Assembly: GCF_034932065.1 (NCBI RefSeq)
Contig: NZ_JAYGHP010000015.1
Location: 1 to 64,000 of the forward strand
Length of the DNA: 64,000 bases
Origin: Crocosphaera sp. UHCC 0190
GTDB lineage: Bacteria; Cyanobacteriota; Cyanobacteriia; Cyanobacteriales; Microcystaceae
Direction: 5' to 3'
This document shows, piece by piece, positions 1 to 64,000 of this stretch. A program made the translations under genes and the position numbers. Each line of letters opens with the position of its first letter. Position 1 is the first letter of the stretch. Under the pieces are notes generated by a model, which had not been told where the DNA came from, searched no databases, and saw nothing but the letters and a program-made list of their open reading frames with translations.

Positions 1-43
1 TCGGAGCGCGTCGGGCGTTTCCGCTCTCAACCGCGCATTTACA

Positions 44-72
44 AATATATCCAATCTCCCCAGGAATGTCAA
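44..72 (-). promoter_or_regulatory. Sigma-70 type promoter firing leftward off the window edge
   Basis: On the minus strand there is a TTGACA hexamer (67-72), a 17-base spacer and TATATT (44-49). This is a near-consensus vegetative promoter. The roughly 35 bases downstream, up to the window edge, are much richer in G and C than the surroundings and can fold on themselves, which suggests the 5' part of a structured RNA or a strongly expressed gene. The product lies outside the window and cannot be named. Confidence 0.5.
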
Positions 73-218
73 CCCTTTTGGCAAACTTTTTTTGACTTTT
101 TTTGAAATGCAGTCAAGACAAGGGTTTCAGGGTTATCGATTTCTCTGTTGGTTCTTGTGTTTAGTCCAGGCAATACTGTATTACACTGTATTACGGTAAG
201 ACTATGAGCAAGTGGTTG

Positions 219-1238
219 TTAACTAACATCACTTCTGGGGTTTTTATATTCAATTAGAGTGGCTTGTTTACCCTGCCACCGCATCAGCCAATATTTAGTT
301 TGACCAATAATGTGAGGGAACTTAGCGAAGACACAAGCTACTGCATATAATTGGCTATGGGCTGGTATATCACCCTGACGACGGCGACTTTGGTAGATGC
401 GCCCCCCTAAGACTAAGTATCCGATTAGTAGTAATAAAGTTAGCCCTGAAGTCAACCAAGCGAACCCAAAAGCAATCAGAGGTAGAATAAGTCCCCAAAA
501 CCAATTGCTAAAGTATTCACGAACCATATATTCTTCTGGGGATGAACCATACATAGCCATCCCTTGTGCCACGGCCCAACCTGAGCGCACCATGCGGCTC
601 CACCATTGACTAAACTTAGTCATGGCTGCGTCATGAAAGGTCATGTCAGCATCTAAACGCAAAATTTTCCAACCTTGACGACGTAAGCGGATACACATTT
701 CCGGTTCTTCACCACAAATTAAGGCATCATTAAAACCGTTAACTGCTTTAATCGCTTTAACTCGCATCAAGGCATCGCCCCCGCAACCCATTGTTTCGCC
801 GACGGGAGTATCCCATTCCATATCGGCTAGGCGGTTGTAAGGTGTCTCGTCAGGAACTTTTTCACGACGGCGGCCACAAACAATGGCCAGATTTTCATTA
901 TTTTCTAACTCCTTGACAGCTTGATTAAGCCATCCCTGAACAAGAACACAGTCCCCATCCATAAATTGAATATATTTCAAGTCTGGATATTGTTCTATTA
1001 AAAACCGAAAGCCTGTATTTCTTCCTCTTGCTGCAGTAAAGGGAGAGAATGTATCTAATTCGATGACTTGAATCCCCAGAGATTTTGCTGTTGTCACACT
1101 CCCATCTGTTGAGCCTGAGTCAACATAAACAATGGGAATATTGTTGAATTCAGTAACCTCAGTAATTAATGATTGAAGGCAGTTAATTAAACGCTCTCCT
1201 TCATTTCTGCCGATGATGACTATTCCTAAATTGCTCAT
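219..1238 (-). CDS. Family 2 glycosyltransferase with C-terminal membrane segments
   Basis: Likely an inverting sugar transferase for surface polysaccharide, acting at the inner face of the plasma membrane. The 339-residue protein opens with a GT-A fold: IVIIGRNEGERL near residue 6, VDSGSTDGS near 39 and the metal-binding DGD at 94-96. A CGEEPEMCIRLRRQGW stretch near 174 is typical of GT2 acceptor regions. About 40 hydrophobic residues from 245 form one or two membrane helices, followed by a basic tail. It is divergent from two further glycosyltransferases at 1382-3778, so the locus is probably for exopolysaccharide or glycolipid. The sugar and acceptor are unknown. Confidence 0.85.
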   Translation of the reverse strand: MSNLGIVIIGRNEGERLINCLQSLITEVTEFNNIPIVYVDSGSTDGSVTTAKSLGIQVIELDTFSPFTAARGRNTGFRFLIEQYPDLKYIQFMDGDCVLVQGWLNQAVKELENNENLAIVCGRRREKVPDETPYNRLADMEWDTPVGETMGCGGDALMRVKAIKAVNGFNDALICGEEPEMCIRLRRQGWKILRLDADMTFHDAAMTKFSQWWSRMVRSGWAVAQGMAMYGSSPEEYMVREYFSNWFWGLILPLIAFGFAWLTSGLTLLLLIGYLVLGGRIYQSRRRQGDIPAHSQLYAVACVFAKFPHIIGQTKYWLMRWQGKQATLIEYKNPRSDVS

Positions 1239-1381
1239 GATTGACTAACTAAGCGCAAGTTTCATCATCAATCATAAACGATCACCAGATTTGTTGTATA
1301 TTTGGGTAAGTTTTCTTGTATCCTATCTCCTAAGATGAAGTATACATATTAACGATCAAGTAACTTGAGCCATCAACCAGG

Positions 1382-2584
1382 ATGAAAATTACTTATTTGA
1401 TTAATCAATATCCGAAAATTAGTCATAGTTTTATTCGACGGGAGATTCTGGCTTTAGAAGCATTAGGACTTCCGATTACTCGGTTTTCTATTCGTTCCTG
1501 CGTGGAACAAGTTGTGGATGAAGCTGATAAAAAAGAACTAGAAAAAACTCGTGTTATTTTAGGGGTTGGTAGACTAGGCTTAATTTTCAACCTATTAGCC
1601 ACTGCCATTAGTAGGCCTCTAGCTTTTTGGTCAATGCTTTTTTTAGCTTGTCGTATTGGGTGGAAATCTGAAAAGGGAATTCTTTATCATTTAGCTTATT
1701 TAGCAGAAGCTTGTGTTTTATTGCGGTGGCTATCCAAGTGGGATGTGACTCATATTCATTCCCATTTTGGCACGAATGCCACTACCGTCGCTATGTTTTG
1801 CTATGGGTTAGGGGGGCCATCCTATAGTTTTACCGTACATGGGCCCGAAGAATTTGATAAAGTGGAGGCGATCGCATTACCGGAAAAAATCAAACGGGCA
1901 GCTTTTGTCGTGACAATTAGTTCCTATAGTCGCAGTCAATTGTATCGCTGGTGTGAATTTAGGGATTGGGGAAAAATTCACATTATTCATTGTGGGGTAG
2001 ATGATGCTTTTTTCTCCCTTCCTAGGCAACCGATTTCTGAAGAACCTTGTTTTGTTTGTGTCGGTCGTTTAAGTGAACAAAAGGGACAATTTTTGTTAAT
2101 TAAGGCAGCAAGCAAATTAATAGCTCAAGGCCATAAATTCAAGGTTATTTTAGTGGGAGATGGGGATTTAAGAAAACCGATTGAAGCCGCAATTACTCAG
2201 GAGAATTTAGAGGATGTTGTTGAGATTACGGGATGGGCAACTCAAGCACAAGTGCAAAACTATATCTTACAATCACGGGCGATGGTGTTACCTAGTTTTG
2301 CTGAAGGATTACCTGTGGTTATGATGGAAAGTCTGGCATTAGGTCGTCCTGTCATTAGCACTTATGTTGCAGGAATTCCTGAATTAGTGATACCTGGTAA
2401 ATCAGGATGGTTAGTACCGGCTGGTTCAGTTGAAGGGCTAGTAGAAGCTATGAAAACTGCTTTAGAAACTCCGGTTTCTCAATTAGAGGAAATGGGAAAT
2501 TTTGGGGCAAAACTTGTGGCTCAACAACATAATATTATGAAAGAAGCCCAACAATTAATACAATTATTTGAGTCTGTTCATTGA
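1382..2584 (+). CDS. Family 4 glycosyltransferase (WcaL/colanic-acid-like)
   Basis: A retaining GT-B glycosyltransferase of 400 residues, close to the usual family length. The N-terminus MKITYLINQYPKISHSFIRRE matches the WcaL-like group that builds exopolysaccharide repeat units. The C-terminal nucleotide-sugar half begins near CVGRLSEQKGQ, and the EGLPVVMME pair of glutamates (E-x7-E, near residue 306) is the GT4 signature. It is followed after 12 bases by the membrane glycosyltransferase at 2597, with GAGAGGA upstream of that start, so the two are probably co-transcribed. Donor specificity cannot be read from the sequence. Confidence 0.88.
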   Translation: MKITYLINQYPKISHSFIRREILALEALGLPITRFSIRSCVEQVVDEADKKELEKTRVILGVGRLGLIFNLLATAISRPLAFWSMLFLACRIGWKSEKGILYHLAYLAEACVLLRWLSKWDVTHIHSHFGTNATTVAMFCYGLGGPSYSFTVHGPEEFDKVEAIALPEKIKRAAFVVTISSYSRSQLYRWCEFRDWGKIHIIHCGVDDAFFSLPRQPISEEPCFVCVGRLSEQKGQFLLIKAASKLIAQGHKFKVILVGDGDLRKPIEAAITQENLEDVVEITGWATQAQVQNYILQSRAMVLPSFAEGLPVVMMESLALGRPVISTYVAGIPELVIPGKSGWLVPAGSVEGLVEAMKTALETPVSQLEEMGNFGAKLVAQQHNIMKEAQQLIQLFESVH

Positions 2585-2596
2585 TGAGAGGATTTT

Positions 2597-3778
2597 ATGT
2601 TTTTTAGTTTAGAAATTGGATTGTCGTTGATCGCCGTTCTTCTTCTGATTCCTTGCTTAGTTTTATTGGTCGAATGTTTAATGTCTATTTTGCCTTTGAA
2701 TGAATCTCTAGAAACTCACTTAGAAAATCAGCCCAGTTTTAAAATTTTAATCCCTGCTCACAATGAAGAAACTGTTATTGAAGAAACACTAAAATCCTTA
2801 TTACTTCAAGTTAATTCTCCTGACGAGATTATTGTTATTGCTGATAACTGTACTGATCGAACGGCAGAGATCGCCCGAAAATTTGAAATTACTGTTCTCG
2901 AACGCCAAGATTCTGAAAAACGTGGTAAAGGCTATGCCATAGATTACGGTATCAAATTTCTCAATGGGAAACCTCCTGAAATTGTTATCATTCTTGATGC
3001 GGATTGTTTAATGGAACCCCAAACCCTTGGGTATCTTGTTCAATTATCTTACGCTCAGCAAAAACCGATTCAAAGCACTTATTTGATGGAAACAGATCTT
3101 GATCCTATGCTCAGGGATAAAATTTCTGCTTTTGCTATTCTGATGAAAAACTTTGTTCGCCCTTATGGTTTAGCACGATTGAATAGTCCTTGTCTCCTCA
3201 ATGGCTCAGGAATGGCATTTCCCTGGTCGATTATCAGTCAGGTTAATCTGGCGAATAATAAAACTGTTGATGATATGCAGTTATCAGTTGACCTCGCTAT
3301 CGCTGGATATGCCCCATCTTATTGTCCCCAAGGAAAAGTGATTGGACGATTAATGCAGCAAGATCAGGCACAAAGTCAGCGATCTCGTTGGGAACATGGT
3401 CATTTATCTTTAATTTTGAGTCAAACTCCTCGTTTGTTACTAGCATCTTTGAAACAAAGACGTTTAGATTTGTTGGCATTAGCTTTAGAGTTAAGTGTTC
3501 CTCCTTTATCTTTATTAGTTATGTTTTGGGGCCTAGGAATGAGCATCATGGTAACGGCAGGATTATTAGGAATTTCTTGGTTACCTAGTATTCTTCTCGG
3601 TATAGGCGGCATCTGTTTAATAACAGCAATTGTAACTGGCTGGGCCAAATTTGGCCGGGAAGAAATTTCTGGATGGGCTTTAATTTCTATCCCTTTTTAC
3701 TTACTTTGGAAAATCCCCCTTTATGTTACTTTTTTAGTTCGTCCTCAATCAAAATGGGTGAAAACAGAAAGAGATTAA
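2597..3778 (+). CDS. Membrane family 2 glycosyltransferase
   Basis: A 393-residue processive-type GT2 protein. An N-terminal membrane anchor (residues 1-30) is followed by ILIPAHNEE, the ADNCTDRT nucleotide site, DADC as the metal-binding motif, and QRSRWEHG, a QxxRW-like motif found in cellulose/hyaluronan synthase relatives. Three or more C-terminal hydrophobic segments (about 290-385) anchor it. Together with the upstream GT4 it probably extends or exports a polysaccharide. It ends five bases before the convergent UbiB-family gene. Confidence 0.85.
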   Translation: MFFSLEIGLSLIAVLLLIPCLVLLVECLMSILPLNESLETHLENQPSFKILIPAHNEETVIEETLKSLLLQVNSPDEIIVIADNCTDRTAEIARKFEITVLERQDSEKRGKGYAIDYGIKFLNGKPPEIVIILDADCLMEPQTLGYLVQLSYAQQKPIQSTYLMETDLDPMLRDKISAFAILMKNFVRPYGLARLNSPCLLNGSGMAFPWSIISQVNLANNKTVDDMQLSVDLAIAGYAPSYCPQGKVIGRLMQQDQAQSQRSRWEHGHLSLILSQTPRLLLASLKQRRLDLLALALELSVPPLSLLVMFWGLGMSIMVTAGLLGISWLPSILLGIGGICLITAIVTGWAKFGREEISGWALISIPFYLLWKIPLYVTFLVRPQSKWVKTERD

Positions 3779-3783
3779 TAGTT

Positions 3784-5790
3784 TTAAAGTGATACTGGTA
3801 AAGCTTTCTGAGTGTTTTTAACAGGAAGGTCTTTCCCTTTCGGTTGATCTAATTCTAATAATAAATTACGAATCAAACGAGCCACTAATTTCTGCATTAA
3901 CCCTTCAGCAATTTTCTGTCCCATGTGTTGAGTTTCCGGCTTGACTATCAATTTAGCAGCCACAGGAACTAAGCGCATGGGGTCAAATCCTGGGGTATCT
4001 TGGAGGATTTTCAGGATGTTTTGTAAATGTTCTGCCGTTTGAGCATTTTCTCGCAAGTCTTGAGGGGTTTCTTGAACGGCTAATCCTACTTGTTCTCTTA
4101 CCATTGCCGAGAGATTAAACCAGGTACGACGACCGAAAATATCCAAGACATTAATAATTTCATTGACGAGTCTTTCTCGAATAAATTCACCCCGTTGAGA
4201 AAAGAGAAATTCGGTAGCTTGATCGAGAACTTTATCAATATCATAGTCTTGAGAATCTTTAGCATTTCTCATTAAATTTTCTAAGCGATTCCAGCGAAAG
4301 CTTCCTTCTTTAAATAACAAATCTTTTAAAGAAGCGCGTAATTCAGGAGAGGGATCAGTTAATAAGCGTTTTGCCACATAAGGATAGGCTTTACTTAACA
4401 CTTTAAAATCGGGGTTGATGCCGATCGCAATCCCCTCTAATGTAACCATTGAGCGAAGAATTAGAGCATAATAGGCAGGAACTTTAAAAGGGAACTCATA
4501 CATCATATCTGACATTTGATCCGTAATACTTTTAAAGTTTAATTCAGCTACACTTGACCCCAAAGCATTGCCAAAGACTTCCGTTAAAGCAGGAATAATC
4601 GGAGTTAAATCTGTATCAGGTTTGAGAAAATCGAGTTTAACATAATCATAAGCTAAAGAATCGAAATCTCGATTAACTAAATGAACGACTGCTTCAATGA
4701 GTCCATAGCGTTGATAAGGTTTAATACGACTCATCATGCCAAAATCAAGATAAGCAAGTTTGCCATCTTTCATGGCTAATAAATTACCAGGATGGGGATC
4801 AGCATGAAAGAAACCATGCTCTAATAATTGACGTAAGGAACAATTAACACCGACTTCAACTAAATGGGTAGCATCAATTCCTTGGGCTTGAATAGCTTGA
4901 ATATTGGTTAATTTTATTCCTTCTATCCATTCCATCGTCAGAACGCGCCTACCTGTGTAGTCCCAATAGATTTTTGGGATATAAATTTCTGGTAAATGTC
5001 CATAGAGTTCTGCAAATTCTTCTGCATTTTTGCCTTCTTGAACATAATTAATTTCCTCAAAAATTCGTCCCGCTAATTCATCAGTAATCGCTACTAAATC
5101 GGAACGAATAAAGGAAAAAGTTTTTTGCAACCAAGCTGATAAATTCCGCAGAATATAAATATCTAATGTAATCCTTTTAATTAAATCAGGACGTTGCACT
5201 TTCACGGCAACTTGTTCCCCTGTTTTTAATCTTCCTCTATAAACTTGTCCGAGAGAAGCAGCAGCAATGGGTTTTTCTGAAAGTTCAGCATAAATTTCGT
5301 CAGGATGTTCCCCTAATTCTTCTTGGATGAAACGATGGGCAATCTTGTTAGGAAAAGAAGGTAATTGATCTTGTAGGGTAGTTAATTCGTCAAGATAGAC
5401 GGGGGGAACTAAATCGGGTCTTGTCGAGAGGGCCTGTCCGACTTTAATATAGGTGGGCCCTAATTCTGTTAACATTTCCCGTAGATGAATGGCGCGGTTT
5501 CGCTCTTGTTTGGGATTTCTGCCTCTCATTTTATCCCACCACAACCCCAAAGCAAAGCGAAAAAACAAGATAAAAACACTGATTAAGCGGCCCAGAACTT
5601 GTAGAAGACGTTGACGATAATATTGATTAATGACTTCTGGATTGTACTGCCAGCTTTCAGGAGAGGTATCACTAATGGGCCCTAAATCTTCTGTGTGTCC
5701 TGCGGGAATGTGGATGGGTTGCGCGTCAATCGTAATTAAATCAGGATTTTGAAGATCTGGGGATAGGGTGGATTGAGGCATAAGAGTCAT
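3784..5790 (-). CDS. ABC1/AarF (UbiB) family atypical protein kinase
   Basis: A 668-residue member of the ABC1/UbiB/ADCK family, which supports quinone and other isoprenoid lipid metabolism in bacteria and plastids. Visible hallmarks are the KxGQ motif (YIKVGQALSTRPDL), the alanine-rich loop AAASLGQVYRG, the lysine in VAVKVQRP, the catalytic HADPHPGN and the metal site YLDFGMM. A hydrophobic stretch near residue 75 precedes the domain. The last 180 residues are a helical tail longer than in E. coli UbiB, as in other cyanobacterial members. Start could be the first or the fourth residue (both Met). The substrate is not known. Confidence 0.9.
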   Translation of the reverse strand: MTLMPQSTLSPDLQNPDLITIDAQPIHIPAGHTEDLGPISDTSPESWQYNPEVINQYYRQRLLQVLGRLISVFILFFRFALGLWWDKMRGRNPKQERNRAIHLREMLTELGPTYIKVGQALSTRPDLVPPVYLDELTTLQDQLPSFPNKIAHRFIQEELGEHPDEIYAELSEKPIAAASLGQVYRGRLKTGEQVAVKVQRPDLIKRITLDIYILRNLSAWLQKTFSFIRSDLVAITDELAGRIFEEINYVQEGKNAEEFAELYGHLPEIYIPKIYWDYTGRRVLTMEWIEGIKLTNIQAIQAQGIDATHLVEVGVNCSLRQLLEHGFFHADPHPGNLLAMKDGKLAYLDFGMMSRIKPYQRYGLIEAVVHLVNRDFDSLAYDYVKLDFLKPDTDLTPIIPALTEVFGNALGSSVAELNFKSITDQMSDMMYEFPFKVPAYYALILRSMVTLEGIAIGINPDFKVLSKAYPYVAKRLLTDPSPELRASLKDLLFKEGSFRWNRLENLMRNAKDSQDYDIDKVLDQATEFLFSQRGEFIRERLVNEIINVLDIFGRRTWFNLSAMVREQVGLAVQETPQDLRENAQTAEHLQNILKILQDTPGFDPMRLVPVAAKLIVKPETQHMGQKIAEGLMQKLVARLIRNLLLELDQPKGKDLPVKNTQKALPVSL

Positions 5791-5917
5791 GAATTTGCTA
5801 TCAGTATTAGGGCTTTGTAAACTATTGTAACAATTTATGTGGTCTTTAAGCTTAGCTAAACTTGGAGGTAGAGGAGAAGAGGGATAAAATTAATAATTTT
5901 GAAGAGAATGATTGGAG

Positions 5918-6043
5918 TTAATTATAGTAAAAATTAAAATCTTTTAAGGCTAATAATCTTTCTTGATTGAGGCGATAATGATAAGCCAATAACTTAATTC
6001 CAGGAGCATAAACTAAAGATTGGTAAGTAGTGGCTAATCTGTG
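5918..6043 (-). pseudogene. Open reading remnant upstream of the UbiB-family gene
   Basis: The 318-base gap 5791-6108 contains a 41-codon open stretch on the minus strand with no start codon. Its residues (YQSLVYAPGIKLLAYHYRLN then QERLLALKDFN) look like real protein in composition. It is probably the C-terminal remnant of a lost gene. No family was recognised, and chance openness is possible. Nothing else distinct was seen in the gap. Confidence 0.3.
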
Positions 6044-6108
6044 TTATTATGAGACCCGATTAGTCAAAGCATACCCTCGTTTTCTAGCAGTAATTAGTGA
6101 TTTGAGCA

Positions 6109-6879
6109 ATGACCACTTCCTCGTCCATAATCCTAAATGCAAAAGAATTATACAAAAGTTTTGGTGGATTGAAGGCTGTTAATAATGCTCATATCCAAGT
6201 GAAAAAGGGAAGTATTACGGGGTTAATTGGCCCCAATGGTGCTGGAAAAACCACTTTATTCAATTTATTATCGAGTTTTATTCGTCCCGATCAAGGGGAA
6301 GTGATTTTTGATGGAGAACCCATTCACCAGCTATCTCCTCACCAAATTGCCTTACAAGGATGTGTGCGGACATTTCAAGTAGCGCGAGTTTTGTCTCGTT
6401 TGACGGTGTTAGAAAATATGCTTTTGGCCACCCAAAAACAGACAGGAGAAGATCTGATTAAAGTGTGGCTACAACAGGCACAGATCAAAAAAGAAGAACA
6501 AGAAAACCGAGAAAAAGCCCTTTCTATCTTAGAATCCGTTGGACTGATTGACAAATGTTATGACTATGGGGGGGCTTTATCAGGGGGACAGCGCAAATTA
6601 CTAGAAATGGCCAGAACCTTGATGACTCGTCCTAAATTAATTTTACTCGATGAACCGGCCGCAGGGGTTAATCCGACGCTGATTGGTCAAATTTGCGAAC
6701 ATATTACAAATTGGAATCGCCAGGGAATTTCTTTTTTAATTATTGAGCATAATATGGATGTAATCATGTCCTTGTGTGATCATATATGGGTTTTAGCAGA
6801 AGGCACAAATTTAGCCGATGGGACACCCCAAGAAATTCAACACAATGCTATCGTTCTAGAAGCCTATTTAGGAGATTGA
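6109..6879 (+). CDS. natA: ABC transporter ATPase, LivG/NatA-like (amino-acid uptake)
   Basis: The 256-residue ATPase has Walker A GPNGAGKTT (near 44), the Q-loop, signature LSGGQRKLLE, Walker B LILLDEP and the switch histidine in IIEHNMD. The AAGVNPTL insert after Walker B and the QIALQGCVRTFQ motif are characteristic of the branched-chain/neutral amino-acid (HAAT) subfamily, so it likely energises a NatABCDE-type permease. No permease or binding-protein gene lies beside it, in line with scattered nat genes in other cyanobacteria. A LivF-like or urea (UrtD) role is less likely. The symbol is by family resemblance only. Confidence 0.8.
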   Translation: MTTSSSIILNAKELYKSFGGLKAVNNAHIQVKKGSITGLIGPNGAGKTTLFNLLSSFIRPDQGEVIFDGEPIHQLSPHQIALQGCVRTFQVARVLSRLTVLENMLLATQKQTGEDLIKVWLQQAQIKKEEQENREKALSILESVGLIDKCYDYGGALSGGQRKLLEMARTLMTRPKLILLDEPAAGVNPTLIGQICEHITNWNRQGISFLIIEHNMDVIMSLCDHIWVLAEGTNLADGTPQEIQHNAIVLEAYLGD

Positions 6880-6991
6880 TTTTTCCGTTTTGGCCCAAGA
6901 CTTGTTAGAATCCTAAAAACTCTGGTGAGAGTTTTTGTGGTTATTCATTTAGAATGATCGCCCAATGTTAAACCTCTTAGGAAATAATAAA

Positions 6992-7495
6992 ATGCTTAAG
7001 CAATTGCTTTTTAAAGGATGTCTCGGTGTTTTCTGTTCAGTTGTTTGTCTTGGCAGCCTTCCCGCCTATAGTCAACCTGGGGAGGTGATCGCTCAAGCTT
7101 CTCAACAAACCCTAGCATCCAAGAATGTCAGTAAAGACGAATTAAAACAGTTTGCTCAAGCAGTGATCAAGTTACAAGCCGTTGATGAAGCCACTCAACA
7201 AAAAATGGTTGAAGCCGTGCAAGCTGAAGGGTTATCACCGGAACAGTTTATGGAAATTGGCAAAAAACAGCGGGATACCAATGCCCAAGGCAGCGGTGAG
7301 ATCACCCCTGAAGACAAGCAAAAGTTTGAAAAAGCCTTAGCCGTTGTCAAAAAGATCAATGAGGAAGATCGGGAGAAAAAACGGGAAGCAGTAGAGGCAA
7401 GTGGTTTAGATATTTCACGATTTAATGAAATTGGTAAAACAGTAGAAGGTAATCCTGAACTACAAAAACAAGTTGTTGAATTGTTGCAACGTTAG
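6992..7495 (+). CDS. Secreted DUF4168 family protein
   Basis: A small exported protein of unknown role. A signal peptide (KQLLFKGCLGVFCSVV, cleavage near AYS) is followed by two similar charged helical units. The first begins VSKDELKQFAQAVIKLQ and the second ITPEDKQKFEKALAVVKK; each ends in a GLS/GLD...F..IGK motif, as expected for DUF4168. The start was taken at the ATG at 6992 because TTAGGA lies about 10 bases upstream. An in-frame ATG at 6965 has no ribosome site and would put nine residues before the signal peptide. A GGTGGGC hairpin follows the stop. Confidence 0.8.
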   Translation: MLKQLLFKGCLGVFCSVVCLGSLPAYSQPGEVIAQASQQTLASKNVSKDELKQFAQAVIKLQAVDEATQQKMVEAVQAEGLSPEQFMEIGKKQRDTNAQGSGEITPEDKQKFEKALAVVKKINEEDREKKREAVEASGLDISRFNEIGKTVEGNPELQKQVVELLQR

Positions 7496-7505
7496 ATGGT
7501 GTATC

Positions 7506-7525
7506 AGGTGGGCCATGCCCCACCT
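7506..7525 (+). terminator. GC-rich hairpin between convergent genes
   Basis: AGGTGGG (7506-7512) pairs with CCCACCT (7519-7525) around a short loop. It sits between the DUF4168 gene and the convergent CHAT gene. No clear U run follows, so it may be a repeat-type hairpin acting as a bidirectional transcription stop. The same core recurs at 15102. Confidence 0.5.
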
Positions 7526-7527
7526 AA

Positions 7528-9204
7528 TTAGTTTTCCCCTATTTCTTCAACGATAAATTCAACCGTTTGACCATAGGGGCTACCAAATTTTAACTGAGTC
7601 CCCGATGGTAATGGCACTTCCTCATAGTGGACTCTTTGCCAATGGTCATCCCTCAAAATCAAGGTTCCAAAGCGGGAAAAATCCCGTAGAAAGTAAGTAT
7701 AGCTCTGTTCAGGATCGGCAGGAACTTCTCGGCAAATAATCTCAGCATGACGTTGACTGACCCATTTTTCTTGGATGACGAGATCATTTTCAGGACGACG
7801 GCCCACCCTCATTAACCCGCCGTAAATTTGCCAGCGAGTTTCTGCTTCTTCGACAAACCGAAGATAAGCAGCCGGGGGTTTAGTCGTGATTAAGGGTAAT
7901 TGGGTAATATCATCCAAGGGGGAAATTAATTCCCCATTGAATTGAGGGTGCATATAGAGAATAGGCAAGGTCCAAGCGGGTTGATTAAATTTATAAAGGG
8001 TCAATAATTGTTGTCTTGCAAATCTCACCGCCTCATCAATTGGTTGACGTTGAGTTAAGGCTTTTGTGAAGGCTTGAATAAAGCTTAAGGCTTCTTGATC
8101 GGCGATGGAATCTCGCATAGCTAAGACAGCCGGAACTCCATGATGAATTAAGACTTCTGCCAGGCTACTGCGTTCAATGGTTTTTGAGCCTTGATGATCA
8201 GGTTGGGCCCCCCAACAGGCGTTAAACACCGCTAGGGTAATTTGATTACGAATCAGCACTTGTGCTAATTCTGTCCCATTCATCGTTGCCTGAGAACTTA
8301 AAAATAGTAATCCACCATTGGGGGCTGGCATTCCATGGCCGGCATAAAAAAGGACATTATAATCTCCACTATCAAGGGCTTCAATTAATTGGCCAGGGGT
8401 TGGTTGCACCAGGGGATGGACTCGCACAGGAACGGTAACAGGCGGCTGCCAACTTCCTTGGGGGGCAAAGGAACTATGTTCAATCATTTGGGCCAACAAG
8501 TCAGCCTCGGTTTCCAGTTTTAAGTCCTCATGAGTTAAACCCTCAACTTCTTGAACTGAACGGCCTTGACTGTCAGCTTGATTTGTAATTTCATTGAGAG
8601 GGATTGGGGAGGGATGAGCTTGATTTCCCAAGACCAGCAAGATGTTTAAGATTTCTTTCGCCTGATAAAAAACTAAGGGGTCTACATTGTTAGTGGTACG
8701 ACTAAAAAGAATTTGAGGATCGAGGGAAATTGCTTGTTTACCCGCGGCTGATTGCATAATTTCCCAAGGCAGGGGAATTAATTCAGGCGCTTGAATGTCC
8801 AACCGTAATCTTAAGGGACGATGACTGCCTAATGCCAGGCCGCGACTTTGGGCAAAACTGGAATGAATGGAAGCATCAAACAACCATTGCCACAAACTCA
8901 GACCTAATTCTTGCATGAGTCGTCCACCATAGCTTTCGGTGGGACTTGCTAGGGTAAAGGTCAAAGGAGGCAGATCACTGGTCAGTTGAGCATGAGTAAC
9001 GGGAAGGTGGGGTTCTCCTTGGGGGGCAAACATTTCTTGCCAAGCTAACCACTTGCGGGTTAAGGTTTCTGACCATAAGGAATCATGATGAACGTATCCA
9101 CTCGGCAAAGGGGCATTGGTTACCCAAAGGGCAAAACTTTCTGAACCCGCCGTTGTCAAAGGGGCGATCGCTACAGTTAGGCAAGGGTTTAAGCCTAGGG
9201 TCAT
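7528..9204 (-). CDS. CHAT-domain caspase-like protease fused to an FHA domain
   Basis: A 558-residue two-domain protein. Residues about 130-420 form a CHAT (caspase-HetF) peptidase: the catalytic histidine is in FYAGHG (His290) and the cysteine in AVFNAC (Cys330), spaced as in the family. Residues about 461-556 form an FHA phosphothreonine-binding module: GGLMRVGR, then SQRHAE at 483-488 and RFGT near 511. The protein has no signal peptide and is probably cytosolic. Inferred role: proteolysis switched or targeted by Ser/Thr phosphorylation. It lies 50 to 100 bases from no obvious partner gene; downstream is the convergent DUF4168 gene. Substrate unknown. Confidence 0.88.
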   Translation of the reverse strand: MTLGLNPCLTVAIAPLTTAGSESFALWVTNAPLPSGYVHHDSLWSETLTRKWLAWQEMFAPQGEPHLPVTHAQLTSDLPPLTFTLASPTESYGGRLMQELGLSLWQWLFDASIHSSFAQSRGLALGSHRPLRLRLDIQAPELIPLPWEIMQSAAGKQAISLDPQILFSRTTNNVDPLVFYQAKEILNILLVLGNQAHPSPIPLNEITNQADSQGRSVQEVEGLTHEDLKLETEADLLAQMIEHSSFAPQGSWQPPVTVPVRVHPLVQPTPGQLIEALDSGDYNVLFYAGHGMPAPNGGLLFLSSQATMNGTELAQVLIRNQITLAVFNACWGAQPDHQGSKTIERSSLAEVLIHHGVPAVLAMRDSIADQEALSFIQAFTKALTQRQPIDEAVRFARQQLLTLYKFNQPAWTLPILYMHPQFNGELISPLDDITQLPLITTKPPAAYLRFVEEAETRWQIYGGLMRVGRRPENDLVIQEKWVSQRHAEIICREVPADPEQSYTYFLRDFSRFGTLILRDDHWQRVHYEEVPLPSGTQLKFGSPYGQTVEFIVEEIGEN

Positions 9205-9391
9205 TACCTACTCTTAAAAATAAGTCAATAATGGCATTGTAACTTACTGTTACCCAGGCCAGTTAGGGGTGAAGTAAAAGTTAAACAGTCAAGCAAAACT
9301 TATTTCTCTGATTTTTCTAATACTTGAAAAAGTGATTATTGAAGTCGGATGTCCATTTTTAATGGGCAAGAATGGGCAAGTTTTTTGGTGA

Positions 9392-9530
9392 TTGCTCTAT
9401 CAGAGAATACTGCGACAACAGATGGAAAGTCAGGCCAGTAAACATTTAGTTAAAGCAATATGTCCAAGCTGATGACGGACTAAAATTACCCAACTACTTA
9501 TTAGATAAGTTTCGTTTATTAAACTCATGA
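9392..9530 (+). pseudogene. Frameshifted remnant of an unknown gene
   Basis: In the 525-base gap 9205-9730 the plus strand reads as protein-like sequence in two frames joined near 9455. The first part is LLYQRILRQQMESQASKHLV; a one-base shift continues with QYVQADDGLKLPNYLLDKFR and stops at 9528-9530. A terminator follows at 9537. This fits the broken C-terminal end of a gene that kept its terminator. The family was not recognised. A 10-base tandem duplication AATGGGCAAG lies just upstream (9361-9380). Confidence 0.4.
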
Positions 9531-9536
9531 ACCAAC

Positions 9537-9572
9537 GGGGAAAGGACAGTAAAAATTCCTATCCCCTTTTTT
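9537..9572 (+). terminator. Rho-independent terminator downstream of a gene remnant
   Basis: GGGGAAAGGA (9537-9546) pairs with TCCTATCCCC (9557-9566), giving two stem blocks around an A-rich loop, followed by TTTTTT. No intact plus-strand gene lies upstream, only the remnant at 9392-9530. Confidence 0.6.
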
Positions 9573-9730
9573 GACTTTTTTAGCTCAATTTTTGAGCAAA
9601 TTAGATAAATAGACTAAACTACCTCAGTAAAATCCCCCAAAAAATTCCTTATAAAGAGTTAACTAAGCTTGTATTTTTACGGAGAATTTGTTATTTATTG
9701 GAGGAATACTTTTAATTCCTGTGAGGGAAA

Positions 9731-10450
9731 ATGAAATACTTGTTCGCTGTAGGTGTCGCTGTCTCTGTCTTGAGTAGTCCAATGGTGGCTTTTGCTGGTA
9801 CATTTAGTGCAGCCGGATATGTCGGTGTAGAAGATTTTGAAGGTTCTTCTTTGGGACAGGCTAAAAACCTAATGTTTTCTAGCTTATTTGAATTTGCTCG
9901 TATCCCTCAATTAAGTAACGGTTCCCCTAATGAACTGTTTGGAATTATTAATCCCAGTGATTTTGGTACATTGGTCACTAACTTATCAATTAATGAATTT
10001 ACTTCTATTCCGTCATTCTTGAAATTCGGAGAAAATGACCGTTTTTCTCTCTCACTCAATTCAATTACAAGTAAATCCGATAGCCCTGATGACCTGAGAA
10101 TTGATGGCTATGGTTTCCTCGATGATAAGTTAAATCTCATTAAGTCCAATGATGTTACATTCAGGTTCACGGCTCAGGATGTATTTGGTGCGATTTCGGC
10201 ATCCTTAAGCTTTGGAGGTACTACAACTCCAACCCCAACCCCAACTCCAACTCCAACTCCAACCCCAACCCCAACTCCAACCCCAAGCCCAACCCCAAGC
10301 CCAACCCCAACTCCAACTCCTGAATCCAATATTCCTTCGCCATCGGACGAACCCGCAGTTCAAATTCCCGAATCCGATATTCCTGGGTTAGCATGGTTAA
10401 CAATTCCTTTGTTAGCGATCGCTAAGAAAAAACTCAGACAAAATGCTTAA
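9731..10450 (+). CDS. Secreted protein with Thr-Pro repeat linker and C-terminal sorting-like tail
   Basis: A 239-residue exported protein of unknown function. Signal peptide: residues 1-22 (KYLFAVGVAVSVLSSPMVAFA). A globular domain of about 140 residues follows, rich in Ser and Phe and with no motif recognised. Then comes a linker of alternating Thr-Pro and Ser-Pro, an acidic PSDEP..IPESD segment, one hydrophobic helix and a basic end (AKKKLRQNA). This order of helix plus basic tail resembles C-terminal sorting signals of the PEP-CTERM/PTPA-CTERM type, but no PEP motif is present. It is a single-gene unit with a strong terminator at 10598. Confidence 0.7.
   Translation: MKYLFAVGVAVSVLSSPMVAFAGTFSAAGYVGVEDFEGSSLGQAKNLMFSSLFEFARIPQLSNGSPNELFGIINPSDFGTLVTNLSINEFTSIPSFLKFGENDRFSLSLNSITSKSDSPDDLRIDGYGFLDDKLNLIKSNDVTFRFTAQDVFGAISASLSFGGTTTPTPTPTPTPTPTPTPTPTPSPTPSPTPTPTPESNIPSPSDEPAVQIPESDIPGLAWLTIPLLAIAKKKLRQNA
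10222..10320 (+). repeat. Hexanucleotide CCAACY tract coding for Thr-Pro repeats
   Basis: About sixteen tandem six-base units of CCAACC or CCAACT, with two AGC variants, lie inside the secreted protein gene and code for (Thr-Pro)n and Ser-Pro. Gain or loss of units stays in frame, so linker length could vary between strains. Confidence 0.85.
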
Positions 10451-10597
10451 AATCATCTACTTAAATCAAAAGTAGATGACATATTATCTAGTTAATTTAG
10501 CTCCTTTTTTCAACAGGTTTTAACCTGTAGCTGAAATAAGCAATAATTGATAAAAAGCCAAAGGTAATGCTATAAAAAACTCGATGTTTAAATTTAG

Positions 10598-10626
10598 TAA
10601 GGTAGAAATTTCTACCTTATTTTTTT
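10598..10626 (+). terminator. Rho-independent terminator
   Basis: A perfect 20-base palindrome AAGGTAGAAATTTCTACCTT (10599-10618) is followed by seven Ts. It ends the transcript of the secreted Thr-Pro repeat protein. Confidence 0.85.
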
Positions 10627-10685
10627 GTGATTTGATAATATTATTTCAAGTTTTAATACTTGAAACTTTCTTCCATACTATCATT

Positions 10686-10793
10686 ATACCAAATCCGGTT
10701 ATCAAAAGAGATTAACGTAGAGACGTTGCCTGCAACGCCTCTACTGGTTTTTTTTTGTTTTAATAACTCTACTTTTTAAAGCGGATTTGGTAT
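10686..10793. mobile_element. MITE-like element with 12-bp terminal inverted repeats
   Basis: ATACCAAATCCG (10686-10697) is inverted as CGGATTTGGTAT (10782-10793), flanked by TTA/TA-rich DNA. The middle holds a near-palindrome GTAGAGACGTTGC..GCAACGCCTCTAC (10717-10744). The 108-bp unit has no coding capacity. This structure is typical of non-autonomous inverted-repeat elements in cyanobacteria. It lies in the 416-base gap 10451-10866, which otherwise holds only the terminator at 10598. Confidence 0.7.
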
Positions 10794-10866
10794 TATATTC
10801 TAATTTTAGGGACATAATATATCATATCCCTACTGTATTAATTAATCTAGTTGAAGCGTTAAAAAG

Positions 10867-11718
10867 TTACAAATAAGCCACTTTTCTTAGTTTGGCATAA
10901 GCAGCTTGAGCAAAACCATATATTTTATCTTTAGACTTATTTATTGTGGACTTTTTAAGATTATCCCAAGATAATTCTTTGTCAGGTTTTCTCCAATATT
11001 CAATGGCTTTCCAACTAGCATTTATTTGATTTACACTACTTCCTACTTGTTTCATGATTTGGGCTAATTCATCATAAGTTACATCAATCAAATTGAATTT
11101 ACTTAATTCTAGAATTTCGTTTTCAATATTCTTTTGATATTGTTGCAGTTCATGTTGAGCTTTTCTCAGGTGTTGTATTGCCTCTTGTTTAGTTTTATTT
11201 TCAGTCTCGGAGATAATAGTTTCAAGTTGTTTTGTGAGTAGCTTTTTAATGCCCTTTGGTGTATTAATTTCCATGAAATAGTCTAGTTGCTCATGGATCT
11301 GTTTAATGTCTTTCTCCACTGAGTTTAACTTACTATAGTTATCGCTTGCTGTGCAGATTACTTGATTGATTGATGGTTGATTATCTCCTAATTGTTCTAT
11401 GTTTGATAAAGTTTTTCTCAAAACATCAATCTGTCTTTTAATTGCATCTTTTTGTTCATCTTTAATGATAAATGCAGCAATCATTTCTCCTTTTCTGGGA
11501 TCTATCTGACTCGCCTTTACTGCCGCATAATATTCTACATCACCATAGACTAATTCATAGGAATCAAAACCTAGTTTTTTGACAAATAAAGGATTGACAA
11601 TACCTCCAGATTCTAAGATGATATTAGCCAATCTATTTACAATCATCTCATTATCCTTAATTTCAGAATAAGGAATGGTACAATTAATGGTATCAACATC
11701 TACTAAGAAAAAATCCAT
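10867..11718 (-). CDS. ParB-like protein with long coiled coil, partner of the nuclease-ParA gene
   Basis: A 283-residue protein starting five bases after its ParA partner, clearly the same operon. Residues 1-90 resemble the ParB/Srx N-terminal fold: a positioning segment (IVNPLFVKKLG) then YELVYGDVEYYAAVKASQID. The usual Arg-rich GERR CTP-binding box is replaced by GDVEYY. Residues about 85-215 are highly charged and predicted coiled coil. The C-terminus has a helical region around YDELAQIMKQVGSSVNQINA that might bind DNA. No clear helix-turn-helix was seen. It may be a partition adaptor or a divergent effector. AT-rich codon use differs from flanking housekeeping genes. Confidence 0.6.
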   Translation of the reverse strand: MDFFLVDVDTINCTIPYSEIKDNEMIVNRLANIILESGGIVNPLFVKKLGFDSYELVYGDVEYYAAVKASQIDPRKGEMIAAFIIKDEQKDAIKRQIDVLRKTLSNIEQLGDNQPSINQVICTASDNYSKLNSVEKDIKQIHEQLDYFMEINTPKGIKKLLTKQLETIISETENKTKQEAIQHLRKAQHELQQYQKNIENEILELSKFNLIDVTYDELAQIMKQVGSSVNQINASWKAIEYWRKPDKELSWDNLKKSTINKSKDKIYGFAQAAYAKLRKVAYL

Positions 11719-11723
11719 AATAA

Positions 11724-13115
11724 TTAAGCTCCTATTTTTTCCAAAACTTCAATAGCTAATGATTCAAATTCAGCAGCAGATGTGTTAGCAGAAGACACAT
11801 TATTTGCGTAGTAAAAAATAGATTTAGGAGCAGGAATTTCCAATTCTCCTAATAGTATAGTTTCATTAATGCAATGAGATAAAGCAGTTCTTTCAGAAAT
11901 CATATTTTCCATAATCGGAAAATTATATCTTGTCGCAATCAATTCTCGCTGCTTAGGAAAAGTATATTTAAGATATTGATGATGAGTAGAAATTTTAGAA
12001 GGAAGAACCCCCATGATTTTGACAGAAGGTTTGCCTAAAGTTTCTCTATTATCATTAATTTGTGTCTCCAAAAAGTTTTTAACACTTCTTAGTCCTTGAT
12101 TAGAAAATGGTTTTAAATCAGAAGGAATAATAATATAATCAGAAGCGGTTAATGCTGATTCTGCATATAAATCTAAAGAAGGAGGAGTATCAATGATAAC
12201 CAAATCATATTCTTCTGTAACCAATTCTAATTTTTTCACTAATCTAGAACGACTTGATGCATATCTTGCTAATTCGTTTTGTTTGTCAATTAACATTATA
12301 TGAGACGGTATAACATCAATCTCTTTTTGATTAAATCCTTGAGATTTTCTCACAATATCAGAAATTGTATTAACCTTACTTTCTAGTAAATGAAAAACAT
12401 TTTTATCCTTTAGATCATCATCATCATCAAACTGAAATTTAATTAACCCAGTTGCAAAAGTAGTATTAGCTTGAGCATCAATATCAATCAATAAAACTCG
12501 TTTTCCTTGATTACTGAAAGCGGCAGCTAAATTAGTAGCAACTGTGGTTTTTCCAACGCCACCTTTATGATGATAAATAGCAATAACTTTCATTGATGTT
12601 TTTTTTGACTCCGTAATAGGTGATTGAGAAACTTGAGGAAGGTTAACTGAATTTTGACTAAACTCTTGAGTAGTTAGAGATTTAGGAGGAATGAATTTAG
12701 ACTGTAAACTCTCCTTTCCAATTAAAGCATTAATTTTGACAATATTTGATTCAATAGTTTCTCCAGAACAACAAAAAACTAATTTTATTTTGTCTTCTTG
12801 TCTTTGATAAATCCTGAAATCTTTACCATTGGTTAAAACGCCATATAAACTCTTGATTTTAGTTAAATAATGTCCGAGACGACGGACATGATGATCTAAA
12901 TTTTCTTGGGGATGTTTTGCTTCAATGACGACACATAAAGAAAAATTCTTGATTTTTTTATTTGCCACTGTCAAAAAATCTAAACGAATATTCCCAAAAC
13001 AAACCTCTTGATGCCAATTATCAGGAGAATAACCTAATTGCGGCAATAAATATTGAACAATTAGCTTACTCTCAACTTCCCTTTCATTACGACAGGATTT
13101 AGGATAAAATTTCAA
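11724..13115 (-). CDS. ParA ATPase with N-terminal PD-(D/E)XK (HsdR_N-like) nuclease domain
   Basis: A 463-residue fusion. Residues 1-120 look like the type I restriction subunit R N-terminal domain: helix with Glu13/Glu15, RLDFLTV (Asp46), VVIEAKHP (Glu65, Lys67), then HHVRRLGHYL, the order of a PD-(D/E)XK nuclease core. After a Ser/Gln-rich linker (about 135-174) comes a full ParA/MinD-type ATPase: deviant Walker A KGGVGKTT (184-191), LLIDIDAQAN, and Walker B VIIDTPPSLD. An internal Met175 could also start ParA alone. Ordinary ParA proteins are about 200-320 residues and lack this nuclease. Together with the next gene it looks like a horizontally acquired module between housekeeping genes. 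Confidence 0.75.
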   Translation of the reverse strand: MKFYPKSCRNEREVESKLIVQYLLPQLGYSPDNWHQEVCFGNIRLDFLTVANKKIKNFSLCVVIEAKHPQENLDHHVRRLGHYLTKIKSLYGVLTNGKDFRIYQRQEDKIKLVFCCSGETIESNIVKINALIGKESLQSKFIPPKSLTTQEFSQNSVNLPQVSQSPITESKKTSMKVIAIYHHKGGVGKTTVATNLAAAFSNQGKRVLLIDIDAQANTTFATGLIKFQFDDDDDLKDKNVFHLLESKVNTISDIVRKSQGFNQKEIDVIPSHIMLIDKQNELARYASSRSRLVKKLELVTEEYDLVIIDTPPSLDLYAESALTASDYIIIPSDLKPFSNQGLRSVKNFLETQINDNRETLGKPSVKIMGVLPSKISTHHQYLKYTFPKQRELIATRYNFPIMENMISERTALSHCINETILLGELEIPAPKSIFYYANNVSSANTSAAEFESLAIEVLEKIGA

Positions 13116-13173
13116 CTGATTATTTTGCCGATAACAAAAGATAGGTGGTCAAATTTAATAAATAGGGAACATT

Positions 13174-13258
13174 GTATAAGCGTAGAATTAATACCGCTTA
13201 TACTTCTCATTGTTCTGATTATCTCGAAGTATTTACCTAATCACAATCAGTATAAGTG
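13174..13258. promoter_or_regulatory. Inverted and direct GTATAAGYG sites upstream of the nuclease-ParA operon
   Basis: GTATAAGCG (13174-13182) is inverted as CGCTTATAC (13195-13203), with a 12-base gap, and a third copy GTATAAGTG lies at 13250-13258. The sites are 60-145 bases upstream of the ParA start and overlap a TATACAAT promoter-like stretch on the minus strand. They are candidates for an operator or a centromere-like site bound by the ParA/ParB-like pair. The divergent ilvD starts at 13410. Nothing else was seen in this gap. Confidence 0.5.
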
Positions 13259-13409
13259 CTTAAGATTTGAGTAACACATTATTTGTGATGTTCCCCAGAT
13301 TCAGTAAAATTACTAGGGAGTTGTAAAATTTTTGTTATATCTTCTCACCGCAAAGTGTAAGAACAACGGACAATAGAAACAGTGCCACAGCCACAAGGAG
13401 AACGCTACA

Positions 13410-15095
13410 ATGTCTGAGAATATAAGAAGTCGTGTTGTGACTCAAGGAAGTCAACGAACCCCTAACCGTGCGATGTTACGCGCTGTTGGTTTCGGTGATG
13501 ATGACTTTACTAAACCTATCGTCGGTGTTGCTAACGGGTTTAGTACCATTACCCCTTGTAACATGGGAATTAATGAGTTAGCAAAACGGGCCGAAACTGG
13601 GATCAAAAGTGCGGGTGGAATGCCCCAAATGTTCGGTACAATTACTGTTAGTGATGGCATTTCTATGGGAACAGAAGGGATGAAATATTCTCTAGTTTCA
13701 CGGGATGTTATTGCAGACTCCATCGAAACTGCTTGTAATGGTCAAAGTATGGATGGAGTTATTGCTATTGGAGGATGTGATAAAAATATGCCAGGGGCCA
13801 TGATAGCGATGGCAAGAATGAATATTCCTGCTATTTTTGTCTATGGGGGAACGATTAAACCTGGCCATTACAATGGGGAAGATTTAACCGTTGTTAGTGC
13901 CTTTGAAGCGGTAGGAAAACACAGCGCAGGTAAGATAGATGATAACACATTATTAGCTATTGAAAAAAATGCTTGTCCTGGGGCCGGTTCCTGTGGGGGA
14001 ATGTTTACTGCAAATACTATGTCTTCCGCATTTGAAGCTATGGGTATGAGTTTACCTTATTCTTCAACTATGGCCGCAGAAGATGCAGAGAAAGCAGACA
14101 GTACAGAAAAGTCTGCTTTTGTGTTAGTTGATGCTATCCGTAATCAGCTTTTACCGAGTCAAATTTTAACGCGCAAGGCCTTTGAAAATGCCATTTCTGT
14201 AATTATGGCTGTCGGAGGTTCTACTAATGCAGTATTGCATTTATTAGCCATAGCAAATACCATCGGTGTTGAGTTAACTTTAGATGATTTTGAAACCATT
14301 CGTCAACGGGTTCCCGTATTATGTGATTTGAAACCATCGGGACGTTATGTAACTGTTAATTTGCATCAAGCTGGTGGCATTCCTCAAGTCATGAAAATGC
14401 TGTTAACTCATGGGTTATTACATGGGGATGCGTTAACTATTTCAGGGGAAACTATTGAGGAGATTTTAACAGATATTCCTGCTGAACCACCAGCTAATCA
14501 AGATGTCATTCTTCCTTGGGATAAACCTGTTTATAAAGAGGGACATTTAGCCATTTTAAAAGGTAATTTAGCTTCAGAGGGTGCTGTTGCTAAAATTAGC
14601 GGGGTTAAGAATCCTAAAATTACGGGGCCAGCGCGTGTTTTTGAATCTGAGGAAGAATGCTTAGAGGCAATTCTTGCTAAAAAGATTAATCCTGGAGATG
14701 TGATTATTGTCCGCTATGAAGGGCCAAAAGGAGGCCCAGGAATGCGGGAAATGTTAGCACCAACCTCCGCTATTATTGGGGCAGGTTTAGGTGATTCTGT
14801 GGGCTTAATTACCGATGGCCGTTTCTCTGGAGGAACCTATGGTTTAGTGGTTGGTCATGTGGCACCAGAAGCTTATGTTGGGGGAACTATTGGGTTAGTT
14901 AAAGAGGGAGATAGTATTACTATTGATGCTCAAGAAAAGCTGTTGCAATTGAATGTTTCTGATGAAGAATTAGCCCAGCGTCGCACTAACTGGAAAGCCC
15001 CTGAACCTCGGTATAAACGAGGAGTATTAGGGAAGTATGCGAAGTTAGTTTCTTCAAGTAGTTTAGGGGCCGTAACAGACTTAAATCTCTTCTAA
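13410..15095 (+). CDS. ilvD: Dihydroxy-acid dehydratase
   Basis: Converts 2,3-dihydroxy-isovalerate and 2,3-dihydroxy-3-methylvalerate to the 2-oxo acids in valine and isoleucine synthesis, in the cytosol. The 561-residue length is normal. Iron-sulfur ligand motifs are visible as TPCN (near 48), GGCDKNMPG (near 121) and [16 protein letters not shown] (near 193). The C-terminal [15 protein letters not shown] segment is typical. AAGGAG lies 8 bases before the ATG. It stands alone, with a GGTGGGC hairpin after the stop. Confidence 0.97.
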
Positions 15096-15101
15096 TTGTA
15101 G

Positions 15102-15118
15102 GGTGGGCAATGCCCACC
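15102..15118 (+). terminator. GGTGGGCA/TGCCCACC hairpin after ilvD
   Basis: A compact stem GGTGGGCA-TGCCCACC with a one-base centre follows the ilvD stop by six bases. The same palindromic core recurs at 7506. It is a likely transcription stop or a widespread cyanobacterial palindrome; a U run is weak. Confidence 0.5.
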
Positions 15119-15188
15119 TTACTTAATATTAATCTCTTAGGCAAGAATCTTATTATTTTAACCCTGTTTGAAACGGCAACCTAAGAAA

Positions 15189-15527
15189 ATGAGCGATCGC
15201 AAACTATTTTTAATCCTAATTACCCTTATAACTATCTTAGTATTCATTCAAATATCTCCTATTTTTGCCAGTGATGATAGTCGTTTTCGTGCAGATATTG
15301 ACCGCTTAAATGCGCGAGTCAGTCGCTTAGAAAATGCTATTCTTAATGTAAGACAACGACAGGATAATTCTGCTAATAACCCTTCTATTAACACATCTCC
15401 CCAAATAATTGATGGTGAAGTCATTGGACGCAGTGACCCTTTATTTGAACGTTTATCAACCTTAGTGATAGAATTAAAAGAAAGGGTCATGAACTTAGAA
15501 AAGCGCATGACCCAAATTGAAAAATGA
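15189..15527 (+). CDS. Small membrane-anchored coiled-coil protein
   Basis: A protein of about 112 residues with unknown function. An N-terminal hydrophobic helix (KLFLILITLITILVFIQI), possibly a signal peptide ending at FAS, is followed by two heptad-rich segments: RFRADIDRLNARVSRLENAI and then LFERLSTLVIELKERVMNLE, joined by an Asn/Ser-rich linker. It is probably periplasmic and oligomeric. The ATG at 15189 was chosen over an upstream TTG at 15168, which has no ribosome site. Confidence 0.6.
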   Translation: MSDRKLFLILITLITILVFIQISPIFASDDSRFRADIDRLNARVSRLENAILNVRQRQDNSANNPSINTSPQIIDGEVIGRSDPLFERLSTLVIELKERVMNLEKRMTQIEK

Positions 15528-15547
15528 TGATAATGTTTTCAGTTAAA

Positions 15548-16078
15548 TCACTTCAAAACTCGCACAGCAATGGTACTGGTATTAAAGTTATAATCTTTCC
15601 CTTCTAACTCAATTAAAGTACCAATTTTAACTTTTTGCTGACCAACTACCGCACCCGTATTGGTAATTTGCGCGTCTCCAGTTAAGGTAATAATCATATC
15701 TTGATAATATTTGGCTTGTGGGCTAGGATCAGGTAAAGCTTTGACAGTACCGTCCTGTTGAGGAACAAGAGTGGTTCTTGGAATAGGTTGAACCGCTTTA
15801 ATTCCGAACTCTCCCGCAGGTTGGTTACGAATTACAATATTCGTTTTTTTAGTTTCCTCAAATTGACGCATTAGAGAGTCTGGATCAAGTATCCCCAAAC
15901 CTCGTACAATAACATCAACTTCGATAGGTTTGTTAGCGACTTGTGCAATGGTACTGGTTCCCGACTTACCAGGAACGACAAAAATACCGACAATAACTAG
16001 AAAAATCGCTAATGCTGCCCCTAAATCTAGGATACTAACTTTTCCAAATAAACGGCCTTTAGAATCTAATAGTTTCAT
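15548..16078 (-). CDS. DUF4330 domain membrane-anchored protein
   Basis: About 176 residues. It begins MKLLDSKGRLFGKVSILDLG, the standard opening of cyanobacterial DUF4330 proteins. A single membrane helix (AALAIFLVIVGIFVV) follows, then a periplasmic beta-rich domain (VDVIVRGLGILDPDSL onward, ending IGTLIELEGKDYNF). Function is unknown. The ATG at 16078 matches the family start; a TTG at 16093 would add five residues. It is convergent with the small coiled-coil gene, 20 bases away. Confidence 0.85.
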   Translation of the reverse strand: MKLLDSKGRLFGKVSILDLGAALAIFLVIVGIFVVPGKSGTSTIAQVANKPIEVDVIVRGLGILDPDSLMRQFEETKKTNIVIRNQPAGEFGIKAVQPIPRTTLVPQQDGTVKALPDPSPQAKYYQDMIITLTGDAQITNTGAVVGQQKVKIGTLIELEGKDYNFNTSTIAVRVLK

Positions 16079-16308
16079 AAATAAATGACTCAATCAGTGT
16101 GAAAATGAGGAACAATGAGGCTTAGAACAAGATAGTCGATTGTCTTTCTCTTGGTAAGATGAGACAAATTTCAGCAATTCTATCATAGTCTCTCCCCTTC
16201 TCAACAACAATGACGAATGATCGGGTTAAAAGTATCCCCAAACTTCTTTGAATTCCTATTCTGAGAATGCGTCCTCGTTACAAAAACAACTTCTGACGAA
16301 TGACTTCG

Positions 16309-16449
16309 TTAAGGTATGGGTAGCCAGTCTTCATCTAAAGTAATTTTATACCAGGTCAAATAATCTTGTTCATAGAGTTGTTTTAAATGAAATTTAGTTG
16401 AATTTTTAGTGAATTTACCCAATTTTAAATCTTTGATACTTATGCTTAA
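16309..16449 (-). pseudogene. Internally deleted DUF29 gene remnant
   Basis: The 508-base gap 16079-16586 has a 46-codon open stretch on the minus strand with no start codon. It reads KQLYEQDYLTWYKITLDEDW then LPIP. LYEQDYLTWY resembles the N-terminus of DUF29 proteins and LDEDWLP their C-terminus, so the middle of the roughly 150-residue protein appears to be missing. The upstream 137 bases, which should hold the hisB promoter, show no other firm feature. Confidence 0.45.
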
Positions 16450-16586
16450 TTAAATCATCCAAAATGTCGTTTCAGACTAATTTTTTCTTTCTTGTCACTT
16501 TTAAGGTACAATCTCAACCGTAAATTGATATCCTAAAGATAAGGAAACTCAAAAAGTTTGTCCTAACTACTATTGTTGATCAACCT

Positions 16587-17237
16587 ATGCAGACTCAAAA
16601 TACCCATCTTCCTAATTCTCCCTCTATTATTCCCTCTTTTGCTCCTAGAATTGCTTCTGTTAGTCGCACCACTCAAGAAACAGATGTTCAAGTTACCTTG
16701 AATTTAGATGGTCAAGGAAATTGTGAGGCAGCCACAGGAATTCCCTTTCTTGATCATATGTTACACCAAATTTCTTCCCATGGTTTAATTGATTTAGATG
16801 TTAAAGCAAAAGGTGATCTTGAAATTGACGATCATCATACTAATGAAGATGTGGGAATAACCCTAGGCCAAGCATTAGGAAAAGCTTTAGGTGATCGCAA
16901 AGGAATTGTCCGTTTTGGTCATTTTATTGCACCGTTAGATGAAGCATTAGTTCAAGTTTCTTTAGACTTTTCAGGAAGACCCCATTTAACTTATGGTCTA
17001 GAAATTCCTACCCAAAGAGTCGGGACTTATGATACACAATTAGTCCGAGAATTTTTTGTTGCTATTGTTAATCATAGTCAAATGACTTTACATATTCGTC
17101 AATTAGATGGAATTAACTCTCATCATATTATTGAAGCAACCTTTAAATCGTTTGCAAGATCAATGCGAATGGCCTTGGAAATTGATCCTCGTCGGGGCAA
17201 TTCTATTCCTAGTTCTAAAGGGGTTTTAATGACTTAG
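16587..17237 (+). CDS. hisB: Imidazoleglycerol-phosphate dehydratase
   Basis: Sixth step of histidine synthesis: dehydrates imidazoleglycerol phosphate to imidazole-acetol phosphate, using Mn bound by histidines. Metal motifs [10 protein letters not shown] (near 54), [10 protein letters not shown] (near 82), [10 protein letters not shown] and [13 protein letters not shown] are intact. The 216-residue protein is monofunctional, without the phosphatase half found in E. coli. The first 20 residues are a non-conserved Ser/Pro-rich extension, so the true start could be slightly downstream. hisC and hisN lie 1.6 kb away and are not in an operon with it. Confidence 0.95.
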
Positions 17238-17266
17238 TGAGTAGATAGTCAAAAATAAATTAATGT

Positions 17267-17336
17267 TTGTAGTAGGTACTTTAGTGCTGGAAACTCATAA
17301 GAATGGAGAACTAAAGTCCTCACTACAAGCTTTTTT
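17267..17336. terminator. Long imperfect inverted repeat between convergent hisB and stpA
   Basis: TTGTAGTAGGTACTTTAGT (17267-17285) pairs with ACTAAAGTCCTCACTACAA (17310-17328), with a four-base mismatch in the middle, then a T run on the plus strand. The position between convergent genes suggests a bidirectional stop. The sequence also resembles a dispersed cyanobacterial repeat family. Confidence 0.6.
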
Positions 17337-17340
17337 ATAT

Positions 17341-18618
17341 TTAATTTTTCCTGCTTTGTGCTGCTTCTCTAAAACACTGAATATATTGTTTATGACCTCC
17401 GGGAAAAACAACATTTAAGGTTAAAGGATCATGTTGATCTCTGGGATCTCCTGGCCCCTCAATAACCCTGATTTCATCATTAATTTTTTCTGTTTTTAAA
17501 GGTTTGCGGTTCTTAACTTCTCCATCACTACTATCAATATAAACAATGATATTTCCTGTCTTAAATTCTTTGCCAATTTCTTGAATTAATTCTAAAAATC
17601 CCCGATCACTTCCTCCTCTTCCAAAGCTTAATTTATCATCATTAGTAATCGCTTTACTGGTAACAGTATCCCCAACTCCTACGATAATTGGCATTTGATC
17701 CGGGTCAAATCTTTCTTTAATTAAAGATAATAATTCCTCATGTTTTCTCGGTGCTTGTCGAACATTAAACCCTTCTCCTAATGGATATTTACCCGTCTTT
17801 TGATAATAGTAACGGTTTAAAATAACTAAGATACCAACTTCTTTAATGGCACCTCTTAACATAAACTGAAAATCTGTTGTTCCTGAATCTTTCCCTTGTG
17901 CTAACTGCATCATTTCTTGTCCCTGTTTATCTTTCCCTAAATTGGGGGCATAATGAACAAAAAATGAGTTTTTCAAACCTTTATTTTGAGCATTTTCTAA
18001 TAACTCATCCATCAATTGTTTCATTCTTTGTTGTAACTTTAGATAATCATTCTCCTGATCGATAAAAACTTCATGAAAGACATTTAAGTTAGCAGTAGGA
18101 GATACCTTATTATCTAAAACTGTTGCTTGAATACAATCCAAAATTGTGCTATAGTCTAAACCATAATTATCCTGACTAAAAAATCCTTTAAGACTGGTTT
18201 CAATAACTTGAGGAACAGATGCTAAAAATCCTAATTCTTGATCACTAACTCCAGGATGAGAAACTTCCCCATAACGATCTTGCCATTGTACACCTCCCCC
18301 TGCTAAACCAGGTAAATATAATCCTCTATTTTTGACTAAATTATCATCATTATAAGCACGTTCAATAATGGAATTAATACCTCGTTTACCAATATGTTCC
18401 CCATTGGTTAAGACATAAAAATGACCGTCAAAAAGTTGAGTCGCTTCTAAATAATTAGGATCAATAACTCGCGTTAAAGGATCTTTCACTAATCCCATAC
18501 AAACCCCATCAAGATCTTGTATAATTAAAAGGTTAGATTCCCTTGCCAATAACTGAATTAACCCCTCATGATCTAAAGATAAAGAACGCTCATGAAGTGG
18601 TAAAAAGGAAGTAGACAT
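17341..18618 (-). CDS. stpA: Glucosylglycerol-3-phosphate phosphatase
   Basis: Final step of synthesis of the compatible solute glucosylglycerol: removes phosphate from glucosylglycerol 3-phosphate, needed for salt tolerance. The 425-residue length and sequence match cyanobacterial StpA/GgpP. Motifs include LLIIQDLDGVCMGLVKDP, an HAD-like DxD nucleophile site, then FYVLTNGEH and VGVGDTVTSKA as further HAD-type motifs. The synthase gene ggpS is not in the window. Its presence suggests a moderately halotolerant or marine host. Confidence 0.92.
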   Translation of the reverse strand: MSTSFLPLHERSLSLDHEGLIQLLARESNLLIIQDLDGVCMGLVKDPLTRVIDPNYLEATQLFDGHFYVLTNGEHIGKRGINSIIERAYNDDNLVKNRGLYLPGLAGGGVQWQDRYGEVSHPGVSDQELGFLASVPQVIETSLKGFFSQDNYGLDYSTILDCIQATVLDNKVSPTANLNVFHEVFIDQENDYLKLQQRMKQLMDELLENAQNKGLKNSFFVHYAPNLGKDKQGQEMMQLAQGKDSGTTDFQFMLRGAIKEVGILVILNRYYYQKTGKYPLGEGFNVRQAPRKHEELLSLIKERFDPDQMPIIVGVGDTVTSKAITNDDKLSFGRGGSDRGFLELIQEIGKEFKTGNIIVYIDSSDGEVKNRKPLKTEKINDEIRVIEGPGDPRDQHDPLTLNVVFPGGHKQYIQCFREAAQSRKN

Positions 18619-18802
18619 GATATAACCAAAAGTTGAGTGCTACAAAAAAATCAAGCGTCCTAAAGACACAAAAATTTATCTAATTGTATCAGAAAAAATC
18701 CCCTTAAACTGTCCCGATGCTCAATTTTAATTATTTTTTCTTAAGAGAACTGGGGATAGTTTGAGGCTATAATAATAGATCCTAACACTTACACCGATCC
18801 CT

Positions 18803-19849
18803 ATGCTACCGATTCGAGAATGTGTCAACCAAACCCCAGCTTATATTCCTGGAGAACAACCTCAAACCACTGATTATATTAAACTCAATACTAACGAAAA
18901 CCCTTATCCCCCACCGGATAAAATATTTGATACATTGCAACAAGAATTAACTAAAGTTAGATTATATCCTGACCCCGTTTCTACTCAATTACGCAAAGCA
19001 GCATCAAACATTTTTGGTATTTCTCATAACAATATTTTGGCAGGAAATGGGTCTGATGATATCCTAAATATTACCCTAAGAACCTTTGTTAATCCTGGGG
19101 AAACAGTTGCTTTTCTTGATTTGACTTACTCTTTATATGAGACAATCGCTAAAGTACATGGTGCGCTCATTAAAACGATTCCAACCAATGAGAAGTTTGA
19201 GTTAAATGGCCCGTTAATTTGTCCAGAAGCAAAACTTATTTTTGTTGCTTCTCCTAACCCCCCATTAGGGAAACACTTAAACCGTCAATACTTAGAAGAA
19301 ACCTGTAAACAAGCAACAGGGATAGTTTTAATTGATGAAGCTTATGTAGACTTTTCTGATGAAAATCATTGGGATTTTCTTAATAAATATGATAATGTCA
19401 TTATCTCTCGTACCATGTCTAAAAGCTACAGTTTAGCAGGAATGCGTGTTGGATTTGCCATTAGTTCTTTAGGAATTATTGAGCAAATGGACAAAGTAAG
19501 AGACTCTTATAACTTAGATCGTATTGCCCAAACTTTAGCAAGTAATTGTTTTGAATTTCAAGACTATTTTCAGCAAATTTGGCAGCAAGTTCGTCAAACC
19601 CGTACCCGTCTCACAAATTCCCTGAGAAACTTAGATTTCTTAGTCTGTGATTCCGATGCTAATTTTGTACTTGCTTCTCCCCAATGGATCGCTGCTTCTG
19701 AACTTTATACTCAGTTAAAAGCGCGAAAAGTATTAGTTAGATACTTTAAACATCCTCGGATTAATAACTATGTCAGAATTACCATTGGAACAGATCCAGA
19801 AATTGATCGCCTTTTAGAAGTAATTAAACAACTCAAAAATGAAAAATGA
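18803..19849 (+). CDS. hisC: Histidinol-phosphate aminotransferase
   Basis: PLP-dependent transaminase making histidinol phosphate from imidazole-acetol phosphate. Fold type I, 348 residues. Motifs: KLNTNENPYPPP at the N-terminus, GNGSDDIL for phosphate binding, LIDEAYVDF, and the Schiff-base lysine in SRTMSKSYSLAGMRVG (about residue 207). The gene overlaps hisN by 11 bases, so translation of the two is probably coupled. A TATAAT box at 18768-18773 is a plausible -10 element. Confidence 0.95.
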   Translation: MLPIRECVNQTPAYIPGEQPQTTDYIKLNTNENPYPPPDKIFDTLQQELTKVRLYPDPVSTQLRKAASNIFGISHNNILAGNGSDDILNITLRTFVNPGETVAFLDLTYSLYETIAKVHGALIKTIPTNEKFELNGPLICPEAKLIFVASPNPPLGKHLNRQYLEETCKQATGIVLIDEAYVDFSDENHWDFLNKYDNVIISRTMSKSYSLAGMRVGFAISSLGIIEQMDKVRDSYNLDRIAQTLASNCFEFQDYFQQIWQQVRQTRTRLTNSLRNLDFLVCDSDANFVLASPQWIAASELYTQLKARKVLVRYFKHPRINNYVRITIGTDPEIDRLLEVIKQLKNEK

Positions 19850-20663
19850 AAACCTTAGCACTAAAATAGAATTAGCTAATACCTTAGCTGACGCAGCAGG
19901 AAACATTATTAAACAATATTTCCGTCAACCAAACCTAGAAGCAGAAACCAAAACCGATCAAATTTCTTCAATTGTTACTATCGCTGATCGCTTGGCAGAA
20001 GAGGCGATGGTTGCTATCATTAAAAAAGAAGCTCCCAAGGATGGCATTATCCGCGAAGAAGGAGAAAATATTGCCTCGAAAAACGGTTATTATTGGGTAC
20101 TCGATCCCATTGATGGGACATCCTCTTTTGTCAAAGGTTTACCCATTTTTGGTACTTTAATCGGGTTAGTCGATCTTGAGAACAATTTGCCCCTATTAGG
20201 ATGTGTTAATCAACCCATTTTACAAGAACGATGGTTAGGTATAAGGGGACAATCCCCTCATTTTAATAACCAAATTATTGAAAATTCTTACACAAATAAG
20301 ACTAACTTTCAATTAGCAGAAGCTTGTTTAACTTCTACAACTCCCCTCATGTTTGTCACCCCTCGTCAACAAGCGATCGCCACTCGTCTGCAAACCGTGT
20401 GTCGTCGTACTGCTTTTGGGGGAGATTGTTACAATTATTTATGCTTGGCCATGGGTTGGAGTTCCATGCCCATGGTTATTCTAGAATCAGATCTTAAATA
20501 CTACGATTTTTGTGCTTTAATTCCCATTCTTGAGGGTGTAGGTGCGATCATCACTGATTGGTCAGGAAATCCCCTAAATAGCCAGTCTACCGAAATTTTG
20601 GCTGCTTCTAACAAAGTTTTACACCAACAAGCCTTAACGGTCATTCAGAGTTGTATTATTTGA
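19839..20663 (+). CDS. hisN: Histidinol-phosphate phosphatase, inositol-monophosphatase type
   Basis: A 274-residue Mg-dependent phosphatase of the IMPase superfamily. Metal ligands are visible in REEGEN (Glu73-Glu74) and DPIDGTSSF (89-97), with the later acidic site in GGDCYNYLCLAMG. Overlap with hisC supports the histidinol-phosphatase role, which the monofunctional HisB here does not supply. Inositol monophosphatase activity remains possible. Its 3' end overlaps the convergent folC by 30 bases. Confidence 0.85.
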   Translation: MKNENLSTKIELANTLADAAGNIIKQYFRQPNLEAETKTDQISSIVTIADRLAEEAMVAIIKKEAPKDGIIREEGENIASKNGYYWVLDPIDGTSSFVKGLPIFGTLIGLVDLENNLPLLGCVNQPILQERWLGIRGQSPHFNNQIIENSYTNKTNFQLAEACLTSTTPLMFVTPRQQAIATRLQTVCRRTAFGGDCYNYLCLAMGWSSMPMVILESDLKYYDFCALIPILEGVGAIITDWSGNPLNSQSTEILAASNKVLHQQALTVIQSCII

Positions 20664-21899
20664 TTGTAAACTTCCCAGAAAATGCCCTACTAAATAAAGG
20701 GAACCACACAAGACAATTAACTGCTCTGATGGTAAATTTTTAATTGCTTTATCTAGCGCATCAAAAACGGTTTCAAACGTTTTAATAGCAACCAAATTAG
20801 GGCAAATAGTAACTGCTAATTTTACTAATTCTTGAGGATTTGCGCTATTGTGATTGGGAACTGCTACCAAATATAAACTGTCTTGAGGTTGCAGTAAAAA
20901 TTGAAAAATTTTATCATGTTCTTTTGTCGATAAAATTCCCATTACCCAAATAATAGATTTTCCAAAAGTATCAACATAATTGCGTAACATCTCAGCCGCT
21001 GCTGGATTATGGGCCCCATCGACTAAAATAGAAGTATTCTGCCATTGTACCCATTGTAATCTGCCTAACCATTGGGTCTTTTTCATGCCGTTTTGAATAG
21101 CAGTTAAGGGAATATTCCAACCCTTTTGTTGTAAAAATTTTACTGTTTCAATAGCAAGAGCAGAATTACTTAACTGCATTTGACCTAACAGGGGTAAGGG
21201 ATATTCAATGTCTTGATATTTTGCCCAATTATCTTGAATATAGATGGCAGGTTTCACCCAAATAGACGGACAATTTAACTGTTGAATACGCGCCTTAAAA
21301 ACTAATTCAACTTCCCTAGAAACTGTACCAATAATCGTTGGACAACCAGGCTTAAAAATCCCTGCTTTTTCCTTAGCAATTAATTCGATAGTATCCCCCA
21401 AAACCTGCCAATGTTCTCGACTAATAGAAGTAATGATGCTCACTAAAGATTGCTCACAAACATTAGTCGCATCTAACCGTCCTCCTAATCCTACTTCAAT
21501 CACAGCAATATCTACTTTTTGTTGAGCAAAATAAACCCAAGCAGCAGCAGTAATGACTTCAAATTGTGTCGGACTTTCTGAATAAGAATCAATGATGTTT
21601 TTAATTGTAATTACTATGTCTATTAATTGGTTTTCAGAAATGGGTTGATTATTCAGACAAATTCTTTCTGTCCAGTCGATTAAATGGGGGGAAGTATAAA
21701 GCCCCGCTTTATAACCTGCTTCTGTTAAAATTGAAGATAGATAAGCACAAACTGATCCCTTACCATTAGTTCCCCCCACATGAATAATGGGAATAGATTG
21801 ATGGGGGTTTCCCAAATCAGCTAATAGGGTTTGAATTCGTTCTAAACCCAAATGAATACCAAAATTTTGAAAGGGTTTGAGTAACAAATCAATTGACAT
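20634..21899 (-). CDS. folC: Bifunctional folylpolyglutamate/dihydrofolate synthase
   Basis: ATP-dependent Mur-ligase-type enzyme that adds glutamate to dihydropteroate and to folates. The 421-residue protein has the P-loop HVGGTNGKGSVCAYL (near 41), the omega-loop region TSPHLIDWTERI, VEVGLGGRLDATN, and the C-terminal LVDGAHNPAAAE. All core motifs are intact. It shares 30 bases with the 3' end of the convergent hisN. Confidence 0.94.
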   Translation of the reverse strand: MSIDLLLKPFQNFGIHLGLERIQTLLADLGNPHQSIPIIHVGGTNGKGSVCAYLSSILTEAGYKAGLYTSPHLIDWTERICLNNQPISENQLIDIVITIKNIIDSYSESPTQFEVITAAAWVYFAQQKVDIAVIEVGLGGRLDATNVCEQSLVSIITSISREHWQVLGDTIELIAKEKAGIFKPGCPTIIGTVSREVELVFKARIQQLNCPSIWVKPAIYIQDNWAKYQDIEYPLPLLGQMQLSNSALAIETVKFLQQKGWNIPLTAIQNGMKKTQWLGRLQWVQWQNTSILVDGAHNPAAAEMLRNYVDTFGKSIIWVMGILSTKEHDKIFQFLLQPQDSLYLVAVPNHNSANPQELVKLAVTICPNLVAIKTFETVFDALDKAIKNLPSEQLIVLCGSLYLVGHFLGSLQSNNTTLNDR

Positions 21900-21964
21900 G
21901 AGTTTATAATAGAATGTAATTATTTAATTATCATAAACACTTAAGTTCTAGAAAGCAACCCATT

Positions 21965-23146
21965 ATGCACTATCGAAGATTTGGCCGCACAGAATTAGAA
22001 ATGCCTATATTTTCCTGTGGAGGAATGCGCTATCAATATAAATGGCAAGATGTTCCTGCATGGCAAGTTCCCCAAGAAAATCAGCGAAATCTAGAAGCCA
22101 CAATTCAACGTTCCTTAGAACTTGGAATTAATCATATTGAAACCGCCAGGGGATATGGTACTTCTGAAATGCAATTAGGTGAGATTTTACCCAAACTTCC
22201 TAGAGAAAAATTAATTATTCAAACTAAAGTATCCCCAACAAAAGATGTTAAAGAATTCCGTAAGCAATTTAATCAATCTTTAAAGTTTCTCCAATTAGAT
22301 TATGTTGATTTATTGGCATTACATGGAATCAATACTAAGGAAATTTTAGATTATTGTCTCAGTCCAGGAGGGTGTTTAGACGAAGTAAGAAAATTACAAG
22401 AACAGGGAAAAGTTCGCTTTATTGGTTTCTCAACCCATGGGCCAACCGATGTTATCACAAAAACCATTGAAACCGATTATTTTGATTATGTTAATCTCCA
22501 TTGGTATTATATCAATCAAGGCAATTGGCCAGGGATAGAAGCAGCGACAAAACATGATATGGGAGTCTTTATTATTAGTCCATCTGATAAAGGAGGAAAA
22601 CTTTATCAACCCCCAGAAAAATTAGTCAAATTATGTCAACCTTTAAGTCCAATGGTGTTTAATAATTTATTTTGTTTATCTCACCCTCAAGTTCATACCC
22701 TTAGTTTAGGTGCCTCTTGTCCCACGGATTTTGATGAACATTTAAAAACTTTATCTCTTCTAGAAAATCCTCAAGATTTCCTAGCACCAATTATTAACAA
22801 CTTAGAAAAAGAAGCCATTAAAATCTTAGGAGAGACTTGGGTCAAAACCTGGCATATCGGACTTCCAGGACATCATCAAACCCCAGGAAATATTAACATT
22901 CCAATTATTTTATGGCTCAGAAATTTAGTGCTGGCTTATGATATGCTTGAATATGCAAAAATGCGGTATAATTTATTAGGTAATGGAGGGCATTGGTTTC
23001 CTGGTAAAAATGCTGAAAAAGTCCAGACATTTGACTTAAAAGCTTGTTTAAGTCAGAGTTCCCATCGAGATGAAATCCCTCAGTTATTGGCAGAAGCTCA
23101 TCAATTATTAGGGGGTAAATCCGTGCAAAGACTCTCTCTAAGTTAA
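21965..23146 (+). CDS. Aldo/keto reductase (COG1453 type)
   Basis: A 393-residue TIM-barrel oxidoreductase starting MHYRRFGRTELEMPIFSCGG. Family catalytic positions are seen as the tyrosine in TARGYGTSE, the lysine in IIQTKVSP and the histidine in LLALHGIN; the usual active-site Asp is Glu (HIETA). The C-terminal 130 residues (GNINIPIILWLRNLV, GNGGHWFPGKNA) correspond to the region that in relatives carries a ferredoxin-like iron-sulfur cluster, but the clustered cysteines are absent here. Substrate is unknown. It is a single-gene unit. Confidence 0.85.
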   Translation: MHYRRFGRTELEMPIFSCGGMRYQYKWQDVPAWQVPQENQRNLEATIQRSLELGINHIETARGYGTSEMQLGEILPKLPREKLIIQTKVSPTKDVKEFRKQFNQSLKFLQLDYVDLLALHGINTKEILDYCLSPGGCLDEVRKLQEQGKVRFIGFSTHGPTDVITKTIETDYFDYVNLHWYYINQGNWPGIEAATKHDMGVFIISPSDKGGKLYQPPEKLVKLCQPLSPMVFNNLFCLSHPQVHTLSLGASCPTDFDEHLKTLSLLENPQDFLAPIINNLEKEAIKILGETWVKTWHIGLPGHHQTPGNINIPIILWLRNLVLAYDMLEYAKMRYNLLGNGGHWFPGKNAEKVQTFDLKACLSQSSHRDEIPQLLAEAHQLLGGKSVQRLSLS

Positions 23147-23178
23147 GTCAGTTTAAAACCGCAAGAACTCGTTATATT

Positions 23179-23312
23179 GGCTCTACCGAACCTAGGATGT
23201 AACACGGTTAAAAATTATCAGAATAAGGCTGTGTAGACAGCCTTTGTTCTTATAGAATAAGGCTTTAGCCTGTATTTATTTATTAATTTTACAGGGTAAG
23301 TTCGGTAGAACC
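23179..23312. repeat. MITE-like inverted-repeat element with internal hairpins
   Basis: GGCTCTACCGAAC (23179-23191) is inverted as GTTCGGTAGAACC (23300-23312), with one mismatch. Inside are the hairpin GGCTGT-GTAG-ACAGCC (23227-23242) and the palindrome AGGCTTTAGCCT near 23260. The inner part is related to the element at 56013-56081. It lies between two genes and has no coding content. Confidence 0.6.
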
Positions 23313-23325
23313 GTTATGTCTTGCC

Positions 23326-23706
23326 TTATTCCTGCGACATAAACGCTTTTGACTGACGAGTTTTTTGAAAGAATATCTTGGTTTTTAGGGACTTAGAAGT
23401 GACATATTTAACCCCTAATTTGAATTGATTATTTTCGAGTTGTTGACTCCAAACAATTTTGGCGGGAATAGGTTCCATTCCCTGCATTAAAATGAGAAAT
23501 GATTGTTCAGGACATAACTTTTCTTCACTCTTAACTATTAAACCACATCCATGAAAAGAATCATCAATAATCACTCCCCCAAAAGGAACATTAATTTGTT
23601 CTTGGTTAAAAACTAATTGAATTGAGCTTCCTTTATTAACATAAATTCTTTTACTTCTTCTGCGATTAGAATGAATACTGGAGTGATCAATCGGTAACTC
23701 AGACAT
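23326..23706 (-). CDS. PilZ domain protein (c-di-GMP receptor)
   Basis: A single PilZ domain of 126 residues. The c-di-GMP-binding arginine motif is in RRRSKR (residues 15-20) and the second motif D/NxSxxG is DDSFHG (near 48-53). The beta-barrel continues through KIVWSQQLENNQFKLGVKYV. A basic, poorly conserved tail follows. It is likely a cytosolic effector of cyclic di-GMP for motility or polysaccharide output. No partner gene is adjacent. Confidence 0.85.
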   Translation of the reverse strand: MSELPIDHSSIHSNRRRSKRIYVNKGSSIQLVFNQEQINVPFGGVIIDDSFHGCGLIVKSEEKLCPEQSFLILMQGMEPIPAKIVWSQQLENNQFKLGVKYVTSKSLKTKIFFQKTRQSKAFMSQE

Positions 23707-23859
23707 AATTCCTCCCTTGCTTAATCAGAGTAATCTGACTGCTAAGAATCACTAATTTGGTCGTGGTATTTTTCCGCTGTTGTTTTTACTTAATATTAAA
23801 GGATTATAATAACTTTGTAATCCGTAAAATCCCTTAAATAGTGACCGAATAGAGATACT

Positions 23860-24342
23860 CTACTGACTCACTTTAGTTAACCTCATAGATCTATAAACCT
23901 CGGATAAAGATCCCTCCTGATAAATCAATTTAAAGTCTGTGGTCAACTGAAACCGGAAATTCAGAGAATCATCAGGATTTTCTTGATTAGTCTCTGATAC
24001 TGTAACCTGATCTCCCTCAAATTCCCATTTCCCTTGCCAAATTTTATCTTCAATCGTTTTTTTTCCTTCATAAACCCGGTGTCTAGCCCAAAATGTCCCA
24101 TCATTGCGAAATTGATAACCATAATAAACTGTGAATTCTCCTGTTTCATGAAACCCACGCCAAATTCCAGGAATCAAATTTTGTGCTGTTCCTAAAGGGG
24201 GGGCCAAATCAACCGAAGAAGGATTATTATCCAAGGTTTGATCCAGAGAAAAAAATAACTGAGATTGAGCAATGCTCTGGCCAGGAATCATCAAAAACTC
24301 AACTCCAAGACAGAGAGCAAAACTCAGCAAAAGGTAGTTCAT
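23860..24342 (-). CDS. Secreted lipocalin-like hypothetical protein
   Basis: About 160 residues. A signal peptide (MNYLLLSFALCLGVEFLMIP, cleavage near SIAQS) precedes a small beta-rich domain with the pattern IPGIWRGF, then YQFRNDGTFWARH, IWQGKWEFEGDQV and VYRSMRLTKV. This pattern resembles lipocalin-like/DUF domains that test a conditional value in short beta hairpins. Function unknown. The ATG at 24342 was preferred to a TTG at 24375 because it places the signal peptide at the start. Confidence 0.6.
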   Translation of the reverse strand: MNYLLLSFALCLGVEFLMIPGQSIAQSQLFFSLDQTLDNNPSSVDLAPPLGTAQNLIPGIWRGFHETGEFTVYYGYQFRNDGTFWARHRVYEGKKTIEDKIWQGKWEFEGDQVTVSETNQENPDDSLNFRFQLTTDFKLIYQEGSLSEVYRSMRLTKVSQ

Positions 24343-24436
24343 AAACAAGCAAAAAATAAAAAAACTAGAAACCAACTACAAGATCATTAATAATGAAAGA
24401 TATGAGGCAAACCAGGCCAAGCTACCCAGAGGAATC

Positions 24437-25582
24437 ATGGTACGACTATCCAAAGGCGTTGAAGTAGAAATGTATACAGGGACACCCCAAGGGGAGATCA
24501 TTGGATTATCCGATCACATTACCAAAGATCTTAATGGGTTTGTTCGAGAACCCGATAGTCGGAACGTTGAATATACAACAGCCCCACTCTCTTGCTATGA
24601 TCGCTTATTATGTTCTCTAGTGCGGCCTAGACGTAATTTGCGGCAGTATTTAGAGAAAATGGGAGATTATACCCTGATTCCGGGAAGCACTTTATCCTTG
24701 GGGGATAGTCAGCAATTTTATCGCTCCGATCCCCAAAACCCCTATCATACCTACATTGAACAGACTTACGGGACTAAAGTTGTGACCGCTAGTGTTCATA
24801 TTAATATCGGTATTAGTGACCCCGAAGTCTTAATGCGTGCTTGCCGTTTGGTGCGGGTTGAGGCTCCCTTATATCTGGCTTTGAGTGCTTCTTCCCCATT
24901 TCTGGATGGCCAGGCCACAGGGTATCATTCCACTCGCTGGCAAATGTTTCCCCAAACACCCTCTCATGTGCCTTTCTTTGAAAGTCATGCTCATTTTATT
25001 CATTGGACAGAAGAACAATTACGCCTGAAAACCATGCAAAATGTTCGGCATTTATGGATGTCAGTGCGGCCCAATGGGGATAATCGTCCTTACAATCTTA
25101 ATCGCCTAGAATTGAGAATTTGTGACTTAATTGTTGATCCTATCGCCTTGTTAGCTGTGATCGCGTTATTAGAAGCCCGTCTGCTGCAACTGATTGATGA
25201 TCCTACTCTTGATCCTCTCAGCCAAAGTCAATTATCTCCCGAAACCTTATTAGAAATCACTGACAAAAACGAAATGGCCGTCGCTCAACAAAGTTTAGAC
25301 GCATCCCTTTATCATTGGCAAGATGGTCGTTCTATTCTGGCCAAAGAATGGATCGAGCAATTGTATCAAACGGTTTGGCCCTCGGCGAAACAAGGCGGAT
25401 TTAGCTGTTTTCTGACCCCAATTAAAAAAATTCTCCGGGATGGGAATTTGGCCCAGCAGTGGCTACAAAAACATGATTCAGGACAATCTATTTCCTCCAT
25501 TGTGACCCAAGAAATTGCCAGCATGGCTCAATTTGAAGCCGCCTTAGAAGATAAGCTCTGTGACGCTCTCTTCGTTGCTTAA
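24437..25582 (+). CDS. gshA: Glutamate-cysteine ligase, cyanobacterial type
   Basis: First step of glutathione synthesis: ATP-dependent ligation of glutamate and cysteine. The 381-residue protein begins LSKGVEVEMYTGTPQGEI and has FVREPDSRNVEYTTAPL, TASVHINIGI and NLNRLELRICDLI, as in the cyanobacterial GshA family, which is distinct from the E. coli enzyme. gshB is not in the window. The gene stands alone. Confidence 0.92.
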   Translation: MVRLSKGVEVEMYTGTPQGEIIGLSDHITKDLNGFVREPDSRNVEYTTAPLSCYDRLLCSLVRPRRNLRQYLEKMGDYTLIPGSTLSLGDSQQFYRSDPQNPYHTYIEQTYGTKVVTASVHINIGISDPEVLMRACRLVRVEAPLYLALSASSPFLDGQATGYHSTRWQMFPQTPSHVPFFESHAHFIHWTEEQLRLKTMQNVRHLWMSVRPNGDNRPYNLNRLELRICDLIVDPIALLAVIALLEARLLQLIDDPTLDPLSQSQLSPETLLEITDKNEMAVAQQSLDASLYHWQDGRSILAKEWIEQLYQTVWPSAKQGGFSCFLTPIKKILRDGNLAQQWLQKHDSGQSISSIVTQEIASMAQFEAALEDKLCDALFVA

Positions 25583-25695
25583 GCAATTATTAAGATCTTT
25601 AGAAAATTCATAAGTTTTCTTAATCTTTTTTAACGATCTGTTGAGTAATTGAAATCATTCACGCCTTGTTGGCGATAGATAACAAAAAACTATAG

Positions 25696-26163
25696 ATGCT
25701 TATGCCGAGAGTTGTTTTAGTTAATCCCCAAATTCCGCCAAATACGGGTAATATTGCCCGAACTTGCGCCGCTACTAAGACTGAGCTTCATTTAGTTGGC
25801 CCCTTAGGGTTTGAATTAAGCGATCGCTATTTGAAACGGGCAGGATTAGATTATTGGCCCCAAGTGAATTTACATTATCACCCTGATCTTGAGGCATTTC
25901 AGGCCTATTATCAACAGCAGCAAGGGCGACTAATTGGCTTTAGTGTTAGGGGTGCGTCTTGTTATGGCGATTGTACTTTTCAAGATGATGACTGGCTGGT
26001 ATTTGGCAGCGAAACCGATGGACTGCCCCCGGAGATTTTAACAGCCTGTGATCCAATCCTCAAAATTCCCATGATTAATCCCGAAATTCGGAGCTTAAAC
26101 CTCTCCGTCAGTGTGGCCATTGGGTTATTTGAAGCCTTACGACAATTAGATTATTTGCACTAA
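25696..26163 (+). CDS. trmL: tRNA (cytidine/uridine-34-2'-O)-methyltransferase, SPOUT family
   Basis: Methylates the ribose of the wobble base in certain tRNA-Leu species with S-adenosylmethionine. The 155-residue SPOUT fold shows VLVNPQIPPNTGNIARTCA at the start and the knot motifs VFGSETDGLPPEIL and RSLNLSVSVAIGLFEALRQ. Homologues usually start at MPRVV, so the second Met (25702) is an equally likely start. It is a single-gene unit; a tRNA-Leu lies elsewhere in the window. Confidence 0.93.
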   Translation: MLMPRVVLVNPQIPPNTGNIARTCAATKTELHLVGPLGFELSDRYLKRAGLDYWPQVNLHYHPDLEAFQAYYQQQQGRLIGFSVRGASCYGDCTFQDDDWLVFGSETDGLPPEILTACDPILKIPMINPEIRSLNLSVSVAIGLFEALRQLDYLH

Positions 26164-26225
26164 TTCAATAAGAAATTTTTATCATTGCCCCCCCAACTGA
26201 TTGCCAAATCTTTAAGAGAACTTAA

Positions 26226-26357
26226 CGATTTGCTGAGAGTCTCATTTCCCAGTCTATCAGCCCCAAACTGAGGAAATTAGCGGAGCAAATCAATGCTGAG
26301 GAAACCTTTAGGTCAAGGTATTCGTCTACGGACTCGCATCTTAGAACGATAAATTAA
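26226..26357 (+). pseudogene. Protein-like remnant in the leader region of the LysM/M23 gene
   Basis: The 399-base gap 26164-26562 has an open stretch without a start codon, reading FAESLISQSISPKLRKLAEQ then INAEETFRSRYSSTDSHLR and stopping at 26355-26357. Another frame just upstream (about 26188-26273) reads PPQLIAKSLRELNDLLR. Two protein-like frames in series suggest a frameshifted gene remnant, family unknown. The same DNA carries GATTTGCT/AGCAAATC inverted repeats (26227-26234, 26284-26291), so a structured leader is an alternative. Confidence 0.35.
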
Positions 26358-26550
26358 GAATTGCTGATGTAAATTGTAAATAATCTAAACTTGTTTAAAA
26401 TTAGCAAAACAAGTTAACCTTTCATAACAGACTGATTAGGTACATTGACTTAATTAGCGATCCTTGTTAAAAATAAACCCTGATAGGATCTACTCGTAAA
26501 AAACAATCCCAACTGACTCATTTAAGTCCTAAATCGCTCGTTCACACACT

Positions 26551-26565
26551 AGGAGGTTTTTTTTG
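26551..26565 (+). promoter_or_regulatory. Strong Shine-Dalgarno site selecting a TTG start
   Basis: AGGAGG (26551-26556) is spaced six bases from the TTG at 26563. It is one of the best ribosome sites in the window and supports TTG initiation of the LysM/M23 gene. Confidence 0.8.
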
Positions 26566-28695
26566 AAAGATACATTCACCCACAAAGCAACCGAAATTTC
26601 CTCTTGTCTCGCCGATTGCCCTCAGGCATCCGTAGACCCTACTCTAGAGGAAACCCTTAATAAACTGACCGCCAACGACCATAAAAGTCGGGTACGTCGC
26701 TCTGCTGCCATGATTGGCCTCGCCATTTCCATGAGTGCCACCGGCATGATACTCAGTCAGGAAAAGGCGGCGATCGCAGCCAACCCATCCATTCCTAGCC
26801 TGCCAACATTTTCCCACTCAGACACAGACCAAGGTCAATTAGCTCCCCTGGCCCTGAAGCATAAGGTACAGCCTGGGGAATCTCTTCAACAATTGGCGAA
26901 GGAATATCAAGTCTCACCGGAAGCGATTGCTCTTACTAATAATCTAGCGGTAAGTGCTGAGTTAGAACCAGGACAAACTATTAAGATTCCTTCCGTTAAA
27001 AAATCTACGGAAAAAGTCCCAGCCAAAGGGACTGTCTCCCAAAACCCTGAGACTGATTTAGTAGCGGCTAAGCCCCTGAATACGTCTCTGGATCACCTGA
27101 GAGAAACCCGTAAGCGTTTGCAAGATAGCTTAGCGGAGCTTAAAACCGAGAAATCTCAGACGAATGTAGAAACAAGCACAGTGGTGGCCGATGTCTCTGA
27201 TGTGAGCCAATCCTTAACTGTTCCTGAATCTTCCCCAGAATTGACTAACCCATCGGCCCAAACCGAGATAGCTCAAGCGATTGAGATCCCCGTTCTCGGC
27301 CCTGAGAGTGAGGCGGTTTCTTCAACTTCAAACGTTCCCCTGACGATTCCAGAAATTAAATCTCCAACGGGAAATTCTGCCCCCTCTCAGCCCAAAGAAA
27401 AAGTGGCTTCTGCTGCTGTGTCTCGACAAGAAGAGAGGGAACAGAAATCCCCCTCTCTGTCCAGTCTGCCTGTCGTTCCCTCGATGAGACAGCAAACCAC
27501 AGCCAAAGCAGACCCAGAGCAACCCATTTCCATTCCTGTGATTGCTCCTGAAGCTCAGCCTTTCCAAGATGCTTCAGAAACAGAGTTACCAGCTCCTCAA
27601 CAAACCTCCTTTAGACAGCCGACAGCCATTGTCCCCCAACCCCAAGCGGTGGTTACTCAGAAAAGTTACCAAATTCGTCCAGGAGATACCTTAAACAGCA
27701 TTGCCCGTCGTCATGGTATCTCTGCCACTGAGTTAATTCGTGCCAATGGTATTACGAATCCTAATTTGATTAAGGTCAATCAAACTTTAGTCATTCCCCA
27801 AAAAACAACCGTTGCCAATAATGGCACAGGAAACCGAAGTTTTTCTCGGTCTTCTTTCTCCGCTTCCGTGAATAAGTTACCACTACAGAGTGATACGGCT
27901 CAAAGAAGTTTCGTGGCTCAAAATCGGAGTGAAATTTCTATAGCAACCGCCCAAGAAGCTTACACAGACAAATTGAGAGCGGATATTGTTAGTCTTCAGC
28001 AAGACTATCGTCAACAACCTGAATCTGTCTCAATTAAGGTGGAATCTTACCGCACAGAAGACGCAAGTCAGACGGTGGTTGGGGAAACCGTTAACTCTGA
28101 ATGGAAAAATGACCGCCAAACTCGACAATCACCCCAAGCAACCCTTGGACAAAGAGTAGACCAGACAAAGCCGCAATTAATTAGCACGGCTCCCACTGAT
28201 CCAGGTTTTTATAATGATGCCTTCCAAATTCCTGTGGGAACCAATGTCGGCCCTGAGCTTCCTGGTTTATCTAACCCTGATGATTATCTGCCTGGTGCGC
28301 CTGTTAAATTTACGGGTTATATTTGGCCCAGTAAAGGGGTTCTTACCTCCGGGTTTGGCCGACGTTGGGGCAGAATGCACAAGGGCATCGATATTGCTGC
28401 TCCGGTGGGAACGCCTATTATGGCGGCCGCCCCTGGAGAAGTGGTTTATGCGGGCTGGAATTCTGGCGGTTATGGCAATTTAGTTAAGGTACGTCATCCT
28501 GATGGCAGTATGACCTTATATGCTCACAATAGCCGCATTTTAGTCCGTCGTGGGCAACAGGTCGATCAAGGGCAACAAATTTCTGAAATGGGTAGTACGG
28601 GTTATAGCACCGGCCCTCACCTGCATTTTGAAGTTCATCCTAGTGGTGGTGCGGCCCAAAATCCGATGGCCTTTTTGCCTAAGAACAGATCCTAA
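26563..28695 (+). CDS. LysM-M23 murein endopeptidase (NlpD/EnvC-like)
   Basis: A 710-residue cell-wall protein. A membrane helix lies near residues 48-70 (AMIGLAISMSATGMIL). LysM repeat 1 is at about 98-145 (HKVQPGESLQQLA) and LysM repeat 2 at about 367-412 (YQIRPGDTLNSIA). A long Ser/Pro/Gln-rich linker follows. The M23 peptidase, about 585-705, has the zinc ligands in MHKGIDIAAP and GPHLHFEVHP. It likely cleaves peptidoglycan cross-links or activates amidases during division and growth. The TTG start is fixed by an AGGAGG site. A terminator at 28733 follows. Confidence 0.92.
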   Translation: MKDTFTHKATEISSCLADCPQASVDPTLEETLNKLTANDHKSRVRRSAAMIGLAISMSATGMILSQEKAAIAANPSIPSLPTFSHSDTDQGQLAPLALKHKVQPGESLQQLAKEYQVSPEAIALTNNLAVSAELEPGQTIKIPSVKKSTEKVPAKGTVSQNPETDLVAAKPLNTSLDHLRETRKRLQDSLAELKTEKSQTNVETSTVVADVSDVSQSLTVPESSPELTNPSAQTEIAQAIEIPVLGPESEAVSSTSNVPLTIPEIKSPTGNSAPSQPKEKVASAAVSRQEEREQKSPSLSSLPVVPSMRQQTTAKADPEQPISIPVIAPEAQPFQDASETELPAPQQTSFRQPTAIVPQPQAVVTQKSYQIRPGDTLNSIARRHGISATELIRANGITNPNLIKVNQTLVIPQKTTVANNGTGNRSFSRSSFSASVNKLPLQSDTAQRSFVAQNRSEISIATAQEAYTDKLRADIVSLQQDYRQQPESVSIKVESYRTEDASQTVVGETVNSEWKNDRQTRQSPQATLGQRVDQTKPQLISTAPTDPGFYNDAFQIPVGTNVGPELPGLSNPDDYLPGAPVKFTGYIWPSKGVLTSGFGRRWGRMHKGIDIAAPVGTPIMAAAPGEVVYAGWNSGGYGNLVKVRHPDGSMTLYAHNSRILVRRGQQVDQGQQISEMGSTGYSTGPHLHFEVHPSGGAAQNPMAFLPKNRS

Positions 28696-28732
28696 ATGAT
28701 TACTTCAGTTTGTTGAGTCGAGCGATGGGATA

Positions 28733-28764
28733 GATCAGAGAAAAATTTTCTCTGGTCTTTTTTT
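28733..28764 (+). terminator. Rho-independent terminator
   Basis: GATCAGAGAAAA pairs with TTTTCTCTGGTC to make a 12-base stem with an almost absent loop, followed by seven Ts. It ends the LysM/M23 transcript. Confidence 0.85.
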
Positions 28765-28820
28765 ATGGACTAGACATTTTGTGAATCTTGCGTATACAAT
28801 AGAAAAGGTGTAAAAAAATC

Positions 28821-28894
28821 GGCTCAGTAGCTCAGTTGGTTAGAGCAGGGGACTCATAAGCCCAAGGTCGGGTGTTCAAATCACCCTTGAGCCA
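28821..28894 (+). tRNA. tRNA-Met (anticodon CAT), elongator type
   Basis: The acceptor stem GGCTCAG pairs with TTGAGCC, the D arm is GCTC..GAGC, the anticodon loop is CTCATAA, and the T arm is GGGTG-TTCAAAT-CACCC. It starts GG rather than CG, so it is not the initiator. The anticodon stem has only three clear GC pairs with mismatched ends (A-G next to the loop). The CAT anticodon could also be an isoleucine tRNA whose C is changed by TilS, encoded at 61296. CCA is not encoded. Confidence 0.88.
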
Positions 28895-28959
28895 TTTAAG
28901 TTGTGGTAAATTCACTAATTAAGTCGTGTTACAGGTTCGTCTCAGAAAAAGGAGATAGT

Positions 28960-31900
28960 TTAACTATCTTCCAACTGTTTCTTCGGTAACAATTTCTCTG
29001 TTGCCATTTTAATCACAATATACAAAATTGGTACGACGAATAAACTCAAGAAAGAAGCAATCAACATTCCCCCAAAAACAGCCGTTCCCAAGGACTGACG
29101 ACTTCCCGCACCAGCCCCCGTTGCCACCACCAAAGGAAAAATCCCCAATAGGGTAGAAATTGCTGTCATTAAAATCGGTCTTAAGCGTTCTTGTGCTGCT
29201 TCTACTGCTGCTTTAACTAAGGGTAAACCTTCCTCTCGTAATTGGTTAGCAAATTCCACTATCAGAATGGCATTTTTACTGGCTAAACCAATCAACATAA
29301 CTAAACCAATTTGACAATAAACATCATTAGCAAATCCCCTTAATGATTGGGCGGTTAATGCTCCTAAAATAGCTAAAGGAACCGCAATAATAATAATCAA
29401 AGGATCAACATAATTTTCGTATTGGGCCGCTAATACCAAGAACACAAATAATAACCCCAACCCGAAAATAATGGGAGCTAATCCTCCTGATTCTATCTCC
29501 TCTAAAGAAGTCCCCGACCATTCATAACCAAACCCTGGTGGTAATAGCTGTTTTGAGAGGGTTTCCATCGCTTTAATAGCATTACCCGAACCCACCCCAG
29601 GAGCAGGAGAACCATTAATTTCCACAGCACGAAACAGGTTATAGTGAGAAATAGTTTGGGGCCCCGTTGTCGCAGTCATCGTGACTAAATTTGATAAAGG
29701 AATCATCTGGCCCGTTGCCGATCGCACATATAATTTTTTCACATCATCAGGGTTGGCACGGAATTGACTATCAGCTTGTACATAAACCCGATAGGTACGT
29801 TGTTGTAAGGTAAAATCATTAACATAGCGCGACCCTAAAGCGGTTTGTAGGGTACTAAAAATGTCATTAATAGAAACCTGAAGGGCTTGGGCCTGATTAC
29901 GGTTGACTTCAATCAAAAATTGAGGTGTATTAGCTGAGAAGCTGCTAAAAACCCGGCTTAGAGCCTGATTTTGATTAGCGGCTCCCAATAATGACCCCAT
30001 CACCTGCACTAAATTATTAATATCTCCCGTTCCTTGTCGATCTTGTAATTGATAGGCAAAACCGCCAAAATTCCCTAATCCTCGAATACTTGGGGGGTTA
30101 ACGGGAAAAATTTGGGCTTCAGGAATTTGGCTAAATTTCCCCCATAGTTTACCAATAACCGCTTGGGCCGAATGTTGTGGGCCACGACGTTCTTTAAACG
30201 GTTTAAGGGGGCTAAAAATAATCCCTTGGTTGGCACTATTTCCACTAAAGGAAAATCCTCCCACCGCAAAGGTTCCCTGTACATCTGGTTCTTCTAAAAT
30301 GGCTTTTTCGACCTTTCGGATAACATCACTGGTGTATTGTAAAGAGACTCCTTGAGGGGCTTGAATAATAGTTATAAAGTAGCCCTGATCTTCTTCTGGC
30401 ATAAAAGCGGTGGGGACGGTGATATATAACCAAACTGTTACCCCTAAAAGTAAGGTAAAAATTGCGACGACAACCCCTCGAAAATGGGCTAAGGTGTTAA
30501 GCGATCGCCGATATTGTTCTGTTGTCCACTCTAAGAAATGATTAAAATAGGCAAAAATCACACCGATCCAACCGGGAAGTTTTTGTCCCTTTTCCAAGAT
30601 TAAGGCACATAAAGACGGGGTTAAAGTAACAGCCAAAAAGGTAGAAATAGCAATAGAGAAAGCAATAGTTAGGGCAAATTGTCGATACAATGCTCCTGTT
30701 GTTCCTGGAAAGAATGCCACAGGAACAAAAACGGCCATTAAGACTAAAGAAGTGGCAATAACTGCCCCAAATAATTCCCCCATCGCTTTACTAGCAGCTT
30801 CTTGAGGAGACATATCTCCATCTTCGATATAACGACTAATTTGTTCTACAACAATAATGGCATCATCCACAACCATTCCTGTTGCTAAGGTTAGGCCAAA
30901 TAAAGTCAAACTATTAATAGAAAAATCAAAGACTTTAATAAAGGCAAAAGTACCAATTAAAGCCAAAGGAATCGTTAAAGCAGGAATTAAAGTGGTTCGC
31001 CAATTCTGTAGAAAAATCAAGATCACTAAGATCACTAATCCCACAGACATAATTAAAGTTTTCACCACTTCAGATAAAGATTCTTCTACAAATTGAGTGG
31101 TATCAAAAGCCACTGCATATTGCAAATCAGGGGGAAAGAAACCCTCTAATCTTTCCATTTCTTCTTTAACTCTTTTGGCTACATCTAAAGCATTTGATCC
31201 CGTTCTTTGATAAACTCCAATACCAACGGCTTCTTGTCCCCTAAATCGCAAAAAAGAACTATAATCTTCTGCCCCTAATTCGGCTCTCCCCACATCTCTA
31301 AAATAAATTAATGAGCCATTTTCGTCAGTTTTTAATAAAAGATTATCAAACTCTTTAGGATCTTTTAATTGACTAATTGCTCGTAAATCAAACTGATATT
31401 CTTGTCCTTTAACTGCGGGTTCAGCCCCAATTTTTCCTGCCCCAACCTGTAGATTTTGTTCCGATAAAGCCCTAACCACATCTTGGGTTGTTAGGCCTCG
31501 ACTTGCCAAACGATTTGGATCTAACCAAAGACGCATAGCATAACGACGTTCCCCAAAAATCCGAACATTTCCGACTCCATCAATACGTTTTAAAGCATCA
31601 ATTAAATATTGATCTGCATAGTTACTCAAGAAAATATTATCATAGCGATCATTGTCACTAAATAAACCAATTCCTAACAGTAAATTATTAGATTCTCGAC
31701 TGACTTGTACTCCGGTGCGTTGGACATCATCAGGCAGTTGAGATTGTACAATTGCCACTTGATTTTGCACATCAACCGCAGCTAAATCTTGATCTCGTGA
31801 CGAATCAAAGGTAACAGTAATACTACTGGTACCACTATTACTACTGGTAGAACTAATATATCTGAGTCCTTCAACCCCATTAATTTGCCGTTCTAAGATG

Positions 31901-32094
31901 TTAGTTACCGCATTTTCGACCACTTCTGCACTGGCCCCGCTATAAGTTGCCCTAACTTGAACATTCGTAGGACTAATATCAGGAAAACGATCCACAGGCA
32001 GGTTCAATAAACTAATCAACCCTACTAATAAAATTAAGAGGGCGCAAACTGTTGAAAAAACAGGCCGTTTGATAAAGAAATCAACAAAATTCAT
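28960..32094 (-). CDS. RND efflux pump, HAE1 family (AcrB-like)
   Basis: A proton-driven inner-membrane exporter for hydrophobic compounds, working as a trimer with a periplasmic adaptor and an outer-membrane channel. The 1044-residue length is normal. It starts MNFVDFFIKRPVFSTVCALL, has two large periplasmic loops and twelve expected membrane helices. The proton-relay pair is visible in GMVVDDAIIVVEQ (TM4). The adaptor gene lies 51 bases upstream on the same strand. No TolC gene is nearby. Confidence 0.93.
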   Translation of the reverse strand: MNFVDFFIKRPVFSTVCALLILLVGLISLLNLPVDRFPDISPTNVQVRATYSGASAEVVENAVTNILERQINGVEGLRYISSTSSNSGTSSITVTFDSSRDQDLAAVDVQNQVAIVQSQLPDDVQRTGVQVSRESNNLLLGIGLFSDNDRYDNIFLSNYADQYLIDALKRIDGVGNVRIFGERRYAMRLWLDPNRLASRGLTTQDVVRALSEQNLQVGAGKIGAEPAVKGQEYQFDLRAISQLKDPKEFDNLLLKTDENGSLIYFRDVGRAELGAEDYSSFLRFRGQEAVGIGVYQRTGSNALDVAKRVKEEMERLEGFFPPDLQYAVAFDTTQFVEESLSEVVKTLIMSVGLVILVILIFLQNWRTTLIPALTIPLALIGTFAFIKVFDFSINSLTLFGLTLATGMVVDDAIIVVEQISRYIEDGDMSPQEAASKAMGELFGAVIATSLVLMAVFVPVAFFPGTTGALYRQFALTIAFSIAISTFLAVTLTPSLCALILEKGQKLPGWIGVIFAYFNHFLEWTTEQYRRSLNTLAHFRGVVVAIFTLLLGVTVWLYITVPTAFMPEEDQGYFITIIQAPQGVSLQYTSDVIRKVEKAILEEPDVQGTFAVGGFSFSGNSANQGIIFSPLKPFKERRGPQHSAQAVIGKLWGKFSQIPEAQIFPVNPPSIRGLGNFGGFAYQLQDRQGTGDINNLVQVMGSLLGAANQNQALSRVFSSFSANTPQFLIEVNRNQAQALQVSINDIFSTLQTALGSRYVNDFTLQQRTYRVYVQADSQFRANPDDVKKLYVRSATGQMIPLSNLVTMTATTGPQTISHYNLFRAVEINGSPAPGVGSGNAIKAMETLSKQLLPPGFGYEWSGTSLEEIESGGLAPIIFGLGLLFVFLVLAAQYENYVDPLIIIIAVPLAILGALTAQSLRGFANDVYCQIGLVMLIGLASKNAILIVEFANQLREEGLPLVKAAVEAAQERLRPILMTAISTLLGIFPLVVATGAGAGSRQSLGTAVFGGMLIASFLSLFVVPILYIVIKMATEKLLPKKQLEDS

Positions 32095-32145
32095 GATGTT
32101 TAGGGAGTAATTTTTTAGTTACACAAGGCAAACCCTTATTAATTA

Positions 32146-33675
32146 TTACTTCTGACTTGATTCAAGGGGTTGAATGGGCGCACCATCTTTAAGTTGAAGA
32201 ATACCCGCAGTGACAATTTTTTCTCCCACTTCTAAGCCGCTAATAACTTGATAATTATTCCCTTGTAAATCCCCTAATTGTACTTGTCTTTGTTGAGCCA
32301 TCAATTTTGGTTCATCCTCTTTAGAAGACTCATGAGGTTTAGCCACAAATACAAACGTTTGCCCCCCTAAACGAGATACGGCAGTAGCAGGAATTAAAAT
32401 CCCAGGACGTTGCTCCCAAATCACTTTAGCTTGAATAAATTGGCGGTTCAATAAATCTCGATTACCATTATTAAAAGTCGCTTTCGCCAAGATTAATTGA
32501 GAATCTGCGGTAACATTGGGAGAGATAAAACTAATTTGCCCAGAGGCGATCGCTTTTCCTTGAAGGTCTAAAATTTCTACGGGTAAACCTAAACGCAGTT
32601 GAGGGGCTTTTTCTAAGGGAATAGACAAATTAAGTTCCAGCAGATTATTTTCCGTTAAGGTGGTTAAAGTATCCCCCTCTCTCACATAATCCCCAATTTC
32701 AACAGGAATATCCCCTACTATGCCTGAAATGGCCGCTATTACTTGGGTTTTGTTCACTTTAACCTCTGCGATACGAACTTGGGCGATCGCTTCAGCCACA
32801 TCTGCTTTAGCTTGGGCAATAACTTCAGATCGGGGGCCGTTTTGCAAGCGTCTCAGGTTTTGGGCTTCCCTTTCCACTGCTGCAGCTAATTCTGTCACAT
32901 CGGAACGACGGCTTTTTTGTAGTTGGGATAAACGCCGTTTTGCCTGTTCTAAAGCTGCGGTGGCACTGCGAGACTGAGTTAAATATTCTTGATATTGATC
33001 CGCAGAAACGGCCCCCTCTTCCTTCAGTCCTTCATAACGGGCCACCCTTTGTTCAGCTAATTCTGCTTCTGCTTGGGCTGAATTCAGTTGAGCCTCTGCT
33101 TGGGCAACTTCTTCAGGACGACTTCCCCCTTGAGCATTATTTAACCGAGCTTTCGCTTCCTGTAAACTGGCTTGAGCTTCGTCAATGTCTTCCTGGCGGC
33201 TTCCTGCCTGTAATTCAGCGAGTTTGGCTTGGGTACTAGCTAATTTAGCCTGAGCTTGCAGTAATTGGGCTTGCCAGTCGCTGTTGTCCAGTTTGATGAT
33301 AACTTGCCCTTTGCTCACGCGATCGCCTTCTTTGACAAGAATTTGCTCAATTCTGCCTTCAATTTCTGGCTTGAGAATCACCGCATTACTGGCTTCAATC
33401 GTTCCCACCACTTCCGAGGTAGTTTGCATGATGTCTGGTTTGAGACTAGCCAATTTGACTGAGGTGGGTGGCGTTTTTTGGGCAAAGGCCCCTGAAGTGG
33501 CCGCATTTTTTTGACTATTTAACCACCAGTTTCCCCCCCAACCTGCTCCCACAACGAGTAACAGTAAACCCAGGATCAAAGGCCAACGTCTTCGTTGTAA
33601 GTTGGACATAGGTGTGGATTCCTTCTGAACAGTGTCAGGTGAAATTATAGGTGGTTTATATTGAGTAGGGAGCAT
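32146..33675 (-). CDS. RND periplasmic adaptor (membrane fusion protein)
   Basis: Links the RND pump to an outer-membrane channel. One N-terminal membrane helix (WPLILGLLLLVVGAGWGG) is followed by a split lipoyl domain (VVGTIEASNAVILKPEIEGR and IAAISGIVGDIPVEIGD) around an unusually long alpha-hairpin (about residues 135-290). The hairpin has repeated AGSRQEDI, GGSRPEEV, KSRRSDV and NGPRSEV turns. A beta-barrel and C-terminal domain follow. It is 509 residues from the first ATG; an ATG at 33609 with AAGGA upstream would give 487. It is in an operon with the pump. Confidence 0.9.
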   Translation of the reverse strand: MLPTQYKPPIISPDTVQKESTPMSNLQRRRWPLILGLLLLVVGAGWGGNWWLNSQKNAATSGAFAQKTPPTSVKLASLKPDIMQTTSEVVGTIEASNAVILKPEIEGRIEQILVKEGDRVSKGQVIIKLDNSDWQAQLLQAQAKLASTQAKLAELQAGSRQEDIDEAQASLQEAKARLNNAQGGSRPEEVAQAEAQLNSAQAEAELAEQRVARYEGLKEEGAVSADQYQEYLTQSRSATAALEQAKRRLSQLQKSRRSDVTELAAAVEREAQNLRRLQNGPRSEVIAQAKADVAEAIAQVRIAEVKVNKTQVIAAISGIVGDIPVEIGDYVREGDTLTTLTENNLLELNLSIPLEKAPQLRLGLPVEILDLQGKAIASGQISFISPNVTADSQLILAKATFNNGNRDLLNRQFIQAKVIWEQRPGILIPATAVSRLGGQTFVFVAKPHESSKEDEPKLMAQQRQVQLGDLQGNNYQVISGLEVGEKIVTAGILQLKDGAPIQPLESSQK

Positions 33676-33751
33676 ATTCTTGGATACCTAATGATAATTG
33701 TCTCAATTTTTTTACTAAGCTGCCTTATTAATTCTTAATATAACAACTATA

Positions 33752-33768
33752 TATATCAGTTTGATACA
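33752..33768. promoter_or_regulatory. Candidate PadR operator in the efflux/PadR divergent region
   Basis: TATATCA-GTT-TGATACA is a 17-base near-palindrome ending three bases before the PadR start and lying in the 96-base divergent region. PadR regulators often bind such sites to repress themselves and a neighbouring pump. Function is inferred from position and symmetry only. Confidence 0.4.
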
Positions 33769-33771
33769 TCA

Positions 33772-34290
33772 ATGCTTGAACTTGCAACTTTAGGGTTATT
33801 ACAAGGAGAATCGTTAAATGGCTATCGCCTTAAACAACAATTAGAATTATTTATGAGTGGCTGTATTAGTGCCAATTATGGCGCGATTTACCCATTAATG
33901 CGGCGATTGGAGCAGAAAGGATTAATTTGTGTCATAATCGACCCAGAGGAAAACCATGGGGCATCGGGCAAAATCTATCGTATTACCTCCGCAGGAAAAG
34001 TCCGATGGCATCAAAAAATGATGGAACAGCCCCAAGAAAGTTGGGTTCATGCCCGTTCTCGCTTTATGATTAAATTTTTCTTTTTTAGTTATTTGGAGTC
34101 AGCAGAACGATTAAAATTATTAGAAAATCGTTTAATAAAATGTCAATCAAGACTCGCAGATAAGGATATGGAAGAATTGCCAGATGATCCCTATCAAATA
34201 GCTGCTTGGCAACGGTTTAAAGGGGTGATTGAAACTGAAATTAGTTGGTTAAGTGAACAAATTTTGTTAGAACAAGAAAAATTAGTTTAA
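33772..34290 (+). CDS. PadR family transcriptional regulator
   Basis: A 172-residue winged-helix regulator. The N-terminal domain reads MLELATLGLLQGESLNGYRL and continues with the recognition region YGAIYPLMRRLEQKGLI. The C-terminal half is a helical dimerisation arm (Vir-like PadR subfamily 1, ending LLEQEKLV). It is divergent from the RND adaptor/pump operon and very likely represses it, releasing on binding of a pump substrate. No ribosome site is visible, so translation may be leaderless. It overlaps the convergent pseudogene by nine bases. Confidence 0.88.
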   Translation: MLELATLGLLQGESLNGYRLKQQLELFMSGCISANYGAIYPLMRRLEQKGLICVIIDPEENHGASGKIYRITSAGKVRWHQKMMEQPQESWVHARSRFMIKFFFFSYLESAERLKLLENRLIKCQSRLADKDMEELPDDPYQIAAWQRFKGVIETEISWLSEQILLEQEKLV

Positions 34291-35551
34291 TATCGAGTCA
34301 GGCGAAATTATCCAAATCATATTACCATCTTTCAAATTAATTTTATTCGTAATCGTTGTATTCGGACTAAGTTTGGATAATTCTTTGGTGATTTGAATAA
34401 TACTGGGATGATGGGCGTATTTTTGTTGATAACGCTCTAAGATTGTCCGAAAATGACTGATTGGAATCTTTGGTATGTTGGTTTGTCTCACAGCCTTATC
34501 ATCAACCAGATAAATTGATGATCCTTGACTATTGCGAAAATAAACTGTTTGACTATTGACACCACAGGAAACTAGCGTTAGTTGCGGGGGTTGACTTAAA
34601 AGTTTCGTGGTTATGCCTCCCCCAATCGTCAGGATACTTAAAAGAACAGCAGCTACCCATAACAGAGAAGAAGAGGTAGGGGATTGAGGAATAATTAATA
34701 AACGCCTCCATTGTAATTTTTGGGCTAATGCAGCCACACCCAATGCAGGTACAATAGAAATCATCGGCACCGTTGCCATGTAAGGTCGCATTCCCGCATC
34801 CCAAGGAGGAATAAAAGAAATTGACACAAAAATTCCCAAAGTGATAACTAACACAAAGGCGTTAAGAGGAATGTGACGCTGACGATAGCACTTAATCAAA
34901 CCGATTACACTCAATAGTTGCAGAATCACATTGATTTTATTGAGTTCTGTGCCAACCTGAAAGTGAAAAACAAAGTCATCTAAAAACATCATTTTCCAGG
35001 CTCTAAAACACCCTCTCACGAGACTTAGAGGATCTGAACGCAATACTTCTAAGGATAATCGCACAAATTAAAACTAATAGGGCAATGGTTAGTTGAAAGT
35101 TTTGCTGAGTGAGTCCTAAGAAAGTGGCCAAAACCCCTTGGGCCAAAAGCCGCCAAGAGGCAACTGTCCCAAAAGTCCCTCCTTCCAATAATCTTAAAGC
35201 ACTACCATAATAGTCGGCTGTATCGGTCATGGTTAACAAACCAGACATCATATAGCCACTGGGGTTAAGTCAACTTCGCCACAACCCTGATAACTGAACC
35301 GCAAAGAGAATCAGAGTTCCACTAAAACTGGTTAAGATACCTAGCGAACCTGAAGGACGATAGGCGAAATAAAGTAATACTAATATAGTAGTGAAAAGAA
35401 AGGTTGAGTCAGGAGCAAATAAAAAGAAAGCAAGTTTACTGGGAATACCAATTATTAAAATGGCAGAATATATTAATAAACCAATTACTGCAATACCAGT
35501 GGTGTAAAGCGATGAGTTAGATAAATTGCGTAGGATTTTTTGAAGTTTCAT
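34282..35551 (-). pseudogene. Decayed tandem copy of the GT-C glycosyltransferase gene
   Basis: This is a degraded duplicate of the intact gene at 35568. It starts at MKLQKILRNLSN (35551), matching MKLQKLLPNLSK, and stays parallel until an in-frame TGA at 35270-35272. The same frame then resumes as MSGLLTMTDTADYYGSALRL. Near 35060 about 200 codons are missing, with a frame change. The C-terminal part (EVLRSDPLSLVRGCFRAWK to the stop) continues in another frame. At least one nonsense change plus one deletion means no full product. Confidence 0.85.
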
Positions 35552-35567
35552 AAAAAAAAACACACAA

Positions 35568-37469
35568 CTATTTAGAGGATAATAGCTTGATTGACTTAGC
35601 AAAATAAAGCTTTTGATACCCGATATAATCATCTCTGAAGATAATTGGGATATCCTTGCTCTGCACACAGGCAGCAACTATTCCTCGCTCTTTTGGTAGT
35701 AATTTACTATGGACAACCAAATTTATGCCCTCACGAGTTTTCAAATCTATCTTTTGTATTAAAGTAGTATTAGGTTTTAATTGACTTAATTCATGACCCC
35801 AGTTAACATACTGTGGACTTATCTTGGCTAATCTATTTCTAAGGTCAGAGATACGGACATTCGGCACTAAGGTTCTTTTCATCGCCTGATCGGCAATTAA
35901 GTGAATAGAAGTACCAGGATGATTACGAAAATAAACAACTTCCAGGCCTTCTGGACAGGATATTTCAGACAATTGGGTAGGTTGCCTTAAAAAGTTAGTA
36001 ATCAGTGGCCCTGCAAAAGTTAGGAGTGCTAAGGCAATGGCAAAAAGCCATAGTATTCGCGGGGAAGCTTGGTCATGGGTTGTCTTTAATAACGGTTGCC
36101 ATTGACACTTAGTTACGATCCAATGTAAACCCAAGGCAGGAAATAGGGCAACAATCGGAATGGTTGCGGCATGAACCCTGATTCCACCATCCCAAGGTGG
36201 TACAAAGGGAATTGAGAGCATAATTCCTATCAGAGCAGCTATCATCAGAGAACCCATCGGAGATTGACGTTTTCGATAGCAATTTATTATCCCTATGATG
36301 CTCAAGACTTGCAAAATGAAATTGATCTTTACACTCTCAGCAAAAGAAAAGACAAAATCATTTCCAAGAAACGCTTTCCAAGCCCGGAAACATCCCCTTA
36401 CCAAAGCTAAAGGATCATGACGGAGAACTTCAAACGCTAACTGATAAACTTTCTGTGACTGCTCTGCATCACTTAAATTTCTTAGTTCTGGATAATCTGT
36501 AAACACAGTATGCCACTTACCCCCGACAATTAGACCATAGAAAGTATAAGAGAAATTAGAATTTCCTAGGGCATCATGGGAGGCAATTACTTTATAGACA
36601 ATGGAGTTAATGATAAAACCTAGTAAAATTACACTAAATCCACCTATCAAGAAATAAGTAGAAAAACGAGATCTCCCCCGAAACGTCCAAGTTCCCCACA
36701 ACAGCAGAGCAGGTAGTATAAAAAATACTCCAGCACGAGCATTGAGGGCCAATGTCAGCAGAAATATTCCCAACAAACATAAATTTATTGTCTCTCTAAC
36801 TGTCCCTCGCCAGAGTAAGCCTAATCCCACTGCACCTAAAGCCAGTCCGACATTCTCTGTCATTACAGTGCCGATAAAGGTTCTGTAAAAGAAAAATATG
36901 ATGGTCAGCACTAAAGTTGCCGTAATCGTCCCATGACTTTGTTGGATTTCACGAGCTAACAGAAAACAGGCAATAGCGACGATTAGAACAAGAATGGCTA
37001 TAGTAAGCTGTAGATTCTGTTGAGTCACTGCCAAAAAGGTTGCTAAGACTCCGTGAGACAAGGGGCGGAAGGCTGCTGCACCTGATAAATCTCTACCTTC
37101 TAGCAATCGTAATGCTTCTTTATAGTAGTTCCAAGCATCACTCATCGGCAATAAACCACCAACTGAGAATGTCTTATTCAAACCAGCAGCATTACGCCAA
37201 ACGGCTGATAATTGTGAGGCAAATAATATTAGAGTCGCACTAAAACTGGTCAATGTCCCTAGCCAACCAGAAGGACGATAGGCGAAATAAAGTAAGACTA
37301 ATATAGTAATGAAAAGAAAGGTTGAGTCAGTGGCAAATAAGAAGACAACAAGTTTACTGGGAATACCAATTATTAACATGGCAGAATATGTCAATAAACC
37401 AATGGCTAAAATAGCAGTAGTATAAAGCCATGATTTAGATAGGTTGGGCAATAGTTTCTGGAGTTTCAT
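35568..37469 (-). CDS. GT-C (GT39/ArnT-like) membrane glycosyltransferase
   Basis: About 633 residues with roughly eleven hydrophobic segments in the first 480 residues, then a soluble tail. The first extracellular loop carries the acidic SDAWNYYKEALRLLEG motif expected for enzymes that use a lipid-phosphate sugar donor. It probably transfers a sugar from a polyprenyl-phosphate carrier to a surface glycan or protein. The ATG at 37469 matches the start of the duplicate copy; a TTG at 37496 is less likely. It is part of a leftward cluster with methyltransferase and GT2 genes. Confidence 0.75.
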   Translation of the reverse strand: MKLQKLLPNLSKSWLYTTAILAIGLLTYSAMLIIGIPSKLVVFLFATDSTFLFITILVLLYFAYRPSGWLGTLTSFSATLILFASQLSAVWRNAAGLNKTFSVGGLLPMSDAWNYYKEALRLLEGRDLSGAAAFRPLSHGVLATFLAVTQQNLQLTIAILVLIVAIACFLLAREIQQSHGTITATLVLTIIFFFYRTFIGTVMTENVGLALGAVGLGLLWRGTVRETINLCLLGIFLLTLALNARAGVFFILPALLLWGTWTFRGRSRFSTYFLIGGFSVILLGFIINSIVYKVIASHDALGNSNFSYTFYGLIVGGKWHTVFTDYPELRNLSDAEQSQKVYQLAFEVLRHDPLALVRGCFRAWKAFLGNDFVFSFAESVKINFILQVLSIIGIINCYRKRQSPMGSLMIAALIGIMLSIPFVPPWDGGIRVHAATIPIVALFPALGLHWIVTKCQWQPLLKTTHDQASPRILWLFAIALALLTFAGPLITNFLRQPTQLSEISCPEGLEVVYFRNHPGTSIHLIADQAMKRTLVPNVRISDLRNRLAKISPQYVNWGHELSQLKPNTTLIQKIDLKTREGINLVVHSKLLPKERGIVAACVQSKDIPIIFRDDYIGYQKLYFAKSIKLLSSK

Positions 37470-37513
37470 CAAGTTATCTTCTTTATTAATTGGCAAAAAA
37501 TAGTTAATATCAC

Positions 37514-38335
37514 CTAATCTGTAAGGGCTTGTCTACTAAATATCAAGTCAATATAGCCTCGTTTTTTTACTAATTCATCGATTATGTAAAATTTTGCTAT
37601 TTCAAGATTTCCTTTTTGATGGAGTATATACATAATATATCCTCTTTCTTTAAAATAATTAAAAATTTCTTCTGGTGCAAATCCTAATTCAGCCATACTT
37701 GCTGGCATATACTCTAAAGCAATTACGGCATGAGGGTTATCCTCTAGGGTTTTTTGCATTCCTAAACAAACAGGAAATTCGTATCCTTGAACATCAATTT
37801 TGATGAATTTAATGACTTGTTTTTCTATTTCTTCTGTAACAAAATTATCTACAGACCACAATGGAACTGTAATTATTTTCATCGAATCAACCCCAGTTTT
37901 TTGATATTGTTCAGTGGCAACTCTGTGATCAGCATGATGGTTTTCATTATGCCAAAGTTCTGTAGTTCCTTTGGTTTCTCCTACAGCAGCTTGAATGGGA
38001 ATAATTTTTTCAATGGATTTATTCGCTTTAATAATTTCCCTCAGACTCAGAAAATTAGTTTGATCGGGTTCAAAGGCATAAACTCGAAATCCTGGTGTCA
38101 TTGCTTGAGAGAAAATTGTGGCAGTATAACCGATATTTGCCCCAATATCTAGGATATTTCCTCCTTGAAAAATATTAGGATACTTTTGAGTTAGTCCAAA
38201 AAATGGATCTTCAAAATACTTTTTATATAAGAAATAACAGGATATAAATATTTTATTAAACCAAGGTGTTTCTAGTAAACCTGTTTTGTTGATAAGGCTA
38301 TATATAAATAGTAAAATTCCTTGAAAAAGTTTCAT
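37514..38335 (-). CDS. FkbM family methyltransferase
   Basis: A 273-residue SAM-dependent O-methyltransferase. It has the SAM motif ILDIGANIGYTA, the acidic motif VYAFEPDQTN, and the family motif FIKIDVQGYEFPVCLGM. FkbM enzymes often methylate sugar hydroxyls in surface glycans or polyketides. In this cluster a glycan role is likely. An N-terminal hydrophobic stretch suggests membrane association. It lies 44 bases after the GT-C gene in the same direction. Confidence 0.88.
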   Translation of the reverse strand: MKLFQGILLFIYSLINKTGLLETPWFNKIFISCYFLYKKYFEDPFFGLTQKYPNIFQGGNILDIGANIGYTATIFSQAMTPGFRVYAFEPDQTNFLSLREIIKANKSIEKIIPIQAAVGETKGTTELWHNENHHADHRVATEQYQKTGVDSMKIITVPLWSVDNFVTEEIEKQVIKFIKIDVQGYEFPVCLGMQKTLEDNPHAVIALEYMPASMAELGFAPEEIFNYFKERGYIMYILHQKGNLEIAKFYIIDELVKKRGYIDLIFSRQALTD

Positions 38336-38375
38336 AGTTGTTAATTCATGGTTTTTAAGTTCAAAAATTTAGTAA

Positions 38376-39104
38376 TTAAATAGCTCTTTTTTCTAATACT
38401 ACTAAAACGCGAAAGGCTAAAAATTCACTCAAAAAACAAAGTCGCTTTTCTAAGGTTAAAGTTAGTTTTAGTAGAGACATAGGAAGTAAGGAAGGCTTTT
38501 CAAATCCTCCACTCAGAGGATAGGCAAAAAATGCCATTCGTCGATGATATATCTTAGCAAATTGTGGATACCTATCTTTAAATTTATGAAACTCTTTTTC
38601 AAATAAGATTGTAGCAAAAGCTTGATTAGAATCAAAGGGTTGTCTATGAGGAGAAGGTTGCACAAAAACTAAGGGATCTTGTTTAAAATCAACTGGTTCG
38701 GGATGCAAAAAATGATACACTGGCCAAGATGCAAAAGAAATATAAGGTTCCATCATAGCAACTCTACCACCTGGACGAAGAACCCGAATTGCTTCATTAA
38801 AAAATAGTGTCACATTTTCAATATGATGTAACACATCAAACATCACAATATTGTCTAGACTTTGATCCTCAAAGGGTAAATTTTGAGCATCAGCAACCAC
38901 ATCTATCCAAGGTAAAGGTACAATGTCACTAGAGATAACATTGGGAGCAAATTCCTTGAAATTACCAGTCCCTCCCCCTAATTCTAAAGTATTTCCAGGT
39001 ATTAGTTTGGCGGCTATTTCTTGATACCATTGAGTATATAAAACTCGTAAAATTGGCTTCTTTTGCCAAATAACCTTATGTTCTTTAAGAATTTCTTCTG
39101 ACAT
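38376..39104 (-). CDS. Class I SAM methyltransferase (Methyltransf_11)
   Basis: A 242-residue protein with SAM motif LELGGGTGNF, motif II-like IDVVADAQNLPFEDQSLDNI and VLRPGGRVAMMEPY. It belongs to the UbiE/UbiG-like fold. It is probably a glycan or lipid methyltransferase, given the flanking FkbM and GT2 genes, but the substrate is unknown. Spacing to its neighbours is 40 and 58 bases, in line with co-transcription. Confidence 0.85.
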   Translation of the reverse strand: MSEEILKEHKVIWQKKPILRVLYTQWYQEIAAKLIPGNTLELGGGTGNFKEFAPNVISSDIVPLPWIDVVADAQNLPFEDQSLDNIVMFDVLHHIENVTLFFNEAIRVLRPGGRVAMMEPYISFASWPVYHFLHPEPVDFKQDPLVFVQPSPHRQPFDSNQAFATILFEKEFHKFKDRYPQFAKIYHRRMAFFAYPLSGGFEKPSLLPMSLLKLTLTLEKRLCFLSEFLAFRVLVVLEKRAI

Positions 39105-39162
39105 TCTAGTTACTCCTCGGAAATACTTGGAAGTAGTTGCTCATTGGGAGAGTGTAGACTAA

Positions 39163-40551
39163 TTAACGAAACTTGATTTTTTGGGCTGCATAAAGACACA
39201 TTTTTAATAAAACTAAGCCTTCTTTAAAATGTTGAATATTGGAACTTCCATAAGTTCTTGGGACATATCTGACGGGAATATCTTTGATTTTTAAACCAAG
39301 TTTAGCTGCCCCAAATAATAAATCAAAATCTCCAAAAGGATCAAATTCTCCAAAATAGGAACGGTTGGCCGCAATTCGTAAGTAATTCTCTCGTGAAAGT
39401 ACCTTAGTTCCACACAAAGAATCTTTAATTTCTGTATTTAGAAGATAGGAAAGTAACCAAGCAAAAAATCGATTTGCCATCCGGTTTAACCAGGGCATAG
39501 CCTCAGCACTTACAGGGTAAACTAAACGACAACCATTGGCAAATTCACAACTTCCTGATGCTACGGCATCAAAAAAGTAGACTAAATCTTCAGGTCTAAC
39601 AGTTAAATCTGAATCTAAAATAATTAATATATCCCCCGTTGCTATGTCAAAACCTTGACGGACAGCATCTCCTTTTCCTTTCCCTTTTTGTTGACCAATT
39701 TTAATGTCCCATTTCTCTCCATATTGTTCCTTAACTCGTTTAATTTCTTCCCAAGTATTGTCACTAGAATTACCTTCAATAAATATAATTTCGGTATGTT
39801 TTCCGAGTTGGGGCATTCGCGTAACACAACTTTCAATATTTCCTGCCTCATTTCTCGCAGGAACAATAACTGAACAAGTCAAATTCTGAATATTTCTTTG
39901 TGCTTCTGTTATGTCTGTTTGGACTCTGGCAATAATATATTCTGTTAAACAAAGATTGTTAATTAATGGCAAAGGAGCCAGATATTTATTGACTAATTTA
40001 TACAACAAGGGAATGCGTTTCGGTAATAACATTCGCTTACCTTTTCCAATGACTTCTAATCCTTCAAGATTCAGTAAATTTTCAATATCTCTAGAACTCA
40101 ACCAATTAAGATTATAAATTGGCATCCTTTGTTTTAAAAAAGTCGCTAACTTTAAAACAAATTCCCAGGCTGGATTATGAAAAGTTATAATAATCTTAGT
40201 AGAGGGTTTACAAGCTTTTCTAACATTAAAAAAAGTTTGTTGAATATTATCTAAATAACTAACAGTATTAGCCATTAATATGTAATCAAATTCTTGATTA
40301 ATTTGAAACATTTCAGCCCTTTCAACCCAAAATTGTAAGTCAGGAAATTGTTGCTGAGATAGTTCGACAGCCTGAGAATTACTATCAATTCCTAATCCAG
40401 TTTTCGGTTGAACAGAATCGAGTAAACATCCTGTCCCAGAGCCGATCTCCAAGACATCTGACTGAGGTTTAACAAAGAATTTATATAAATTTTCAATATC
40501 TCTATAATAAGAGATATTTTTCTTTCTCCAGTTTTCTAAATAATTCATCAT
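39163..40551 (-). CDS. Fused SAM methyltransferase and DPM1-like family 2 glycosyltransferase
   Basis: A 462-residue two-enzyme protein. Residues 1-215 are a class I methyltransferase with SAM motif VLEIGSGTG (33-41). Residues 225-455 are a GT2 domain of the dolichol-phosphate-mannose synthase group: CSVIVPARNEAGNIE at 226, EGNSSDNT at 259, metal site LDSDLT at 312-317, and LCGTKVLSR. The GT half likely makes a polyprenyl-phosphate sugar, the donor needed by the GT-C enzyme at 35568. The first two codons are both ATG. Confidence 0.85.
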   Translation of the reverse strand: MMNYLENWRKKNISYYRDIENLYKFFVKPQSDVLEIGSGTGCLLDSVQPKTGLGIDSNSQAVELSQQQFPDLQFWVERAEMFQINQEFDYILMANTVSYLDNIQQTFFNVRKACKPSTKIIITFHNPAWEFVLKLATFLKQRMPIYNLNWLSSRDIENLLNLEGLEVIGKGKRMLLPKRIPLLYKLVNKYLAPLPLINNLCLTEYIIARVQTDITEAQRNIQNLTCSVIVPARNEAGNIESCVTRMPQLGKHTEIIFIEGNSSDNTWEEIKRVKEQYGEKWDIKIGQQKGKGKGDAVRQGFDIATGDILIILDSDLTVRPEDLVYFFDAVASGSCEFANGCRLVYPVSAEAMPWLNRMANRFFAWLLSYLLNTEIKDSLCGTKVLSRENYLRIAANRSYFGEFDPFGDFDLLFGAAKLGLKIKDIPVRYVPRTYGSSNIQHFKEGLVLLKMCLYAAQKIKFR

Positions 40552-40563
40552 AATGATTAATTA

Positions 40564-40608
40564 AAACTTTTAATTAAATAGGCTATATCTCTCACTAATT
40601 AAAAGTTT
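40564..40608. promoter_or_regulatory. 13-base inverted repeat upstream of the glycan cluster
   Basis: AAACTTTTAATTA (40564-40576) and TAATTAAAAGTTT (40596-40608) are perfect inverse copies 19 bases apart, starting 13 bases upstream of the methyltransferase-GT2 start. This is a possible operator or leader hairpin. The rest of the 627-base gap 40552-41178 is very AT-rich divergent promoter DNA without recognisable coding remnants. Confidence 0.35.
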
Positions 40609-41178
40609 ATAGTTCTTTTAAAGAGTTTTTTAAGAAGATTTACACTTCAAACTAACAGCTATCTCCTAACTTGTCAATTTAGGTTAAACATAGACGAATA
40701 CAATAAGAATTATACATAATTTGACATTTTTATTAATTAGATATTAAATTTTCCAACATTGTCAATGTTTAGGGGAATAATTAAAATTTCTTATCTTTTA
40801 TATTTTTTTCTTAGTAAACTATAGCCATTCTCTTGAAATTTAATGACCAATTCATAAAAAATTAAAGTTTAAGATATAGAATCAAATAAAAACTAAAGAT
40901 TAAACTATACGGGTTTTTATACTAATGAATTCTGTTAACTTAATATTTGATGTCGCTTTGGAATTAGCTCAAAATATCTAAATTGTATCGAATTTGAGGA
41001 TTTTTTTAGGTAATTGATCTAAGCTGGACAGAGAAATTGCTGAATTTTTAAGATCTTCACCCCAATCTGTAGGATAATATTAATCTCAGATTTATCTCAT
41101 AGTTGATAATTAAGCTAAGCGAGTCACAATTTATAGATTCAGACATCACGATCAACAAGGGAACAATTATCTTAACTC

Positions 41179-42309
41179 ATGACCCAAGTCGCAACTCAGT
41201 TAGAAAAAGCCTGGCAAACCCGTTTAGAACAAGAGGAAACTAAGTTAACTCAAGAAACACGGGATAGTATCATTCGTTGGTTACTCGGAGAAAACTTTGG
41301 GGAATGGGATGACTTGGCCCCAGAAAAGCGGGCGATCGCACAACAGGGCATAGACTATCGCTATCGTATCTTACAACAAAGATATTTAGGGAAAAGTCCC
41401 ACCTTAGCTTATCGTAACCTCATGAAACGGTTAGGATCAGTGGCTGTGTTGCGGAATAAAATTCAAACTTGGGTATCCTTAAGCCGCGATCGCCAACGGT
41501 TGGTGACGGACGTATTACAAGAAATTATCCAAGAGATGTTAAACAGCGATCGCTATATTCAAAGTCAGATTGCTTGGATCTCTGAATGCACTTCTGATGA
41601 ACGGTTACGCAACAGTTTATTGATTACGACCTTAGAAGAATACTGTCTTCGTCCGATCCGCAATCAACCCTTATTAGTGTATCGTTTTGTCAACTATTTA
41701 CGGCGTTCTCAGCGAGGGGGAATGACTCAAGTACCTCAACAACAAAATATTCGCATGATTTCTGAGGAAATTAATGTGGACGAGGGAGATAATTCCATTA
41801 GTTTGCTGGATATTCAAGCAGTCAGTGATTATGAAGAAATGCAGGAGTGGGAAGAAAAACAATTAATGCGCCAAAAAGTTCAAAATGAATTTGCTAGTTA
41901 TTTACAGGAAAAAGTTGGTCAAGAAGCCGTAGAATGGCTTAAATTGTATTTACAAGGTCATACCCAAGAAATGATCGCCCAAGAATTAAATGTTCCCATT
42001 AAAACCATTTATCGACTGCGGGAAAAGGTGGGATATCATGCGATCCAAGTGTTTGCTTTGAAGGGAAATCCTGAATTAGTAGCTAATTGGTTAGAAATCT
42101 CTCCCCAAGAACATAATTTAGGCTTAACACCTCAACAATGGACAACATTTTGGCAAGAATTAACCTCCGATCAAAAAGCCATTATTAATGGTCTGAAAGA
42201 GAATCAATCTTTAGAAGATATTGGTCAATCTCTAAAATTGAAAAAGACTCAAGTGATGAATGAATGGCGCAAAGTTTATTTAAAAGCCCAATCATTACGG
42301 GGCAATTAA
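41179..42309 (+). CDS. HetZ-related transcription regulator
   Basis: A 376-residue protein. Its C-terminal 65 residues (NLGLTPQQWTTFWQELTSDQ onward) closely follow the pattern of HetZ, a heterocyst-differentiation factor that binds DNA. Two helix-turn-helix-like segments are visible: MIAQELNVPIKTIYRLREKV (near 270) and LEDIGQSLKLKKTQVMNEWR (near 350), of the kind found in sigma-like regulators. It likely acts as a DNA-binding regulator. HetZ relatives also occur in non-heterocystous species, so cell differentiation need not be implied. A 627-base AT-rich gap precedes it. Confidence 0.75.
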   Translation: MTQVATQLEKAWQTRLEQEETKLTQETRDSIIRWLLGENFGEWDDLAPEKRAIAQQGIDYRYRILQQRYLGKSPTLAYRNLMKRLGSVAVLRNKIQTWVSLSRDRQRLVTDVLQEIIQEMLNSDRYIQSQIAWISECTSDERLRNSLLITTLEEYCLRPIRNQPLLVYRFVNYLRRSQRGGMTQVPQQQNIRMISEEINVDEGDNSISLLDIQAVSDYEEMQEWEEKQLMRQKVQNEFASYLQEKVGQEAVEWLKLYLQGHTQEMIAQELNVPIKTIYRLREKVGYHAIQVFALKGNPELVANWLEISPQEHNLGLTPQQWTTFWQELTSDQKAIINGLKENQSLEDIGQSLKLKKTQVMNEWRKVYLKAQSLRGN

Positions 42310-42400
42310 GTAGTCACAATTAACAAAAGGCAACGCTGCATCTGCCAACAGCAAAGACTTTCCGCCTTGGTAATATTTCTTAACAGAGAGCGGTTTATTT

Positions 42401-42520
42401 ATGTCCGACTATTACAATACCAGAGACACCTATACATGATTTCTAGGAATTGCTACGGCTCTTGGTCAATCAATTATTGACGAACCAAAGAATTCAATGT
42501 TAGAATGCAGCAAATTGTGA
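42401..42520 (+). pseudogene. Small open frame interrupted by one in-frame TGA
   Basis: An ATG at 42401, preceded by AGAGAG, reads MSDYYNTRDTYT, then TGA, then in the same frame FLGIATALGQSIIDEPKNSM and on to a second TGA at 42518. The protein-like composition on both sides of the stop suggests a decayed small gene; family unknown. It lies in the 561-base gap 42310-42870 between the HetZ-like gene and recA. Confidence 0.25.
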
Positions 42521-42651
42521 TGGAAACTTAGTAACTTCATTTTTTCCCAAATAAGCGAAAACCAAGCTAGAGAAACTATAGTGAAGAAACTGTCAAAAAG
42601 TTCTAGACAATCCTTAAATTAAACTGAGAATTCACGCCTTGTTGCTTAAAA

Positions 42652-42750
42652 GATGCCGATGGCTTATCGGTTTACGCCTGTGGACTAGAAGGGGGCCGTC
42701 TCCCTAGGATGAAGCAGGAATTGAACGGCAAACTTTCCAGTATTGCATAG
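42652..42750 (+). pseudogene. C-terminal remnant of an IS200/IS605-type TnpB
   Basis: A 32-codon open stretch reads DADGLSVYACGLEGGRLPRM then KQELNGKLSSIA and stops. The YACG...MKQE pattern is like the C-termini of IS605 OrfB (TnpB) proteins. No other part of the transposase or IS ends was found, so it is an old fragment. It lies immediately upstream of the recA promoter. Confidence 0.4.
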
Positions 42751-42794
42751 GTTTCATGAACAAGATTATAACAAACTTGACATACTTGCAGTAG

Positions 42795-42836
42795 TTGTCA
42801 CCAAAAAGAGCTACAATGTATAAATACTTTTGTACT
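42795..42836 (+). promoter_or_regulatory. recA: recA promoter with LexA (SOS)-like box
   Basis: TTGTCA (42795-42800) and TATAAA (42819-42824), spaced 18 bases, form a plausible promoter. AATACTTTTGTACT (42823-42836) matches the cyanobacterial LexA consensus RGTACNNNDGTWCB at all fixed positions except one and overlaps the -10/start region, where a repressor would block transcription. Confidence 0.55.
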
Positions 42837-42870
42837 ATACTTGGTTGTCTAAAGACACATTGAGGCGTTA

Positions 42871-43914
42871 ATGGCTGCTATTACAAACAATCCCGACAAA
42901 GAGAAGGCTCTAAGCTTAGTTCTCAATCAAATTGAGCGAAATTTCGGCAAAGGCTCAATTATGCGTCTTGGCGATGCGGCGCGAATGAAGGTAGAAACCA
43001 TTTCCACGGGTGCATTAACCCTAGATCTGGCCTTAGGGGGAGGACTACCAAAAGGACGAGTCATTGAGATTTATGGCCCAGAAAGTTCCGGTAAAACAAC
43101 CTTAGCTCTTCATGCCCTCGCAGAAGTGCAGAAAGCGGGAGGTGTGGCGGCCTTTGTCGATGCGGAACACGCCTTAGATCCCACCTATTCAGCTGCTTTA
43201 GGAGTTGATATTAATAACTTATTAGTGGCCCAACCTGATACCGGAGAATCTGCCTTAGAAATTGTTGATCAATTAGTGCGATCGGCCGCCGTTGATGTGG
43301 TGGTGATTGACTCCGTAGCTGCCTTAGTTCCCCGTGCTGAAATTGAGGGAGAAATGGGGGATACTCAAGTTGGGTTACAAGCGCGACTGATGAGTAAAGC
43401 TTTGCGGAAAGTTGCGGGAAATATTGGAAAATCTGGCTGTGTGGTGATTTTCCTTAACCAGTTACGGCAAAAAATTGGGGTAACTTATGGTAGTCCCGAA
43501 GTAACAACAGGAGGAAATGCCCTAAAATTTTACGCCTCAGTACGTTTAGATATTCGTCGTATTCAAACCCTCAAAAAAGGCAGTGAAGGAGAATATGGAA
43601 TTCGGGCGAAGGTAAAAGTCGCTAAAAATAAAGTTGCGCCACCTTTTCGTATTGCAGAATTTGACATCATTTTTGGCAAAGGAATTTCCCAAATGGGTTG
43701 TATGTTAGATTTAGCAGAACAAACCGATGTCGTTAACCGTAAAGGGGCTTGGTATAGTTACAATGGCGATAACATTTCCCAAGGGCGAGATAACGCGGTT
43801 AAATATCTCGAAGATAACCCCAAAGTTGCCGAAACTATTGAACAACAAGTCAGAGAAAAATTGGAATTAGGGGCCTTGACTTTTCCCATTTCTCAAGTAG
43901 ATGAAGAAGAATAA
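42871..43914 (+). CDS. recA: Recombinase A
   Basis: DNA strand-exchange ATPase for recombination repair and SOS coprotease activity. The 347-residue length is normal. Walker [10 protein letters not shown] is near 68, [20 protein letters not shown] carries Walker B and loop L1, and [20 protein letters not shown] precedes loop L2. The acidic C-terminus ends QVDEEE. No intein is present. A probable LexA box lies 35-48 bases upstream and a strong terminator follows at 43942. Confidence 0.98.
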
Positions 43915-43941
43915 AACAACTATCATTTAAGGTAAATCAAT

Positions 43942-43975
43942 AAGGATGGATAAGGTTTTTTATTCATCCTTTTTT
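43942..43975 (+). terminator. Rho-independent terminator after recA
   Basis: AAGGATG (43942-43948) pairs with CATCCTT (43965-43971), extended by GATAA/TTTAT-like pairs, then a run of Ts. It begins about 28 bases after the recA stop. Confidence 0.8.
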
Positions 43976-44006
43976 CTCAAATCTATCTCTTATTACTGAT
44001 GACTAA

Positions 44007-44267
44007 AACTTTACTCAAAGCAGAAATCAGAACCGTCTGAGGATTTATGCTGCCCTTGAGGTAGGGGAAGTGTGGCGGTTTGATGGGGAAGAATTGTTCA
44101 TTTATGGATCAAAAAATGGAGTTTATAAGGAACAGGAAATATCTCAAGTCTTGCCCATTTTGTCAAAGTCGGACATTGTAAGGTTTCTGAAAAAGCGGGG
44201 TGAGATGGGAGAAAATTCCTTACTTGGTGAATTTCGTCAATGGTTACAATGTCAGTTTGAAAGTTAA
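44007..44267 (+). pseudogene. C-terminal fragment of a Uma2 (DUF820) family gene
   Basis: An open stretch of 86 codons with no proper start reads QNRLRIYAALEVGEVWRFDG then EELFIYG and later FLKKRGEMGENSLLGEFRQW. IYAALxVxEVWRxDG is the conserved C-terminal motif of Uma2/DUF820 putative endonucleases, normally about 190-230 residues. The N-terminal half with the catalytic Asp/Glu is missing. An intact family member is at 59583. Confidence 0.7.
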
Positions 44268-44271
44268 AGAG

Positions 44272-45507
44272 TTAAGGAATGGTCTGATTAATTGCTTCGA
44301 TCGCAGCTTCTAAAGCCAAAGAAATATGAGTCCAATGGGTTCCCCCCTGACAAAAAACAATATAAGGTTCTCTCAATGGCCCATCTGCTGAAAATTCCGA
44401 GGTACTGCCATCAATAAACGTCCCTCCAGCCATCACTAATTGACTTTCATACCCTGGCATAGTAGCGGGAACGGGGTCTAGATAAGATCCGACAGGAGAC
44501 TGCCTTTGAATGGCACGACAAAAGGCCATTAACTTCTCAGGAGAACCCAACTTAATCCCCTGAATGATATCCCGACGGGGAACCAAAGGTAAAGGATTGA
44601 CCGGATAGCCTAATTTATCAAAAACATAGGCAATTAAATGACTACCCTTAATTGCTTCTCCCACCATTTGCGGGGCTAAAAATAACCCTTGAAATAACAA
44701 ACGATTTTGATCAAAGGTTGCCCCCCCCTCACTGCCAATTCCTGGGGCTGTTAACCGACAAGCAGCAGCCTCTACGAAAACTTTTTTACCCGCCAAATAT
44801 CCCCCCGCAGTGACGATAGTTCCCCCTGGATTTTTAATCAGAGAACCCGCCATTAAATCGGCCCCAACTGCTGTGGGTTCTAGGGTTTCAATGAATTCTC
44901 CATAACAATTGTCCACAAAGCAAACCGTCTGCGGATTTTGTTCCTTAACAATTTTAATAATTTTTTCAATATCTGTTATCGATAAACTTTGCCGCCAGGA
45001 ATAACCACAAGAACGCTGAATTAGAGCTAAACGAGTGCGATCGTTGATGGCAGTTTTTAACCCTTCCCAATCAATCGTTCCTTGATCAGTTAACCCCAAT
45101 ACTCGGTAATTAATGTTAAAATCCACAAGGGAACCCTGACAATTTCCCCGTAAACCGATGACTTCTTCTAGGGTGTCATAGGGAGGGCCCGCAACGGCTA
45201 ACATTTCGTCCCCTGGACGAAGTACCCCAAACAAGGCACAGGCGATCGCATGAGTTCCGGAGACAAATTGTACCCTAACAATTGCGGCTTCTGCTCCCAT
45301 AATCTGGGCAAAAATCTTATCTAAGGTTTCTCTCCCCAAGTCATCATGACCATAACCAGTCACACTGGTGAAATGATGAACCCCAAGACGATGTTCACGG
45401 AATGCTTCTAAGATTTTTTTGAGATTTTGCTTGACCTTATTGTCAATTTCCGAAAAAATCGGGAGAAGGGCAGTTTCGGCTTCCTTAATCAGCATTAAAT
45501 TGTTCAT
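44272..45507 (-). CDS. Methionine gamma-lyase-like PLP enzyme (COG4100)
   Basis: A 411-residue fold type I PLP enzyme of the group annotated as methionine gamma-lyase family or aluminium-resistance protein. Cofactor-binding motifs include FVSGTHAIACALFG, PYDTLEEVIGLRG, VCFVDNCYGEF and the Schiff-base lysine in AGSLIKNPGGTIV. The C-terminal GGTFIDGSTSEFSADGPLRE is typical of COG4100. The real substrate is uncertain; a C-S lyase activity is likely. It ends four bases after the Uma2 remnant stop. Confidence 0.88.
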   Translation of the reverse strand: MNNLMLIKEAETALLPIFSEIDNKVKQNLKKILEAFREHRLGVHHFTSVTGYGHDDLGRETLDKIFAQIMGAEAAIVRVQFVSGTHAIACALFGVLRPGDEMLAVAGPPYDTLEEVIGLRGNCQGSLVDFNINYRVLGLTDQGTIDWEGLKTAINDRTRLALIQRSCGYSWRQSLSITDIEKIIKIVKEQNPQTVCFVDNCYGEFIETLEPTAVGADLMAGSLIKNPGGTIVTAGGYLAGKKVFVEAAACRLTAPGIGSEGGATFDQNRLLFQGLFLAPQMVGEAIKGSHLIAYVFDKLGYPVNPLPLVPRRDIIQGIKLGSPEKLMAFCRAIQRQSPVGSYLDPVPATMPGYESQLVMAGGTFIDGSTSEFSADGPLREPYIVFCQGGTHWTHISLALEAAIEAINQTIP

Positions 45508-45746
45508 TTGTCAACCCTAAACAAAATCTTGTTCATAATTACCGATTTACAACTTAAGTCGTTACTCTTGGCCCATGACTCGATTGGCTCCCATTCAGTT
45601 ATACCAAATTATTGTTAATTTTCAGCATTTTAATTGCCCAAAAAACTCAAAATTAATAATCGAGTCTGGTGTTAACTGAGGGGTTAAGATATTTAGGATC
45701 TTCGCTGATTAGTTTTGTTCAATTACTTTCATATTCAGGTTATTAC

Positions 45747-46571
45747 ATGACTGTTGCCACATCTCAAAAACTTCCCCTTGAATGGTCTGTTATTCTCTAC
45801 ATGGCTTCGATTCACCTAGTTGCTTTGTTAGCCTTTTTACCTGGTAATTTTAGCTGGGAAGCGGTTGGTGTCACCTTTCTTCTCTACTGGATAACAGGAG
45901 CTTTAGGTATCACATTAGGGTTTCATCGTTTGATTTCTCATCGCAGTTTTCAAGCCCCTAAATGGTTAGAATACTTGTTAGTTTTTTGTGGAACCTTAGC
46001 TTGTCAAGGGGGAGTAATTCAGTGGGTGGGGTTACATCGTATGCATCATAAATACTCAGATACAGCACCAGATCCCCATGATTCTAACTTAGGATTTTGG
46101 TGGAGTCATGTGGGATGGATGTTACATCAAATTCCGGCTGATAAGGATATCCCTCGCTACACTCAAGATATCTGTGAAGATTCCTTTTTTAAGTTTTGTC
46201 AAACCTATATGGTTCCCATTCAAATTATTTTGGGACTGTTTCTCTATTTCTTAGGAGGATGGCCCTTTATAATCTGGGGAATTTTTGTCCGTTTGGTTCT
46301 CGTTTTTCACTTTACTTGGTTTGTCAATAGTGCCACTCATAAATTTGGCTATCAGAGTCATGAATCTAATGATAATTCTCGTAATTGTTGGTGGGTAGCG
46401 TTACTTACCTTTGGGGAAGGATGGCACAATAATCATCATGCTTATCAATATTCTGCTCGTCATGGTTTAGCTTGGTGGGAAATTGATATTACCTGGATGA
46501 CGATTCGCTTTTTACAAATCCTGGGACTAGCTAAAAATGTTAAGTTAGCACCAACTAATGAGAGTCATTAA
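45747..46571 (+). CDS. desC: Fatty acid delta-9 desaturase (DesC/acyl-CoA desaturase type)
   Basis: A di-iron membrane desaturase that introduces the first double bond in membrane lipids, important at low temperature. The three histidine boxes are intact: HRLISH, HRMHH and HNNHH. Several membrane helices flank them. The ATG at 45747 (MTVATSQKLPLEW) matches homologue starts and gives 274 residues; a GTG at 45669 would add 26 unsupported residues. A Rho-independent terminator follows. Confidence 0.92.
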   Translation: MTVATSQKLPLEWSVILYMASIHLVALLAFLPGNFSWEAVGVTFLLYWITGALGITLGFHRLISHRSFQAPKWLEYLLVFCGTLACQGGVIQWVGLHRMHHKYSDTAPDPHDSNLGFWWSHVGWMLHQIPADKDIPRYTQDICEDSFFKFCQTYMVPIQIILGLFLYFLGGWPFIIWGIFVRLVLVFHFTWFVNSATHKFGYQSHESNDNSRNCWWVALLTFGEGWHNNHHAYQYSARHGLAWWEIDITWMTIRFLQILGLAKNVKLAPTNESH

Positions 46572-46596
46572 CTTTTCAAATCTATCAATAATTTTG

Positions 46597-46625
46597 CCCT
46601 TCTTCTCAAAAGAAGGGTTTTTTTT
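46597..46625 (+). terminator. Rho-independent terminator after desC
   Basis: CCCTTCTT-CTCA-AAAGAAGGG is followed by eight Ts. It begins 26 bases after the desC stop. Confidence 0.9.
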
Positions 46626-46774
46626 GCCTAATTTTCCCTAGATATACCATATTCTGGAGAAGATCGTAAGTGAGCTTGACTTTACCAAACGTCATCTTTC
46701 CGCTACAGTGTTTAACAACTCTTTAACTTTCTTAAAAATTGTGAAGGGATCAATGCTGAAATACCTACAAGTTT

Positions 46775-47365
46775 ATGAAATTTTTATCCAATCGATTATT
46801 TATCAGTGGTGTAAGTCTTGGAATCTCCTTCCTTTGTCATAATATAGTCTTTGCTTCTGGTGAAACTAATTCTCAACAGAAGCGATTATCGAATACCTCT
46901 GGGCATCATTTACCCCAAACACCGCAAAGCTTGACAGGGTATATTTGGCCCGTCCAAGGGGTTGTGACTTCGGGTTTTGGTAAACGCTTTAATAAAATGC
47001 ACACAGGAGTTGATATTGCGGGCCCCATGGGAACCCCGATTTTTGCCGCCGCTACGGGGGTTGTTGTCTTCACAGGATGGAGTCCAGAAGGCTATGGTAA
47101 TTTGGTGACATTGCATCATCCTGATGGCAGTTTAAGTTTGTATGGTCACAATTCTCGTATCTTAGTCAGTCAAGGACAACAGGTTAAGCAAGGAGAACAA
47201 ATTGCGGAGATGGGGAGTACAGGAAACAGTACCGGCCCCCATTTACACTTTGAAATTCGCCCCCAAGGTGGAGTAGCGGTTAATCCCAGGGCTTTTTTAC
47301 CCACGGAAAACCCCCCTATTAGTCGTTCTCAAAATAGAGAAATTACTGAAGTTCAAGAGTATTAG
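46775..47365 (+). CDS. Short secreted M23 family endopeptidase
   Basis: A 196-residue periplasmic peptidase. A signal peptide (residues 1-28, ending NIVFA) is followed directly by an M23 domain with zinc ligands in MHTGVDIAGP and GPHLHFEIRP. It is very like the C-terminal domain of the 710-residue protein at 26563 (shared YIWP..G.VTSGFG, HNSRILV, EMGSTG.STGPHLHFE) but lacks LysM repeats, so it probably arose from the same lineage. Likely a murein hydrolase. It is divergent in role from, but physically next to, the M56/BlaI pair. Confidence 0.88.
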   Translation: MKFLSNRLFISGVSLGISFLCHNIVFASGETNSQQKRLSNTSGHHLPQTPQSLTGYIWPVQGVVTSGFGKRFNKMHTGVDIAGPMGTPIFAAATGVVVFTGWSPEGYGNLVTLHHPDGSLSLYGHNSRILVSQGQQVKQGEQIAEMGSTGNSTGPHLHFEIRPQGGVAVNPRAFLPTENPPISRSQNREITEVQEY

Positions 47366-47446
47366 AAAACTATTTACTAACAGCGATTAGGGCGGCTTTA
47401 TTTAACATTATTCATTTTTTCTGTGGCCTGTTTCCTATTCCCTCTT

Positions 47447-48301
47447 TTAACAATGAAACGGAATAGAAAATAGGGGAAGTAAGGTTAACAACATAAAACG
47501 CCCATCAAAATTATCAAATCCTAAGTTATCCGACTCATTAAATAATGCTTCAATTCTTTCATTGAGTCGGTTTGCTGTGTTGATATCATGAAAAGCAGCC
47601 TCAACCACTCCCAAGGGATTTAAAATTGATATTTTATTGATTTCTTGAGCAACAATTAATAAAGATTCTGCTAAAATCAAGGGATCAACTTCTTGGGTTG
47701 CTTGATGATCTGCTCGCATTTCTCTTAATAATAATAAGTCTTGCCACAAGGTTTCTGTGTGAGGTAACCAAAAAGTTATCCGACCTAACCAGCCTAACCA
47801 AAAAAACCAAAAGGTGTCATGATAATTAGCATGAGCTTGTTCATGGGCGATAACAGCGTTTAAATGAGCATTATCTAGGGTATCTAAAAGTCCTTGACTT
47901 ACGACTAATTCAGGCTGCCAAAAGCCAATTTGTGCGCTGTAGGGAAAGGTTATATCCAGAATTCTTGCTTTATACCCTTTAATTGTTTTTTGTGGATAAT
48001 GTTGGATTTTTTGCGTAGAATACCAACCTTGACAGGTTAATTGTATCCATTTAATAAAGGCAAAACTGAAAAAAATAATTGATAATAAATAACTAAACCG
48101 AGTGGCTGGCCAGCCTAACATTTCTCCATGATAGCCCATTAAAATAACGGCAATAGCTGTCATTAATAATAATAATGGTGGAGCGAGAAAATAAACCAGA
48201 GATCGCTGCCAACGGTTCATCCAAGGAAACAGAGATAAGGGGAAACTTAACCGTATTCCCCAAGCTAAAAATAAGGCCATTAAAATCATTAGTGAATGCA
48301 T
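47447..48301 (-). CDS. M56 (BlaR1-like) membrane metallopeptidase
   Basis: A 284-residue integral membrane protease with about four helices. The zinc motif HEQAH is near residue 153, preceded by LDNAHLNAVIA. It lacks the C-terminal penicillin-binding sensor domain of BlaR1, so the signal it senses is not beta-lactam binding through that domain. The upstream BlaI-like repressor gene is two bases away, and M56 proteases of this kind cut such repressors. Confidence 0.85.
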   Translation of the reverse strand: MHSLMILMALFLAWGIRLSFPLSLFPWMNRWQRSLVYFLAPPLLLLMTAIAVILMGYHGEMLGWPATRFSYLLSIIFFSFAFIKWIQLTCQGWYSTQKIQHYPQKTIKGYKARILDITFPYSAQIGFWQPELVVSQGLLDTLDNAHLNAVIAHEQAHANYHDTFWFFWLGWLGRITFWLPHTETLWQDLLLLREMRADHQATQEVDPLILAESLLIVAQEINKISILNPLGVVEAAFHDINTANRLNERIEALFNESDNLGFDNFDGRFMLLTLLPLFSIPFHC

Positions 48302-48303
48302 GG

Positions 48304-48723
48304 CTATGGTTTCTCCCGTTGACGACGAATGGCTTGTAAACGAGTGGCGATCGCGTCTAATTGTTCTAAGCTTGCCGTATCCAAACTCTCTGCAAATGAG
48401 GCTACCATATCAGGGTTACTGATGGCTAGAAATTGTTGAAGTTGTTCATAAGCTTGGAGGGTTTTTGCTTGTTCACGGGAGACTAAGGGTTGCCAAGAAA
48501 ATGCCCGATTTTGTTTGAAGCATTTTAACCATCCTTTTTGGGTGAGACGGTTTAATACAGTAGTCACAGATGCATAAGCTAGTTCTCGTTCGGGATCAGC
48601 TAAAATACGATCATGAATTTGTTTAACTGTGGCAGTCCCTAACTCCCAAATAATTTCTAAAATTTCTGTTTCTAGAGAACCTAATGAGAGTTTTTTGGGG
48701 CGATATTCAGGTAAAGGGGCCAT
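48304..48723 (-). CDS. BlaI/MecI/CopY family repressor
   Basis: A 139-residue winged-helix repressor. LGSLETEILEIIWELGTATV begins the DNA-binding domain, followed by VTTVLNRLTQKGWL as recognition region, then a helical dimerisation tail. Paired with the M56 protease two bases downstream, it forms a protease-relieved repressor switch. No beta-lactamase gene is nearby; candidates for control are itself and the neighbouring M23 peptidase (inference). Confidence 0.9.
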   Translation of the reverse strand: MAPLPEYRPKKLSLGSLETEILEIIWELGTATVKQIHDRILADPERELAYASVTTVLNRLTQKGWLKCFKQNRAFSWQPLVSREQAKTLQAYEQLQQFLAISNPDMVASFAESLDTASLEQLDAIATRLQAIRRQREKP

Positions 48724-48855
48724 AGTTTAGCTTTGACAAAAATTGAATGAAAATTATGAGACTGATGACTGCTTTTATTTTAGTCTTTTCTCTCCTTTTT
48801 TAATCATAAATTTTTGTAAAAACCCAAGACTGAGAATAAAAGTAATGATCTAGGA

Positions 48856-48917
48856 TAGGGCGGGTTTATTTAACTTATTTGTGGGAATCATAGACTTTAA
48901 CAAAAACCCGCCCCTAC
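48856..48917. repeat. GGGCGGGTTT hairpin repeat, copy 1
   Basis: TAGGGCGGGTTT (48856-48867) pairs with AAACCCGCCCCTA (48904-48916) around a 36-base AT-rich loop. A sister copy lies at 52566, and a partial left arm (TAGGGCGGCTTTATTTAACATT) at about 47387. It is intergenic, downstream of the DUF6737-like gene. Confidence 0.65.
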
Positions 48918-48931
48918 GGATTTTTGGGAAT

Positions 48932-49165
48932 TTATTGGGTTTGGTGTTCTAAATACTCTTTAAACATTCGGGGATAAATGAGCAAAAAATATACCCACCA
49001 AATCATAATAAGCAAGGCTAAACCTAGGGTTAACCAAATAAATTTGGTGATCAACCAAAGGCCACTGACTAACAGTATACCCGTCAAAATAATTGACCAA
49101 GGTTGACACCACCAAGGTTTATAGTCCCAAATATTTGTAGATTTAGGCTCAGAAGATTCTGTCAT
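48932..49165 (-). CDS. Small two-helix membrane protein (DUF6737-like)
   Basis: A 77-residue protein. KPWWCQPWSIILTGI marks the conserved cyanobacterial family; two membrane helices follow (WSIILTGILLVSGLWLI and WLTLGLALLIMIWWVYFLL). Function unknown. The start lies six bases from the end of ndhM, so the two are co-transcribed and it may be related to thylakoid complexes (inference). Confidence 0.7.
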   Translation of the reverse strand: MTESSEPKSTNIWDYKPWWCQPWSIILTGILLVSGLWLITKFIWLTLGLALLIMIWWVYFLLIYPRMFKEYLEHQTQ

Positions 49166-49170
49166 CTAAC

Positions 49171-49530
49171 TTACAGATTATATTTGCCTTCGGTTTCTGG
49201 GCTTTCCAGTTTAGGAAGTCCCATACTATAGTTAAGCACACGGCTTTTGAGATTGTAACTAATTTCGCCTTTTTGTAGTAGTGAACGAATAAAATGTTCT
49301 AAATCTGAACCAATACGACGCAAATTATAATCTGTTAGTTCTTCTCCACTACAAGCTTCAACTAACCCATCAAATTTACGATACAATTTTTGTAGGGCAT
49401 CTTCATTCCAATTAAACTCATTATCAGGATCAACATCTAGAGTGAGCATATTCTCACTAGGAACTAATTCACTTTTTTGAATTTCGGCAGTATAGATACG
49501 AACATGACGAGTGGTAGACTTGACTAACAT
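49171..49530 (-). CDS. ndhM: NAD(P)H-quinone oxidoreductase subunit M
   Basis: A peripheral subunit of the photosynthetic NDH-1 complex, unique to cyanobacteria and chloroplasts, on the cytoplasmic side of the thylakoid. The 119-residue sequence shows [27 protein letters not shown] and [15 protein letters not shown], matching the NdhM family in length and order. It leads a two-gene unit with the DUF6737-like gene. Confidence 0.93.
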
Positions 49531-49617
49531 AGGTGTCAGAAATGAATAAAGACTTCTATTGAGATGGTAATGGTTTCTGAAAAAAAGAGCAATTAAACTA
49601 TCGTAAATAAATTAATA

Positions 49618-49645
49618 GTAGGGGAAATTCATGAATTCCCCCTAC
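49618..49645. repeat. 28-base near-perfect palindrome
   Basis: GTAGGGGAAATTC-ATGAATTCCCCCTAC forms a hairpin without a real loop, between ndhM and ppa. It has the form of the small palindromes dispersed in cyanobacterial genomes. A stop or RNA-stabilising role is possible. Confidence 0.6.
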
Positions 49646-49728
49646 AGATAAGGCGACTGTGTAAGTGCTGTTATCTAATGGCCCCCTACAGCTTTTTGTC
49701 TTCCCTATCTTCCCTCTCCGTTAAAAAT

Positions 49729-50241
49729 TTACTTACTTCCTGCTTTGACGCATTGTTCAACTAAAGGAAGTACGGCCTCTACATCTTTCCAACCGAGAAT
49801 TTCTGTCACCTTCTTTTCTAGGTTTTTATAAGTACGGAAAAATTCGGCAATTTCGTCTAAGCGGTGAGGGGCAATATCTTTGAGAGACTTGACTCCAAAA
49901 TAACGAGGATCTTTATCGGGAACACAGAGAACTTTTTCATCCCGATCGCCACCATCAATCATTTCTAACATCCCAATGGGACGGGCCGTAATCACACAAC
50001 CAGGAAAAGTTGGTTGATCCATCAACACCATTCCATCTAAGGGATCTCCATCATCCGCTAAGGTATTAGGCACAAACCCATAGTCATAGGGATATTGTAC
50101 TGAGGCATAGAGTACCCGATCTAAGGCAAAAGCATTAAGATCTTTGTCAAATTCGTATTTATTCTTACTCCCTGCAGGAATTTCAATTAATACATTGATT
50201 AAACCAGGTTTCGGTTGGGCCGGAATGCGCGTTAAGTCCAC
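49729..50241 (-). CDS. ppa: Inorganic pyrophosphatase, family I
   Basis: Hydrolyses pyrophosphate to phosphate, pulling biosynthetic reactions forward. The 170-residue protein has [24 protein letters not shown] and the signature [10 protein letters not shown] with the metal-binding aspartates. Length is normal for bacterial family I enzymes. Confidence 0.96.
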
Positions 50242-50456
50242 AACTCTCTCCGAATGCTTTACAAGATTAGCTTAATTAGGGACGATTTAATCCCTAGCTG
50301 CTTATTTTACAATGGTGCTGCTCGTTTTCGGGAACTTATCTTTAACTTAGCGATGATAATAATCACATCTTGGAGGTGATCTTCCCCATTGAGGCTAAGG
50401 GATTAAGCAGACATAATATATACAGGATTCAAAAAGCGGGTGCATACAACAGCAAA

Positions 50457-50497
50457 GGTTATTTATTGTTTCAGCAGTAAATAGCCCCTTTTTTTTT
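50457..50497 (+). terminator. Orphan Rho-independent terminator
   Basis: GGTTATTTA (50457-50465) pairs with TAAATAGCC (50478-50486), followed by nine Ts (50489-50497). No plus-strand gene precedes it in the 333-base gap 50242-50574. A TACAAT box at 50308-50313 could be the -10 of a short transcript of about 180 bases ending here. The gap also holds GGAGGTGATC (50372-50381), a ten-base match to the anti-Shine-Dalgarno tail, with no open frame after it. Confidence 0.65.
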
Positions 50498-50574
50498 GGT
50501 TTACATACTGAATAAACCCACGGATGAGTTGATCATATAAAATTAAGGAAGACTTAGCCAATCTTAGTATCATT

Positions 50575-51072
50575 ATGTCTGCTTCTGACGTACAACCCCC
50601 TGAATCTTATCGCAAGGAAGAGGTTCAAGAAATTCTGCACTTGGCGATCGCCCGCAAAACTGAGTCCGAGGAGTTATCTCGTACCCAACTTTGGGAAATT
50701 GCGGCAGAATTAGAGATTGATCCAGAATCTCTACAAATTGCTGAACAAGATTGGTTATCCCAAAAACAACGTCAACAGAAACGAACGGAGTTTGAGCAGT
50801 ATCGACGGGAACAATTAAAGCAAAAAACTGTCAAGTATTTGATTATTAATGCTTTTTTACTGTTGCTCAATTTTTTGGCTGCTGGTACCTTATCTTGGTC
50901 ACTATACCTCTTGTTATTATTAGGATTACCCCTGGCTTTAGATAGTTGGAAAACCCTGCAAACTGAAGGGCAAGCCTATGAAAAAGCTTTTCAACAATGG
51001 TATTTTAAGAAGGAGATCGAAGAATCAATTTCTAGTGTTTGGAATAAGATTAAGAAAGCTTGGCAGTCTTAA
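50575..51072 (+). CDS. 2TM domain protein
   Basis: A 165-residue protein. An N-terminal charged segment (EEVQEILHLAIARKTESEEL) resembles short SHOCT-like or DUF1707-like oligomer motifs. A highly charged helix is followed by two membrane helices (KYLIINAFLLLLNFLAAG and WSLYLLLLLGLPLALDSW) with a short loop, as in the 2TM family. Function unknown. The GTPase gene starts 76 bases downstream in the same direction. Confidence 0.75.
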   Translation: MSASDVQPPESYRKEEVQEILHLAIARKTESEELSRTQLWEIAAELEIDPESLQIAEQDWLSQKQRQQKRTEFEQYRREQLKQKTVKYLIINAFLLLLNFLAAGTLSWSLYLLLLLGLPLALDSWKTLQTEGQAYEKAFQQWYFKKEIEESISSVWNKIKKAWQS

Positions 51073-51147
51073 ATATTCCCTTGAGATTGATTGAAGATCG
51101 GCCATGGGAGGAGTACAATCAAAATAAGGGTGATTATAGGTAAAAAA

Positions 51148-52539
51148 ATGGCGGTTAAACTAAACAAACCGATTTTGGTTGCTGGTGTTGGTCTTTCCTT
51201 TTTATTATGGCTTGGGGAAAGTCTTCATCAAGAGATTTTAGCATTCGGAGAATGGGGACTCTTGGGATTAATGGCCCTGGGAAGTGGAGTCTGGTGGTGG
51301 CAACAAAAAACACAAGAATTGCCAATTCTTAAACCAATTTCTCCCTTAACCTTAGAAGATGCAAATCAGGCGATCGCCAAGACAGAAACCCTATTAGATT
51401 ATATAGTTAAAGAATGGCCCAATCTTAACATCTCTAGTCTACAACAAAAATCAAGCCAATTACCAACCAGATTTAATCAATCAGTTGTTTCTCTTGGTTT
51501 AGTTGGAGGAACAAAAACAGGAAAAACAACATTAAAATCCTTATTAATAGCTCAAAATATAGATAGTAATCTTGACTTTATAGACAGTGAATACTTACTA
51601 ATAGATGACAAAAATAAACCAGTTATTTCAGATTTAATTTTATTTTTAACCACAGGAGATTTAACAGAATCTGAATGGCAAATAATTCAACAATTACAGC
51701 AAAATCATCAACGCTGTTTAATTGTTTTCAATAAACAAGATCAATATATTCCTGAAGAAAGAGTATTAATTCTACAACAATTACAGCAACGGGTAAAATC
51801 AATTATTCCAGCAGAAGATGTTATTTCTATTAATGGCATTCAAACTGAATTAAAAGTTAGGCAATATCAAACAGATGGATCACAGCAAGAATGGATAGAA
51901 AATCAACCGCCCAAAATTGAGCCATTAGTTACACGAATTAAACTTATTTTAGAACAGGAAAGACAACAATTAATCTGGGGAAATATTTGGCGTGAAGCAG
52001 TAGAAATTAAACAACAAGCTAAAGAAATACTCAATCAAATTAGAAGCGATCACGCCCTTCCTATAATAGAACAATATCAGTGGATAGCTGCGGGAACTGC
52101 CTTTGCGAACCCTGTTGCAGCTTTAGATTTATTAGCAACGGCAGCAATTAATACGCAAATGGTTCTTGATTTAAGTGATATTTATAACCTAAAATTCTCC
52201 CTAGCTCAAGGACAAACTGTTTCCGCCAAAATTGCTAAGGCAATGGTACAATTAGGAGTAGTTGAATTGTCTACCCATGCCATTAGTGGGTTATTAAAAA
52301 GCAATGCAGTCACTTATGTAGCAGGGGGCGTAACCCAAGGCATTAGTGCAGCTTATTTAACCCGTCTAGCTGGCTTAAGTTTAGTTGAATATTTCCAAGA
52401 ACAAGACATTAATACATCGGGGAATAAAAAAATAGATTTAGAAAAATTATCTCAAAAATTAAAACAAGTCTTTGAGCAAACCAAGCGAACAGAATTACTA
52501 CAAAACTTGGTTAAACAAGGCATTCCTAAATTAACATAA
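51148..52539 (+). CDS. Membrane-associated GTPase with DUF697 domain
   Basis: About 463 residues. Two membrane helices lie at the N-terminus (GVGLSFLLWLGES; WGLLGLMALGSGVWWW). A G domain follows with P-loop GGTKTGKTT and NKQD as the G4 motif (CLIVFNKQDQY). The C-terminal DUF697 region has hydrophobic helices (WIAAGTAFANPVAALDLLAT). The start at 51148 is supported by TAGG upstream; a longer TTG start at 51091 overlaps little homology. It is probably a dynamin- or YcjF-like membrane GTPase. G1 lacks the usual GxxxxGKS lysine context but keeps GKT. Confidence 0.8.
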   Translation: MAVKLNKPILVAGVGLSFLLWLGESLHQEILAFGEWGLLGLMALGSGVWWWQQKTQELPILKPISPLTLEDANQAIAKTETLLDYIVKEWPNLNISSLQQKSSQLPTRFNQSVVSLGLVGGTKTGKTTLKSLLIAQNIDSNLDFIDSEYLLIDDKNKPVISDLILFLTTGDLTESEWQIIQQLQQNHQRCLIVFNKQDQYIPEERVLILQQLQQRVKSIIPAEDVISINGIQTELKVRQYQTDGSQQEWIENQPPKIEPLVTRIKLILEQERQQLIWGNIWREAVEIKQQAKEILNQIRSDHALPIIEQYQWIAAGTAFANPVAALDLLATAAINTQMVLDLSDIYNLKFSLAQGQTVSAKIAKAMVQLGVVELSTHAISGLLKSNAVTYVAGGVTQGISAAYLTRLAGLSLVEYFQEQDINTSGNKKIDLEKLSQKLKQVFEQTKRTELLQNLVKQGIPKLT

Positions 52540-52565
52540 ACTCTCAATAGGATTCATTACACAAC

Positions 52566-52627
52566 TAGGGCGGGTTGATCTGACCTATTTTTGAGTATCA
52601 TAACTACTCTAAAAAACCCGCCCCTAC
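52566..52627. repeat. GGGCGGGTTT hairpin repeat, copy 2
   Basis: TAGGGCGGGTT (52566-52576) pairs with AACCCGCCCCTA (52615-52626). It shares with copy 1 (48856) the flanks and the inner GTATCATA/GAATCATA block. It lies between convergent genes and could stop both transcripts. Confidence 0.65.
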
Positions 52628-52645
52628 AATCTTTTGTATAATTAA

Positions 52646-54310
<1,665 letters not shown>

Positions 54311-54394
54311 CTATACCCTTAAATGGTTTGGGGCATGATTTATAATTACTTTACCTTTATTTAGCCTTATATCAACCAAGGAGTCTAGTTTAAG

Positions 54395-54420
54395 TAGGGG
54401 TCAACGGCCGTTGACCCCTA
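54395..54420. repeat. Perfect 26-base palindrome
   Basis: TAGGGGTCAACGG-CCGTTGACCCCTA is fully self-complementary. It lies between the pgm start and the stop of the DUF2442-like gene. It is too long to be chance. It may serve as a terminator for the toxin-antitoxin transcript (both are on the minus strand) or be a dispersed palindrome. Confidence 0.7.
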
Positions 54421-54435
54421 GTCATTGAATAGAAT

Positions 54436-54618
54436 TTAAGCAGCTACAGTTGTTTTCTTATGGGGACGACGTGCTGGCGAACCTGTTAACATTCCTGAGA
54501 CACTAATATCCTCATCTATATCAGGCCAATGTATCCCTTGTCCATCACCAATAATTTCATCTTCGGTAATTTGAACGTTTAATAAGCGTGGTTCTATGAC
54601 ATTAACTACAGTGTTCAT
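54436..54618 (-). CDS. Short DUF2442-like protein beside a toxin-antitoxin pair
   Basis: A 60-residue protein. The C-terminal half GDGQGIHWPDIDEDISVSGM is the most conserved part of DUF2442 antitoxin-like proteins, normally 75-100 residues. The family's middle strands between the start and this motif are missing, so it is an internally shortened version. It is 27 bases after the RelE-like toxin gene on the same strand. Whether it is functional or vestigial is not clear. Confidence 0.65.
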   Translation of the reverse strand: MNTVVNVIEPRLLNVQITEDEIIGDGQGIHWPDIDEDISVSGMLTGSPARRPHKKTTVAA

Positions 54619-54645
54619 TCCATGCCTCCGGAATTTTAGATTTAA

Positions 54646-54912
54646 CTAGGGGAAGTGTCTATACATTTCTCTTCTATGCAAAACTCTTACAAAAGTAACA
54701 GTATTATCTTGAAAAGAAATACCAATGCGGTAATCTTCTACTCGAATCCGATAATAATTTCCCTTGTGTTTGAGTTTTTTGATATTTGTCAATAGTTCGA
54801 GTCTATCTGTATTCTCAACATCTTCAATGATTTGTCTGATTTTATGTACTAAGCTGATATTCCGTAACTTGGCTAAGTCTTTTTCAAAACTTTTCCTAAA
54901 TTCAGTTTTCAT
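54646..54912 (-). CDS. RelE/ParE family toxin
   Basis: An 88-residue protein with the RelE/ParE fold: FRKSFEKDLAKL, the IKKLKHKGNYYRIRVEDYRI core and a basic C-terminus VRVLHRREMYRHFP with the Arg/His residues typical of mRNA-cleaving RelE toxins. Its start overlaps the antitoxin gene by four bases (ATGA), the usual translational coupling. Confidence 0.88.
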   Translation of the reverse strand: MKTEFRKSFEKDLAKLRNISLVHKIRQIIEDVENTDRLELLTNIKKLKHKGNYYRIRVEDYRIGISFQDNTVTFVRVLHRREMYRHFP

Positions 54913-55118
54913 GATTCTCGATTTAGCAGGTTGAAAATACTATCTCTATCAACTAATTCAGTTTTTTCTCCTTCTTCTATGGCCTGTGTCATAGCGATAT
55001 CTTCAATAACTTCTGTCAGTAATTTCTGAAATTCATCGGGGTTTTCTTGGATGATTTCTAGGATTGCTGTTTTTAGGGTTTCTTTGAGCAGATTTTTGTC
55101 TAATGAAAGTTCAGTCAT
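54909..55118 (-). CDS. Antitoxin of the RelE/ParE pair
   Basis: A 69-residue acidic protein, MTELSLDKNLLKETLKTAIL onward, ending LVDRDSIFNLLNRES. It lacks a clear helix-turn-helix. Position immediately upstream of, and overlapping, the toxin gene gives the role; it matches short helical cyanobacterial antitoxins. Probably binds the toxin and represses the operon. Confidence 0.75.
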   Translation of the reverse strand: MTELSLDKNLLKETLKTAILEIIQENPDEFQKLLTEVIEDIAMTQAIEEGEKTELVDRDSIFNLLNRES

Positions 55119-55178
55119 TCCTTTTTCTCTTGAATTAAGGGCGATTCTCTAATTATAATTATTTTCTTGATACCTACC

Positions 55179-55977
55179 TCACTCCTCAGACTTCTCCTCC
55201 TTCTTCAACTCAGGATGCTGTTGTTCTGCATAAACCGTTAAAATCTTCGCCAACAACTCCACCTCACAATCTTTACTCGGACATTTTTGACTCGCTTTTA
55301 GTGCTTGTCCCCAATTTTTTAGGTTTGCCTCAGCTTCGGCAATGGCAATTAAGGGATCGGCTTTGTCAGAGGAATCCGTCATCTGGTTGGCAGAGGCGAT
55401 CACTTCTTTGAGCAACTCAGCGGCTTTATCGGGTTGGTTGAGATTGCCAATGGCTTCGGCAATGGCACTTAAGGCATTGGCTTTGAGAGAGGAATTCGTC
55501 ATCTGGTTGGCAGAGGCGATCGCTTCTTTGAGCAACTCAGCGGCTTTATCGGGTTGGTTGAGATTGCCAATGGCTTCGGCAATGGCACTTAAGGCATTGG
55601 CTTTGAGAGAGGAATTCGTCATCTGGTTGGCAGAGGCGATCGCTTGAGAGAAATGTTGATCCTTAGCAAAGGCTACAACCGCTTGTACTTGAGATTCAGG
55701 ATGGTTGATTTGCTGACTCACATGAGTCAACTTCCAGCGAAACGGAGGAATAAACTTCTGGAAGTGTGATACTAAATGTAGTGTCTAAAAACTTAGGAAC
55801 TATTCCCTCTGGTGTACAAAATAAAATTAGGACAACATTAATCAATAACAGTAAAGTAAACCAGTTACGTCTACGAATTAATTCAGCTATCCATTGCACA
55901 AACTTAGCTAACGTTTCCGTTGTTTGTTGAACTGTTTCTACTGTTTGCTTTTCAGGATTCTCTGGGGATTCAGGCAT
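55179..55977 (-). pseudogene. Frameshifted membrane-anchored repeat protein gene
   Basis: Two overlapping frames form one gene. The first (from ATG 55977) has a charged N-terminus and a membrane helix (WFTLLLLINVVLILF), reading FSITLPEVY near 55745. The second frame, open upstream as well, reads IPPFRWKLTHVSQQINHPES and continues into TPR-like helical repeats of about 40 residues (QAIASANQMTNSSLKANALS, then AIAEAIGNLNQPDKAAELLK). It ends QQHPELKKEEKSEE. A single-base shift near 55740-55760 would restore one protein of about 265 residues. Function unknown, probably protein-protein interaction. Confidence 0.7.
55381..55620 (-). repeat. Two 120-bp tandem copies differing at one base
   Basis: 55381-55500 and 55501-55620 are identical except for one base (CACTTC against CGCTTC, near 55401 and 55521). 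Repeat homology continues partly on both sides. Each unit codes for one 40-residue helical repeat. The near identity shows a recent duplication or ongoing gene conversion. The HIP1 octamer GCGATCGC occurs in the second copy but is broken by the one-base change in the first. Confidence 0.9.
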
Positions 55978-56012
55978 ATAATAAACCTGCAATGTGGTTA
56001 TAATTAATAATA

Positions 56013-56081
56013 GGCTAAAGCCTAATTCTACAAGAACTAAGTCCGCCTTCGCGGACTAAATTCTTGGTTGCGTAGGCAACC
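56013..56081. repeat. Multi-hairpin repeat related to the element at 23179
   Basis: Contains GGCTAAAGCC (56013-56022), the hairpin AGTCCGC-CTTC-GCGGACT (56040-56057) and the hairpin GGTTGC-GTAG-GCAACC (56066-56081). On the complementary strand it shares TTCTTGTAGAAT and AGGCTTTAGCCT with the 23179 element, in the same order. Confidence 0.65.
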
Positions 56082-56156
56082 TTTGTTTATCTAGCTTAAC
56101 TCTTTAGGGTTAAGGTCACTGACACAGCTAATTTTGTGTACCAGGATTGGCGTTTT

Positions 56157-56181
56157 GTTGGGTTTCGTGCCTCAACCCAAC
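56157..56181. repeat. GTTGGGTT/AACCCAAC hairpin repeat
   Basis: GTTGGGTT (56157-56164) pairs with AACCCAAC (56174-56181), with a nine-base loop, followed by CTACAA. This is a common dispersed palindrome of cyanobacterial intergenic DNA. The 338-base gap 55993-56331 contains this, the multi-hairpin repeat and no coding remnant. Confidence 0.6.
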
Positions 56182-56331
56182 CTACAACCTACAATCTATA
56201 ATTTAACCATATCAACAAAATCACTACACTCAATGGACATTTTGTCTATCTCTTGAAAGTATAAATAATAATTATATTTAGGGTGTGATGATAGATGGTC
56301 AAATAAAAGCGCGAGGAGTTAGAACAGAAAT

Positions 56332-56610
56332 TTAGGAAAGAGTTGTAAGGATTTTACGCTCATAATCTCCATATCTTTGAGCATAATAATTCAGAATTGT
56401 ATCTATCTGTTGTTTAGCATCAGATGAGAGATTAAGGGGATAGTGAAGTTGTAGATGATCTACCTGGCTTTGAGTATAATCAAACTGTTGAGATTGTTGA
56501 GGAATTAAGTCAATGATAATCCCTTCAATTTGGCGTAAATGAGCCGCTAATTCTCGATAGATAGCTAAGGGTAAATTAGGATAAGTGATTTGTTCTGGCT
56601 CTTGTTTCAT
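56332..56610 (-). CDS. Small conserved hypothetical protein
   Basis: A 92-residue helical protein: LPLAIYRELAAHLRQIEGII, then SQVDHLQLHYPLNLSSDAKQ and a C-terminal ERKILTTLS. No domain was recognised. It starts 18 bases after the stop of the lipoprotein gene and is probably co-transcribed with it. Confidence 0.6.
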   Translation of the reverse strand: MKQEPEQITYPNLPLAIYRELAAHLRQIEGIIIDLIPQQSQQFDYTQSQVDHLQLHYPLNLSSDAKQQIDTILNYYAQRYGDYERKILTTLS

Positions 56611-56628
56611 GGTGTTAATTATTGGTTT

Positions 56629-57738
56629 TTAAGACCAATCTGTTAAAGTAATTGTTACATCACCTTTTTGACGACCTCGAAGGCCGGTTTCAGATTTCTG
56701 TGAATTGTCATTCGAGCCGATTCGACCATCAAATTCAGCCTGTATTCCAGGTTCAATGGTGTAAGTAGCTGCTAATTCAACTCTCATACTGCTAATAATT
56801 TTTTTGGTTCCTTTCTCTGAAATTTGCAAAGTCAGAGTCGAAACTTGCAAAGTTTTTTCTCCTGAATTACAGAGTGTTCCGTTAACGAGTGGATTAGCTG
56901 AATTTTCATCTTTAATCTCGACTTCTTGTAAAACAATATTATTGACTGTGCCATAGCCACTCGGTTCTGGGGGGGCAATAGGCGGAGCCTTAGGGGTAGG
57001 GGGTTGGACTGGCTCTTCTGCTGGTTCTCCCACAGCACGGGATACATTTAACCCATACTGCTCCAAGACAATATAAGGTTGGAGACTATTGCCATTAATA
57101 GATTTAACCCGTACTTGTCCATTGGAGAGGGCGGCCCCTTCTGTTACCTGACGGGCCACATTTTCATTGGGGACTTTAACAATAGCCACTGATTTTCCAT
57201 TAAACTTAACGACACCTGAGACAAATACCCCTCTCGCTTCATTGGGAATGGGTAAGCTCGGTTCTGGAATGGAAGGCGGAACGGAAGATACAACGGAAGA
57301 TGAAGCTTGACAGCGACTTTCAACAGCCACCGCATTAGTTACCCCGCCACGACTTGACCCAGCAGCAGCATTAGTCGCTCCGCCACCACTTGACCCAGGC
57401 TTAGTATTAGTTACACCGCTAGTATCGGTTTTCCCTTTAACCACTGGTGCCAAGGGTAGAAAAGCAAAGGGGTTATTTTTATTTTGTGGTTTTTTGATTT
57501 CGTTGCGGCGGGTACTGGGATCAGTAGAGGGAATTAAGTTATTTGTAGGAGGTGCTGGGGGAGTAACTGCGGTTTCGTCGGTTTTTTCAGGGGTTTTTCC
57601 CGCTTTTTTAGACCCATCATCAGGAGATTCAGCGACAGGAGGCTCTTCTGAGGGTTCCTCAGATTTTTGGAACAAGCCACACCCGCCTAATGTCAGAGCT
57701 AGATAACTCATCAGTAGGACTAAGGGTAATTTTTTCAT
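56629..57738 (-). CDS. Lipoprotein with Pro/Thr/Gly-rich linker
   Basis: A 369-residue envelope lipoprotein of unknown function. A type II signal peptide (KKLPLVLLMSYLALTLGGC, Cys in the lipobox LGGC) is followed by an acidic Glu/Pro-rich segment, a Gly/Ser-rich low-complexity region, a small beta domain (FVSGVVKFNGKSVAIVKVPN, ending NVSRAVG) and a second beta domain (YGTVNNIVLQEVEIKDENSA). The first beta domain resembles pilus/secretion accessory folds (PilP/GspC-like) only loosely. The ATG at 57738 was chosen over a TTG five residues upstream. Confidence 0.75.
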   Translation of the reverse strand: MKKLPLVLLMSYLALTLGGCGLFQKSEEPSEEPPVAESPDDGSKKAGKTPEKTDETAVTPPAPPTNNLIPSTDPSTRRNEIKKPQNKNNPFAFLPLAPVVKGKTDTSGVTNTKPGSSGGGATNAAAGSSRGGVTNAVAVESRCQASSSVVSSVPPSIPEPSLPIPNEARGVFVSGVVKFNGKSVAIVKVPNENVARQVTEGAALSNGQVRVKSINGNSLQPYIVLEQYGLNVSRAVGEPAEEPVQPPTPKAPPIAPPEPSGYGTVNNIVLQEVEIKDENSANPLVNGTLCNSGEKTLQVSTLTLQISEKGTKKIISSMRVELAATYTIEPGIQAEFDGRIGSNDNSQKSETGLRGRQKGDVTITLTDWS

Positions 57739-57871
57739 GGTTAGTTTGGTCAAAAAAGAGTATTCAGACTACTACTTTACAATATTAGCCTGATTTCTCT
57801 GGGGGGACTGGCCACAAAAAGACGGAAAATTACTGATTTTCCTTATAATTTAGGATATTTCTCCCATAAGG

Positions 57872-58933
57872 CTAAAGTCCTAATTTGTCCATTAATTGAG
57901 AGATTTCAAAAGCATCTCCCATTAATTCCTGAATACAGCTAACCTTAATTTTTTCTTGCAGTCGCACTTTCCCAAAGGCTTGATCAACAATTTCAACAGT
58001 GCCTAAGGTATCAAGATCCACTGAAAGAATGGGAACTTCTAAATCTTCGGCCCGACTGATGATTAATGGTTGAGGTGCCATGTGTCCCGTCAGAATCAGA
58101 CAACTGGTAGAGGTTTCTAGGGCAGCCAGTTGTAAATCTGTGCGATCGCCTCCCGTGACAACTGCCTTATTTTGTCCTTGACGGAAATATTCTAAGGCGG
58201 AATTAACATTCATGGCCCCAATGGTGAGACTTTCTACCATTAAGTCTAGGCGATCGCTACGGCATAAAACCTGGGCGTTTAATTGGTGAGCAATTTCTCT
58301 GACGCTGACACTCCGCAGTAAACGACTCGACGGCAACAACCCTAAAACCGTAATTCCCCGACTCTCTAGATAGGGTTTGACCAAAGTGCGAGTGGCTTCT
58401 AGGGCTTCAGTGGGAATATCATTAATTAACACCCCGATCAGATGAGAGCCTAATTCTGCCTTGGCTTTTAAGATACTATCAACGACTAAGGGAGAATTAT
58501 AGCGGGCCACCAGCAAAATGGCCGCGTCTAGGGTTTGGGCCATATCCCCAAGGGATAGGCCAAATAAACTGCCTTCCCAGAGTGTCCCTGCCCCTTCTAA
58601 AATCGCCACATCAACCGCAAGATCGGATAATTGTTGCTGTAATAATTGGCTATAATTTGTTGTATCTTCTCCCGTCAGGCGTTTTTCAACGGTTTTGTCT
58701 TCTAGGGAGATAAGAGGCGATCGCACTCGCTCCTCTGGTAAACTTAAAGCCTCAGAGATAAACTGTACATCGGCTTCGGTTTGGCTATCCTCCGAATAAG
58801 TACCGAGGGGTTTACTATAAGCAAAGGATAATCCTTTTGCTTGAAATTGATGGGCCAGTCCTAGGATGGTTCCTGATTTACCACTATAGGCTTCTATTGA
58901 CCCGACTAATAAATATTTGGCTGACTGTGCCAC
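57872..58933 (-). CDS. Phosphotransacetylase-family protein (BioD-like plus DRTGG domain)
   Basis: A 353-residue protein. The N-terminal half is a P-loop fold related to dethiobiotin synthetase: [19 protein letters not shown] near residue 12, and [20 protein letters not shown]. The C-terminal half is a DRTGG domain ([20 protein letters not shown]), as seen beside phosphate acetyltransferases. The catalytic phosphotransacetylase domain itself is absent. The role is probably regulatory or ligand sensing; unknown. Confidence 0.85.
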
Positions 58934-58959
58934 CCTGTTACTCCTTATCGTTTAATGGG

Positions 58960-59346
58960 TCACGAGGCTGATTCTTCACAGTGTAGCAACTTGCGATAGA
59001 ATCCTTGAGGGAAATCTACTGAGTTGGCTGCTTGAAAAGTTTTCAGGACTTCAATCAGATGGTCGATGAATTCTGCATTGAGAATGGTGATTTCATAGCT
59101 TAATTCTGCTTGTCCATCAAACTGCATTCGACAACGGGTTAATTCAGAGGGTAGCTTAGACACATACCAGGAAGCAACAAAAGGGATACCTTGGCCTCCT
59201 TCAATGCGTCGTTGTCCTTCGAGATGACCTTGGGAGTACAAAGAGATAGCATAGGGAAGAATTTTATGTTTATCTTTGTGATAGTAAGGTTGATAGATCA
59301 TCACCTCAGCTTTGGCCGCAGGTGGAATTTGATCGATGGTAGTCAT
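58960..59346 (-). CDS. EbsA-like type IV pilus associated protein
   Basis: A 128-residue protein conserved across cyanobacteria: MIYQPYYHKDKHKILPYAIS, then GQRRIEGGQGIPFVASWYVS and CRMQFDGQAELSYEITILNA. The pattern fits EbsA, which joins the pilus assembly machinery and biofilm suppression in Synechococcus elongatus; identification is by general resemblance. It is 26 bases upstream of the phosphotransacetylase-like gene on the same strand. Confidence 0.6.
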   Translation of the reverse strand: MTTIDQIPPAAKAEVMIYQPYYHKDKHKILPYAISLYSQGHLEGQRRIEGGQGIPFVASWYVSKLPSELTRCRMQFDGQAELSYEITILNAEFIDHLIEVLKTFQAANSVDFPQGFYRKLLHCEESAS

Positions 59347-59582
59347 AATGGGCCTTAACCTTCAAAGGTTTGATGGATGATTGTTCAAAATCCGGCTTTA
59401 TTCCATTATAGGTAACTTTGGCATCTATATTTTGTCTCAGGGTTGAGATTTTTGAGTTTTCCTCTCCCCTTAAAACAGCGATCGCTTAATCTATTGTTGT
59501 GTCTATAATTAAGTTAATAAAGTCCTAAAACCCCAACACTCTCTGACTAATTTCAATCTTTCTGAGTTAATTAAATAATAAG

Positions 59583-60260
59583 ATGCTATTAAACTATAAT
59601 CCTCGCCATTGTCTTCCTTCTGCTGAAGATTTACCCGATTCTGATGATACTCCTGTGGATAATCAATTACAAGACTTAATTCCTCATATTCTTCAAACTA
59701 TTCTTGCCTTAATTTGGTCAGAAAGACAAGATTGGTATTTTGGGGTTGATATGGGAATCTATTATGATCCGAATGAACCTGCCATTGTCCCTGATGGGTT
59801 TTTAAGTATTGGTGTTCCCCGCATTATTGATGAAGATTTACGCTTATCTTATGTCTTATGGGAAGAACAGAAAGTTCCTATTTTAGCTTTAGAAGTTGTT
59901 TCCCAAACAAGACGTAAAGAATATACAGAAAAAAAAGATTTTTATGCCGAGATGGGAATTTTATATTATGTAATTTATAATCCATTGCGTAAGAGAAAAC
60001 CCAGATTAGAAGTGTATCAATTAAATAATGGTAATTATGAATTATTACCAGGGGAGATAATTTGGTTATCAGAATTAAATTTAGGAATAGGTAAAGAAAT
60101 TGGAACCTATCAAGGTATTAAAAGAGAATGGTTATATTGGTATGATCAAGATGGAAAACGCTATTTAACCCCAGAAGAAAGGGCGTTACAAGCACAAGAA
60201 AGAACTAAAAAATTAGAAGAAAAACTGAGAAGTTTAGGGGTTGATCCTGATCAATTATAA
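59583..60260 (+). CDS. Uma2 (DUF820) family putative endonuclease
   Basis: A 225-residue protein of a family much expanded in cyanobacteria, with a PD-(D/E)XK-like fold. IVPDGFLSIGV (Asp) and ILALEVVSQTRRKEYTEKKD (Glu and Lys) give the nuclease pattern, then FYAEMGILYYVIYNP is the conserved interface. A charged coiled tail (TPEERALQAQERTKKLEEKL) follows. Natural role unknown. The dusA start lies just after its stop. Confidence 0.85.
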   Translation: MLLNYNPRHCLPSAEDLPDSDDTPVDNQLQDLIPHILQTILALIWSERQDWYFGVDMGIYYDPNEPAIVPDGFLSIGVPRIIDEDLRLSYVLWEEQKVPILALEVVSQTRRKEYTEKKDFYAEMGILYYVIYNPLRKRKPRLEVYQLNNGNYELLPGEIIWLSELNLGIGKEIGTYQGIKREWLYWYDQDGKRYLTPEERALQAQERTKKLEEKLRSLGVDPDQL

Positions 60261-60270
60261 AATTGAATTT

Positions 60271-61254
60271 ATGAACAACAATCAAAATTGCCAGATTAAC
60301 CCTTTGAGTGTAGCACCGATGATGGACTACACTGATCGCCATTTTCGCTATTTTATGCGTCAAATTACCCATCATACTCTACTATACACGGAAATGATTG
60401 TCACCGCAGCAATAAAACATGGTGATAAAGCAAAACTTTTGAACTTTTCTCCTGAAGAAAAACCTTTATCTTTGCAGTTAGGAGGAGATAACCCTCAAGA
60501 GTTAGCAGAATGTGCAGTTATTGCAGAAGATTGGGGTTATGACGAAGTTAATTTGAATGTAGGTTGTCCTAGCGATCGCGTACAAAGTGGTAATTTTGGG
60601 GCCTGTTTAATGGCCAACCCTGAATTAGTGGCCGAAGCAGTTGAAAAAATGCAGCAAGCAGTTAATATTCCCGTTACAATTAAGCATAGAATTGGCATTG
60701 ATGAGCAGGATAATTATGAAGATATGGCTCATTTTGTTCGGGTTGTTTCCGAAGCAGGATGTCAACGGTTTACGGTACACGCAAGAAAAGCTTGGTTAAA
60801 GGGTTTAAGTCCTAAAGAAAATCGCAATATTCCTCCCTTAAGATATGAGGATGTTTATCGTCTTAAAGAGGAGTTTACTCAGCTTTTTATTGAGATAAAT
60901 GGGGGTATTATTAATCTTGAACAAGTGAGAGATCATTTACAGTTTGTAGATGGGGTTATGATTGGTAGAGCAGCTTATGATAACCCTTATTTATTTGCTA
61001 CAGTAGATCGAGATATTTATCAGCAAAATGTCATACCTCCGACTCGTCATGAGGTTATAGAAAGGATGTTCCCTTATATTGATTATTGGGTGAGTCGTGG
61101 GGTCAAACTTCATAGTATTAGTCGTCATTTATTAGCTATTTTTGCAGGTGTTCCAGGGACAAAAGCATGGAAACGTCATATTAGTGAAAATGCTTGTTTA
61201 TCTAGTGCAGATGCTCAAGTGATTGCTGATGCTTTGCTAAAAGTACCTCGTTAA
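60271..61254 (+). CDS. dusA: tRNA-dihydrouridine synthase
   Basis: Reduces uridine to dihydrouridine in the D loop of tRNA, using FMN and NADPH. The 327-residue TIM-barrel shows SVAPMMDYTDRHFRYFMR, the catalytic cysteine in NVGCPSDRVQSGNFGACLM, TVHARKAWLKGLSPKENR (typical of DusA, acting at positions 20/20a) and MIGRAAYDNPYLF. The ATG at 60271 is the family start; a TTG at 60241 would overlap Uma2. Confidence 0.93.
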   Translation: MNNNQNCQINPLSVAPMMDYTDRHFRYFMRQITHHTLLYTEMIVTAAIKHGDKAKLLNFSPEEKPLSLQLGGDNPQELAECAVIAEDWGYDEVNLNVGCPSDRVQSGNFGACLMANPELVAEAVEKMQQAVNIPVTIKHRIGIDEQDNYEDMAHFVRVVSEAGCQRFTVHARKAWLKGLSPKENRNIPPLRYEDVYRLKEEFTQLFIEINGGIINLEQVRDHLQFVDGVMIGRAAYDNPYLFATVDRDIYQQNVIPPTRHEVIERMFPYIDYWVSRGVKLHSISRHLLAIFAGVPGTKAWKRHISENACLSSADAQVIADALLKVPR

Positions 61255-61295
61255 ATCATGTTATTATAGTCTATTTAATATTAACTAAGCGTAAA

Positions 61296-62261
61296 ATGTG
61301 GACACCACTTCATGCTAGACTTCATCAAACCCTAAAAGACAGGGATTTATTACCTAAAAATAATCATCTCTTAATTGCGGTTTCAGGAGGACAAGATTCT
61401 CTTTGTTTACTTAAACTTTTGAATGATTTACAATCAAAATGGTCTTGGAAAATAGCAATTGCTCACTGTGATCATGGGTGGGCCTCTGATATTGGAATTG
61501 CTGATCATGTAGAAGAATTAGCTCAAAATTGGGGGATATCTTTTTATTTGAAAATTGCCTCAACCATGAAAGAAACGGAAGCAGCAGCAAGAGAATGGCG
61601 ATATCAAGCATTAATAGAAATTGCTCAAGAAAATGAGTTTACAGAAATTGTTACAGGACATACATTAAGCGATCGCGCTGAGACTTTACTCTATAATTTA
61701 ATAAGAGGTTCGGGAACGACGGGACTTGGTGCCTTAACTTGGAAACGTCCTTTAACTGATAAAATCAATTTAGTTCGTCCTTTATTAAATGTTTCCCGTG
61801 CTGAAACTTTGGCCTTTTGTCAACAGTTTCAGATCCCAATTTGGGAAGATGCTGTTAATGCTAATATTGACTATGCTCGTAACCGTATTCGTCAGCAATT
61901 ATTACCTTATTTAAAAGAAAATTTTAATCCTAATATTGAAAATAATTTATCTCAAACTGCCGAAATATTAAAAGCAGAATCTGATTATTTAGAAACGGAA
62001 GCAAAGAATATTTTACTTCAGGTAATTTCCCCTAACAAAACTCAATTAAATCATCTAATTTTACGCACAGTTCCCTTAGCTTTGCAACGGCGAATAATGC
62101 GCCAATTTTTGCAACAACTTGGCACTCAACAACCAAATTTTGAGCAAATAGAAGCTATGGTTAATTTGATTGATGCACCCAGGCGATCTCGGACTTCTTC
62201 TCTTCCTGGTAATCTTATTGCAGAAGTTCAAGAAGAATGGATTATTATTATACAATTATAG
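61296..62261 (+). CDS. tilS: tRNA(Ile)-lysidine synthase
   Basis: Adds lysine to C34 of the CAU isoleucine tRNA so it reads AUA. The 321-residue protein has the PP-loop LIAVSGGQDSLCLLKLL (near 28), HCDHGW and TGHTLSDRAETLLYNLIRGS. It ends after the TilS substrate-binding helices without the extra C-terminal domain of the E. coli form, as is usual in cyanobacteria. It starts 41 bases after dusA; the two may be co-transcribed tRNA-modification genes. Confidence 0.94.
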   Translation: MWTPLHARLHQTLKDRDLLPKNNHLLIAVSGGQDSLCLLKLLNDLQSKWSWKIAIAHCDHGWASDIGIADHVEELAQNWGISFYLKIASTMKETEAAAREWRYQALIEIAQENEFTEIVTGHTLSDRAETLLYNLIRGSGTTGLGALTWKRPLTDKINLVRPLLNVSRAETLAFCQQFQIPIWEDAVNANIDYARNRIRQQLLPYLKENFNPNIENNLSQTAEILKAESDYLETEAKNILLQVISPNKTQLNHLILRTVPLALQRRIMRQFLQQLGTQQPNFEQIEAMVNLIDAPRRSRTSSLPGNLIAEVQEEWIIIIQL

Positions 62262-62315
62262 GGCTAAATTACCAACTACTAACTTGATTTATTATTCTCA
62301 ATTTTATCGCGTTAT

Positions 62316-63503
62316 TTATTGTTGAGAACAAACCTTATCAGCAATCAATTCACCTGCTAATTGATGTCCTAATTCGTTCCAATGTCCACTACCCATTACT
62401 GTATTATCAAATCCATGTAAAAACTGTTTATTTTGATCAGCATAAGCTTGTAATAATGGGGCTAATGTTAACACTTCAAATTGTTCTTTTTTACCCAAGT
62501 TAGCAATGCGTTCATCAGGATAAAATTCATTAGTAATCTTTTCTTGATTAAAATAGTTTTCTCGCAAAGAAAGATCAGGATAAACTTGAGCCGGGTTACT
62601 TAATGTTACTACTAAAAAATCAGAATTGAGGACTTTTGTTTCATCTCGAATTAAAGTAATTAGTTTTTCAGTAATGTCCCAAGCATCTTGCCAATCTTTA
62701 TTAGAATTACCATAAAGTTCAGGGGTAAAATCAAGATAGTTCACAACATCTTTATTCTCAGGTTTTCCCTCATTTCCTAAGATACTACGCTGATTTTTCA
62801 TGGCAACTCTTGCTTCATTAATTACCTGAAGAATTCGAGAATGATTAACAATGGAAAAAATTAATCTTCTCGGCCAACTATTACGCCATTGATAGGTTTC
62901 TGTCTCCTTAAAAGATGTATCAAGAACATATTTTCCGTCTTGTTTAACTAAAAAGGGACTAAAGCGATCCGGTGGACTTAAAACTTTTGAATTATTAATA
63001 ATATCATTACCCGTAAACACAGCTAAAATAACTAAATCAGGGGAATATTTCACTACATTATTTTTCAGTGTCATTAATTCTTGTGCAGTACCATAGTCAC
63101 CCACTCCAAAATTAATTACCTCAATTTTTTGTCCCTTAAATGCTTGACATTGAGGCAATTTATTTTCAATCAATGACCAAAAAGTTTTGTCAGCATTAAC
63201 TTGAATTGCTTCCGCAAAAGAATCTCCTAAAACAGCAATTCTAAACGTATTTTGTGGTTTTTCTAAAGTATAATCTTTGTCTCGTAATCCCTGTTTATTA
63301 ACTGAAACCCATCCTTTTCCTTCATGAGTCCACCATCCTGATATTCCTGGGATTAAAGCATGGCCTCGATTTGCATCCGCTTGATAAAAACTTGGATAAG
63401 AAATACCGACAATTCTTAACCCAATTTCCCCAATTACTAAGGCAAAGATAATCCCACCTAATCCAACCAGTAAATTAATTCCAATTTGTTTAAGTTGCGG
63501 CAT
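62316..63503 (-). CDS. SGNH/GDSL-type hydrolase with N-terminal membrane anchor
   Basis: A 395-residue protein. One N-terminal helix (NLLVGLGGIIFALVIGEIGL) anchors it. The extracytoplasmic domain shows block I VLGDSFAEA (Ser), a Gly block VGDYGTAQ, FTGNDI (Asn) and the block V-like GSGHWNELGH (His). The set resembles acyl/acetyl ester hydrolases or acetyltransferases (AlgX/AlgJ-like) that modify surface polysaccharides. Substrate unknown. Confidence 0.8.
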   Translation of the reverse strand: MPQLKQIGINLLVGLGGIIFALVIGEIGLRIVGISYPSFYQADANRGHALIPGISGWWTHEGKGWVSVNKQGLRDKDYTLEKPQNTFRIAVLGDSFAEAIQVNADKTFWSLIENKLPQCQAFKGQKIEVINFGVGDYGTAQELMTLKNNVVKYSPDLVILAVFTGNDIINNSKVLSPPDRFSPFLVKQDGKYVLDTSFKETETYQWRNSWPRRLIFSIVNHSRILQVINEARVAMKNQRSILGNEGKPENKDVVNYLDFTPELYGNSNKDWQDAWDITEKLITLIRDETKVLNSDFLVVTLSNPAQVYPDLSLRENYFNQEKITNEFYPDERIANLGKKEQFEVLTLAPLLQAYADQNKQFLHGFDNTVMGSGHWNELGHQLAGELIADKVCSQQ

Positions 63504-63638
63504 AAAAATCGTCTATATTTTTATTCTCAATCCGCGCTGAGTCGCTATTGCTTCATTATTGACCGAATTGATGACTAGGATGTTCCATAATCGAAGCTTG
63601 ACAAAATTGCAGTTTTGTGGTATCAGTCAATTAATTAA

Positions 63639-63719
63639 TGCGGACGGAGAGACTCGAACTCTCACGCCAAAGACACTAGAACCTAAATCTAGCGCGTCTA
63701 CCAATTCCGCCACGTCCGC
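63639..63719 (-). tRNA. tRNA-Leu (anticodon TAG)
   Basis: On the minus strand the acceptor stem GCGGACG pairs with CGTCCGC. The D arm GGCGGAATTGGTAGACGC is leucine-like. The anticodon loop TTTAGGT between CTAGA/TCTAG gives TAG. A long variable arm GTCTTTGGCG and the T loop TTCGAGT follow. The class II structure fits tRNA-Leu(UAG). CCA is not encoded. Confidence 0.92.
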
Positions 63720-63776
63720 TTGTGTCCGGCTTATAATCATAACACAAGTTAATCAATTTAGGCAAGATTTTTGCAA

Positions 63777-64000
63777 CTAACGGGGAAACCAATAAATCTC
63801 CGTTGACTTGCAGGAAGGACGCACCTGAGATAAATAACGTAAATAATCAGCTAAATTATGCCCATTTAAAGGCGTTAACAGATAATCTTCTACTTGTAGC
63901 TTACGACTTACCCAAGGTATTCCTTCACCTACTTGATCGCTCAAAGCAATAATCGGAACCCCTTCTAATTTGGGCTGTTGATGAAGATATTTAGCCCAAT
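63777..64000 (-). CDS. C-terminal end of a receiver-like protein (partial)
   Basis: The 74 residues present run off the window edge. KLEGVPIIALSDQVGEGIPW then VEDYLLTPLNGHNLADYLRY resembles the last third of a response-regulator receiver domain (beta4-alpha4-beta5-alpha5), with Thr-Pro where the conserved Lys-Pro normally is. It may therefore be a pseudo-receiver. The N-terminal part is outside the window. The stop is 58 bases from tRNA-Leu. Confidence 0.5.
   Translation of the reverse strand, partial: WAKYLHQQPKLEGVPIIALSDQVGEGIPWVSRKLQVEDYLLTPLNGHNLADYLRYLSQVRPSCKSTEIYWFPR

Follow-up and report, generated by a model that had tools for sequence, protein, structure and literature searches.

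What might a CHAT protease fused to an FHA domain act upon, and what would turn it on or off? The question is raised by one gene in a window of 64,000 nucleotides (the whole stretch of DNA that was analysed) from the cyanobacterium Crocosphaera sp. UHCC 0190. A first-pass annotation, made from the sequence alone, had described the fusion and suggested a phosphorylation-gated protease, perhaps one of bacterial immunity or cell death.

The open reading frame is real and full length (558 amino acids), and the layout given in the first-pass annotation holds. An N-terminal CHAT domain is matched by Pfam at residues 99-406 (E 7e-20, 72 bits against a cut-off of 24) and a C-terminal FHA domain at residues 466-541 (E 1e-10, 42 bits against a cut-off of 20.7); the numbering of His290, Cys330 and the SQRHAE sequence that starts at Ser483 is also correct. 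A search of domain architecture, which the annotation had suggested, found CHAT and FHA together in all 47 members of an alignment that included the window protein, and the gene is therefore not a chance fusion. Features of the gene, termed here CHAT-FHA, are listed in Table 1.

Table 1. Features of the CHAT-FHA gene; positions are those of the window
Feature	Position	Strand	Basis
CHAT-FHA protein gene, 558 aa	7528..9204	-	ATG at 9204, stop ending at 7528; 96 distinct sequences aligned
CHAT domain, Pfam, residues 99-406	7987..8910	-	Pfam match
Separase/TPR-CHAT-like region, residues 5-423	7936-9192	-	predicted structure; Z 22.4 to TPR-CHAT 8d9f, Z 22.0 to separase 9hn5
Catalytic His290 codon	8335..8337	-	96/96 sequences
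Catalytic Cys330 codon, in F-N-x-C-W	8215..8217	-	96/96 sequences
Asp365 codon, candidate S1-pocket acid	8110..8112	-	Asp 94, Glu 2 of 96
FHA domain, residues 466-541	7582..7809	-	Pfam E 1e-10; Z ~14 to EmbR, ArnA and other FHA domains
FHA phosphothreonine-pocket Arg469 codon	7798..7800	-	89/96 sequences
FHA S-x-x-H motif, Ser483 to His486	7747..7758	-	Ser 93/96, His 96/96

Conservation of the catalytic dyad was a point on which the annotation could have failed. Both His290 and Cys330 are invariant among 96 distinct sequences (the best 80 of 340 matches and about 20 further relatives, with identical rows removed and the window protein included), as are Asn328 and Trp331. Position 365 is acidic in every sequence, and its equivalent in ten aligned HetF sequences is Glu. 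Asp365 is a candidate for the acid of the S1 pocket. The role of such an acid is known from the biology of separase and paracaspase, and clan CD proteases that possess it, separase for example, cleave after arginine.

The Arg/Ser pocket of the FHA domain, the other point on which the annotation depended, is mostly conserved, with Arg469 kept in 89 and Ser483 in 93 of the 96 sequences. Gly468 and His486 never vary. Ser replaces Arg469 in six sequences and Lys does so in one, mostly in Leptolyngbyaceae/Oculatellaceae records, and Gly replaces Ser483 in three, two of which come from the window genome's own family; because of these exchanges, phosphobinding may have been lost in some members. The window protein itself displays the phosphothreonine-pocket Arg, Ser and His. 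The pocket Asn that precedes Gly-Thr, a common feature of FHA domains and not a universal one, is represented by Phe in the window protein, and across the alignment this position is Tyr in 46 sequences, Phe in 34 and Asn in 11. As the aligned nibrin FHA domain has Tyr at the same position, phosphobinding might still be possible.

A predicted structure gives a similar picture of the two halves. The AlphaFold model, built from 47 sequences (mean pLDDT 84.9, pTM 0.73), matches over residues 5-423 both TPR-CHAT/Craspase (8d9f; 303 residues at Z 22.4, rmsd 3.5) and human separase (9hn5; 306 residues at Z 22.0, rmsd 3.8). Since this match begins at residue 5, the first 100 residues, which lie outside the Pfam match, are part of the separase-like unit. 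The modelled C-terminus matches FHA domains, among them those of EmbR (2fez; 101 residues at Z 14.8, rmsd 2.7) and ArnA (5a8i; 106 residues at Z 14.3, rmsd 2.3). A profile search of PDB sequences returned matches to FHA and, up to E 1, none to CHAT. Viral UL130 chains found in that search at E 0.06-0.1 were taken as chance.

At the window locus no partner gene is adjacent to CHAT-FHA, and the flanks encode an ABC ATPase, a DUF4168 protein and a proline/threonine-repeat protein. The frame at 9731-10450 (+) encodes a protein with a long Thr-Pro/Ser-Pro repeat followed by a C-terminal hydrophobic stretch. The N-terminus of a ParA-type ATPase at 11724-13115 (-) resembles HSDR_N models of type I restriction just under the cut-off (E 3e-5), and the gene is adjoined by a frame with a weak ParB_N match at 10867-11718 (-), an unusual combination.

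In many lineages the gene is part of a cluster with the order ndhM - PP2C phosphatase - CHAT-FHA - X. Here X denotes a same-strand open reading frame, mostly of 190-250 codons, that lies within 600 nt of CHAT-FHA in 60 of 80 loci; a PP2C frame lies within the same distance in 32 of the 80, some flanks being cut. Counting only loci with enough flank, the figures are 60 of 74 for X and 31 of 65 for PP2C. A longer order, ndhM - PP2C - CHAT-FHA - X - FHA-PrsW with the last gene on the opposite strand, is found whole or in part across 38 further regions. Of these, 18 have X and PP2C as adjacent genes, 6 have only X, 3 only PP2C and 11 neither, and ndhM is present in 13. Partner X does not appear in the first-pass annotation; in the window's genome it is encoded on another contig (G000:C5:44107-44652), and a PP2C-family gene (G000:C10:126211-128253) is likewise unlinked to CHAT-FHA.

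The cluster phosphatase has a Pfam PP2C match in all 25 members and invariant Asp residues in the CDG, GDS, SDG and GHDN blocks, which we take to be the PP2C metal-binding motifs. Many genomes carry two phosphatases of this family. Other neighbours were identified by viewing 14 of the recurrent clusters or running them through Pfam, several recurrent clusters stemming from one oversampled Microcoleus-like group. Those assigned include NdhM, FHA-PrsW, peptide deformylase, WD40 proteins, glycosyltransferase, oxidoreductase, glutathione synthetase and GTPase, with peptide deformylase and ndhM recurring farther out from CHAT-FHA. The PrsW intramembrane protease that adjoins the cluster on the opposite strand (10483-11838 (-) in locus L041, and in other CHAT-FHA loci) is fused to an FHA domain and represents a second FHA-protease fusion near CHAT-FHA.

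The association of CHAT-FHA with X extends beyond adjacency. Of 244 genomes drawn from the whole phylum, 59 have CHAT-FHA and 61 have X; the two occur together in 58, CHAT-FHA alone in one, X alone in three, and neither in 182. Four of 63 matching genomes (G241, G086, G097, G174) matched through HetF only and were excluded from the CHAT-FHA count. Among 388 genomes of the order, a sample that overlaps with the first, CHAT-FHA is present in 274, with X in 267 and without an X match in seven; X alone is found in 21 and neither in 93. Linkage does not account for this co-retention, as the 11 genomes with neither X nor PP2C beside CHAT-FHA all carry X elsewhere. In the phylum sample HetF tracks CHAT-FHA less closely (both in 50, CHAT-FHA only in 9, HetF only in 5), and the PP2C family is more widely distributed (both in 58, CHAT-FHA only in 1, PP2C only in 29). 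Three of the seven genomes of the order with CHAT-FHA and no X match were inspected: two carry the gene on contigs under 6 kb, and the third, G456, is 99% complete and has no X in its 10-kb region. Judged by these comparisons of sequence, a partnership of CHAT-FHA and X is strongly supported.

X is predicted to be a small helical protein (model mean pLDDT 80.4, pTM 0.58). Among 34 members, Pfam assigned no family except for DUF3090 at 0.0019 in one, and NCBIfam gave no family for the one member that was run. With the model of X, the best Foldseek match was at E 0.41 and the best VIA-align match was to the Nab2 N-terminal domain at Z 6.3, a score that carries little weight for helical proteins; these weak matches do not imply a new fold. 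X contains the motif A-R-P-x-A-x-x-M-R, which ends in Met159-Arg160. In the model, the motif is at the end of a helix (residues 145-158), just before a low-confidence stretch (residues 161-170, mean pLDDT 69).

Of major interest is the fate of this motif where the protease is missing. Of the 105 X sequences from genomes that possess CHAT-FHA (106 rows less that of L101, which ends before the motif), 104 have the Met-Arg pair, vs one of 14 from genomes without CHAT-FHA. A genome was counted as devoid of CHAT-FHA if it gave no match at E 1e-45 or better; the weakest counted match was near 1e-54, so that a very divergent copy could escape. Three of the 21 X-only genomes were set aside, one with X near a contig end (G428), one with a CHAT-FHA fragment at a contig end (G541) and one that is 77% complete (G304). 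X is truncated in four of the remaining 18, and the 14 sequences compared are from the genomes that keep its C-terminal half; G001 (78%) and G504 (87%) are incomplete among the genomes without CHAT-FHA. The 14 are not independent and represent about seven loss lineages by family and genus labels; Fisher p-values take no account of such relatedness. Met159 and/or Arg160 is changed in six of these, and G389, which has the whole motif, is the intact exception.

Taken singly, Met159 is kept in two of the 14 sequences and Arg160 in five (G050, G352, G389, G164 and G001). Relaxation reaches beyond the pair, with Trp143 kept in 5 of 14 and Arg153, Leu98, Val150 and Ala198 each in 8 of 14. Pro34, Pro107, Cys135, Leu148, Trp179, Ser183 and Ala195 are kept in all 14. 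In four genomes (G050, G339, G313, G326) a remnant of CHAT-FHA with stop codons lies beside X, and in these as well as in G301 and G352 X is still flanked by PP2C, FHA-PrsW and ndhM. In G339, one of the genomes with a remnant, PP2C is split into two overlapping open reading frames (locus L263, 2352-4639).

The genus g22 offers a close comparison, as three of its genomes are without CHAT-FHA and two, G042 and G115, possess it. Between the two groups, identity is 96-99% for three flanking genes, 89-90% for a fourth, 68-72% for a fast-evolving fifth and 62-66% for X. The dN/dS ratio of X is 0.28-0.30 among members without CHAT-FHA vs 0.16-0.30 among members with it; X is thus still under purifying selection in this genus after loss of the protease, and a general decay of X is disfavoured. 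That X without CHAT-FHA represents a paralogue is also disfavoured for the g22 and f17 genomes, where the flanking genes are the same. As the motif is kept with the protease and mostly lost without it, and X remains under selection in g22, the constraint on the motif appears, from this pattern of substitutions, to depend on the protease and not on the remaining function of X.

It is proposed that CHAT-FHA is a phosphorylation-gated, arginine-specific protease with X as its substrate and the PP2C phosphatase as the means of reset, a reading to which we assign slightly better than even chances. CHAT-FHA would be an active cysteine protease of the HetF/separase type joined to a phosphothreonine-reading FHA domain. 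Through this domain the protease would be recruited to, or activated by, a threonine that a Ser/Thr kinase has phosphorylated, and the phosphothreonine might be situated in X, in a recruiter or in the kinase. The cut in X would then fall directly behind the final Arg of the motif, where an ordered helix ends and a less ordered stretch is about to begin. Arg160 is proposed as the P1 residue because clan CD proteases with an S1-pocket acid cut after Arg and position 365 is conserved as that candidate acid. In the many lineages where it is adjacent, the PP2C phosphatase would remove the phosphate and reset the switch; the FHA domain together with this neighbour suggests control by phosphothreonine. 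The phosphorylation-gated protease of the first-pass annotation thus stands as the best hypothesis by virtue of the conserved dyad, the mostly conserved pocket and the recurrent PP2C neighbour, and the gating, like proteolysis as such, the position of the cut, the phospho-trigger and the role of the phosphatase, is inferred.

The motif of X could also be a docking site, and X might not be a substrate. It might instead be a dedicated regulator, either a securin-like pseudosubstrate inhibitor or an activating subunit, that places its motif at the active site of a protease whose real target is another protein. Co-retention and dependence of the motif on the protease are equally expected of a regulator, adjacent genes are common among regulator-enzyme pairs, and the truncation of X in four of the 18 genomes without CHAT-FHA is also consistent with such a role. 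However, in the other 14 X persists as an open reading frame where the protease is gone, is under purifying selection in the one genus analysed, and keeps most of its conserved positions with the motif region relaxed, whereas a pure inhibitor ought to decay as a whole. As X often survives with its motif relaxed, a substrate is favoured over a dedicated inhibitor, and the regulator is regarded as unlikely, if still a serious contender. More doubtful is a phosphothreonine-dependent scaffold, in which the protease fold binds X and catalysis is beside the point. FHA domains frequently serve as adaptors, and the activity of CHAT-FHA is a prediction, but a scaffold has no need of the invariant His290 and Cys330 or of the acid at position 365 that all 96 sequences retain.

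A role as an effector of immunity or programmed cell death, the setting that the first-pass annotation had suggested, is very improbable. CHAT domains do occur in the defence proteins Craspase and SAVED-CHAT, which are among the structural matches, and PADLOC gives a match to SAVED_CHAT, albeit a weak one (E 7e-5). Kinases, STAND ATPases and gasdermins had been named as neighbours to look for. Among the clusters examined no gasdermin was found and no kinase recurs close by; a kinase-like protein and STAND-like proteins were recognized by eye in the WD40 cluster, which is represented, on either strand, in 17 of 80 loci and never within 600 nt. Against an immunity role, the gene is widespread, the genes that recur close to it are PP2C, X and FHA-PrsW, ordinary genes such as ndhM, PP2C and deformylase recur around it, and its CHAT domain groups with that of HetF.

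Substrate cleavage by CHAT-FHA, the preferred reading, might bear on genes of Anabaena PCC 7120, in which ndhM is presumably all1732. On this basis and that of gene order, the cluster phosphatase is probably PrpJ, and all1730 and all1729 would correspond to CHAT-FHA and X provided that the order is conserved there. Among the papers listed in searches of the open-licence literature there was nothing that joins ndhM with all1732 or all1731, and nothing on a CHAT-FHA fusion protein or all1730. According to a passage in PMC6161253, PrpJ is the PP2C all1731 and its mutant is without the major heterocyst glycolipid; a reference title in the same paper terms it a plasma-membrane PP2C. The cluster phosphatase, for its part, displays by eye a hydrophobic stretch near the C-terminus in addition to its PP2C domain. 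The gene all1729 is in a 2010 list of core genes of filamentous species, with hetR, hetZ and patU3, and was then dropped because non-heterocystous species cluster with unicellular ones in its tree (PMC2821919, section 10). Its removal from the filament list fits the presence of X in the window's family, whose members are taken to be mostly unicellular on the basis of genome sizes and of relatives with names.

What is new is partner X with its protease-dependent Met-Arg motif: comparative genomics names a specific partner and a dipeptide ahead of experiment. To our knowledge, few bacterial CHAT proteases have established targets, and we know of no other bacterial CHAT protease that is phosphorylation-gated. 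If the proposal is true, CHAT-FHA and X would form a second cyanobacterial pair of CHAT protease and substrate beside HetF and PatU3, one found also in genomes without HetF, and Ser/Thr phosphorylation would be joined to site-specific proteolysis in bacteria. There is also a lead here for PrpJ and for the hypothetical gene all1729.

Among known proteases, sequence comparison places HetF as the nearest family of the CHAT domain. The HetF model NF045509 of NCBIfam matches CHAT-FHA at E 3e-46, vs 7e-20 for the generic CHAT model, and the two proteins share the Tyr-x-Gly-His and Phe-Asn-x-Cys blocks. Membership in the HetF family was rejected, as the score is 158 bits against a curated cut-off of 1200 and only positions 72-389 of 836 are covered. 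In a tree of 44 CHAT domains, moreover, CHAT-FHA (12 rows) and HetF (7 rows) form separate clades with supports of 98/98 and 100/99; a 99/97 branch groups them together with two long-branch CHAT domains, and the other 23 fall outside. Another CHAT protein of the window's genome (L003; G000 contig 14, 63748-64464), with an open frame of 1093 aa, sits on a long branch in weak association with CHAT-FHA. For HetF, the same genome gave no match at E 1e-60. HetF is a protease of cell division and development, described as a divisome component with CHAT, transmembrane and TPR parts (PMC8406250), where CHAT-FHA has an FHA domain instead. Cleavage of PatU3 is reported for HetF in a passage of a review (PMC12288457).

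The defence proteases TPR-CHAT/Csx29 (Craspase) and SAVED-CHAT have the CHAT fold in common with CHAT-FHA (Z 18-22), the added domain of CHAT-FHA being FHA and not TPR or SAVED; no CRISPR or CBASS gene was seen among the recurrent neighbours examined. With separase the structural match covers about 300 residues with Z up to 22, at 12-16% sequence identity in the structural rows, and the FHA domain of CHAT-FHA stands in place of the long helical part that separase has. The parallel is also one of working mode, as separase performs phospho-regulated cleavage after Arg. A bacterial separase-like switch, in which a phosphothreonine read by the FHA domain licenses the CHAT domain to cut X at one Arg and the PP2C phosphatase acts as the off signal, is a tentative model whose chances we place a little below even.
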